Positions 1 to 35,487 of a stretch of 35,487 bases of DNA are shown piece after piece (the first letter of the stretch is position 1; every line of letters begins with the position of its first letter). Origin of the DNA: a virus; IMG/VR virus record IMGVR_UViG_3300030430_003920, positions 1-35,487 of that record. The stretch is one strand, 5' to 3'. The notes under the pieces are model-generated. The model did not search any database. It saw only the letters and a list, made by a program, of their open reading frames with translations, and had not been told where the DNA came from. Both the position numbers and the translations under genes were made by a program.

Positions 1-1
1 T

Positions 2-136
2 ATACCAAAGCATAGTAGCCATTCTGGATTAAGCAGAGAAGCTTGGTCCAAATTAAACGAAGGTAAGTCTGTATCGCTAGAATTCATCCCAGAAATGGCA
101 GAACCGTATATTGAGGAAGTAAAAAAAGGTAAATAA
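2..136 (+). CDS. 3' part of a small protein gene that crosses the window ends
   Basis: This is the C-terminal part of a 55-residue protein whose ATG lies at 35357. Joining the two ends through the shared 98 bases gives one uninterrupted frame ending at TAA 134-136. The protein is polar, with a Lys-rich start, the string HSSHSGLSREAW in the middle and a Lys-rich end. I do not recognise a family. It lies between the probable tail terminator gene and the major tail protein, with the next ATG three bases after its stop, so a minor role in the neck or tail is likely by position only. Confidence 0.8.
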   Translation: MPKHSSHSGLSREAWSKLNEGKSVSLEFIPEMAEPYIEEVKKGK

Positions 137-138
137 TT

Positions 139-1167
139 ATGGCACAAAATCCCATCGCATATCAACCAAATGATTTTGGAGTAGGTATCGCTATTGAAGC
201 AACTACTGGATCAGTAGTAGCAAATACTACTCAACTTTTTACAGATAGCATAAGCATGCCATCTTTTGCGCCAGACCAAGATTTATCCGCAAAGTCAGGA
301 ATGTTTGTTGCTGATTTTGCTCATGTGCATTCATCACAAAAAAATACACCTACTGAAATAACGGTATCTGGTTTATTAAATGATACAGTGCTTGGGTTGT
401 TAACTGGTATTTTTCATTCAGCTGCTAATTCAGATGTTATTACCGTTTCTGATTCATATACAGCACCTTTGTTATTCCACGGTCAAACTATTTCTGGTGC
501 AGCAGCCAAAGCAACATTTACCGTAAAAGTATTGGCTCCTCAAGTGCTAGATGATGGTGGTGCAAATCCAGCAAATAATAGCATTCATCTTACCGGATGT
601 AGTATTACCGCTCTTTCCATTTCAGCCGATGCGGGATCTGATGGGGGTCGATTGAAATATTCACTAAGTCTAAAAACTGGATACGCTCCAGTATTTACAG
701 GAGCAGCTGGATCCACAACACCGCCTGTAACAACAGGGTTTTATACGATACATGATTTGCCACATAGAACCATAGCTGGCGTAGTAGATCCAGTGATGCA
801 AAGTTTTAATTTATCCATTGAAAATCCGGCAGACTATGTTGGATTTGACGGTGCAAATTCAAGACCATCTTCTATTAGCAGAAGTGTTCCAGAAGGACCA
901 GTAATTACATTAGCAAGCACAGTAAAGTTGGACGTAAACACCAAAGGGTATTTGGCTAACTTTATGAACAACTCAGCACAAACTGCACTTATAAATCATG
1001 TATCTAAGGATTCTAGTCAAGACGCTGCATTAGATAGTACAACTGAATTTGGATTTCACTGCGACAAGGCCATCATAACCGGAATGAGCTTTAACGAACA
1101 AGCTGCAATGATGTACGACATTGAACAGAAGCTTTTATTCGGTACATTCAAAATAAGAAACACATGA
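139..1167 (+). CDS. Major tail (tube) protein
   Basis: This 342-residue protein has no signal peptide or membrane segment. It is rich in Ser, Thr, Asn and beta-type sequence, as expected for the subunit that stacks into the siphovirus tail tube. The identification rests mainly on position: it follows the head-tail joining genes and directly precedes the two overlapping tail-assembly chaperone frames and the tape measure. An AAAGG ribosome site lies about eight bases before the ATG. The stop overlaps the next gene by four bases (ATGA), so the two are translationally coupled. No fold-specific motif was assigned. Confidence 0.75.
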   Translation: MAQNPIAYQPNDFGVGIAIEATTGSVVANTTQLFTDSISMPSFAPDQDLSAKSGMFVADFAHVHSSQKNTPTEITVSGLLNDTVLGLLTGIFHSAANSDVITVSDSYTAPLLFHGQTISGAAAKATFTVKVLAPQVLDDGGANPANNSIHLTGCSITALSISADAGSDGGRLKYSLSLKTGYAPVFTGAAGSTTPPVTTGFYTIHDLPHRTIAGVVDPVMQSFNLSIENPADYVGFDGANSRPSSISRSVPEGPVITLASTVKLDVNTKGYLANFMNNSAQTALINHVSKDSSQDAALDSTTEFGFHCDKAIITGMSFNEQAAMMYDIEQKLLFGTFKIRNT

Positions 1168-1436
1168 CATTAAAAACCGATCACGGCACATTTGAGATCC
1201 GTGATCTTACCTTTAAAGATCGGCGTAAACTGCATCGCTTAGAGCTTTCTGCGCTTGATATGCAAACCAATGAAATGATTACAGATAAATTCTACGATAT
1301 GTTAGAATGGATCATGTCATTTGCATTTAGAACCCCAGAGCAAACTTTTAAGGACATGGATGACACAACCGTGGATGAAATCCTTATAGCTGCTTACAAT
1401 CAATACAAGGCTGGCGTTTCTAAAAAAAAGACCTAA
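1164..1436 (+). CDS. Tail assembly chaperone, short form (G-like)
   Basis: This 90-residue, mostly helical and charged protein sits between the major tail gene and the tape measure, where siphoviruses encode the G/GT chaperones that coat the tape measure during tail assembly. It ends in SKKKT followed by TAA. The Lys codons form a run of eight A then G (1422-1430) containing the zero-frame heptamer A AAA AAG, one of the most efficient bacterial -1 slippery sequences. The -1 frame from there runs directly into the next open frame. The protein itself has no diagnostic motif, so the call is contextual but strong. Confidence 0.8.
   Translation: MTLKTDHGTFEIRDLTFKDRRKLHRLELSALDMQTNEMITDKFYDMLEWIMSFAFRTPEQTFKDMDDTTVDEILIAAYNQYKAGVSKKKT
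1424..1430 (+). promoter_or_regulatory. -1 ribosomal frameshift slippery site (A AAA AAG)
   Basis: The zero-frame codons are TCT AAA AAA AAG ACC TAA. Slipping one base back at A AAA AAG gives AAA AAA GAC CTA ATG and enters the frame at 1436 without meeting a stop. The product would be about 218 residues: 89 from the first frame and 129 from the second. This is the usual arrangement for siphovirus tail chaperones. No downstream stimulatory structure was worked out. Confidence 0.8.
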
Positions 1437-1819
1437 TGCACCGCATTGGCTTGTGGATGAGTTTTAAAAAAACACAGCCAAACGATCTTACCTTTCCTTA
1501 TTACGCATATAGTCCAACACTTGGACATGAGGTAGAGTACGATGAAAAAGAACTGTGGTGCGAGATAGATCGTATATTAGAAGAAGATCCAGAGCATAAG
1601 TTCACCATTGGTCAGCAATGCTATTTTAACTTGATACATTGCTCAAATTCTGCGTATTTCTTAACAGACGAAGTCATATTCGCCTTAGAAGAATACATGG
1701 CAATGAAGCGCTTTAAAATACCGTTAGCACAAGACATAGATAGCGCGCCATATGAGAGATTAGTCATCTTTTCAAGTATAGATGATGAGTATAATGCAGC
1801 GAGTAAGTTAGATGTCTAA
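1436..1819 (+). CDS. T domain of the tail assembly chaperone (GT-like frameshift product)
   Basis: This 127-codon frame begins with ATG inside TAATG at the end of the G-like gene, but is most likely translated as the C-terminal domain of a G-T fusion made by -1 slippage at 1424-1430. It is an acidic, aromatic-rich alpha-helical domain containing EKELWCEIDRILEED and a C-terminal acidic segment. It ends by overlapping the tape-measure ATG by eight bases. In the T domain's known role it recruits the tape-measure protein. Independent initiation at 1436 is possible, but I see no good ribosome site for it. Confidence 0.75.
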   Translation: MHRIGLWMSFKKTQPNDLTFPYYAYSPTLGHEVEYDEKELWCEIDRILEEDPEHKFTIGQQCYFNLIHCSNSAYFLTDEVIFALEEYMAMKRFKIPLAQDIDSAPYERLVIFSSIDDEYNAASKLDV

Positions 1820-4016
1820 ATTTATAATAGAAGTCCGCACCAGAGGTTTTGGTAAAGCAGAACAAGAATTAAAACAAGCAAGCAGTCAAACACGCAAATT
1901 TGCACGTAACGCTAATAATGCAAGAGATGCTGGAGCCGTATTTAGAAAAGAAGTAAGTCAGCTTCGTAATAATATGCTTTTGTACACCTTTGCGATTGGT
2001 GGTGCAATTGCGGGTATGGGACGTTTTGTTATGGCTGCATCCGATGCGCGTGAACAGGCTAGTAAGTTTCGCGTTGTATTTGGTGAATTTGCGCCAGAAG
2101 CAGATGCGTTTGCACAAAGTATCACTGATTCATTTGGTATTGCTAAATCGGAAATTATTACGCTTCTTGCACGCTTACAGGACACGTTTGTACCATTAGG
2201 ATTTAGCAGAGAGCAAGCAACAGAATTATCCAAATCTATAGCACAGCTTTCTATGGATGTTGGCTCGTTTAATAACGTTGCTACTGGCGATGTAGCTGCA
2301 CGTTTTACCAGTGCTATTATTGGTAACCACGAAGCAGTAAGAGAATTAGGTATAAGTCTTACGGAAGCTAGCCTAAAACAAGAAGCACAACGTCTTGGTA
2401 TGATAAAAGCGGGTGAGCAAATGGGGCAAACTGAAAAAATATTGTCCCGAATGAATTTAATATTTAATAACACTACAGACGCTCAAGGTGATTTAATACG
2501 TACTCAAGATGAATTTGCAAATAGGTTACGTGCTGTATCTGGTAGATTTCAAACATTAACTGAGTCTATTGGTGAAGCTTTGATTCCTACAGCGGAGTTT
2601 GCATTAAAATTAGCCGATATATTTACAGATAGTGATCGTTTAAAACTTGCTTTAATTGGAATTACTGGCGCATTAATTAATTATAACAAAGCAGCAATTA
2701 TTGCAGCTGCACTTACAGTAAAGCTAACAGCAGCTATGACTACAAATGCATTAATAGCAGCTTTTACTGCTTTAGCAATTGCAGTTGATATTGGTATTGA
2801 CAGAGTAAAAGAATTTAATAAAAAAATAAATGATTCTGTAAAAGATGTAAAACCGTTAGGTGATTTGGTTGATGATCTTGCAGCTAGCAACTTATCGCTT
2901 ACTGGTGGATTAGAAGAACAAGCTAAAGCGGAAAAAGCATTACAAGAAGCTAGGCAGAAATCTATTGAGTCTACTGAGCAAAGTGAAACTGCCTTACGAG
3001 TGCGTTTAGCAGTAATGCAAGAAAGCACTGAATTAATGAAGTTTGCAGCACAAAGAGAAGCTGAAGGACGTAACGAGATTACCGCAACTGAGTTTGCACT
3101 TCTAACACAAATAGATGCGCTAATAGCAAAAAATAAAGCAAGTAAAGAAGCAATAGCACTTGCAAAAGAACAGGCAGATATTGATGCCGCAGCTGGTGAA
3201 AAGCAAATGCAATTACAGGATAGTTTAGCAAAAGTGCAATTGGAAAGTACAAGATTGCAATTAGAAGCAGATGGAGCCAGTGAAAAACAGATAAATAGGT
3301 TAAAAATTTTTGAAGGTGCGTTACAAGACATTGCAAGTACTACAGGAGATGGAGCTGGTGCTTTTGGTCAGCTAGCAATGTTTATTGATAAAAACACTGA
3401 AGCTTTGTCAATGGCTGATTTAAATATACAAAATACAGATGTAACTCAAAGAGAGTACATTCAAACCGTTATAGATAATGCTAATGCTCAAGTTCTTTTA
3501 GCAGAAAAAACTAAAGAAGCCAATACATCTATAGCGGATGGCGCTAAGATTGCAGCTGCTAGCATTACTACATTGGCAACTTCATTTAAAGAACTAACAG
3601 AGAAAAATGTTAGTCAGGAACGTCAATTACAAATCATGTTAAGAACTATCGGTCAGTTAGCTATGCTTTTTCCCGGCGGTCAATTAGTAGGTGCTGGTTT
3701 TCAAGCTGCATCTATATTAGTTCCTGTAGGCCACACTGGTGGATTAATACGTGAAAACGGTATACAAAGATTTGCTACTGGTGGTATGGTTCAAGGCCAA
3801 GATAATGTACCAATAATGGCGCAAGCTGGCGAATTTATTATGCGTAGAGATGCGGTGCAAAACATCGGAGTTGAGAACCTGGCACAAATGAACAGGACCG
3901 GATCTGCTGGTGGTGTCACCATCAATATCCAAGGCAATATGATTGGAAATGATGAGTTTGTACGCGATAACCTTGTACCACAACTCAAGCAAATTACTAG
4001 CCAAGACTTAGCATAA
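1812..4016 (+). CDS. Tail tape measure protein
   Basis: This 734-residue protein has the standard tape-measure make-up. A charged helical N-terminus is followed by a hydrophobic segment near residues 53-75, and a second long hydrophobic Ala/Ile-rich stretch lies around residues 277-325. Ala/Glu/Lys/Gln-rich coiled-coil sequence then runs to about residue 570, and a Gly-rich C-terminal part includes GGMVQGQDNVPIMAQAGEF, a motif common near tape-measure C-termini. It follows the chaperone pair and precedes the tail-tip genes. From its length and the usual 1.5 angstrom per helical residue, a tail of about 110 nm is expected (inference). Its stop overlaps the next ATG (TAATG). Confidence 0.9.
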   Translation: MSKFIIEVRTRGFGKAEQELKQASSQTRKFARNANNARDAGAVFRKEVSQLRNNMLLYTFAIGGAIAGMGRFVMAASDAREQASKFRVVFGEFAPEADAFAQSITDSFGIAKSEIITLLARLQDTFVPLGFSREQATELSKSIAQLSMDVGSFNNVATGDVAARFTSAIIGNHEAVRELGISLTEASLKQEAQRLGMIKAGEQMGQTEKILSRMNLIFNNTTDAQGDLIRTQDEFANRLRAVSGRFQTLTESIGEALIPTAEFALKLADIFTDSDRLKLALIGITGALINYNKAAIIAAALTVKLTAAMTTNALIAAFTALAIAVDIGIDRVKEFNKKINDSVKDVKPLGDLVDDLAASNLSLTGGLEEQAKAEKALQEARQKSIESTEQSETALRVRLAVMQESTELMKFAAQREAEGRNEITATEFALLTQIDALIAKNKASKEAIALAKEQADIDAAAGEKQMQLQDSLAKVQLESTRLQLEADGASEKQINRLKIFEGALQDIASTTGDGAGAFGQLAMFIDKNTEALSMADLNIQNTDVTQREYIQTVIDNANAQVLLAEKTKEANTSIADGAKIAAASITTLATSFKELTEKNVSQERQLQIMLRTIGQLAMLFPGGQLVGAGFQAASILVPVGHTGGLIRENGIQRFATGGMVQGQDNVPIMAQAGEFIMRRDAVQNIGVENLAQMNRTGSAGGVTINIQGNMIGNDEFVRDNLVPQLKQITSQDLA

Positions 4017-6784
4017 TGGCATTAACTAACGCGCCGAAAACTCCAAATGTAAATGAGAATTGGTTGTTTCAGTTTACGGCTGATAATGACACTTGTTTAG
4101 AGTTCGATGGTAGTAATGATTTTGTTGATATTGGTAATGCATTGGCAAATATATCACCAATTGTAAATTTTACTGTAGAGTTTTGGATCAAACCAGATAG
4201 TGTATCAAGTGTAGATTTTCCACTAGTTTTAAAAAGTGGTGGATCAGAGGATGAAGAAGATAACGACAGTTTTAATGTAAAATTAGTAAATGACGATATT
4301 TTTATTCAATATGAGTTTGGGTCAGCTGCACAAAACGTAGCATTTACAACTGGTGATTTTTCAGTTGCTGCAAATACATGGCAACATATAGCAGTGGTAA
4401 GAAGCGCAGATACCGATGACGTTCGTATCTATAAAAATGGTGCATTAGTAGAAACAGAATCAAGCGTATTAAGTGATAATGATCCCACTGGTGCAGATAG
4501 TGCAGAACAAAAATTATATCTTGGTAGAAATTTTGCAAATTCAAAATTTTATGATGGAGAGATGGCGCATGTTCGTATTTGGAATGTGGCTAGAAATGCA
4601 ACACAAATAGAACGTAATTATTTACGTAGTGTTGATAATACCGCGACAGGACTTGTAGGATATTGGAAACTCAATGAAGGTACTGGGACGACGGTTTTAG
4701 ACTCTAGCACCAATTCAAACAGTGGCACTATAAATGGTGCTACGTTTACAACTGGGTTTGATCAATTTATACATTCATTTGGTTTAGCTTTCAGGCATAC
4801 TTCAGTTAGTTCTGAAACGTACTACGGAACCGTTTTAAATAAAAATATTAGTATACGCGAGAATTTGGACATTGTAAAAGGCACAGCAAGCACAGGAAAT
4901 ATAAGTGTTACAGCTGCAAACTTTACGTTTGAAGGTGTTAATTTTTATAAGCATCTTTTTAATTATGGCGAAAAGAACTATCACAATAAAGAGGTCCGCG
5001 TATTTGCACAGTTTAACGGAGCTACTTCATTAAGCAACTGTCAAAGAATATTTACTGGTAGGTTAGCTAGTGTTAAATTAAATGATCAAGGTCATGTGAC
5101 AATGCAAATCAATACACATAGGCCATATGATAATATCACCTTTCCGCAAGACCAAGATGAAGTAAGTAAAATTTATGTACCGACCGTGTATGGAAGTTAT
5201 ACCCCAAATGAAAGCACAGTGGGAACACCAGCGGATTGTGGATTTACTTTGTATCCAGTACCAGTAATTGACACCAATGAAGCTAATATTGTAACGCTCA
5301 TGCCAAGATCGTATTCGGCTGGCAGCAATGCTCATATTAATTATCATTTAGATAATCTAAAATTTTTACCAGCATCAAATGGATCAGATAATTCTGAAAC
5401 AGATGCTACAATTTCTCGCGGTGGTAATAACGTGTTAATTACACCAGTATCCAATACATATATTGGTCGAGTACCAGCAACAGAAAACGATCCTACCACA
5501 TCCAATCAAACTTTTACAGATGCATTTAAAGCGTTTGATCAGGATAGCACAACTGGTGCTAGCTGCGCGTTTAATAATACCTCTTCTTCTGCTACCCTTG
5601 GATTTAGTGGCTCTGTAGCTCCATTTTATGCAACTATTTTAAAAAAAATTATTGTTACTTTTAACTATTCAATACAAGGTGGAAGCGTTGATGTAACATT
5701 AAATTCAGATGCCTTTAATTCTCCCTTTCAAGATTTAAATGTAAGCACTGGTAACGCATTTTCTTCAGTAACTCTTACAGCAAATGTAGCAACAAATATA
5801 GGTTCTATATTTAGCACGTCTAACTTTGCATTAACTTTTCAGCCAAGTTCTGGTCAATCTAACGCTGGTACAATAAACGTTACTTCAGTTATAGCAGAAG
5901 TACGAATTACAATTTTTGGTCAAAGTGGAAGCAATACAGACGGTGACCGAGCAGATGCTAAGACCCTTGGAGAGACAAAATATTTTTATTCTGGCGGTGC
6001 TGGTCTTACTGCTTTATGGGATAGTAGTGCAATATTGCATGGCCATGACATTCATAGAGATTTGCTTATGAGATTTGCTGGTATATCTTCTACAGAACCA
6101 ACTGGATATTCTGGCTTAAACGCAGATCGATTTCAAAACGAATGGAAAGCACGTTATTGGCAACTTGAACCAACATCATTAAAAGATAATTTAGATAAAT
6201 TAGCTTATGAGTTTAGTTTTAATTACAAAATAGATGCAGCTGGCAATCTTAAATATATTAATGTGTTGCAAACTGGTGAGTATAATACATTAAGAAACGC
6301 TGGTAGTATATTAAATCTTACTAAGAATGATTTAGCCAATATTACAATAGGCACAACTCCACTTAACGAAGTCGTGTCAAAGATGAAAATAAATACTGAA
6401 TTAAGTCCAGCAGAAAAAAAATATTTAGTAAGCAAAACAATTACAAATACCACATCGTTAGCAAAATACAATCATGGCGAAAAAGAAGGTTTTCAAGAAA
6501 TAAATTTGGATTATAACGTAGGTACACCAGCTACAAATTCAAATCCAAATAATAATTTTTATGCATATCAAAATAATTTAATCGGTGAAGTTAGGACCGT
6601 AATTAGTTGCGACATTGTGAATTGCGCTAAAGGGTATCAACTTGAAACAGGCGATGTCATTACATTTACAGATATGCCAGTAGATTTATTTGGTGAAACA
6701 TTTAGCACCAGTATTTATTTTATGATCGTAGAATATAAACGCTCGATAGGAAAAGTGAGCATAACTGCAAGAGAGGTAGGCTAA
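4016..6784 (+). CDS. Large tail-tip protein with N-terminal LamG-like (concanavalin fold) domain
   Basis: This 922-residue protein lies just after the tape measure. Residues 24-245 read as a LamG/pentraxin-like jelly-roll domain: LEFDGSNDFVDIG at the start, FTVEFWIKPD, NTWQHIAVVRS, VRIYKNGALVE, LYLGRNF, HVRIWNVARN and VGYWKLNEGTG are the classic signatures. Such domains bind glycans, so it may take part in host recognition (inference). The remaining roughly 680 residues resemble a tail hub or baseplate-type structural protein, with a beta-rich middle and a C-terminus that includes GDVITFTDMP. The LamG part looks like an added module at the front. TAATG overlaps join it to both neighbours. Confidence 0.75.
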   Translation: MALTNAPKTPNVNENWLFQFTADNDTCLEFDGSNDFVDIGNALANISPIVNFTVEFWIKPDSVSSVDFPLVLKSGGSEDEEDNDSFNVKLVNDDIFIQYEFGSAAQNVAFTTGDFSVAANTWQHIAVVRSADTDDVRIYKNGALVETESSVLSDNDPTGADSAEQKLYLGRNFANSKFYDGEMAHVRIWNVARNATQIERNYLRSVDNTATGLVGYWKLNEGTGTTVLDSSTNSNSGTINGATFTTGFDQFIHSFGLAFRHTSVSSETYYGTVLNKNISIRENLDIVKGTASTGNISVTAANFTFEGVNFYKHLFNYGEKNYHNKEVRVFAQFNGATSLSNCQRIFTGRLASVKLNDQGHVTMQINTHRPYDNITFPQDQDEVSKIYVPTVYGSYTPNESTVGTPADCGFTLYPVPVIDTNEANIVTLMPRSYSAGSNAHINYHLDNLKFLPASNGSDNSETDATISRGGNNVLITPVSNTYIGRVPATENDPTTSNQTFTDAFKAFDQDSTTGASCAFNNTSSSATLGFSGSVAPFYATILKKIIVTFNYSIQGGSVDVTLNSDAFNSPFQDLNVSTGNAFSSVTLTANVATNIGSIFSTSNFALTFQPSSGQSNAGTINVTSVIAEVRITIFGQSGSNTDGDRADAKTLGETKYFYSGGAGLTALWDSSAILHGHDIHRDLLMRFAGISSTEPTGYSGLNADRFQNEWKARYWQLEPTSLKDNLDKLAYEFSFNYKIDAAGNLKYINVLQTGEYNTLRNAGSILNLTKNDLANITIGTTPLNEVVSKMKINTELSPAEKKYLVSKTITNTTSLAKYNHGEKEGFQEINLDYNVGTPATNSNPNNNFYAYQNNLIGEVRTVISCDIVNCAKGYQLETGDVITFTDMPVDLFGETFSTSIYFMIVEYKRSIGKVSITAREVG

Positions 6785-7869
6785 TGGGATATAGTCGTTT
6801 TGCTACGCCACGCGCGTATACAGATATTTTAAATTATAATTTAGCTAACGGTTGGAGAGACTTGGATGACTACACTGTGAAGGATGGATCATCGGATGTT
6901 TCTTTTATTAGTGGTAACAAAGAAGATTTATTTGATTTAAAACCACACAATTTTGTAACCATTGCAAGCACACAAACATCCTTTGCAGTACAATTTGATA
7001 CTGGCTTTGGTGGTAATTCATTAAGTCAATACAATTATTTAGCCATTCTTGGACATAATTTTGCAAGTGCAAATGTTGTATTTAATGTTCAAATAAGTGA
7101 TTCTAGTAATTTTAGTGGTAGCACTACCAATTTAATTGATGGTAATGGGTCAGGAACTGGCTCTGGTAACTTACACACTAAAATAATAAATGCTGCAAGC
7201 TATCAATACAATGACACTTACATTGATCCAGCTAATAATGGTTGGACATTATTAACATTCCCAGCACAGACAAATGTAGATAATCAACATTTAAAAATTA
7301 CTTTCTCATCTTTAAATAGTAGCAATCAAATTAGTACAAGTGAAAATTATGATGCAAACGTGGTCATCGGATCGATATGTTATGGAGAGTTTATTAGCTG
7401 GCCCCATCCTATGGACGTCAACGTAACTACTGCATATGATTATGATGGAACAACTTTACATAATTCGGTTGGGGGTAGCACGTATGCAAGCTCACCTCAT
7501 TATGGTGCGCCTTCATGGGCGGTTACTAATCCTTGGACCAACACAACTACATCCAATCAAAATACATATGGTTTTATGAAACGATACGGTAGAAAAAAAC
7601 ATTCAATGAAATTTAGTCATATGGTAGATACCGATGTATTTAGCGCAGATCAAACCGCAGATCCCGGTTTCTTTACTGGATCAGATTTACACTCACAGTT
7701 TTACAATAAAATTATTGGTCAGCATATTCCATTCATGTGGACCTTAGACGAAACAAGCACTACGCCCGGTGACTATAGTTTTTATCGATTAGCTGATTCG
7801 TCGTTTACTGCTAGGCAAGTTGGTAGCAGAGTGTTTGATGTAAGTTTAGACTTAATTGAGAGCTGGTAG
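6784..7869 (+). CDS. Distal tail structural protein
   Basis: This 361-residue, beta-rich protein is full of Ser, Thr, Asn and aromatic residues. It is the last rightward late gene before attP. It contains a galactose-binding-like stretch (NYLAILGHNFASANV) of the kind seen in phage tail-tip proteins, and a C-terminal part ending in FDVSLDLIESW, typical of tail proteins of this position. ATG 6784 lies in a TAATG overlap with the LamG-containing gene, so the two are probably co-translated and assembled together. Family identity is not certain. Confidence 0.6.
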   Translation: MGYSRFATPRAYTDILNYNLANGWRDLDDYTVKDGSSDVSFISGNKEDLFDLKPHNFVTIASTQTSFAVQFDTGFGGNSLSQYNYLAILGHNFASANVVFNVQISDSSNFSGSTTNLIDGNGSGTGSGNLHTKIINAASYQYNDTYIDPANNGWTLLTFPAQTNVDNQHLKITFSSLNSSNQISTSENYDANVVIGSICYGEFISWPHPMDVNVTTAYDYDGTTLHNSVGGSTYASSPHYGAPSWAVTNPWTNTTTSNQNTYGFMKRYGRKKHSMKFSHMVDTDVFSADQTADPGFFTGSDLHSQFYNKIIGQHIPFMWTLDETSTTPGDYSFYRLADSSFTARQVGSRVFDVSLDLIESW

Positions 7870-7870
7870 T

Positions 7871-7890
7871 GGTTGCAAATGGTTGCAAAT
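7871..7890 (+). repeat. Tandem 10-bp repeat GGTTGCAAAT x2, left arm of attP
   Basis: Two perfect copies of GGTTGCAAAT lie head to tail. The same pair, with one changed base, lies in the same orientation at 8064-8083 on the other side of the tRNA-like core. Direct repeats flanking a core next to an integrase gene are the usual layout of arm-type integrase binding sites. Confidence 0.7.
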
Positions 7891-7903
7891 ACCATTCATT
7901 TAC

Positions 7904-7919
7904 ATGCATTTTTGTGCAT
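7904..7919. promoter_or_regulatory. Operator-like inverted repeat ATGCA-N6-TGCAT beside attP
   Basis: ATGCATTTTTGTGCAT is an inverted repeat of ATGCA with a 6-base spacer. The reverse complement of the immunity-region site 10046-10061 is ATGCATATTTGTGCAT, so the two differ at a single base. It lies between the left arm repeats and the terminator. A repressor, Cro or Xis could bind both sites. Confidence 0.55.
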
Positions 7920-7944
7920 ATTTGGTTAAAATACTGTAAAACAA

Positions 7945-7969
7945 AAAACCCACTAAAATCAGTGGGTTT
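7945..7969. terminator. Rho-independent terminator between late operon and attP
   Basis: AAAACCCACT pairs with AGTGGGTTT around an AAAATC loop. Read leftward, the stem is followed by a T-rich run (GGGTTTTTTGT), a good terminator for integrase transcripts. Read rightward the tail is only GGGTTTCTCG, so termination of the late operon would be weaker. It probably serves both converging transcription units. Confidence 0.75.
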
Positions 7970-7988
7970 CTCGTCAAGAAATTGCAAG

Positions 7989-8035
7989 TAGCGGAGGAGG
8001 GACTTGAACCCCCGACACGTGGATTATGATTCCAC
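7989..8035 (-). other. attP: attP core: 3' half of an elongator tRNA-Met (CAT)
   Basis: On the minus strand, 8035 to 7989 reads as an anticodon stem GTGGA/TCCAC around the loop ATCATAA (anticodon CAT), then variable loop GTGTC, then a T-arm GGGGG-TTCAAGT-CCCTC, then the acceptor strand CTCCGCT and discriminator A. CCA is not encoded (CTT follows). The expected 5' acceptor strand and a proper D-arm are not present upstream (only a GGTAAACTA remnant), so this is not a complete tRNA gene. Flanking arm repeats and the adjacent integrase make it the attachment core that restores the host tRNA gene on integration. Confidence 0.75.
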
Positions 8036-8063
8036 TAGTTTACCGAGGATAACGCTCCTTTTT

Positions 8064-8083
8064 GGTTGCAAATGGTTGCAAAG
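8064..8083 (+). repeat. Tandem 10-bp repeat GGTTGCAAAT/GGTTGCAAAG, right arm of attP
   Basis: This is the second copy of the tandem TTGCAA element, between the tRNA-like core and the end of the integrase gene. It is in the same orientation as the copy at 7871-7890, as expected for arm-type sites. Confidence 0.7.
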
Positions 8084-8113
8084 TCTTGGGCGTGTCTTCT
8101 GTTGTGTGGTTAA

Positions 8114-9250
8114 TTACGCTACCCCCATCTTACGATTAAACGCATCATCTACACTATTATTAATCCTATCCATTGTAGTGTGTGATACTGGAGCATAATT
8201 ATTTTTTACTACTGATTTCGTAGTATCGCCAATAGCGTAGCCAGCAAGCTGTATATCGCCGTTTTCTTCTTCAGCCAACTGTGCCTTCAACCTACGTAAA
8301 TCATGGCACGTAAAATCAATTTCAGTGATACTGCTAATCTCTGCAATCATCTTGTTTAGCTTTTTATATGCGAAGGGTAATGGCCTGTCATTACCTTGAT
8401 CTTTCCATTTACGCAGTATGTCCATTACAACCGGGTGCTGCTTGGCAAATTTGCGCGATTTCTTACGTTTTGGCAAAACGCTAATAGTGCGCTCATTAAA
8501 ATCAATATGATGCCACTGTAACTCTTTATCACGGTTTAAATAGTTATATCCAACCAGCTCTGTAGCTCTTGCACCAGTATATAAATATAACCGCAATAAA
8601 TCATGCTGAAACTCATTAAGATTAGGATGATTAAACAGTGTCAATATTTCTTGATCTTCCCAGACTTTAAATTCTGAATCTGGTGTTTCAGATGCATTGT
8701 ATTTGTCATTCTTTGTAACCACTTCAAAATTAACCATACCGCGGCCTTGCGCGCCGCCATTGGTTAATGCCCACATAAATATGCAGCGCAAATCACGTAA
8801 ATAACTGTTAATGCCATTCCGGGTACAGAAGTGATCCCGGTAAGCTTTATAAATCTCCCAGCCTTGTTTACGGCCAGTTTTCATATCTCGATACATACCG
8901 CGAATACTTTCTACTGGTGTTTCTGGTGGAAACACTTCTAACGCACTTTTCATTACTGCTCTATATCTATTGCATGTTAGTTCGTTTGTTTTATTTGCTA
9001 ATACATTGTCTTCGTATGCATTAAACACATGCTGTATGGTAATGACTTCGTCTACTTGATGATACAGTGATTTCCACTGGGGATTACCGTTTTTGCGCCA
9101 TGTTTCAATCAAGTTCCACTTTTGCTCTGCTTCATCTGCTTTGCTTTGCGCGGAATACGATTCGCTTTTCCAGCTACCGCTTACTGGATCTTTATAGCGA
9201 ACTACGTATTTATTTTTTTTGCGGTCGTTTCTTTGGTATTGTGATGCCAT
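8114..9250 (-). CDS. int: Tyrosine recombinase (phage integrase)
   Basis: This 378-residue protein would integrate and excise the phage at the tRNA-Met site. The N-terminal 60 residues are a basic arm-binding-type region (RNDRKKNKYVVRYKDP), followed by a helical core-binding domain. The catalytic domain shows Arg228 in YTGARATEL, a Lys-rich beta turn at 261-267, His316-x-x-Arg319 in CHDLRR, and Tyr352 in KNNYAPVS as probable nucleophile. The usual His of the LGH motif is not evident: the sequence there is AGYAIGD. The gene lies next to attP and is read toward it. GGAAGACAAC precedes the ATG. It follows the repressor on the same strand with a 30-base gap. Confidence 0.93.
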   Translation of the reverse strand: MASQYQRNDRKKNKYVVRYKDPVSGSWKSESYSAQSKADEAEQKWNLIETWRKNGNPQWKSLYHQVDEVITIQHVFNAYEDNVLANKTNELTCNRYRAVMKSALEVFPPETPVESIRGMYRDMKTGRKQGWEIYKAYRDHFCTRNGINSYLRDLRCIFMWALTNGGAQGRGMVNFEVVTKNDKYNASETPDSEFKVWEDQEILTLFNHPNLNEFQHDLLRLYLYTGARATELVGYNYLNRDKELQWHHIDFNERTISVLPKRKKSRKFAKQHPVVMDILRKWKDQGNDRPLPFAYKKLNKMIAEISSITEIDFTCHDLRRLKAQLAEEENGDIQLAGYAIGDTTKSVVKNNYAPVSHTTMDRINNSVDDAFNRKMGVA

Positions 9251-9280
9251 GTTGTCTTCCTTTACTTGTGGTGAATTAAA

Positions 9281-10018
9281 TTAAGATTTGCCTTCTATAT
9301 CTCCGTTTACCCAGTAATAGTAGGCGCGGACTACTCCTTCTTCTTTTGAATGATAAGATTCAATATTATACATTTTGTATGCACCATCCTTTGCAGCCCA
9401 ATATATGTGATTCCATATATTATGTGAAAATGATGGTATTTCTTCTGGTATGCTAGACATAAGTTGCTCCAATGATTTTGGATGATACATTTTCATCCAT
9501 TCTTCAGTGCTTAAATTGCATAATTCATCTATAGTAAATCCGGTCATTGACACATCACCTTCTATTTTTACATTAGAGTATAAACCAGTATTATGATCAT
9601 AGTCAGATTTAGACTTAAAATGATAAGCTGGTTTATTTTTTAAAGATTTTTGGGCTTTGACAATGTTTTTTAATTTTTGTATGTCATTGTCTAATCTCTC
9701 TATTTTTTCTTCTTGAAGCTTTATAGTTTTGCTTTGAGCTTCAATAGTGTATGATTCCATATCATCTCCTTTACTTGGTTTGTGGTGAATCAAATCAAAG
9801 CCGTCAGCGTGCTTTTCAATATCATACCCTAGTTTTGTAGAGACAGCTTGAAATGATTTTTGTTGTACATTTTTGGCATTGCCATTTAACCAGCGATATA
9901 GCTGTGAACGAGTAATGCCTGTTATAGATTCTAAATCGGTCATATTGTACCCATACATATCCATTGCTTCTTTTAGTATAAATACAACCGCATCGTGTTT
10001 TGTTGTGAATTTTGTCAT
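9281..10018 (-). CDS. CI-like repressor with N-terminal helix-turn-helix
   Basis: I start this at the ATG at 10018 (245 residues), preceded by AAGGATAGAC, the leader also used by other leftward genes here. Residues 1-70 form a Cro/C1-type HTH (DLESITGITRSQLYRWLNG). A charged coiled coil follows (about residues 95-125), then a C-terminal domain that I do not recognise. No S24 peptidase Ser/Lys motif is visible, so RecA-stimulated self-cleavage is not supported. It is divergent from the Cro-like gene across an operator-containing gap and upstream of integrase, the classic lysogeny arrangement. A strong internal ribosome site could also yield a 159-residue C-terminal form (see 9758). Confidence 0.8.
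   Translation of the reverse strand: MTKFTTKHDAVVFILKEAMDMYGYNMTDLESITGITRSQLYRWLNGNAKNVQQKSFQAVSTKLGYDIEKHADGFDLIHHKPSKGDDMESYTIEAQSKTIKLQEEKIERLDNDIQKLKNIVKAQKSLKNKPAYHFKSKSDYDHNTGLYSNVKIEGDVSMTGFTIDELCNLSTEEWMKMYHPKSLEQLMSSIPEEIPSFSHNIWNHIYWAAKDGAYKMYNIESYHSKEEGVVRAYYYWVNGDIEGKS
9758..9775 (-). promoter_or_regulatory. Internal ribosome-binding site and ATG within the repressor gene
   Basis: On the minus strand AGTAAAGGAGATGAT precedes an in-frame ATG at 9760 (MESYTIEAQ...). The spacing is near ideal and the site is better than that of the full-length start. The bases upstream (TTGATTCACCACAA) nearly repeat the true intergenic leader of the integrase gene (TTAATTCACCACAA). Initiation here would make a 159-residue protein, 9760 to 9281, with the coiled coil and C-terminal domain but no HTH. 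Confidence 0.5.
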
Positions 10019-10042
10019 GTCTATCCTTATTTGACTACACAA

Positions 10043-10070
10043 ATTATGCACAAATATGCATAAATGCAAA
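10043..10070 (-). promoter_or_regulatory. Leftward repressor promoter (predicted)
   Basis: On the minus strand, TTTGCA (10065-10070) and CATAAT (10043-10048) are separated by 16 bases, and transcription would start about 18 bases before the repressor ATG. The promoter overlaps the ATGCA-N6-TGCAT site, which would allow autoregulation. The -35 element is only a partial match. Confidence 0.45.
10046..10061. promoter_or_regulatory. Operator-like inverted repeat in the repressor/Cro gap
   Basis: ATGCACAAATATGCAT is an inverted repeat of ATGCA with a 6-base spacer; a further ATGCA half-site follows at 10064. It lies inside the predicted leftward promoter and upstream of the rightward one. A near-identical site lies beside attP at 7904. 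Confidence 0.6.
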
Positions 10071-10097
10071 TTTAATACTTGTAAAAACATTTATAAT
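10070..10097 (+). promoter_or_regulatory. Rightward early promoter (predicted)
   Basis: A perfect TATAAT (10092-10097) lies 20 bases before the Cro-like ATG. The best -35 candidate, ATTTAA at 10070-10075 with a 16-base spacer, is poor, so an activator or reliance on the -10 alone is possible. The 5' untranslated region would be only about 13 bases. Confidence 0.45.
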
Positions 10098-10116
10098 GAT
10101 TTTAAGTTAGCTACAG

Positions 10117-10338
10117 ATGGCATACACAAAAGCAACACACAACCAGTGGACAATACCACAACTAATGCAAGAATTTGGTTATAGCTTGCGTGATCTAGAA
10201 CCACTTACTGGGTATAGTGCCAGTATGTTGTGTCGGTTATTTAAAGGCGAAAGAAGAATTAAAGTAAAGCATAAACAGATACTATCTAAAGTATTTCAAA
10301 TTGAAGAGAATAATATAATATGGCCAACAATCAAGTAG
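10117..10338 (+). CDS. Cro-like helix-turn-helix repressor
   Basis: This 73-residue protein is almost entirely one HTH domain. GYSLRDLEPLTGYSASMLCR aligns with the repressor segment GYNMTDLESITGITRSQLYR, and KVKHKQILSKVFQIE with the following helix, so the two regulators are paralogues. It is the first gene of the rightward early operon, divergent from the repressor. By analogy it represses the lysogeny promoter. There is no good Shine-Dalgarno before ATG 10117 and the leader is very short. It overlaps the next gene by 19 bases. Confidence 0.75.
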   Translation: MAYTKATHNQWTIPQLMQEFGYSLRDLEPLTGYSASMLCRLFKGERRIKVKHKQILSKVFQIEENNIIWPTIK

Positions 10339-10532
10339 GCTGGATGACTATACAACAAGCTGCTATTTATCTTGGAGTATCTGAGCGTGGTTTAAAATAT
10401 GCAGTAAAGCTAAAAAAAGAAAATAGAGCAAATCATAGTCTGATATTAAAAAGCTACGGTAATCGCACACTTATAAAGAAAAAAAGTATTGATGACACTG
10501 AAAACATTACAATTACAGCTCCGCAAAACTAG
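10320..10532 (+). CDS. Excisionase-like small DNA-binding protein
   Basis: This 70-residue protein begins with WMTIQQAAIYLGVSERGLKYAV, the signature of the excisionase/MerR-type winged helix (HTH_17), and continues with a basic segment and RTLIKKKSID, matching the wing and the usual end of that domain. It overlaps the Cro-like gene in another frame. Xis activity (directing excision at attP) is the natural guess, but proteins of this family also serve as transcription factors. The ATG is preceded only by AATAATAT, so translation is probably coupled. Confidence 0.6.
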   Translation: MANNQVGWMTIQQAAIYLGVSERGLKYAVKLKKENRANHSLILKSYGNRTLIKKKSIDDTENITITAPQN

Positions 10533-10592
10533 GCGGTTCCTTATCATATACATGTCTATCCTAAAAACATGTCGCTCCAAGGGTGCCGCCTA

Positions 10593-10859
10593 GTGCTACT
10601 TACTGTCATAGTTCCAAACAAGGCAGAGCGTACTTATCTGGCGTGGCAGATAAAAAAAATATTAAAGAATGCAGATTTAGATGTAAACGTGTATACACCT
10701 ATAAATAAGAGTAGAGCAGATATAGGTATAAAAGCAGAAAATTTATCATTAAAGACTTTGGCTCAAATCGTGGGCCGAATTGAACAAAGTGGGTATAGTA
10801 TAGACAAGAAAGGCCAAGAAGATCTTGACCTTTCCGTTTCTGCGCTATCACCACAATAA
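10593..10859 (+). CDS. Hypothetical early protein
   Basis: I choose GTG 10593 because CCAAGGG lies about nine bases upstream. ATG 10569, in the same frame, would add eight residues but lacks a ribosome site and falls between the arms of an inverted repeat (10528-10536 and 10586-10594). The product is 88 residues, soluble, helical at the N-terminus (KAERTYLAWQIKKILKN) and acidic at the C-terminus. I do not recognise a family. Its 3' end encodes a strong RNA hairpin (10808-10834, GAAAGG-C-CAAGA paired with TCTTG-A-CCTTTC) just before the SSB gene. Confidence 0.6.
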   Translation: MLLTVIVPNKAERTYLAWQIKKILKNADLDVNVYTPINKSRADIGIKAENLSLKTLAQIVGRIEQSGYSIDKKGQEDLDLSVSALSPQ

Positions 10860-10886
10860 CACAGAAGACAACAGGAGAAATTACGT

Positions 10887-11402
10887 ATGGGCGTATTACC
10901 ATCAAACTACGAAGTTCCTCAAAGTGGTAGTGGCGATTTGTATGTCAAGCTACAACCGGGTGAAAATCGTTTTCGCATATTAGAAGCGCCAACCACCGGG
11001 TTTATTGTATGGAAAGACAAGCAGCCTACCAGATATAAAGCAAAAGCAGATGTACCAGCTGGCAGTGAAGATGTAAAACATTTTTGGTTTGTCCCAGTAT
11101 GGATGGACGATAGGGTTTGCTTTTTAGAAATGGCGCAAAAAACAGTTATTAGTGAACTTGCTTTCTTGGATCAAAATGAAGATTGGGGTTCATTAACTGA
11201 TTATGATGTACTTGTACATCGTGAAGGCGAACTAAAGGATACCAAGTATCGGGTGCAGCCAGTGCCAAAAAGAGCGTTGAAAAAAGATGCTGTAGAGCAA
11301 TGGAAATCTATGAAGCCAAATTACAAGCCTGAGAATTTATTTTCAGATGATGGCGTTGTATATGCTACGGAAGCTACTGAAGACGATGGATTGCCATTTT
11401 GA
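10887..11402 (+). CDS. ssb: Single-stranded DNA-binding protein
   Basis: This 171-residue protein has a phage-type SSB layout: a beta-rich body with KLQPGENRFRILE near the N-terminus, and an acidic tail ending EATEDDGLPF. The terminal acidic residues plus Pro-Phe are the hallmark tip by which SSBs recruit replication and repair proteins. AGGAG lies nine bases before the ATG, so it should be well translated. It opens the recombination/replication block. The stop overlaps a TTG start of the next gene (TTGA). Confidence 0.8.
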   Translation: MGVLPSNYEVPQSGSGDLYVKLQPGENRFRILEAPTTGFIVWKDKQPTRYKAKADVPAGSEDVKHFWFVPVWMDDRVCFLEMAQKTVISELAFLDQNEDWGSLTDYDVLVHREGELKDTKYRVQPVPKRALKKDAVEQWKSMKPNYKPENLFSDDGVVYATEATEDDGLPF

Positions 11403-11713
11403 TTAACGTCGCAAAAAAAGGTTATCGCGGAGAGGTTGAGGTCCTTCAATTGTTTGAGGGTCTTGACATCTCCGCTATGCGGTCATGGGGTAGTGACGGC
11501 AGAAGTATGCAGCAAGCAAGTGATGTTGATATTGTCGCAGATGTTGCAGAGGACTTACAATTAAAAATTCAAGTTAAACGACGCAAAAAGCTACCCGCGT
11601 ATTTACAGTTTAAAAGTTGTGATTTAGTGGCCACACGTCAAGATCGTGGACACTGGGTATATATTTTACAAGAAAGCACATTTAAGAGATTATTAGAAAA
11701 ATGTGTTTCATAA
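11399..11713 (+). CDS. Holliday-junction-resolvase-like nuclease
   Basis: This 104-residue protein starts at TTG 11399, overlapping the SSB stop. KGYRGEVEVLQLFEG supplies the helix with Glu, RSWGSDGRS is a basic loop, DVDIVAD carries the Asp of motif II, and IQVKRRKKLPAY supplies the x-Val-Lys motif. This order and length match archaeal-type (Hjc/Hjr) PD-(D/E)XK resolvases found in phages. The residue before VK is Gln, as in many family members. It would resolve replication or recombination intermediates before packaging. It is the first of three putative PD-(D/E)XK proteins in 1.8 kb. Confidence 0.75.
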   Translation: MINVAKKGYRGEVEVLQLFEGLDISAMRSWGSDGRSMQQASDVDIVADVAEDLQLKIQVKRRKKLPAYLQFKSCDLVATRQDRGHWVYILQESTFKRLLEKCVS

Positions 11714-12078
11714 TACATAAAGATTACGCTGGGGAGATAGAGATAGGAATGACAAATGTCTCTAGTGAAAATGGTTTGGTTGACTCCCCAGCAAAACATG
11801 CCGACGATGTCGCAGTGCAAAAAGGCGGGACCAGAAATGTAAATAAAAACGGTCAAGGGTCGGCTGGGGTGGTAGCAGCCTTGGTCCCGCAAAATATAGG
11901 AGAGTTTATGAGTGCAAAATCAAATTTAGTTCACATTGTTAGTACCAGCGTAGATACTGTGCTAAAACAACACAAAGTCAAAAGTGAAGAAAAGCGTATT
12001 GAAATAGCGATGGATGTTGTTGATGAAGTGTTACGATTTATTGAAAACCCAAAAAACTTTAAGAAAAATGAACAGTAA
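11701..12078 (+). CDS. Hypothetical protein with several possible starts
   Basis: The frame is open from ATG 11701 (125 residues), but two internal in-frame ATGs compete. One is at 11749, with GGGGAG 12 bases upstream. The other is at 11908, with TATAGGAGAGTTT directly before it, which is clearly the best ribosome site and gives a 56-residue helical protein (MSAKSNLVHIV...). The upstream 69 codons are low in complexity (Gly, Asn, Val) and contain two GC-rich inverted repeats with loops of 49 and 48 bases, so they may be a structured leader as much as coding sequence. No family recognised. It overlaps the following gene by 11 bases. Confidence 0.55.
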   Translation: MCFIIHKDYAGEIEIGMTNVSSENGLVDSPAKHADDVAVQKGGTRNVNKNGQGSAGVVAALVPQNIGEFMSAKSNLVHIVSTSVDTVLKQHKVKSEEKRIEIAMDVVDEVLRFIENPKNFKKNEQ

Positions 12079-12493
12079 AGATTTTAAAAAGCATAGAGAA
12101 GATTTTTTTGATCTTGCTATGTCTGTTAGCGACAAAAAACGCGTTGAGTACTGCATATCAAACCATGATGAAGATGTATTGTACAACTTTAAGCATGTTG
12201 CAGATCGTCTTGGTATTACACCAGAGCAAGCATTGATGGTATATGTCCTTAAACATGTTGATGCAATATGCAATGATGCAAAAACCGGGGTACAAGTAAG
12301 CGACGAAACCGTGATGTCTAGAGCGGTAGATATATGTAACTACATGATTTTATACACCAGTTTAAAAAAAGAACCACAACCAGATGAAAATAACACTAAG
12401 CCAAACGGAGCTGTCGATGGCGTGCATGAGCGGAGCGGATCGCCTTCTACAGAACCACAAAAATGGGACCAATACACAAGCCAAGAAGCTTGA
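12068..12493 (+). CDS. Hypothetical helical protein with overprinted tail
   Basis: ATG 12068 gives 141 residues. The first roughly 100 are helical and well composed (HREDFFDLAMSVSDKKRVEYC, RLGITPEQALMVYVLKHVDAI). The last 36 (from DENNTKPNG) are low-complexity and polar, and they coincide exactly with the 110 bases shared with the start of the next gene in another frame. This suggests the tail arose by read-through into an older coding region. The predicted short helical domain resembles small phage proteins of unknown function; no function is assigned. Confidence 0.6.
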   Translation: MNSKDFKKHREDFFDLAMSVSDKKRVEYCISNHDEDVLYNFKHVADRLGITPEQALMVYVLKHVDAICNDAKTGVQVSDETVMSRAVDICNYMILYTSLKKEPQPDENNTKPNGAVDGVHERSGSPSTEPQKWDQYTSQEA

Positions 12494-12854
12494 CCGTGAC
12501 ATAACAGGCATGGCGGGTGAAATCGCTGTGGCTAAGTATTTTAATCGGTATCCCGATTTTACCGTAGGACCACATCATAACGGATATGATTTAATGGTTG
12601 CGGGTAAAAAAGTAGAAGTTAAGACGACTTCATACAAACCCGGATTACTACAACAATCCCTAAAGAAAAAAGTAACCGATGCAGATGTATATGTATTAGT
12701 GCATATTGATTTACCGCATTGTGAAATAATGGGCGGTATAGCAGCTGAAGATTTTATACATCAATCTAATGTTAGAGACACTGGATATGGGAATATGTAT
12801 ACTATGGAATCCTCTCAACTTCGTCCACTTAAAACGTTTTGGCGTCATGCATAG
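12384..12854 (+). CDS. PD-(D/E)XK-type nuclease-like protein
   Basis: This 156-residue protein has the hallmarks of a small restriction-endonuclease fold: GMAGEIAVAKYFN (helix with conserved Glu), NGYDLMVAGKKVEVKTT (Asp of motif II, then E-V-K of motif III). The N-terminal segment ITLSQTELSMACMSGADR resembles the start of related phage proteins, which supports ATG 12384 despite a 110-base out-of-frame overlap with the preceding gene. Biological role is unknown; DNA processing in replication or host DNA degradation are both possible. Its end overlaps the next gene by eight bases. Confidence 0.65.
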   Translation: MKITLSQTELSMACMSGADRLLQNHKNGTNTQAKKLDRDITGMAGEIAVAKYFNRYPDFTVGPHHNGYDLMVAGKKVEVKTTSYKPGLLQQSLKKKVTDADVYVLVHIDLPHCEIMGGIAAEDFIHQSNVRDTGYGNMYTMESSQLRPLKTFWRHA

Positions 12855-13230
12855 CATTCACACTGGCAAAATAGGCGAAATAGCTGTGCAGAAAGATTTG
12901 CTGTTGCAGAATTATAATATCTATTTACCAGTGGTTGACTCTGGAATTGATTTGATTGTAGAGCTTCAAAATGGTGGTATGCAACGTGTACAAGTAAAGT
13001 GCGTCACTGAAATGAAAAAGCGCACTAGTATAGAAGTCAACCTTGCTAAATATAAAGATACAAATAAAGTAGATGTTATAGCAGTGTATTTTGCTCCTAA
13101 AGACATTATTGCTTACGTGCCTTATGACAACACCCATCACCTTACTCTAGCTATAGCTACAGGAAAAAATAATCAAATAAAACATCGTAAATGGTTTTAT
13201 AGCTATGCGACGTTTCCGGAGTTCTCGTGA
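12847..13230 (+). CDS. PD-(D/E)XK endonuclease-like protein
   Basis: Started at ATG 12847 (127 residues), which overlaps the preceding stop. HTGKIGEIAVQKDLL gives the first conserved Glu, VVDSGIDLIVEL the motif II Asp, and RVQVKCVTE the x-V-K motif. The pattern matches the small PDDEXK family typified by group I intron endonucleases such as I-Ssp6803I and by archaeal resolvases. It is the third such protein in a row. No DNA-recognition domain is added. Its stop overlaps a GTG start (GTGA). Confidence 0.65.
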   Translation: MHSIHTGKIGEIAVQKDLLLQNYNIYLPVVDSGIDLIVELQNGGMQRVQVKCVTEMKKRTSIEVNLAKYKDTNKVDVIAVYFAPKDIIAYVPYDNTHHLTLAIATGKNNQIKHRKWFYSYATFPEFS

Positions 13231-13457
13231 TTCCTTATTACGCTGGCAGTGTCGATTATGATAATGATCAAGGGGAGTGGGAAGATTGCGTGTTTACCGC
13301 GTATAAGCTAGAGGATTTGTGCGATAAGATGCGGGATTTTATGAAACGTAGAAAAAACAGTAGTGTGTTTTTTGGGGCATATATAAATGAAAAGGGCGAT
13401 GAAAAAGATATAACTAGTAAAGTAAAAGAGGTAATTAATGATACAAGTAGAGTATAA
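13227..13457 (+). CDS. Hypothetical small acidic protein
   Basis: This 76-residue protein starts at GTG 13227 within GTGA, coupled to the gene before. It begins IPYYAGSVDYDNDQGEWEDC and contains a helical, charged centre (LEDLCDKMRDFMKRRKN). No family recognised. It overlaps the zinc-ribbon gene by 20 bases. Confidence 0.55.
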   Translation: MIPYYAGSVDYDNDQGEWEDCVFTAYKLEDLCDKMRDFMKRRKNSSVFFGAYINEKGDEKDITSKVKEVINDTSRV

Positions 13458-13638
13458 AGAAAATCGCGGTAGAAAAATCATAGTAGATCAGGAAATAAAA
13501 GCATGCGGAATATGTAAGCGTACGTGGCAAAAAGTAAGTTATAGAATATATAAGAAGCATTTTTTAATCTATCCATTAGGTCATATACCAAGGCTTGGTA
13601 AAGAAATAAAAACATGTCCAAGGTGCAAAAATGACTAA
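13438..13638 (+). CDS. Small zinc-ribbon protein
   Basis: This 66-residue basic protein carries two CxxC knuckles, ACGICKRTW near residue 23 and TCPRCKND at the C-terminus, about 36 residues apart: a likely one-zinc ribbon. AGAGGTAATT precedes the ATG. It may bind nucleic acid or another protein; nothing narrower can be said. Confidence 0.6.
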   Translation: MIQVEYKENRGRKIIVDQEIKACGICKRTWQKVSYRIYKKHFLIYPLGHIPRLGKEIKTCPRCKND

Positions 13639-13840
13639 GTATTATTTAGAAACCATAGCAGACCACGCGATTGCAGCTGGTGTATGGACCACATGCTTTA
13701 TTGTAGTGTTTGGTTTGATATTTTACTTTTTAAACAAGTGGTATATCTACAAAAACTTTAGAAAGGTCTGCATCATGTTGCTGGCCATAGATCATAAAAT
13801 AAACAAATTAAAAAAGAGGTTAGATAATGTTTCTAATTGA
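13631..13840 (+). CDS. Small single-span membrane protein
   Basis: This 69-residue protein has one clear transmembrane segment (about residues 14-36, WTTCFIVVFGLIFYFL) followed by a basic, amphipathic cytosolic tail (HKINKLKKRLDN). It overlaps both neighbours in the early operon and precedes a second small membrane protein. Function unknown; superinfection exclusion or membrane anchoring are possibilities only. Confidence 0.6.
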   Translation: MTKYYLETIADHAIAAGVWTTCFIVVFGLIFYFLNKWYIYKNFRKVCIMLLAIDHKINKLKKRLDNVSN

Positions 13841-13976
13841 CGTAGCAGAATGGTGTATAAACATCTTGGTTTTATCTATTTCATTTTTCTTTTTAAGTCT
13901 AGGCACGTTTGTTTTCACGTTGATTTTTACCGTAGTAAAAGATGCAATTGCAAGATTTTTTAATAATATAACGTAG
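13827..13976 (+). CDS. Very small hydrophobic membrane protein
   Basis: This 49-residue frame begins at ATG 13827 after AAGAGGTTAGATA, a good ribosome site. It is mostly one hydrophobic helix (INILVLSISFFFLSLGTFVF and onward) ending with the basic KDAIARFFNNIT. It overlaps the preceding membrane-protein gene by 14 bases, and its stop lies eight bases before the exonuclease ATG, so the chain of coupled genes is unbroken. It is short, but the ribosome site and the packing argue that it is real. Confidence 0.6.
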   Translation: MFLIDVAEWCINILVLSISFFFLSLGTFVFTLIFTVVKDAIARFFNNIT

Positions 13977-13984
13977 AGGACAAC

Positions 13985-14638
13985 ATGGGGAAATTAGATT
14001 TGCATGGGCAAAAATATATACTGCAAGATGGTACAAAAGCACCAAGCGTAACCACTATAATAGGCCAAAACTTAGGCTGGAATAAACAAGCACTGATTAA
14101 TTGGGCAAAGCGCCAGACAATGATTGGCAAAGATGCAGATGCAGTGTTAAAAGAGGCGGGTGATATAGGGACGTTATTGCATTTATTAATTGAAGGTCAT
14201 CAAAGAGGTTTTGATGTTGATACAGGCGATTTTACGCGTAATCAAACTGAAAAGGCGTTGGTTTGCTTTGGTGGCTATTTAGAATGGGTAAATAAAACTA
14301 ATTTTAAACCTTTGGCTAGTGAAATGGTTCTTGTGGATGAAGAGCAGCGTATTGGTGGTACGATTGATTGCGTAGGTAAAATTGGCGATGATTTGGTTGT
14401 AGTTGATTGGAAATCGTCACGCTATTTATATAAAGAGCATAAAATTCAGGTAGCAAAGTACATTAACATGCTTGAAAGAGCAAAAGAGGGGAGACACTTT
14501 GCGTACGGCATGGTGTTGCGTTTTGACAAAGAGGAGATAAAATTTCACCAGCATAAAATTGACAGAAAAAAGATTGAAGCTGGTGTAAAAATATTTGATG
14601 CAATATTAGCACTCCATAATTTAAAAAATCAAATTTGA
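13985..14638 (+). CDS. RecB-like (Cas4/AddB-type) exonuclease
   Basis: This 217-residue protein shows the PD-(D/E)XK exonuclease motifs in order: GTLLHLLIEG (conserved His in the N-terminal helix), GGTIDCVGKI (Asp of motif II), VVVDWKSSR (D-x-K of motif III), and HKIQVAKYINML (the QxxxY motif that marks RecB/Cas4-type nucleases). A Cys quartet for an iron-sulphur cluster is absent. It probably resects DNA ends for phage recombination or replication, next to SSB and the primase-helicase. GAGGACAAC precedes the ATG. Its stop overlaps the TTG start of the helicase gene. Confidence 0.82.
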   Translation: MGKLDLHGQKYILQDGTKAPSVTTIIGQNLGWNKQALINWAKRQTMIGKDADAVLKEAGDIGTLLHLLIEGHQRGFDVDTGDFTRNQTEKALVCFGGYLEWVNKTNFKPLASEMVLVDEEQRIGGTIDCVGKIGDDLVVVDWKSSRYLYKEHKIQVAKYINMLERAKEGRHFAYGMVLRFDKEEIKFHQHKIDRKKIEAGVKIFDAILALHNLKNQI

Positions 14639-16506
14639 GGCCGGAGTTTCCGCACACGAATTCCGCTGGGAATCGTGCGCGTTGTCCCATCTGTGAAACC
14701 AACGACTTTTCGGTTGCAATCTATACGGAATTTGCAACATGTTATCGTTGTAGAAAAAAGTGGCGATTCAAAGATAAATTTTCCAATGGTATTGAAGATC
14801 CAGTTGCTTTAGTAAATACGCGTACACCGCTGTTTGTGATAGGTGATAAAGCACGTAAGGATGCTGATTTTGATAGAGCTAGGTCCAATTTTTTGGAGCA
14901 TTTTAAAACAGTGGTAAGTAAGCTTCAGTTACCTTGGCCAGAAGCTGCAAAAGATGAGATATATGGTGTAGGTGCTTTAAATAAAAATGAAACCCCGCAG
15001 CTGGTTTTTGAGATTAGCGAAAATCATTTTAAACATCATAAGGGTCCGCAGTACGGCCAAAAAGAATGTGCAATTTATCCTATTGGCGTGCTACCACAAC
15101 TACAAACAACTAGCACGCTGCTCCTCTGTGAGGGTGAAAAAGACGCCATCACAGCCAACGCAAACGGTGCGCCAGCCATAACATTTACTTCGGGTGCTGG
15201 CGCACTACCCCGCGATATAAAAAAGCTAGAGGAGTTTACAAATGTTGTTATTTGTTATGATAATGATGAAGTCGGAGAAGCTGGAGCAGTAAAGGTGGCG
15301 AAAGCATTGTATAAACAGAATAAATCCCGGCGTCTTAAAATATTAAAGTGGACCGGGAAGCGCGATAAATACGACCTTACAGACTACTTTGTAGATGGAT
15401 ATAGTGTTAATGACTTGTATAGTTTGATCGATCGATTGCCTGTATATGGCGGAGCTGCACAAGACTTTGGCGGTCTGGTAGAGTATGATCCAGAATCATT
15501 TGTACATGAATTACAACGTGAGGTAGTGCAGATTTGTGATGAAATACTTTTAGAAAATGGCACGTCTAGCATCTCAGGCCAATCCAACGTAGGCAAATCA
15601 ATATTGGCGTTGCAGTTTGCCATGTGCGTGGCTATGGGCGTGCCGTTTTTAACCTTTAATGTGCCACGTCCAAGGCGTGTTTTGTTGGTCCAGTTTGAAA
15701 TGATGGATGCTCACATGTCTAACCGGATTGAAAAATGTGCAAAGGCGATGCTGGGCCAGTATCCGCAGCACTATAGTAAATATAAGAATAACTTGAGAAT
15801 CACATCGGTTGAAAATATTAAAATCTTTACGGACCAATACAATGCGATCGAAGGCAACCTCATGGCAGCGGATCCACCATTTGATGTTGTAGTCATTGAC
15901 AATTTATATAGCAGCTCTGGAGCGCAGATTCATAAAAATGATGAGCTAACACAATTAATGAGCCGAGTGGACCAACTTCGTAAGGAGTATGAGTGCGCGT
16001 TCATGCTGGTAAGCCATCATAAGAAGTTAGAAGAGAAACGGCCGCTAGAGCATTCTATGGTATATGGGGGATCGTACTTTGTGAACTTTTTGGATAACTT
16101 AATACAAGTAGCCAATACTGGACGGCATAACCAACTGAAGGTGTTTAAGATTACGAAGATACGAACCGAGAACGAGTTTCACGAAGTACCGTTGGGGATT
16201 TTTCTGCATACGGAAGATGAGGAGCTTTACTTTCAGTATAAAAAGCCACTACCAAAAAATGAAGCATATTGGTATACGGACCCGGAAGAAAATACGGAAG
16301 AAAAAATACTTAAAGAGTTGGAAACTGAGGGTGACAATTTTACATACAAGCAAATGCAAGACGCGCTGAAAGAAGTACTAAATATTACTAGTACTAGAAG
16401 TGTATATAAGTGGTTGGATAAGCTTATAAATATGGGGTATATAGCTAAGATTGAAAAGGGTCACTATGTAAAATGTGCTAATGAGTTGGAAAGTTTTTTG
16501 GATTAG
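14635..16506 (+). CDS. Primase-helicase (zinc ribbon, Toprim, RecA-like ATPase, wHTH)
   Basis: This 623-residue replication protein starts at TTG 14635 inside TTGA. Cys17-x2-Cys20 and Cys36-x2-Cys39 form a primase-type zinc ribbon. LLLCEGEKDA (166-170 EGEKD) and ICYDNDEVGEAGA (208-211) are the Toprim catalytic Glu and Asp motifs. GQSNVGKS (315-322) is Walker A and VVVIDN (about 417) Walker B of an AAA_25/RepA-type helicase, with SHHKK sensor-like residues. Residues 550-610 (NITSTRSVYKWLDKLINMGYI) form a winged HTH that may bind the origin. It is the last rightward early gene, with the iteron arrays starting 16 bases after its stop. Confidence 0.88.
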   Translation: MRPEFPHTNSAGNRARCPICETNDFSVAIYTEFATCYRCRKKWRFKDKFSNGIEDPVALVNTRTPLFVIGDKARKDADFDRARSNFLEHFKTVVSKLQLPWPEAAKDEIYGVGALNKNETPQLVFEISENHFKHHKGPQYGQKECAIYPIGVLPQLQTTSTLLLCEGEKDAITANANGAPAITFTSGAGALPRDIKKLEEFTNVVICYDNDEVGEAGAVKVAKALYKQNKSRRLKILKWTGKRDKYDLTDYFVDGYSVNDLYSLIDRLPVYGGAAQDFGGLVEYDPESFVHELQREVVQICDEILLENGTSSISGQSNVGKSILALQFAMCVAMGVPFLTFNVPRPRRVLLVQFEMMDAHMSNRIEKCAKAMLGQYPQHYSKYKNNLRITSVENIKIFTDQYNAIEGNLMAADPPFDVVVIDNLYSSSGAQIHKNDELTQLMSRVDQLRKEYECAFMLVSHHKKLEEKRPLEHSMVYGGSYFVNFLDNLIQVANTGRHNQLKVFKITKIRTENEFHEVPLGIFLHTEDEELYFQYKKPLPKNEAYWYTDPEENTEEKILKELETEGDNFTYKQMQDALKEVLNITSTRSVYKWLDKLINMGYIAKIEKGHYVKCANELESFLD

Positions 16507-16521
16507 CGCATGCACTGGAGA

Positions 16522-16621
16522 GGTAAAAAAGGTAAAAAAGGTAAAAAACCATTTTACCTACTTACGCAAATTCTCTACTACCTTCACGTCAATCTTTTTT
16601 ACATTTTTTACATTTTTTACA
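16522..16621. repeat. Opposed 9-bp iteron arrays (3 + 3), candidate replication origin
   Basis: GGTAAAAAA is repeated three times without gaps at 16522-16548, and TTTTTTACA (minus strand TGTAAAAAA) three times at 16595-16621. The arrays are inverted relative to each other with one mismatch per unit, so a transcript could form a 27-pair imperfect stem. The 46-base interval holds a complement of the first array (ATTTTACCT). The site follows the primase-helicase gene by 16 bases. Confidence 0.7.
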
Positions 16622-16925
16622 TTCTGGCGGTGTGCGGTGTTTTTTTACCATAAATGCCCACTTTCGCATAATTACGATAAATCGTGCAGTTTTGCTACTG
16701 AGCGCGAAAATGTCACATACTGTAATTATATTATTGGCTACTACCATGACACCAATATCGCCAATTTGCAAAGCTGTTTTGTTAAAATGAATGGGCGTGA
16801 CAGATTGGCGTGGCGTAACCGTATGATAAAAAAATTCGGACCAGCGAAAATATAAAAATCCTACAGCTGAAATATTAAAATGCAGTGCCGGGAAAGGTTT
16901 TGGACTAAAAATGGACCCAAAAAGC

Positions 16926-17040
16926 AAAAATCGAAAAATCCGAGGTAACATTTTGATACACCCAAAAAACCAGCACAAAAACACGCCAAAAACACGGTAA
17001 AAACCCGCAATCAAAACAACACCAAAAAACACGCGAAAAC
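16926..17040 (+). other. A+C-rich strand with spaced A-tracts
   Basis: Nine runs of four to six A occur here; from 16964 onward seven runs are centred every 11-13 bases, separated by C-rich triplets, with almost no T on the plus strand. Spaced A-tracts near one helical turn can bend DNA. With the neighbouring iterons this fits an origin-type region, but bending has not been calculated. Confidence 0.5.
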
Positions 17041-17115
17041 AGGCCAAATTTTAGCAAGCTCGCGCGGATCCGTACGCAAGCAAGACGGGCTAAGCAAAAA
17101 CAGCGCGTTAAATCC

Positions 17116-17130
17116 TAGTACCTGGTACTA
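17116..17130. promoter_or_regulatory. 15-base palindrome TAGTACC-T-GGTACTA
   Basis: This is a perfect inverted repeat of seven bases around one central T. It is suited to binding a dimeric protein; the stem would be too tight for a stable RNA hairpin. It lies between the A-tract block and the terminator. No second copy was seen in the window. Confidence 0.45.
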
Positions 17131-17311
17131 TATGCCACCAAAAAACGCGCATTTTATCGACGGGCGGCGTTTATATCGCCGGCGGGAATTTATACGAAAA
17201 AACGGCGTTTTATGGCTATTTTACGGAATACGTACGGTTATGCTGTTTTTTATAGTGTCAAATTTTGCGAATGCGGCGCGATCTACCAGCGCGGCGGGTC
17301 TATATATGCAT

Positions 17312-17343
17312 AAAAAAAACCCGGCGCGAACCGGGTTTTTTTT
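17312..17343. terminator. Strong bidirectional Rho-independent terminator
   Basis: Eight A, ACCCGG-type GC stem, loop CGCGAA, then CCGGG and eight T. The stem continues into the A/T runs, so both strands carry a full U-tract. It separates rightward early transcription from the convergent leftward GP88 operon. Confidence 0.9.
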
Positions 17344-17445
17344 GCTATTCTTTAAGCGGGTATTTTTTGTTAACGTACCAAAAAAGCGCCGCAAAATATG
17401 CGATATAGAATAGCCATTTAAGCTCGATTAGATACAATACTATTT

Positions 17446-17628
17446 TCATTTAATGCTTAATTTTTTTAGTACTGTATTTTTTGCGCGCTCAACTTGTTTT
17501 TTTGTCAATTGCGCGGCGAATGCTTCCGCAATCTGTAGCGCTTCAATTGATTTTTTTTCTGTTGGTGCTGTTATAGCTAACTCCAAACCAATTAAAAGCG
17601 CTTCATAATTGTTTTTTGGTGTTTTCAT
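17446..17628 (-). CDS. Small helical protein at the end of the leftward operon
   Basis: This 60-residue, Lys/Ala/Glu-rich protein is predicted to be two helices (NNYEALLIGLELAITAPTEK and KKQVERAKNTVLKKL). AGGGGTGAAAT precedes its ATG and includes the stop of the GP88 gene upstream, indicating coupling. No family recognised. It is the last gene before the bidirectional terminator. Confidence 0.6.
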   Translation of the reverse strand: MKTPKNNYEALLIGLELAITAPTEKKSIEALQIAEAFAAQLTKKQVERAKNTVLKKLSIK

Positions 17629-17637
17629 ATTTCACCC

Positions 17638-18588
17638 CTAATGAATTGGAATCAATATTTTTACGTCTTTAAAACGCTCTATATTACCGCACGCGTGCGG
17701 GTTTTCTTTAATAAGCGTACATTCGCCGCATTTACCCGGGCAAATAAACGTTTTGCGGCTGTTTACTTGCTGTTTTATATCGCGGCGCTGTGCTGGTGTA
17801 AGTTTGTTTTCTTTCCATGCTTTGAGCGTGTCTTTTGTAGTGTTTACCGCGATAAACTCGCCGCGTGTTATACTCATGTTTTTAACATAGTCAAATACCG
17901 GGCCGTTTTGATACATTCCGCCGCTACTTAAGTTGAGCGCGTAATTTGTGGGCCACTTATACCCGCTTTCATCTAGCTCTTTGAATAGGTGCAAGCTCTT
18001 GCTGTAACCGTACGCTTTTAGCTGTGGAAACTTCTTTAGTGTATTCATCCAAAAGCGCAAGCCTTGGACGCTTGCGAAATCCCCATCAACGTACAACCTA
18101 AACGGTACATTTTGGCCGCGAAATTTGCGCGTATTTAGCAAGTTTTTTAATTCAGCGTGAATAAGTCCGCGGTAAGCTGGTGAGCGTTCTATTAATGTGT
18201 TTTGTAGCTGCCTAAAAAGCGGGGGGGCGTTACGCCACGCTTTTAAACTATAACAAAACCCTTTTGCAGCTAGCCAGCATTCTAAAGCACCGGGGCAATT
18301 GAAGCCGGGAAGAGTACTCCAGCTTAAAAAGGGTAATTTGGCGTTTTTAAATGCGAACATACTAAACGGCGTTATAATTGCGTCTTTTATTGGTGCTTTT
18401 AACCAGTCTAGTATTTTAACCGCGCCCGCTTCCCACGCCGGTTTATTTATGTCATAAGCGCGGGCGATGATGTTTAATAGTGGTTGTAATAGCGCCGCGG
18501 GTTTAAAGTTATTGCGGGCCATCGTTGTTAATTGCGCGGTGATAAATGCGCGGTTCATTGTTTGTGGTGTTGTCTTCTGTTTTTTCAT
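17638..18588 (-). CDS. GP88-family protein (probable iron-sulphur protein)
   Basis: This 316-residue protein matches the pattern of the phage gene-88 family. FNCPGALECWLAAKGFCYS carries Cys98, 104 and 112. RLYVDGDFAS (165-173), KAYGYSKSLHLF (191-202) and NLSSGG (219-224) are the central conserved motifs. The C-terminus has Cys283, 287, 290 and 300 (FICPGKCGECTL). Clustered Cys suggest an iron-sulphur cluster, and the fold is thought to be related to radical or redox enzymes, but the biochemical role is unknown. It is the main gene of a leftward operon. Its leader, AAAAAAGGCTAGAC, is a variant of the operon's common ribosome site. Confidence 0.7.
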   Translation of the reverse strand: MKKQKTTPQTMNRAFITAQLTTMARNNFKPAALLQPLLNIIARAYDINKPAWEAGAVKILDWLKAPIKDAIITPFSMFAFKNAKLPFLSWSTLPGFNCPGALECWLAAKGFCYSLKAWRNAPPLFRQLQNTLIERSPAYRGLIHAELKNLLNTRKFRGQNVPFRLYVDGDFASVQGLRFWMNTLKKFPQLKAYGYSKSLHLFKELDESGYKWPTNYALNLSSGGMYQNGPVFDYVKNMSITRGEFIAVNTTKDTLKAWKENKLTPAQRRDIKQQVNSRKTFICPGKCGECTLIKENPHACGNIERFKDVKILIPIH

Positions 18589-18590
18589 GT

Positions 18591-18878
18591 CTAGCCTTTT
18601 TTAATTTGAGTTAAGAATTCAAGCGCTTTATATAATCCTTGTATGTATCCAGCTTCATGCGCGGCGCTTTCTTCATTGTTTGCACAGTCAAAACCCTTTT
18701 TAACATCGCTATAATTGTGAAAATGTTCCGGGTAAGCTTGCACTGCTTCCGCTGCTGTTATGCTAATTTCGCGTTCGCATGCAATTTGTTGATTTAACAA
18801 CTTGTTTTTAAACTCTTGTTTATAACAGTCAATTACATCATGCAAGCGCCTTATTTCTTGGCGTGCTAAGTCACTCAT
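18591..18878 (-). CDS. Hypothetical helical protein
   Basis: This 95-residue protein has an N-terminal charged helix (ARQEIRRLHDVIDCYKQEF) and a second helical region near the end (AGYIQGLYKALEFLTQIKKG). AAAAAGGATAGACATAT precedes the ATG. It is the second gene of the leftward operon, two bases upstream of GP88. No family recognised. Confidence 0.65.
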   Translation of the reverse strand: MSDLARQEIRRLHDVIDCYKQEFKNKLLNQQIACEREISITAAEAVQAYPEHFHNYSDVKKGFDCANNEESAAHEAGYIQGLYKALEFLTQIKKG

Positions 18879-18884
18879 ATATGT

Positions 18885-19124
18885 CTATCCTTTTTTATTT
18901 AATTGGTTTAATTGCGTTTTTAAACGCTGGTTTTCTTCTTCTAATTCCTTTGCAGCGTCCGCAGCTTTTGCCATGTCTTTTAGTACATCGTAAACACCTA
19001 TAGATGGTATTTGACCGTTTACGTTTTCACGGTTAAAACTCACTTTTGAGTGCATGTCTATTATTGCGGCTATCCATTTAAGAACTGTGCGCCATTGCGG
19101 CGCTGGCATCTGTATTGCTTTCAT
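18885..19124 (-). CDS. Hypothetical protein with C-terminal coiled coil
   Basis: First gene of the leftward operon, 79 residues. The second half is a clear heptad-type coiled coil (AKELEEENQRLKTQLNQLN), so it probably dimerises. AAAAGGATAGAC lies directly before the ATG. The leader holds the GCGGCC-TT-GGCCGC hairpin. No family recognised. Confidence 0.65.
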   Translation of the reverse strand: MKAIQMPAPQWRTVLKWIAAIIDMHSKVSFNRENVNGQIPSIGVYDVLKDMAKAADAAKELEEENQRLKTQLNQLNKKG

Positions 19125-19136
19125 GTCTATCCTTTT

Positions 19137-19150
19137 GCGGCCTTGGCCGC
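19137..19150. promoter_or_regulatory. Leader hairpin GCGGCC-TT-GGCCGC
   Basis: A perfect 6-bp GC-only inverted repeat lies just upstream of the ribosome site of the first leftward gene, inside its predicted 5' untranslated region. It may stabilise the message or affect translation; it has no U-tract, so it is not a terminator. Confidence 0.5.
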
Positions 19151-19168
19151 GGTTGTTTGTTGCTTAAA

Positions 19169-19195
19169 TGTATAGTATTGTTGCTTATTTGTCAA
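19169..19195 (-). promoter_or_regulatory. Leftward promoter of the GP88 operon (predicted)
   Basis: On the minus strand a consensus TTGACA (19190-19195) is followed at 15 bases by TATACA (19169-19174), or at 17 bases by TACATT (19167-19172). Transcription would start roughly 40 bases before the first gene. The -35 lies in a 14-base sequence repeated at 19423-19436. Confidence 0.65.
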
Positions 19196-19201
19196 CACTT
19201 A
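19188..19201 (-). repeat. 14-bp repeat TAAGTGTTGACAAA, copy 1
   Basis: An exact second copy lies at 19423-19436 on the same strand, 235 bases away. Copy 1 contains the -35 of the leftward promoter. Copy 2 has no good -10, so the sequence may be a protein-binding site rather than only a promoter element. Confidence 0.6.
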
Positions 19202-19270
19202 AAACAACGATTACACGGCGCCGACCAAATCAAAAAGAAATGAAACGGCGAACCCGGTCCGCTTGCAATG

Positions 19271-19290
19271 ATTTGCAACCCCTTGCAACC
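19271..19290 (-). repeat. Third tandem TTGCAA element, in the divergent control region
   Basis: On the minus strand this reads GGTTGCAAGG GGTTGCAAAT, matching the attP arm repeats at 18 of 20 positions. A further weaker unit (CATTGCAAGC in the same orientation) continues at 19261-19270 with the same 10-base spacing. It lies between the leftward promoter and the rightward late promoter. Confidence 0.65.
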
Positions 19291-19317
19291 AGCTTAGAAT
19301 TTCACGTCGGGCGACCC

Positions 19318-19345
19318 TTGGATAAACTATCCACCGTCTTATAAT
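19318..19345 (+). promoter_or_regulatory. Rightward late promoter (predicted)
   Basis: TTGGAT (19318-19323) and a perfect TATAAT (19340-19345) are separated by 16 bases. It would transcribe the terminase and structural genes with a leader of about 110 bases. That leader contains an imperfect hairpin (ACACTA 19365-19370 with TAGTGT 19394-19399) and a run of eight T beginning nine bases later. Confidence 0.5.
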
Positions 19346-19422
19346 GTTACACTTTTTTTGCGGTACACTAAGGCCAGCGCAACCCATTCGTGCTAGTGTC
19401 TCATAAATTTTTTTTAGCCTTT

Positions 19423-19436
19423 TTTGTCAACACTTA
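19423..19436 (-). repeat. 14-bp repeat TAAGTGTTGACAAA, copy 2
   Basis: Identical to 19188-19201. It lies 24 bases before the first late gene, within the late leader, oriented leftward. A TTGACA hexamer is present, but the best -10 at 17 bases is only TTTATG. Confidence 0.6.
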
Positions 19437-19460
19437 CTGTGTGTATTTTCTGTAGCTTGT

Positions 19461-19802
19461 ATGGACAAACAATGGCATAACTTATCAGATGGCGATGCCG
19501 ACATACTATCAGATGCTATAGTTCAGAGCGAAGAATACGCCGCCAAACTTGCAGTTTTTCGCAGTGGCTTAATCCCGCCAAAAGATCGCTGGTTACAAAT
19601 CAGCGCTCACGACATTTATGACAAGCTTAGTGAACGTGAGCTAGCTGTATTTGAGCTACGCACACTGCAACATACATTTCCGGTAATTGCAGATGCTCTA
19701 GAGATCAGCGTATCCAGTGCCAAAACATATTGGCGACGCTGCCTTGCTAAATGCAACAAGGCTTTTATGTCAACCAACGATGGTAATAATGATGGGTGTT
19801 AA
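19461..19802 (+). CDS. Sigma-like / LuxR-like helix-turn-helix protein
   Basis: This 113-residue protein ends in a DNA-binding segment, LSERELAVFELRTLQHTF followed by VIADALEISVSSAKTYWRR, that reads like sigma-70 region 4 or a LuxR-type HTH. The N-terminal half is acidic. It is the first gene of the late operon, overlapping the terminase small subunit by 23 bases. It could be a late-gene activator or an accessory packaging protein. The ribosome site is weak. Confidence 0.6.
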   Translation: MDKQWHNLSDGDADILSDAIVQSEEYAAKLAVFRSGLIPPKDRWLQISAHDIYDKLSERELAVFELRTLQHTFPVIADALEISVSSAKTYWRRCLAKCNKAFMSTNDGNNDGC

Positions 19803-20196
19803 ATACGATATAGATGGAGAAAAGGTTCGCATGCTTGCGAGCTTTGGTTGCTCCTACAACGACATTGGTAAATACTACCAGTGCAGCGAAAGCGTAATAC
19901 GCAAGCGATTCCGCGCAGAATACGAAGGTGGCAGAGAAGAACTCAAGCTTTCTTTGAGAAAAAATTTAATAAAAATGAGCCTTGAGGACCAAAACACCAG
20001 TGCGAGCATCTTCCTCGCTAAAAATTTTCTTGGCATGAGCGACAAGACCGCAGTAGACCTAACTGGAAACATCGAAAGCGTACTCAAGGAGTGCGGCTTT
20101 GAGGAGAATCCAATTGATCAAGCAGATAATCAACAGAGAGAAGCTCTGGCAGCTCTTGGGGTATCACCCGACACCACACCAACGGCGAATACATAG
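19780..20196 (+). CDS. terS: Terminase small subunit
   Basis: I take ATG 19780 (138 residues); ATGs at 19789 and 19792 are equally possible, and none has a clear ribosome site. The N-terminal HTH (VRMLASFGCSYNDIGKYYQCSESVIRKRFR) followed by LRKNLIKMSLEDQNTSASIFLAKNFLGMSDK is characteristic of phage small terminases: a DNA-recognition domain, then the helical oligomerisation region and its conserved xxLGM motif. It would bind the pac or cos site and regulate the large subunit. It overlaps the large-subunit gene by 83 bases. Confidence 0.85.
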   Translation: MVIMMGVKYDIDGEKVRMLASFGCSYNDIGKYYQCSESVIRKRFRAEYEGGREELKLSLRKNLIKMSLEDQNTSASIFLAKNFLGMSDKTAVDLTGNIESVLKECGFEENPIDQADNQQREALAALGVSPDTTPTANT

Positions 20197-21450
20197 TAGT
20201 AAAAAGAGATTTCGCGTTTGCAATCTTGGTAGACGTAGTGGCAAATCGTATTTAGCGGCCCATGAAATCATACCGTGGCTTTTGACACCTAACACGCGTG
20301 GCTGGATTGTAGCTCCCAGTTACAACCTAGCTCAAAAAGTTGCCAGAGAGGTCAAGCGAATTGTTATTCGTGAACTAAAACTACCCTTAGAAAGCAAAAA
20401 AGAAGTCAATGGCGACTTATACTTTATGCGCCTATCCGGTCTAAACTCAGAATTAGCAGTAAAATCTGCGGATTCACCTGAGAGTTTGATCGGTGAAGGT
20501 ATTTGACCCGGAAGGGTCACTTTTAAAATATCGATTACTTAGTTATAGATGAGATGGCATTAATCAGCCGTCAGACATATGAAATGTTTTTAAGACCTAC
20601 CCTAGCAGATAGGCAAGGCTGGGCGTTATTCTGTTCTACCCCCAGATCCTACAATTATTTTTATAAACTGTATGAAATGGGGCAAAGCAAAAAGTACCCA
20701 GATTGGGAAAGCTGGCAAGTACCTAGCTGGGAGTCGCCATTTTTTAAAGATGACATTGAACAACTAAAAAGGACATTAACTCGTGAAACATTTCTACAAG
20801 AAATCGGAGCTGAATTTGTCTCATTTGCGGGATCTGTATTCAACTTCGATCGCTTTACCCAAGTTAAAAAAAGACTCAAGTACAACCCGGAGCTACCTAC
20901 CTATGTGGGAATTGACCCGGGTTACAGGACATCTTGTGCAGTGGTACTCCAGTGTAAAAACTACCCCGACAGGCTATCAGATCTGTACCAAATAGACGAA
21001 ATATTTTTAGAAAACAGCAAAACGGAAGATCTGGCTAAACTGATTAAAGGATTACCATATCCAATTACTGCGTATTTTGGGGATCCAGCGGGATTGGGTT
21101 CAAACTTGCAAACCGGAATCAGTGATTACCAAGTATTTGCACGTCAATACGGAATACGAGTTCGTTGTAGAAAGGACAAGCAGAGCCGTGATGTGGTAAA
21201 TCGCATTAGTCATATGCGACGCTGGTTTGAAGATGCCAATGGCGACACACATTTTTTTGTAGCTGAACGTTGCAAGAAGTCGATTAGTAGTTATGAAAAC
21301 TATCGCTATCCGACACACAAGGAAGACCAGCAACTACGCGAAGTCCCACTTAAAGATGGAATCAATGATCACATAAACGATTGCTTGGGTTTCATCCTTG
21401 TAAACTTATTTCCTATTAAAAGTAGAACAGCTGGCATAATCGAGTGGTAA
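20114..21450 (+). CDS. terL: Terminase large subunit, interrupted by a 29-nt bypass-like insert
   Basis: This is the packaging motor and headful or cos nuclease. TTG 20114 is the likely start, seven bases after AGGAG. The first frame (20114-20503, 130 residues) has Walker A NLGRRSGKS and ends SPESLIGEGI, then TGA. The second frame resumes at GAT 20533 as DYLVIDEMALISR: the Walker B Asp136-Glu137 directly follows in the family pattern. The nuclease domain carries Asp258 in GIDPG, Asp314 in FGDPAG and Asp409/Asp413 in INDHINDC. Joined, it is 435 residues, a normal size. Restart at the first ATG of the second frame (20554) would lose Walker B, so two separate proteins would not rebuild the ATPase. 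See 20504-20532. Confidence 0.85.
20504..20532 (+). other. 29-nt hairpin insert in terL, candidate translational bypass element
   Basis: The insert follows ATT (Ile130). It begins TGACCC-GGAA-GGGTCA, a perfect 6-bp hairpin closed by a GNRA-type tetraloop with the TGA stop in its 5' arm. It continues with an A/T-rich stretch and ends with ATC at 20530-20532, also Ile and read by the same tRNA-Ile(GAU). All frames are closed: TGA 20504 and TAG 20540, TAA 20524, TGA 20550. TATT 20500-20503 can pair with AATA 20527-20530, bringing take-off and landing codons together. Confidence 0.75.
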
Positions 21451-22790
21451 TATTACAAAGTCTATCTGAAAACGCAATTCAAGAGTCTCTCAAAGAGCAT
21501 TTAGGTTATATTGAAGATGAGCGCACAAAAGAGCGCGACTTTATGCTTGATTTTTACGAAGGTATAAACATCGACCACTATGTTGGGGATTATTTTAGTC
21601 GAGAAACACTCCGACAAGTCCCCATCATGCAAGGCAATATTACCAAGCGCGTAGCGTCCTTAATTGCAATGACCTACAAGCGCTCACCTCGATTACGTGT
21701 CAATGATCGCTACAAAGAATTAGTAGATCTAGCAAACTTACAGGCACAGCGACGTTTGTTAGAGCGTTTGACGTTTTTACTTGGTACAATGGCATTTCGC
21801 AGTTACTGGGATGAAAACGTTGGAAAAGTAAAATATCAAGTGCTAAGTCATTTTACTCCGCTTTTTGTAGCGGGGGATAGCCGTGATGAACCAGTTGGAG
21901 TAACGTACCCGATAGAATACCAAGGCAATGCACGGCTGGACACTCCAGTTCACGCGGTGTGGACCAAAGATACACCAGCTGGAGCCGGAATGCACTATTT
22001 GGTGGACCAACATGGAGAAAAAATATCTGTTAATGAGCAAGATCGCAACCCTTATGGTGTATTGCCGATTACCTTTTGCCATCGCTACCCGCCTATACGA
22101 GATTTTTACGCGGGAAGTGGTGCAATGGATGTCGTAACATGTGATTTAGCTACCTCAGTGGCCATGCATGAGCTGCAACTTTGTACACGGTATGGAGCGA
22201 TGGGGATCAAGTATCTTACGAATATCGATGATGCATCTCGTGTAGAGATTGGCGTGGATAAACTGTTATATCTTCCACAAGATTCCGACCTTAGAGTTAC
22301 ATCGCCCGGTGGTTCGCTTACAGAAATTATCGAAAGCATACGATTTTTTGTAGAAGCCACGCTAAACAACAATCATATCCGCGCAAAATACGCCAGAAAT
22401 GACTCAGGGAATGCGCCTTCGGCAGCTAGTTTGCAAATTCTGGAGCTTGAATCCACAAATAATAATATTGCAATGACCGAAGATACGTGGCGTCCTTGGG
22501 AGTCACGTAGATATGAAGTCGATCGAAGAATTTTACAAGTAGAAGCCAACGCCGACCCCGGACCTGAATACTCAGTAGACTTTTTAGAGCCAAATTACGC
22601 CGTAACCCCAGAATCAGAGATCGCATTGTGGGATTGGCGTCTGAAAAATGGTCTTGCATCCAAAAAAATGTGGTTTATGTACCACAACCCAGATTACACA
22701 GAAGACGATCTTCGTGAATTTGAAGAAATGCAAGCCGAGCAAGAACCGCAACAACCAGAAAATCGTCTACTAAATAGATTGCAGAGTTAG
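21444..22790 (+). CDS. Portal protein
   Basis: This 448-residue protein follows the large terminase and overlaps its end, starting at GTG 21444. Content and size fit a portal: a helical N-terminus, then a beta-rich crown and wing with RETLRQVPIMQGNITKRVASL, then YPPIRDFYAGSGAMDVVTCD, then long helices (LQILELESTNNNIAMTED), and an acidic Gln/Glu-rich C-terminus. It resembles the DUF4055-type portal group. It would form the dodecameric DNA gate at one capsid vertex. Confidence 0.8.
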   Translation: MVILQSLSENAIQESLKEHLGYIEDERTKERDFMLDFYEGINIDHYVGDYFSRETLRQVPIMQGNITKRVASLIAMTYKRSPRLRVNDRYKELVDLANLQAQRRLLERLTFLLGTMAFRSYWDENVGKVKYQVLSHFTPLFVAGDSRDEPVGVTYPIEYQGNARLDTPVHAVWTKDTPAGAGMHYLVDQHGEKISVNEQDRNPYGVLPITFCHRYPPIRDFYAGSGAMDVVTCDLATSVAMHELQLCTRYGAMGIKYLTNIDDASRVEIGVDKLLYLPQDSDLRVTSPGGSLTEIIESIRFFVEATLNNNHIRAKYARNDSGNAPSAASLQILELESTNNNIAMTEDTWRPWESRRYEVDRRILQVEANADPGPEYSVDFLEPNYAVTPESEIALWDWRLKNGLASKKMWFMYHNPDYTEDDLREFEEMQAEQEPQQPENRLLNRLQS

Positions 22791-22792
22791 CT

Positions 22793-23575
22793 ATGGCCGT
22801 CATAGATGACGCCGTACAAAGCTATCTCGCATCATTAGGAGTTGCTGAAGATGAGTTTATCAAAGACATACAAGAAATGGAAGAGAGTGGTCTATCTGGA
22901 GAGGAAATACTGGCTGCTCTCGCTACGCTTAATGTTGCGACCTATCTTATTGAAGATCTGGGTATGTCTGCCGCCATCAACACCCAAATGGATTTCACGG
23001 AACAGCTTCTGGATGATCTGCCGTTTTTTGGGAATATCACCGAAAACCAACTCGTGGCTCTCCAAAATGTACAACGATCATCCATCGTCAAGTACACAGA
23101 ACACTTAGGAGAGCGTATACGTCAGGAGATTATCACTGGCACGCAGCTGGGTCTAAATGCCGATGATATAAAAGATCGATTAGCTAGATCTGTAAATGTC
23201 TCCAGAATCGATACGGTCATTGATACAGCGATGACAAATTATCAACAGCAAGTGATCTACACCATGACCGAAGAGTTCACAAACGAAACACGATGGGTGT
23301 ATGAAGGTCCATTGGACAATAAAACACGCCCTGTATGTCGTGAAATACTTGCAATGCAACCCTTTACTCGTGATGAACTAGAAAGTCGATTCTCTGGTGC
23401 TTTTACAGACCGAGGAGGACCAAACTGCCGACATCTCATCGTCCCATTGTCGTCTGGAGTAGAATATAGTGAGAAGCGCGCACAGGCACGCAACGAAATC
23501 AAACAAAAGAAGCGATCTGGAAAATATAAAAAGCCAGAGACAATAAAAGAATATTATGAGCGTACTAAATCTTAA
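22793..23575 (+). CDS. MuF-type minor head (head morphogenesis) protein
   Basis: This 260-residue protein has the C-terminal Phage_Mu_F signature: TRWVYEGPLDNKTRPVCREI, then a stretch with FTDRGGPNCRHLIVPL. The two Cys and the P-N-C-R-H pattern are typical of that domain. The N-terminal part is helical. In relatives it is a minor capsid protein made with the portal and possibly ejected into the host. It starts two bases after the portal stop and overlaps the next gene by 20 bases. Confidence 0.85.
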   Translation: MAVIDDAVQSYLASLGVAEDEFIKDIQEMEESGLSGEEILAALATLNVATYLIEDLGMSAAINTQMDFTEQLLDDLPFFGNITENQLVALQNVQRSSIVKYTEHLGERIRQEIITGTQLGLNADDIKDRLARSVNVSRIDTVIDTAMTNYQQQVIYTMTEEFTNETRWVYEGPLDNKTRPVCREILAMQPFTRDELESRFSGAFTDRGGPNCRHLIVPLSSGVEYSEKRAQARNEIKQKKRSGKYKKPETIKEYYERTKS

Positions 23576-24080
23576 AGAGGTAATGAAGTTTACCAAATCA
23601 GACTTGCAAGAGTTTGGCAAGGATCTGGTACTTACGCATATATCACAAGCTAAAGAAGGTATCGATGCTGAAGGTAAAGATTTTGAGTCATATACACCCA
23701 GATATGAAAGATTAAAAAAGGCACGTAAAGCAGCAAAGGGTCAATTTAGCACGCAAACCAACCCACCTAACCTCACGTTAACCAACGCGATGTTTCGGTC
23801 ATTTAAGTTAATTAAAACAGCCGTAACGGAAGAATTAGCCATTGATTATGGTATTACCGACCCAGTACAGGCAAAGAAGATGATTGCCAACTCAAAAGGA
23901 CGTTTTGGTAAGCCAACAAAGCGTAGCAGAGTTACGATTAGAAAAGACAAAGCCAGAGCCATAGCGAAGCGACAAAAGCTAGGACCAAAAGTAGAAAAAG
24001 CTATCTTATTCAATTTTGCAAACAATATCAAAAAAAATTTAAAAAGACTTACAAACCGACCAACGATCATACGAATGTAA
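23556..24080 (+). CDS. Virion morphogenesis / neck protein
   Basis: This 174-residue, very basic protein begins with a helical segment (FTKSDLQEFGKDLVLTHI) and continues with YTPRYERLKKARKAAKGQ, NLTLTNAMFRSFK and a Lys-rich end. The pattern of xxPRYxxxKxxxG followed by LTLTGxMxxS resembles the Mu-type virion morphogenesis (tail completion) family. ATG 23556 overlaps the preceding gene; ATG 23583 is an alternative but its AGAGG is too close. Confidence 0.6.
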   Translation: MSVLNLKEVMKFTKSDLQEFGKDLVLTHISQAKEGIDAEGKDFESYTPRYERLKKARKAAKGQFSTQTNPPNLTLTNAMFRSFKLIKTAVTEELAIDYGITDPVQAKKMIANSKGRFGKPTKRSRVTIRKDKARAIAKRQKLGPKVEKAILFNFANNIKKNLKRLTNRPTIIRM

Positions 24081-24094
24081 ACAAGGAGGACAGT

Positions 24095-24679
24095 ATGTCC
24101 GAAGACGCAACCACACAGGAAGCGCCGCAGCCAGCGGAAGGTGTTGAACGACCACCTATAGAAAAAGCCGTCGCTCAAGAGGTGGCTCCTAAAAGCCAAG
24201 AACCAGTTGAACAGCAAAGCTCTGAAGTGAATCAACTGATCGCAGATGCGAAAAAGTACAGAAAGAGAAGTCAGAGCGTAGAAGCAGAACTTGCTCAGTT
24301 GCAAAAACAGATTGCTAGTGATCGTGAAAAGCAAATGGAAGAGCAACAGCAATGGCAGCAACTCGCTGAAGAACGTCAAGCACGGATTCAAGAGTTAGAG
24401 CCAATTGTCGAGCGAGCCAGATCTGAGGAAACGCAAATGCGTGAACAGATCCTCTCTACGTTTAGCGAAGAAGATCGCGAAACGTTTGGTGATCTACCGA
24501 TGCCAAAGTTGCGCGCTCTTGCAAATAAACTAACCAATAATGAACAACGTTTGGCTGTTGCATCTAACCCGGCAGTTCCAGCAAATGAAAATCTGAAAGA
24601 TTGGACTAAGATGAATAAAGAGGATCGTCAAAAAAACTGGACTTCCATTGTGAATATGTACGCCAAGCGCAAAAAATAA
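24095..24679 (+). CDS. Capsid scaffolding protein
   Basis: This 194-residue protein is acidic, with a Pro/Glu/Gln-rich N-terminus, a long coiled coil in the middle (about residues 48-118, EAELAQLQKQIASDREKQM) and a basic C-terminal tip ending KRKK. That is the usual layout of phage scaffold proteins, whose basic end docks on the capsid protein. It lies immediately before the capsid gene. AAGGAGGACAGT before the ATG predicts strong expression. Confidence 0.85.
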   Translation: MSEDATTQEAPQPAEGVERPPIEKAVAQEVAPKSQEPVEQQSSEVNQLIADAKKYRKRSQSVEAELAQLQKQIASDREKQMEEQQQWQQLAEERQARIQELEPIVERARSEETQMREQILSTFSEEDRETFGDLPMPKLRALANKLTNNEQRLAVASNPAVPANENLKDWTKMNKEDRQKNWTSIVNMYAKRKK

Positions 24680-24691
24680 AAGGAGCCTAAA

Positions 24692-25585
24692 ATGGCTTAT
24701 ACAGCTTTTGCTGGTGACGCTACACAAGGTGCTGGTTCACATTTAGATAAGATGATACCAGAGCTTTGGTCGGAAGCAATCATGCGCTATTTTGATAAAC
24801 AGCTAGTTATGCGACCATTTTTTGACGACTACTCAAGTCTTGTGCAAGGTAAAGGGGATGTAATTCACCTTCCATCGATACAAGAAGTAGCTGTTGGAAA
24901 TAAAACCGCTAACGAAGGTGTTACTTATAGTGTAAACACAGAAACAGAGATTCAAATCTCAATCAATAAACACAAATTTTCCGCCAAACTTTTTGAGGAT
25001 ATCGCAATGATCCAAAGCAACGAACAGCTATTTGATAAGTATGCTGCTTCTATGGCTTACGGTCTTGCTAAAGCGGTGGATAGTGATATTATTACTGAGT
25101 TGAATTCTTTAGGTACAACCCAGAATCTATCTGCGGATAACACACTTTCCAACGCAGATGTCGAAACTGCATTAGGTACATTGATGGCAAATGACATTCC
25201 AAAAGAAGAATGTGCTTTCTTTGTCAATCCATTAATGTATGCTGATTTACTCAACTCACGATCATTTGTTGTGGGTGGTGGTAATGTCGGTGGTGCTGGT
25301 GCAACTGGAGTCGGATTTGGTGGAGATTTATCTGGTAATTTTCCAAGTTTATTTGGAATACCAGTATTTCAAACCTCATTGATTTCTAGTTCAACATCAT
25401 CTGGCGCGCATGCTGGTTACCTTGCTCATAAGAGCAGTGTAGCTGTAGCAGTGCAGCAAGACATTAGAATGCAGAGTGAATATTCTGTTGATTACTTAGG
25501 CACTAAGGTAGTTGCCGACGTGATCTACGGAGTGAAAGTAACTACTGCGAATCAAGTGAAAGGAATTGAGTTACTCAATCCATAA
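24692..25585 (+). CDS. Major capsid protein
   Basis: This 297-residue protein has a HK97-type layout without a long N-terminal delta domain. Opening MIPELWSEAIMRYFDKQLVMRP is typical of the N-arm and first helix of this capsid group; GDVIHLPSIQEVAV and GVTYSVNTETEIQISINKHK follow as E-loop-type strands, then the A-domain helices, and the Gly-rich loop GGGNVGGAGATGVGFGG. It is preceded by scaffold and by AAAAGGAGCCTAAA. It should be the most abundant virion protein. Confidence 0.88.
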   Translation: MAYTAFAGDATQGAGSHLDKMIPELWSEAIMRYFDKQLVMRPFFDDYSSLVQGKGDVIHLPSIQEVAVGNKTANEGVTYSVNTETEIQISINKHKFSAKLFEDIAMIQSNEQLFDKYAASMAYGLAKAVDSDIITELNSLGTTQNLSADNTLSNADVETALGTLMANDIPKEECAFFVNPLMYADLLNSRSFVVGGGNVGGAGATGVGFGGDLSGNFPSLFGIPVFQTSLISSSTSSGAHAGYLAHKSSVAVAVQQDIRMQSEYSVDYLGTKVVADVIYGVKVTTANQVKGIELLNP

Positions 25586-25597
25586 GCGATAACAATA

Positions 25598-25626
25598 AAC
25601 AGGCGGTGGCTTTGTCATCGCCTGTT
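25598..25626 (+). terminator. Hairpin after the capsid gene
   Basis: AACAGGCG pairs with CGCCTGTT around a 13-base loop, 13 bases after the capsid stop. No T-run follows (GTATTAAG), so it is probably a partial terminator or an RNA-stabilising hairpin that sets capsid message levels. Confidence 0.55.
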
Positions 25627-25645
25627 GTATTAAGTAGAGGACATT

Positions 25646-25807
25646 ATGATCGTATTAAAAAAAGAAAATCATTACTGTAACACCCTATCCAGAGATGAAG
25701 CGCAGAAGCTTGTGAATGAGGGATATGAGGTAATCAAAAACAAATTTGGCGGTCCAAAGATCGTAAAGCAACAGCCAAAGAAAAAAGCGACAAAGAAGAA
25801 AAAATAA
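25646..25807 (+). CDS. Small basic protein after the capsid gene
   Basis: ATG 25646, after AGAGGACATT, opens a 53-residue frame ending at 25807. It begins MIVLKKENHYCNTLSRDEAQ, continues EGYEVIKNKFGGPK and ends in a Lys-rich tail. Short basic proteins of this position and form are common between capsid and connector genes in environmental phages. Function unknown. Confidence 0.65.
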   Translation: MIVLKKENHYCNTLSRDEAQKLVNEGYEVIKNKFGGPKIVKQQPKKKATKKKK

Positions 25808-25862
25808 TTCGCACGTCAGGCTCGTTCACGGTTCGCCACAACCTTAGAGATTAGGAGAACAA

Positions 25863-26147
25863 ATGGCAACATCAAACCTTCATAGGTATACCTCGCAAGA
25901 AGCCTTAAACCGACTCGGTGGCGGCGGATATGATTATGTTACCAACGCAACAGTAAATACTCACACCTACGTTGCAATTCAAGCTTTATCAACAGATTGT
26001 GTTATTAGCGCAACTTCATCGGATACAGACATTTGGGATACGTTATCCAGTATTACAATAAAAGCCGGGCAAACCATTTTTGGTGAGTGGACATCGGTGA
26101 CAGTGGCCAGTGGCGACTTTGCTTTGGTTTACAGGAAAAATAGTTAG
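25863..26147 (+). CDS. Small virion protein, paralogue 1 (decoration-like)
   Basis: This 94-residue beta-rich protein starts MATSNLHRYTSQEALNRLGGGGY and then consists of short Thr/Ser/Val strands with GQTIFGEWTSVTVASGDFALVYR. TAGGAGAACAA precedes it. The next gene shares the N-terminal LHxxxxQEALNxxxGGG motif, so the pair arose by duplication. By position after the capsid gene a decoration or fibre-attachment role is likely (inference). Confidence 0.6.
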   Translation: MATSNLHRYTSQEALNRLGGGGYDYVTNATVNTHTYVAIQALSTDCVISATSSDTDIWDTLSSITIKAGQTIFGEWTSVTVASGDFALVYRKNS

Positions 26148-26155
26148 GAGATATT

Positions 26156-26500
26156 ATGGCAGATTTACATAAACGGTCGGTACAGGAAGCATTAAACGCC
26201 ACCGTAGGGGGTGGCTGGAGCGTACAGACCGCGTTAACAGCGGGATCAGAAGCAGATGTGACCAACACGGTGCATAAGCAGCTAGCAACGATGACTAGCA
26301 CTATAGGCGTGCGTTCTGCCGTAGAAATCTATTTTAGTTTTGCAACCAGTGAAACAGATATAAATAAAAGCAATGATCTGATCATTCCAAAGAATACAAT
26401 GATTTATTTAACCGTACCTCGTGGCCTTGGAAATACAGTGTACTTTTCAGTATTAAGTACAAGCACCACTACTGGTGCAGTACGATTGGTGGAGATTTAA
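26156..26500 (+). CDS. Small virion protein, paralogue 2
   Basis: This 114-residue protein begins ADLHKRSVQEALNATVGGGW, a clear relative of the preceding gene's start, followed by similar beta-rich sequence (LIIPKNTMIYLTVPRGLGN). AGGAGATATT precedes the ATG. The following fibre gene starts one base after its stop, so the proteins may form one surface assembly. Confidence 0.6.
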   Translation: MADLHKRSVQEALNATVGGGWSVQTALTAGSEADVTNTVHKQLATMTSTIGVRSAVEIYFSFATSETDINKSNDLIIPKNTMIYLTVPRGLGNTVYFSVLSTSTTTGAVRLVEI

Positions 26501-26501
26501 G

Positions 26502-29500
26502 ATGTTTAGTCCAATGGGGCAAACCAATCCCGAAGACTTTGGTAATGGCGGTACAATAGATGGTGATTTAGTAGTATCTGGAGATTTACAAGTATCTGGT
26601 GGTGGTTCACTTAGTTTTGATGAAATAGTACAAGGTACACAAGTTGTAGAAATAACCAATACAGAAGCATTACTAGTACGCAAAGCCTCAGATGGTGGTG
26701 ATGTGTTTATAGTGGATACACAAAATTTAAGGGTTGGTATTGGAGTAACACCTACTTCAGTTTTGCATCTCAAACAAGCTAATGATGGAGCTACTACAGA
26801 AATAGCAATAGATAACAGTGCGAGTGGAGGTTCAACTGATGAACTTGTAGGAATAAGGTTCAGGCATAATGGTGGAACTTCTGCTGGTATTTTATCTGGA
26901 AGAGATGAAGATTTTTCAAGTTCTGCTAATAGATCAGGTAATTTAATATTTAGAACAAATAAAGATGATTCTTATAGTGAAAAAATGAGGTTGACCTCTG
27001 GAGGATCGCTGGGTATTGGAACTGCAAGTCCGAATTTAATTGGAACTTCTGGAGCAACTACTCTATCAATTCAGTCTGCATCAACAAGTGGGGTAATTGA
27101 ATTGCAAGATGCAAATGCTGGAACAGATGGAGAGCTTGGAAAAATAGAGTTTCAAAATCTAAATGGTGGAGCATCCGTTACAGGAAGAGCTTTAATCATA
27201 GGCTCTAAAGAAGGTAGCACACATAATTCAACTAAATTTCAGTTTTATACTATGAGTTCTGGTTCTGTTGCTGAACGCATGAGAATAAATAGTTCTGGAG
27301 ACGTACAGCTTCAAGAAAGATTAACATTTAGTGGCACAAATGATTCAATAATAGCATCATCAATTACGCCTCACAGCAATGGATTTATTTATATAACTGG
27401 TGGAAGTGGTGGTTTAGTTATCGGAGATGATGCCACATCAAGTAGAATCCAGATAATGAATGATGCTGAAATTAAGTTTGAAGTTAATGGCTCTGAAAAA
27501 ATGAGACTTGACTCTACAGGCTTGGGTATTGGAACTACAAGTAATTCAGGAAACTTACTTCAAGTATTTAGAGCAGATGGGACTAATAGTGCTGACTACA
27601 CAGCACAAATATATAATGCTGATACCACATCAGATCAGGGACATGGATTATTAATTCGTGCTGGTAATGATTCTAATGATATTCCTTTTATAGTGAGGTC
27701 AAGGGATAATAATAATACATATTTAAAAATTAATGGTGCAGGAAATATTGGCATTGGACTTAGCAACGGAAATGTTTGGAATTATCAGGGTACTGCATTA
27801 GGTCTTTCTGGTGGCTCAACTGCTAATAATTATGTAGCATTTAATTTAGGTGCATATTCTACAAGTACAACAGGAATTTTAGGAGATATAAACTTTACTC
27901 AATTTGCATCAGATGGAACTACAGGAGCAGAAAGAGCGATAATTAGAGGTGCTAATGATGGTGCAACTGATTCTATAGCTTTAAAATTTTATACAACGCC
28001 TACCGGTGGTTCTGTTGCTGAACGTATGAAAATAGATGCATCTGGGAATGTCTCTATTGGTAATGCAAAAGGAGATTCAATCACCACAAATACAGAATTA
28101 GCTATTTATGGCGGTGAAGGTGCTGATGCAATAATTCAATTACTTTCAGATAACGCTGATAATACTGCTGATTTTTTTGCTATGAGACAATTAGCATCTG
28201 GTAATTTTACTATGGGGCATCATACAGGTGGTGGATTTAATGATGCACTTGTTATAGGGCCTTACGCAAGTGGAAATAATGTTGGTATTGGTGGAGATCC
28301 TGTAGCACAATTCACAATTACAGATGCTACATCGCCATCATTTGCTTTTTACGAATCAGATGAAGGCACGCATGATAAGTTATGGCTTCAGAGTGTTTTT
28401 CAGCATGACTTAATACACCAAGTCAGATTCGATAATAATGGTGGTGGTAATCAGTATATGGTTATCAATCGTGATCAGTTAAAAATAAATAGCATTACCT
28501 TTAAAACTGGTGGACAAGTAACAACAGCAAGTACATCTGTAGATGCGTTAACTATAGACTCCAGCCAAAATGTTGGTATTGGAATTTCAAATCCTTCTGA
28601 TTATTTTGCAAATTATGACAATTTAGTTGTTGGTGCAACTTCGGGACATACAGGAATTACAATAGCATCTGGAAATGATAGTTATGGTACAATAGCATTT
28701 GCAGATGGAACAAGTGGTAGTGCAGAGTTTGAAGGTGAAATTCAATATAGACATTCAGATAATGAATTATCTTTAGGTGTTGGTGGAAATAGGAGAATGG
28801 TTATTGATACCAACTCCAGAATCTCACTATCTAATAATGATAGTGGTGGTACAACAGGAACAGATAGCACAAGTGGGAACACACTTTTTGGATATTTAGC
28901 TGGTAGTAGTATACAAGATACTGGTATAGATAATACTTATATAGGTCATAAAGCTGGAGCAAGTACCACAACAGGAGATAATAATACCGCAATCGGAGCA
29001 AGAGCGTTATTTAATATAACTACTGCTGGTCAATCGGTCGCAGTTGGTGAGCAAGCTGGATATAGTACAACAGACCATGGAAATAATATTTTTATAGGTT
29101 GTCAGGCAGGATACTACCAAAAAGGAGAATCAAATGTATTTATAGGTAAAGATGCTGGTTTAGGTGCAGTTGGTTCTAATAATGACGGTACAGTTTCTAT
29201 CGGTTATCAATCTTTATATTCATTGACTTCTGGTGAATTTAATACAGCAGTAGGCTATCAGACTTTAAAAAATGCAACAGGACAAAGAAATTCAGTTCTT
29301 GGTTATCAGGCATTATTTAGCACAACTGTTGCTGGTAATTCAGTTGCAGTAGGTAGACAGGCTGGATATAGTGTAACTGATCATGGAAACAATGTTTTTA
29401 TAGGAGATATTGCTGGATACCATCAAACAGGAGAATCAAACGTCTTTATAGGAAAGGATGCTGGTTTAGGTGCAAGTGGTGCTGATGGTGATAACAATAC

Positions 29501-30725
29501 AGCCATTGGAAAATCTGCTGGTGCAAGTTTAACATCAGGATCAAACAATACTATCGTTGGTAGATTAACAGCCGATGCCCTTACCACAGGTAGCAGTAAT
29601 ATCGTAATAGGAGATTCAGCGTTAGGTACAGCAACAACAGCGACTTTAAATGTAGCAATAGGTGGCGATTGTATGTCTCTTGTCCCAGCAAGTGTCGCAA
29701 TTCAGGATGTAGTTGCAATAGGTCAAAATGCTTTTAAAGGTGCAAGTGGCACAACCACAGGAGCAAATGGAACTGTGGCGTTAGGAAGAGATTCTCTCAA
29801 AGCATTGACTACTGGTTCTAAAAATGTAGCGATAGGTTACAAAGCTGGAGAGACTTACAATGGTAATAACTCAGTAATTATTGGATACGAAGCTGGTTTA
29901 AACATGGATACCACTGGCACAAATGCTAGTAATTCAATTTTAATTGGAGTAGAAGCTGGAAAAGAATTAGATGATGGTAGCTTTAATGTAGCGATAGGTG
30001 AAGAAGCAATGAAATCTAATTCAGGTGGTGGAAATTCAGCAATTAGGAATGTTTGTATTGGATATAGAGCAGGAACTTTATTAAGAACTGGTTCTGATAA
30101 TGTTGTTATTGGACATGGTGCATCAATAAGTGCAACTAATGCTGTCAATCAAATTGCAATAGGAAAAGAAGTAATAGGAGTAGCAGATAATTCTGTAACA
30201 CTTGGTAATGCAGATGTAACTGATGTTTATATGGCACAAGATAGTGGTGCTACAGTTCATTGCGCTGGTGTAAACTTTCCAGATAGTCAAGTTGCAAGTT
30301 CAGATGTAAATACTCTGGATGACTACGAAGAAGGTACATACACAGTAGGATTGACACCAAGTGCAAGTGGAGGAATTACAGTTAATTCGGGTCAAAATAC
30401 TGGAAGTTATACTAAAATAGGTAATTTAGTTCATGTTAATTGTAAAATAGATGTTGAAGCAGTAAGCAGTCCTGTTGGATGGCTTGCTATTGGTTTACCT
30501 TTTACTATTGGCGATGGAACACATGAATCTAAAAGATTTACAGGCTCAGTTCAAATTTTTCCAGTAAATACAGGCACAAATGTAGCCGATTTTGTTTTAA
30601 TTGCAGTTGAGGGTGAGACCCATGTAAGAGTTTATTTAGGAGATACAAATACTATAGTAGCTGATGCCAGCGAGACTTTGCAGGCTGGAACAGATGTATA
30701 CTTAACGGTAACATATCAAGTTTAA
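26502..30725 (+). CDS. Long fibre / adhesin-like virion protein
   Basis: I start at ATG 26502, after GGTGGAGATTTAAG, giving 1407 residues. The N-terminus (DGDLVVSGDLQVSGGG) is typical of phage fibre attachment regions. Residues 100-750 repeat blocks of the type RMRINSSGDVQL / VAERMKIDASGNVSIG and GIGTxSP. Residues 780-1240 repeat NTAIGxxAL, SVAVGxQAGY, NVFIGKDAG, the head-repeat style of trimeric autotransporter adhesins. The end is LDDYEEGTYTVGL followed by GSYTKIGNLVHVNCKI, a C-terminal module shared by many marine phage fibres. It is probably a trimeric receptor-binding fibre. Confidence 0.8.
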   Translation: MFSPMGQTNPEDFGNGGTIDGDLVVSGDLQVSGGGSLSFDEIVQGTQVVEITNTEALLVRKASDGGDVFIVDTQNLRVGIGVTPTSVLHLKQANDGATTEIAIDNSASGGSTDELVGIRFRHNGGTSAGILSGRDEDFSSSANRSGNLIFRTNKDDSYSEKMRLTSGGSLGIGTASPNLIGTSGATTLSIQSASTSGVIELQDANAGTDGELGKIEFQNLNGGASVTGRALIIGSKEGSTHNSTKFQFYTMSSGSVAERMRINSSGDVQLQERLTFSGTNDSIIASSITPHSNGFIYITGGSGGLVIGDDATSSRIQIMNDAEIKFEVNGSEKMRLDSTGLGIGTTSNSGNLLQVFRADGTNSADYTAQIYNADTTSDQGHGLLIRAGNDSNDIPFIVRSRDNNNTYLKINGAGNIGIGLSNGNVWNYQGTALGLSGGSTANNYVAFNLGAYSTSTTGILGDINFTQFASDGTTGAERAIIRGANDGATDSIALKFYTTPTGGSVAERMKIDASGNVSIGNAKGDSITTNTELAIYGGEGADAIIQLLSDNADNTADFFAMRQLASGNFTMGHHTGGGFNDALVIGPYASGNNVGIGGDPVAQFTITDATSPSFAFYESDEGTHDKLWLQSVFQHDLIHQVRFDNNGGGNQYMVINRDQLKINSITFKTGGQVTTASTSVDALTIDSSQNVGIGISNPSDYFANYDNLVVGATSGHTGITIASGNDSYGTIAFADGTSGSAEFEGEIQYRHSDNELSLGVGGNRRMVIDTNSRISLSNNDSGGTTGTDSTSGNTLFGYLAGSSIQDTGIDNTYIGHKAGASTTTGDNNTAIGARALFNITTAGQSVAVGEQAGYSTTDHGNNIFIGCQAGYYQKGESNVFIGKDAGLGAVGSNNDGTVSIGYQSLYSLTSGEFNTAVGYQTLKNATGQRNSVLGYQALFSTTVAGNSVAVGRQAGYSVTDHGNNVFIGDIAGYHQTGESNVFIGKDAGLGASGADGDNNTAIGKSAGASLTSGSNNTIVGRLTADALTTGSSNIVIGDSALGTATTATLNVAIGGDCMSLVPASVAIQDVVAIGQNAFKGASGTTTGANGTVALGRDSLKALTTGSKNVAIGYKAGETYNGNNSVIIGYEAGLNMDTTGTNASNSILIGVEAGKELDDGSFNVAIGEEAMKSNSGGGNSAIRNVCIGYRAGTLLRTGSDNVVIGHGASISATNAVNQIAIGKEVIGVADNSVTLGNADVTDVYMAQDSGATVHCAGVNFPDSQVASSDVNTLDDYEEGTYTVGLTPSASGGITVNSGQNTGSYTKIGNLVHVNCKIDVEAVSSPVGWLAIGLPFTIGDGTHESKRFTGSVQIFPVNTGTNVADFVLIAVEGETHVRVYLGDTNTIVADASETLQAGTDVYLTVTYQV
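29034..29487 (+). repeat. Duplicated adhesin unit inside the fibre gene
   Basis: The stretch from SVAVGEQAGY (near 29034) to GLGAVG recurs as SVAVGRQAGY (near 29340) to GLGASG: about 50 residues of near-identity with the same GESNVFIGKDAGLGA core, offset by about 306 bases. A recent in-frame tandem duplication of about 102 residues is the simplest explanation. Confidence 0.65.
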
Positions 30726-30751
30726 TTGGATAATTAAAAAGGAAAAATAAT

Positions 30752-31000
30752 ATGAGCAATCTTAGTAAAGTAGAAAAAGATGATTATGAAATTCGTACAG
30801 AGTGGAAACACATTCAGATTCGCACGAAAACATCAATAATGGAAGATGGAAAACAAATTTCATATAAGTATAGCAGAAGAGTATTAACCCCAGATATGGA
30901 TGTATCTGGAGAGTCAGCAGAGATACAGGCTTTGGCTGGTGCTTTATGGACAGACGAAGTAAAAAAAGCATGGGCAGATAAACAAGCTGAAGAAGTTTAA
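30752..31000 (+). CDS. Small hypothetical protein after the fibre gene
   Basis: This 82-residue protein, MSNLSKVEKDDYEIRTEW onward, with VLTPDMDVSGES and an acidic helical end, resembles small proteins that follow fibre genes in marine phages. AAAAAGGAAAAATAAT precedes its ATG. A fibre-assembly role is only a guess from position. Confidence 0.6.
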   Translation: MSNLSKVEKDDYEIRTEWKHIQIRTKTSIMEDGKQISYKYSRRVLTPDMDVSGESAEIQALAGALWTDEVKKAWADKQAEEV

Positions 31001-31017
31001 CAAAACAGGAGTCAAAA

Positions 31018-31248
31018 ATGGCTAAAAAAGAAAAACAAAATAGTCCGATCTTGACACTCAATGACGTAGAGTACGATGTGAACAAAGATCTAAATGATGA
31101 ACAAAAGCAGATTTATCTGCATCTAAAAAACATAGATGACAAGATAAATCAGAATAACTTCATTCAACAGCAGTTGATGGTTAGCAAAGATGGATTTGTT
31201 CGCATGATGGAAGAAAGTCTTGCAAAAGAAGAGGCTGAAGCAGAATAA
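31018..31248 (+). CDS. Small helical protein
   Basis: This 76-residue protein starts MAKKEKQNSPILTLNDVEYD and continues into a charged coiled coil (EQKQIYLHLKNIDDKINQN) with an acidic tail. The LTLNDVEYD opening followed by a helix is seen in small phage proteins of the DUF6447 type; I am not certain of the match. ACAGGAGTCAAAA precedes the ATG. Confidence 0.55.
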   Translation: MAKKEKQNSPILTLNDVEYDVNKDLNDEQKQIYLHLKNIDDKINQNNFIQQQLMVSKDGFVRMMEESLAKEEAEAE

Positions 31249-31541
31249 TGCTAGTACGTCGATGCTCTCAAGGCAATGATATTGCGCTTTATAAAAATAC
31301 AAAACCAGGTATGTTAAAAACCGTGCAGCTGAAGAATAAAGATATGATTCAATTTACATACCCAAGTCCGGCGAAAGATTACTTTGTACTGATTGATGGA
31401 AAAATTGTAAAGCGCAGTGACAGTTTTAAAGTGTGTGAAGAATATTACGTGGATTATTGTAACAAAAACTGCGGTCAGAGTCATGGGCGCATCGACATTG
31501 TAAAACACAAACTAGTATATAATCAAGTGACACTAAGATGA
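31248..31541 (+). CDS. Hypothetical protein
   Basis: This 97-residue protein is beta-rich and basic, with three closely spaced Cys in EEYYVDYCNKNCGQSHGR. It is coupled to its neighbours by TAATG and ATGA overlaps. No family recognised. Confidence 0.55.
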   Translation: MLVRRCSQGNDIALYKNTKPGMLKTVQLKNKDMIQFTYPSPAKDYFVLIDGKIVKRSDSFKVCEEYYVDYCNKNCGQSHGRIDIVKHKLVYNQVTLR

Positions 31542-31831
31542 ATAATCCACTAGCAACATTAGTATCATGGCAAACCAGAACAAGTCAATTAGATGGCTGG
31601 ACCGCGTATCATCTTGCAGCTGGTGCTTTCCTTGCAAAAATATTTATGTGGCTAGGTTGGTCAGATTTTTGGGTGGTAATGGGAGTATTTATTATTGGTG
31701 TAGCTTGGGAAATATTTGAATGGTTTATTGAGGGTGACGAAGAAACATATGGGACCAAAAAAGCGTGGGCCTATAACACTGCATCTGATTTAATTGTAGA
31801 AACTGCAATTGCATGGTGGATGGTATTATGA
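31538..31831 (+). CDS. Integral membrane protein, possible lysis function
   Basis: This 97-residue protein has two or three hydrophobic helices (AYHLAAGAFLAKIFMWLGW, FWVVMGVFIIGVAWEIF, and a C-terminal ETAIAWWMVL) with an acidic loop between (EGDEETYGTKK). It directly precedes a holin-like protein, so it may be a holin or antiholin, or another envelope protein. No specific family motif. Confidence 0.55.
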   Translation: MNNPLATLVSWQTRTSQLDGWTAYHLAAGAFLAKIFMWLGWSDFWVVMGVFIIGVAWEIFEWFIEGDEETYGTKKAWAYNTASDLIVETAIAWWMVL

Positions 31832-32118
31832 CAGAAGTAGCTGATCTTTATTTACAGCTGGGTAGCGCTGGTTTTTTAGCAGTTTTATTTGGATTTACTT
31901 TGTACAATATTATTCAAGAAAACAAAGCACAATCCGAGGACCTAGAAGAAATTAAGCAAAGCATACATAAGATGGAGTCTGTATTGGATTCTAGTATGAA
32001 TATAAACGTAAAGCTTATTGATAGATTAAACTCTAGCGATAAAGATAGAGAAATATTCTGGCGTGATTTATCAGATGATATGGCCTATTTAAAGGGTCGC
32101 ATCAATGGAAGATCATAA
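31828..32118 (+). CDS. Holin-like protein (BhlA/UviB type)
   Basis: Started at ATG 31828 in ATGA overlap with the previous stop (96 residues). One N-terminal transmembrane helix (GSAGFLAVLFGFTLYNII) follows a short LYLQL segment, then a charged coiled coil (KAQSEDLEEIKQSIHKM). This is the shape of BhlA/UviB holins. It would permeabilise the inner membrane to let the lysozyme-like protein out. It overlaps the next gene by one base (TAATG). Confidence 0.6.
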   Translation: MTEVADLYLQLGSAGFLAVLFGFTLYNIIQENKAQSEDLEEIKQSIHKMESVLDSSMNINVKLIDRLNSSDKDREIFWRDLSDDMAYLKGRINGRS

Positions 32119-32264
32119 TGGATAGTTTAAAAGTCACATCAATTAGCTTTGCAAACTATGGCGTGTATTTAGCAGAGATTAATCTACTGCTACAATGCAT
32201 TGTAGCGATTATGAGTATTATATACTTAGGACTAAAAATAAAAGGGAAAGCAAATGGACATTAA
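32118..32264 (+). CDS. Small single-span membrane protein in the lysis cassette
   Basis: ATG 32118 in TAATG opens a 48-residue frame. A central hydrophobic helix (LLLQCIVAIMSIIYLGL) is followed by a basic tip (KIKGKANGH). Similar tiny proteins accompany holins in many environmental phages, so it may be a second holin-type protein. It overlaps the following gene by 11 bases. Confidence 0.6.
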   Translation: MDSLKVTSISFANYGVYLAEINLLLQCIVAIMSIIYLGLKIKGKANGH

Positions 32265-32517
32265 ATCAATCGTAGTAGGCGAAATAACCAAGCAAGTGGA
32301 AGCTAGTATACCTCAGTTAACAAACGGCCTAGAATCGCTTGTTATCAGCAAAATACAATCTAAAGAATTTGAAAAAGAATGGGCCACAGCTATTAATTCA
32401 AAACTCAATCTACCATTAATGAACGAAGCGCAAGAGCAAGAGCTATTTGAGACACTTGTAGATAAGGGTACAGATATATTAGCTGGTATCATGTCAAAGT
32501 TATTAAAAGCTAAATAA
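32254..32517 (+). CDS. Hypothetical helical protein
   Basis: This 87-residue protein is predicted all helical and amphipathic (VVGEITKQVEASIPQL, FETLVDKGTDILAGIMSKLL). AAGGGAAAGCAA precedes the ATG. No family recognised. It separates the holin-like genes from the basic proteins. Confidence 0.55.
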   Translation: MDIKSIVVGEITKQVEASIPQLTNGLESLVISKIQSKEFEKEWATAINSKLNLPLMNEAQEQELFETLVDKGTDILAGIMSKLLKAK

Positions 32518-32771
32518 TGATTACGTACCGAGGAGAACGTTTTTCCGGGTATAATAAAGTCAAGCGGACACCCGGCAAACGCAAGAAATTTGCTGTGTTG
32601 GCCAAACAAGGCAAGCGAGTGAAGCTCATTCGCTTTGGTGATCCGAACATGCGGATTAAAAAGTCAAGTCCAGCAAGGCGTAAATCATTTCGCGCAAGAC
32701 ATAAATGCGATTTACCAGCAACAAGAAAAAATAAGCTAACTGCACGATATTGGTCGTGCCGAAATTGGTGA
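32517..32771 (+). CDS. Basic protein ending in RYWSCRNW
   Basis: This 84-residue protein is strongly basic. KKFAVLAKQGKRVKLIRFGD, SPARRKSFRARHKCD and the C-terminal ARYWSCRNW are the conserved blocks of a family common in environmental phages and giant viruses; the paired Cys could bind metal. Function is unknown; a nucleic-acid-binding or packaged internal protein is plausible. It is the first of four adjacent basic genes. Confidence 0.65.
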   Translation: MITYRGERFSGYNKVKRTPGKRKKFAVLAKQGKRVKLIRFGDPNMRIKKSSPARRKSFRARHKCDLPATRKNKLTARYWSCRNW

Positions 32772-32775
32772 TATT

Positions 32776-32958
32776 ATGGCAAAGCGAAGAAAGTCTAGAG
32801 TAAACGAAGCGGGTAACTACACGAAGCCAGCGCTTCGTAAAAGATTGTTTTATAGAATTAAACGTGGAAGCAAGGGGGGACCTCCAAATGTTTGGAGCGC
32901 TCGTAAGGCCCAGCTTCTCGCAAGAGCATATAAAAAAGCCGGTGGTGGTTACAGATAA
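32776..32958 (+). CDS. Short basic protein (DUF5872-like)
   Basis: This 60-residue protein contains GNYTKPALRKRLFYRIKRG, SKGGPPNVWSARKAQ and ends AYKKAGGGYR, a set of motifs I associate with the DUF5872-type proteins of viruses. About one third of residues are Lys or Arg. TAATG overlap joins it to the next gene. Confidence 0.6.
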   Translation: MAKRRKSRVNEAGNYTKPALRKRLFYRIKRGSKGGPPNVWSARKAQLLARAYKKAGGGYR

Positions 32959-33206
32959 TGGCACTAAAAAAATCACAAAAAAGTTTAAAGAAATGGACCA
33001 AGCAAGATTGGGGTTACATTTCAAAAGGCGATAGTAAAAAACCAAGGCGTAAGCGTGGTCGTTATTTACCCGCTAGTGTACGCCGAGGTATGACAGCATC
33101 ACAAAAGGCTTACGAGAATCGTAGGAAACGCGCTGCAAATCGTAGGGGTAAGCAGCGTGCAAAATACAGCAAACGAACAGCAGCTAAAGTAAGGAGGGCA
33201 AGATAA
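32958..33206 (+). CDS. Basic protein, Lys/Arg-rich
   Basis: This 82-residue protein contains LKKWTKQDWGYISKGD, RYLPASVRRGMTASQKAYENRR and a Lys/Arg-rich tail with many AxxR repeats. It resembles the preceding gene's family and has nucleic-acid-binding composition. It ends in TAATG overlap with a 27-residue gene. Confidence 0.6.
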   Translation: MALKKSQKSLKKWTKQDWGYISKGDSKKPRRKRGRYLPASVRRGMTASQKAYENRRKRAANRRGKQRAKYSKRTAAKVRRAR

Positions 33207-33289
33207 TGCCGGGACATTACGGATCTAAAATGAAGAAAAAAGGTAAGAAGAAGAAAAGAAAGATGGTCAAGATGAGGAAGCGCAAGTGA
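33206..33289 (+). CDS. 27-residue Lys/Arg peptide
   Basis: ATG 33206 follows AAGGAGGGCAAGATA, a very strong ribosome site. The product begins MPGHYGSKMKKK and ends KMRKRK; 15 of 27 residues are Lys or Arg. Its stop overlaps the GTG start of the lysozyme-like gene (GTGATAA). Similar tiny MPGHY-type peptides occur in environmental phages. It is probably real in spite of its length. Confidence 0.6.
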   Translation: MPGHYGSKMKKKGKKKKRKMVKMRKRK

Positions 33290-33768
33290 TAAACGCACCA
33301 CAAATGCGTGAGGTCATCACAGACACGTTAAATGCCTTGGGGTCAAAATACGCCGATCCCAAGGCTATTGACTTAATATACAACACAGGATTAGTGGAAT
33401 CTAAATACGTGTATATTAAGCAGATTAAAGGACCAGCTCGCGGGTTTTTTCAGATTGAACCATTTACTGCAATTGATATTTGTAATAACTATTTACAGTA
33501 TCGTGATTCGTTAATGAAGCAAGTCGCTTTAGTGTCTAAGCTAGATTGGAAATATTTCATCACGCCAGAAGAAAACGATTGGCAAGATATATTAACCAGC
33601 AATTTACACGCTCAAATCTGCATGGTACGTATGCACTATCGCAGAGTTCCAAAACCTCTTCCACGTACCTTAGAAGATCAATCTGGTTACTGGAAAAATT
33701 TTTACAATACCCATAAAGGCAAAGGTACACCAGAACATTTTATGGAAATAGTTTCTAAGTATGGATGA
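33286..33768 (+). CDS. Lysozyme-like / transglycosylase endolysin
   Basis: This 160-residue protein starts at GTG 33286. IYNTGLVESKYVYI supplies the catalytic Glu38 after a helix, and GPARGFFQIEPFTA is the ARGFFQI motif (compare GLFQI of SLT and goose-type lysozymes). The rest is helical, with NLHAQICMVRMHYRR. No signal peptide or membrane segment, so export would depend on the holin-like proteins. It probably cleaves peptidoglycan glycan strands at lysis. Confidence 0.75.
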   Translation: MINAPQMREVITDTLNALGSKYADPKAIDLIYNTGLVESKYVYIKQIKGPARGFFQIEPFTAIDICNNYLQYRDSLMKQVALVSKLDWKYFITPEENDWQDILTSNLHAQICMVRMHYRRVPKPLPRTLEDQSGYWKNFYNTHKGKGTPEHFMEIVSKYG

Positions 33769-33949
33769 TGCAGCACAAATAGATCATCTTATCGATGTAA
33801 TGAAACAGCTACAGCAACTAGAAAAGATGTTAGCTGAAACCAATGGTGAAGACTTAGTGTTGCTATCCATGATATTAGCGCTTATTAAAGTAACTCAAGT
33901 ACCGAATGTCACCATTTTAAGTAATAATAGAGGAATGGCACAAGCATGA
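33761..33949 (+). CDS. Small helical protein
   Basis: This 62-residue protein overlaps the lysozyme-like gene by eight bases and the connector gene by four. It contains a leucine-rich coiled coil (HLIDVMKQLQQLEKMLAETN) followed by a hydrophobic helix (LVLLSMILALIKV). It could be a lysis accessory or connector-associated protein; no family recognised. Confidence 0.5.
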   Translation: MDDAAQIDHLIDVMKQLQQLEKMLAETNGEDLVLLSMILALIKVTQVPNVTILSNNRGMAQA

Positions 33950-34926
33950 GCAGATACGAAGCATTTTGCAATACAACCACAGATTTACAAGCGATAGCAG
34001 ATGTAGATGCATTTGATCGTAAACGTGTACTACCTAGTGGTAATTGGGTAGCTAGCGGAACTACAAATTTATATTTACTAAATAACTCAGGTTTCGTAAC
34101 TCAATTGTACATGGACGGAGCTGAACAAACCGTAGTAACCGACACACCAAACGCAGATAATGAATATAAATATGACAGTGCTACTGATCAGCTTTCCTTC
34201 TTTTTGTCCAGTTCTAGTGTAGCAGATTTAGCTACAAAAAACTTTGAGGAGTCGCAAGATTTCAGCACGCTCAAACAAGCGGTAGTCAATGAGAGCGCTA
34301 ATTTTATAAGGTCCTACATCAATAGGCCGGTTTACAAAAGAAACAACTCAGATTTACAAGGCGCACATGCCAGACCCTATGACTTTATTTTAATTCGCAT
34401 CAACGCAATTATTGCAGTGGCTGATTTAATTCGTCGCGAAAACATGGAGAAAGCAGATGAGATTTATGCCAAAGCAATAAGTCCAGATGGAGATGGCTTA
34501 CTTGATAGATTAAAGCGTGGTGACTTTGCGTTGTGGCACGAAACTACCAACCGGTCAGAAGATGGCATTGTGCAAGTGGTTAATTTGGATAATTCTAGCA
34601 CCGGATTTCCAAGAGATATTAAAATGCATGGTCCACCCAATGTAGACTATGACGAAGTTCGTATTGTTATATCTACAGCTGGTACGTTTTCTCCGGGTAC
34701 AGAGAGTCCAGTAAAATACGATGTATTTGTGAAAGATGATACTGGACTAAGAATGTCTAAAGTTGTAGACGGTGAACAGATAAATGGATCTTATCAAAAT
34801 TTAGCATATGGCGCACAAGTTGCTTTTCAGCCGGGCGTCTACACTCTAAACGATGAGTTTGCGGTTACATTTCAATCTTCTGATATTGCGATTGGAAGTG
34901 TGAAATCTGGCCAGATATATCGATAA
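33946..34926 (+). CDS. Head-tail connector / adaptor protein (probable)
   Basis: This 326-residue protein has a helical centre (TLKQAVVNESANFIRSYINRPVY..., LIRINAIIAVADLIRREN) of the kind seen in gp6-like head-tail adaptors, which pack on the portal. A C-terminal beta-sandwich of about 120 residues follows. The N-terminal 100 residues are beta-rich. It precedes the tail terminator-like gene with an ATG in TAATG. The family call rests on position and the helical segment. Confidence 0.55.
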   Translation: MSRYEAFCNTTTDLQAIADVDAFDRKRVLPSGNWVASGTTNLYLLNNSGFVTQLYMDGAEQTVVTDTPNADNEYKYDSATDQLSFFLSSSSVADLATKNFEESQDFSTLKQAVVNESANFIRSYINRPVYKRNNSDLQGAHARPYDFILIRINAIIAVADLIRRENMEKADEIYAKAISPDGDGLLDRLKRGDFALWHETTNRSEDGIVQVVNLDNSSTGFPRDIKMHGPPNVDYDEVRIVISTAGTFSPGTESPVKYDVFVKDDTGLRMSKVVDGEQINGSYQNLAYGAQVAFQPGVYTLNDEFAVTFQSSDIAIGSVKSGQIYR

Positions 34927-35360
34927 TGGCAATCACCTTCACCAACAACCTTAAAACAAATATTTTAGACCCACTACAGGCGCTACTACAAGCAGAGTTT
35001 ACATTATCAGTAAACTACGACACAGAGTATGTGCAGCGTGGAACCAACTGGTTTAATCTCAAACCTATTAGTGATAACGTTTTAGAAGAGTTAGCGTCTA
35101 GTCATACAAGAGAGTACCAAGTATTAATTCAGTATTATCGGCTCGTGTCAGGACAATACAGAAAGGACACGCATATTGATACAGTTTCCAATGTAATCGA
35201 GCGATTAAAACGCTTAGTGCGTAACAATACATCGCATCAAACATTCTTTTTTAATGGTCGCATCGAGGATATTAATTATCAACCAGATCTTGGGGATCTG
35301 TCATCCGATGTACTATTAGTAGAAGCAAATTTTATAGCAAACGTTTTTGAGGTGGTATGA
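34926..35360 (+). CDS. Tail terminator / head-tail joining protein (probable)
   Basis: This 144-residue protein has the alpha/beta layout of tail terminators (gpU-like): an N-terminal helix (NILDPLQALLQAEF), strands ending in YQVLIQYYRLVSG, helix TVSNVIERLKRLVRNN, and C-terminal strands VLLVEANFIANVFEV. It lies between the connector and the major tail gene. It would cap the tail tube at the head end. Its stop overlaps the origin-crossing gene by four bases. Confidence 0.65.
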   Translation: MAITFTNNLKTNILDPLQALLQAEFTLSVNYDTEYVQRGTNWFNLKPISDNVLEELASSHTREYQVLIQYYRLVSGQYRKDTHIDTVSNVIERLKRLVRNNTSHQTFFFNGRIEDINYQPDLGDLSSDVLLVEANFIANVFEVV

Positions 35361-35487
35361 AAGTAAAAAAGAAAGACAAAGTTGGCATGATACCAAAGCA
35401 TAGTAGCCATTCTGGATTAAGCAGAGAAGCTTGGTCCAAATTAAACGAAGGTAAGTCTGTATCGCTAGAATTCATCCCAGAAATGGC
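35357..35487 (+). CDS. 5' part of a small protein gene that crosses the window ends
   Basis: ATG 35357 lies in ATGA overlap with the tail-terminator gene. The frame begins MKVKKKDKVGMIPKHSS and runs off the window; it continues at bases 2-136 through the shared terminal sequence to give 55 residues. Confidence 0.8.
   Translation, partial: MKVKKKDKVGMIPKHSSHSGLSREAWSKLNEGKSVSLEFIPEM
35390..35487. repeat. 98-base terminal overlap (circular contig)
   Basis: These bases equal 2-99 exactly. Base 1 is T where base 35389 is G. One gene reads cleanly across the join, and no coding sequence is repeated, so this is most simply an assembly overlap of a circular or circularly permuted genome of about 35,388 bp rather than a true terminal repeat. 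Confidence 0.85.

Follow-up and report, generated by a model that had tools for sequence, protein, structure and literature searches.

The question raised by this locus is why a 20-bp repeat that flanks the attachment site of a phage integrase on both sides should recur in the late region of the same genome, between a leftward and a rightward operon. The DNA analyzed, referred to here as the window, is the whole 35,487-nucleotide stretch of the IMG/VR virus record IMGVR_UViG_3300030430_003920. The best explanation as a whole, which is given a probability of roughly 0.8 from the comparison of sequences, is a second integrase half-site, for which a role in DNA processing is favored, and it is very probable that the integrase performs another task at this late site.

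Genome and sample

The ends of the window overlap at 98 of 99 positions over 99 bp (1-99 vs 35389-35487) though the record is classed as linear, and the window is therefore a complete circular or permuted genome of ~35.4 kb; the ends of several relatives also overlap. The sample consists of metagenomic contigs only, from a phage family with no cultured member in the set, and relatives were fetched by the integrase, terminase, GP88, and sigma-like genes. No phage record with a window-type integrase was found in the search for a cultured relative, and in Pelagibacter phage HTVC111P the terminase is just 31% identical and an integrase is not annotated.

The integrase and its attachment site

The genes and sites of the integration region are as follows.

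7871-7890, plus strand: long-side arm pair of attP, made of two 10-bp units (GGTTGCAAAT) and separated from the core by 129 bp
7989-8035, minus strand: 3' half of tRNA-Met(CAT) within attP, which forms a whole tRNA when combined with the 5' half in contig L005
8019-8035, plus strand: attP core GTGGATTATGATTCCAC, in which the anticodon stem-loop provides two 5-bp half-sites separated by 7 bp
8064-8083, plus strand: attP short-side arm pair, 28 bp from the core
8114-9250, minus strand: lambda-type tyrosine integrase, 378 amino acids, with a predicted beta-beta-beta-alpha N-terminal domain
9281-10090, minus strand: helix-turn-helix (HTH) repressor-like gene, absent from G025, G026, G029, G036, and G037
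10320-10532, plus strand: small HTH_17 protein, Xis candidate, absent from the same five relatives

The catalytic R...HxxR...Y residues of the integrase (R228, H316, R319, and Y352) are invariant in 17 relatives, and the N-terminal arm-binding domain is predicted to contain beta strands at residues 3-6, 15-20, and 27-32 followed by a helix at 35-53, with the Pfam domain Arm-DNA-bind_4 matched in one relative only. The structural model has a pLDDT of 85 and its best fold match is lambda integrase (1z1b). Integrases among the relatives diverge down to 38% identity; the motif box before the catalytic tyrosine reads IGDxT in most of them where LGHxx is usual, and L118 and L119 have LGHTN.

The first-pass annotation had placed a 20-bp repeat (GGTTGCAAATGGTTGCAAAT) at both attP arms and in the late region, and all three copies are present, at 7871-7890 (plus strand, 0 mismatches), 8064-8083 (plus strand, 1 mismatch), and 19271-19290 (minus strand, 2 mismatches); the locations were right, but the copy at 8064 ends in G and not T. 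A match of this quality is expected 0.02 times per window by chance against the three found, and none of 100 shuffled sequences reached three. Exact occurrences of the pattern TTGCAA-N4-TTGCAA are limited to the two attP arm pairs and two positions in the late element (19263 and 19273).

Between the attP arms lies the 3' half of a tRNA-Met(CAT) gene, a point absent from that annotation, so that the core lies in a tRNA with arm sites on either side, as in a lambda-type attP. An exact 45-mer of the tRNA half is found in 21 bacterial contigs, mainly of marine Alphaproteobacteria and Marinimicrobia, and the tRNA half alone suggests a host in one of these groups; no relative of the integrase was found in the bacterial genome collection by a profile scan restricted by two peptide patterns. 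In contigs L005 (4453-4670) and L007 (6541-6750), the attP cassette lies in the opposite orientation with respect to int, in contrast to the window (7871-8083) and L008, and carries the 5' half of tRNA-Met(CAT) where the window has the 3' half. The L005 integrase is 97% identical to that of the window despite the inversion, and the two tRNA halves join to a complete tRNA; one tRNA target thus seems usable in either direction.

A probable second half-site near the terminase genes

The late element sits between the leftward GP88 operon and the rightward operon, whose gene order is sigma-like, HTH, and terminase genes.

17638-18588, minus strand: GP88 (PF17338) gene of the leftward operon
19167-19195, minus strand: promoter-like site of the GP88 operon, TTGACA-17-TACATT, a consensus match only
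19188-19198, plus strand: repeat TTTGTCAACAC, copy 1, probable operator of another regulator
19263-19268, plus strand: third TTGCAA unit of the late element
19271-19290, minus strand: late arm pair GGTTGCAAGGGGTTGCAAAT
19305-19309, minus strand: CGACG motif, 8 bp from the late core; most attP short sides have one at a similar offset (expected by chance in 1.8% of 27-bp stretches)
19318-19334, plus strand: core-type dyad TTGGATAAACTATCCAC
19423-19433, plus strand: repeat TTTGTCAACAC, copy 2
19461-19802, plus strand: sigma-70 region-4-like protein, encoded first in the rightward operon
20099-21450, plus strand: terminase large subunit (TerL), in two frames (20099-20506 and 20554-21450)

The core-type dyad, which had been overlooked earlier, lies 27 bp from the late arms, close to the 28 bp of the attP short side, and because arm pair and dyad have the spacing and orientation of that side, the segment 19271-19334 can be read as an att-like half-site. 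Among the genomes compared, the orientation from arms to core is the same at attP and at the late site in 10/10, and the gap between arms and dyad is 24-27 bp at the late site and 26-28 bp at attP in 9/10. Many contigs that cover only the late region show the same tandem followed by 24-27 bp and a dyad, and at both sites most copies have a CGWCG-type motif at a distance of 5-9 bp from the core. Only one arm pair is present in the late half-site. The third degenerate unit at 10-base spacing, also described in the first-pass annotation, is real in the window, but relatives outside its nearest clade have two units only. Exceptions to the geometry are G018, with a gap of 80 bp, and G057, G036, and G037, whose sites are degenerate, that of G037 to the point of being undetectable by search. 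A co-varying gap in G018 (96 vs 80 bp) is not claimed, since its relatives G053 and G054 have gaps of ~27 bp.

The 7-bp crossover region is TAAACTA at the late site and ATCATAA at attP, and the late sequence varies between clades; a crossover sequence unlike that of attP and attB means that the late site is neither attL nor attR, although it resembles one. It is very likely, judged on these features, that the integrase has a second site at 19271-19334, in the form of an att-like half-site with one arm pair and a core-type dyad in short-side geometry, which selection has kept matched to the specificity of the integrase. The single arm pair, the exceptions in G018, G036, G037, and G057, and the variable crossover sequence weigh against this reading.

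No convincing promoter overlaps the late site, which is clear of both the predicted leftward promoter (19167-19195) and a rightward promoter proposed by eye near 19424-19450; two weak promoter-like matches on the plus strand (19272-19300, 9/12) fall inside the arm pair and do not exceed chance expectation. The repeat TTTGTCAACAC has only two copies in the window, one on either side of the late half-site, and is the probable operator of a phage regulator; relatives have TTTGTGAACAC or TTTGCGAACAC in its place, and in G025 and G037 the repeat is found again upstream of int. Some contigs start at or within ~30 bp of the late dyad (L022:1, L031:1, L032:1, L052:1, L045, and L058), and L022 begins exactly at its crossover region.

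Co-variation of the two sites

The attP of the relatives was located by a search, blind to sequence, for two tandem 19-mers ~193 bp apart, which recovers attP in most records having one; attP of G023 and G024 was read by eye, and none was found in G048. The arms of each phage were then compared with its whole record, and the best match outside attP was the late element, ~1.3 kb upstream of TerL, in 12/12 records containing both regions. The match scores were 19 of 19 in G008 and G015, 18 in G013, 17 in the window, G010, and G054, 16 in G034, and 15 in G018, G053, and G057, with 17/20 in G023 and G024. The arm sequence is fully different between lineages, which fall into the classes TTGCAACC, TTGCAACAG, TTCCACAG, TTGGCACG, TTGTGACA, TGTCAACA (with 11-bp spacing), and TTAGGTACA, and the late element switches along with the arms; when seven class representatives were permuted, the pairing of each attP with its own late element was the best, 1 of 5040. 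The core half-sites also shift jointly at the two sites (TGGA, CGGA, and AGA in G034); the cores were aligned, and several classes assigned, by visual inspection before the counts were taken.

Among 2.9 million viral contigs, nine contain the exact 18-mer TTGCAACCATTTGCAACC, and six of the nine belong to this phage family. In addition, L097 and L166 come from one metagenome, and the late element of L097 is identical to the reverse complement of the L166 attP arms. The terminase tree places L038 and L039 as sisters with different element classes, and likewise L033 differs from L029 and L030, so the element does not track terminase descent. The two sites change together in sequence, spacing, and orientation even among divergent relatives, and the integrase is the only gene of the window whose distribution follows the late site. 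It is therefore very probable that the factor reading the attP arms reads the late element too, which upholds the part of the first-pass proposal that assigned one binding factor to both. Binding of the integrase itself at the late site is inferred from this co-variation.

Distribution among relatives

A whole-genome search by layout alone returned exactly attP and the late site in the window, G008, G010, G013, G015, and G034 and one of the two sites in G023, G024, and G057; it missed G018 and G054 and gave no match in the integrase-less G020, G027, G030, and G033. Among the compared window genes, the integrase alone is present in 13/13 integrase-positive and 0/4 integrase-less genomes (tblastn, 1e-3); as the genome set was defined by the integrase, the informative part is that no other window gene tracks it. 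G025, G026, and G029 are complete by end overlap and keep both the integrase and the half-site, which is weaker in G025 (gap of 20). An attP arm pair or tRNA T-arm was not found in these three or in G036 and G037, a very different attP being conceivable in all five, and searches of the same five genomes for Xis-like and repressor-like genes found none.

Interruption of the terminase gene

TerL is interrupted in its Walker B motif (GEG^IDYLVIDE) at 20496-20553 of the window and likewise, ahead of the TerL match, in L035, L042, L046, and others. Short hairpin inserts with stop codons occur in the TerL of 28/76 relatives and are missing from 48, and several unrelated inserts occupy one common position. 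The flanking codons match in some cases, for example, GGA-TGA-hairpin-GGA in L042 and GGC-TGA-hairpin-GGC in L035, and those of the window are ATT-TGA...ATC. The arrangement is much like translational bypassing in T4 gene 60.

Alternative explanations

Single short elements can arise randomly, and the late element could in principle be a chance similarity or a decayed att remnant; given the low expected frequency in the window and the parallel changes across at least six arm classes, chance is very improbable and the element cannot be a remnant. Another phage protein, Xis-like or repressor, might bind both arm sets instead of the integrase, and such proteins can bind directly repeated sites. 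The arm pairs on both sides of the attP core and the core dyad at integrase geometry point to the integrase instead, and neither candidate gene is present in certain genomes that retain the half-site and the integrase, making this explanation improbable.

The integrase may instead serve as a transcriptional switch, the idea of the first-pass annotation, with the half-site-bound protein repressing or activating the GP88 and late operons. The site does lie between divergent operons with operator-like repeats on either side, and integrase on arm sites represses intS in prophage KplE1 (PMC2951348), but neither promoter is overlapped and a full core dyad would be superfluous for transcription control. 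The specific proposal that integration state controls the late and leftward operons is not supported, since three complete relatives that keep integrase and half-site without a recognizable attP, Xis-like gene, or repressor also argue against it, and such a switch is unlikely. A packaging gate is also unlikely, in which integrase bound next to cos or pac would obstruct or guide terminase, as has been proposed for Tn916 integrase at oriT. The late site adjoins the terminase genes and contig starts cluster there (6 of ~60 contigs start at most ~30 bp from the dyad), and Tn916 integrase is reported, in the account that PMC6540685 gives of Rocco and Churchward (2006), to direct oriT cleavage by Orf20. 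Against a gate, that result is said to need confirmation (PMC6499999), and the overlapping ends of the window and several relatives suggest circular or permuted DNA. The dyad was also considered as cos itself and rejected, since integrase-less relatives lack it yet keep the rest of the region; it is thus not the packaging site itself.

Proposed role in DNA processing

A second integrase half-site with a role in DNA processing, whether recombination between copies, circularization, or packaging, is therefore favored. In the proposed mechanism, the N-terminal domain of the integrase would hold the arm pair and the catalytic domain would engage the dyad, an arrangement like that at a single end of attP. 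In the tyrosine integrase class, homology rules mean that differing crossover sequences preclude ordinary exchange, and neither attP nor the tRNA gene should accordingly be a recombination partner of the late site. The late site would pair only with its own copy, whether within a dimer or concatemer or on a second genome, and would act like a resolution or circularization site beside the packaging genes in lytic growth, independently of lysogeny. Recombination of the dyad with other sequences was rejected, as alternative junctions at the late dyad were not found among viral contigs; this result counts against the proposal, although recombination of copy with copy would leave none.

The persistence of the half-site without lysogeny genes argues for a lytic role and, together with the lack of a convincing promoter overlap, ranks recombination between late-site copies (resolution or circularization) first, followed by transcription and then the packaging gate, although even this leading function is proposed tentatively and at less than even odds. 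More tentative still is the suggestion that the integrase recombines half-site copies independently of lysogeny and that lineages apparently lacking attP keep it solely for that purpose.

Comparison with known systems

The integration region is like the lambda-type system of tyrosine integrase, attP, attL, and attR in its arm and core contacts, 10-bp spaced arm pairs, tRNA anticodon core, and fold match, but differs in that an additional half-site, with a distinct crossover sequence, lies ~11 kb away next to the terminase genes. In phage P1, a loxP site near the packaging region allows Cre to circularize DNA and resolve dimers; the late site would similarly be a recombinase site near the packaging region, with recombination there putative, whereas loxP has no arm sites and Cre is no integrase. 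The late site adjoins the terminase genes and contig starts cluster at it, but contig ends overlap at other places too. The transpositional enhancer of phage Mu is an internal operator-region site between divergent promoters that is bound by the transposase N-terminal domain. The late site would be a comparable internal site for a recombinase N-terminal domain, with binding here putative, but Mu uses a DDE transposase and has no core-type dyad.

The integrases of prophage KplE1 (IntS) and phage P4 (Int) autoregulate transcription through arm sites at int's own promoter (PMC2951348). The late site likewise suggests an integrase acting via arm sites as more than a recombinase; the KplE1 and P4 sites belong to attL over the int promoter, whereas the site described here is separate, away from int, and shows no convincing promoter overlap of the kind expected for a KplE1-type operator. 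Similarly, the action of Tn916 integrase at oriT, as relayed in PMC6540685 (Rocco and Churchward, 2006) and in need of confirmation (PMC6499999), would be at a DNA-processing locus away from att, but one that serves conjugation and not packaging.

Implications

A second att-like half-site in a phage genome is without report in the open-access literature searched, which includes few subscription journals. The paired, co-varying arm sites provide a natural series for how integrase N-terminal domains read DNA. For those members of this marine phage family that carry an integrase gene without an evident integration site or repressor, the second site gives a testable reason for keeping it, and if this reading is true, an integrase gene would not be proof of a temperate life style.
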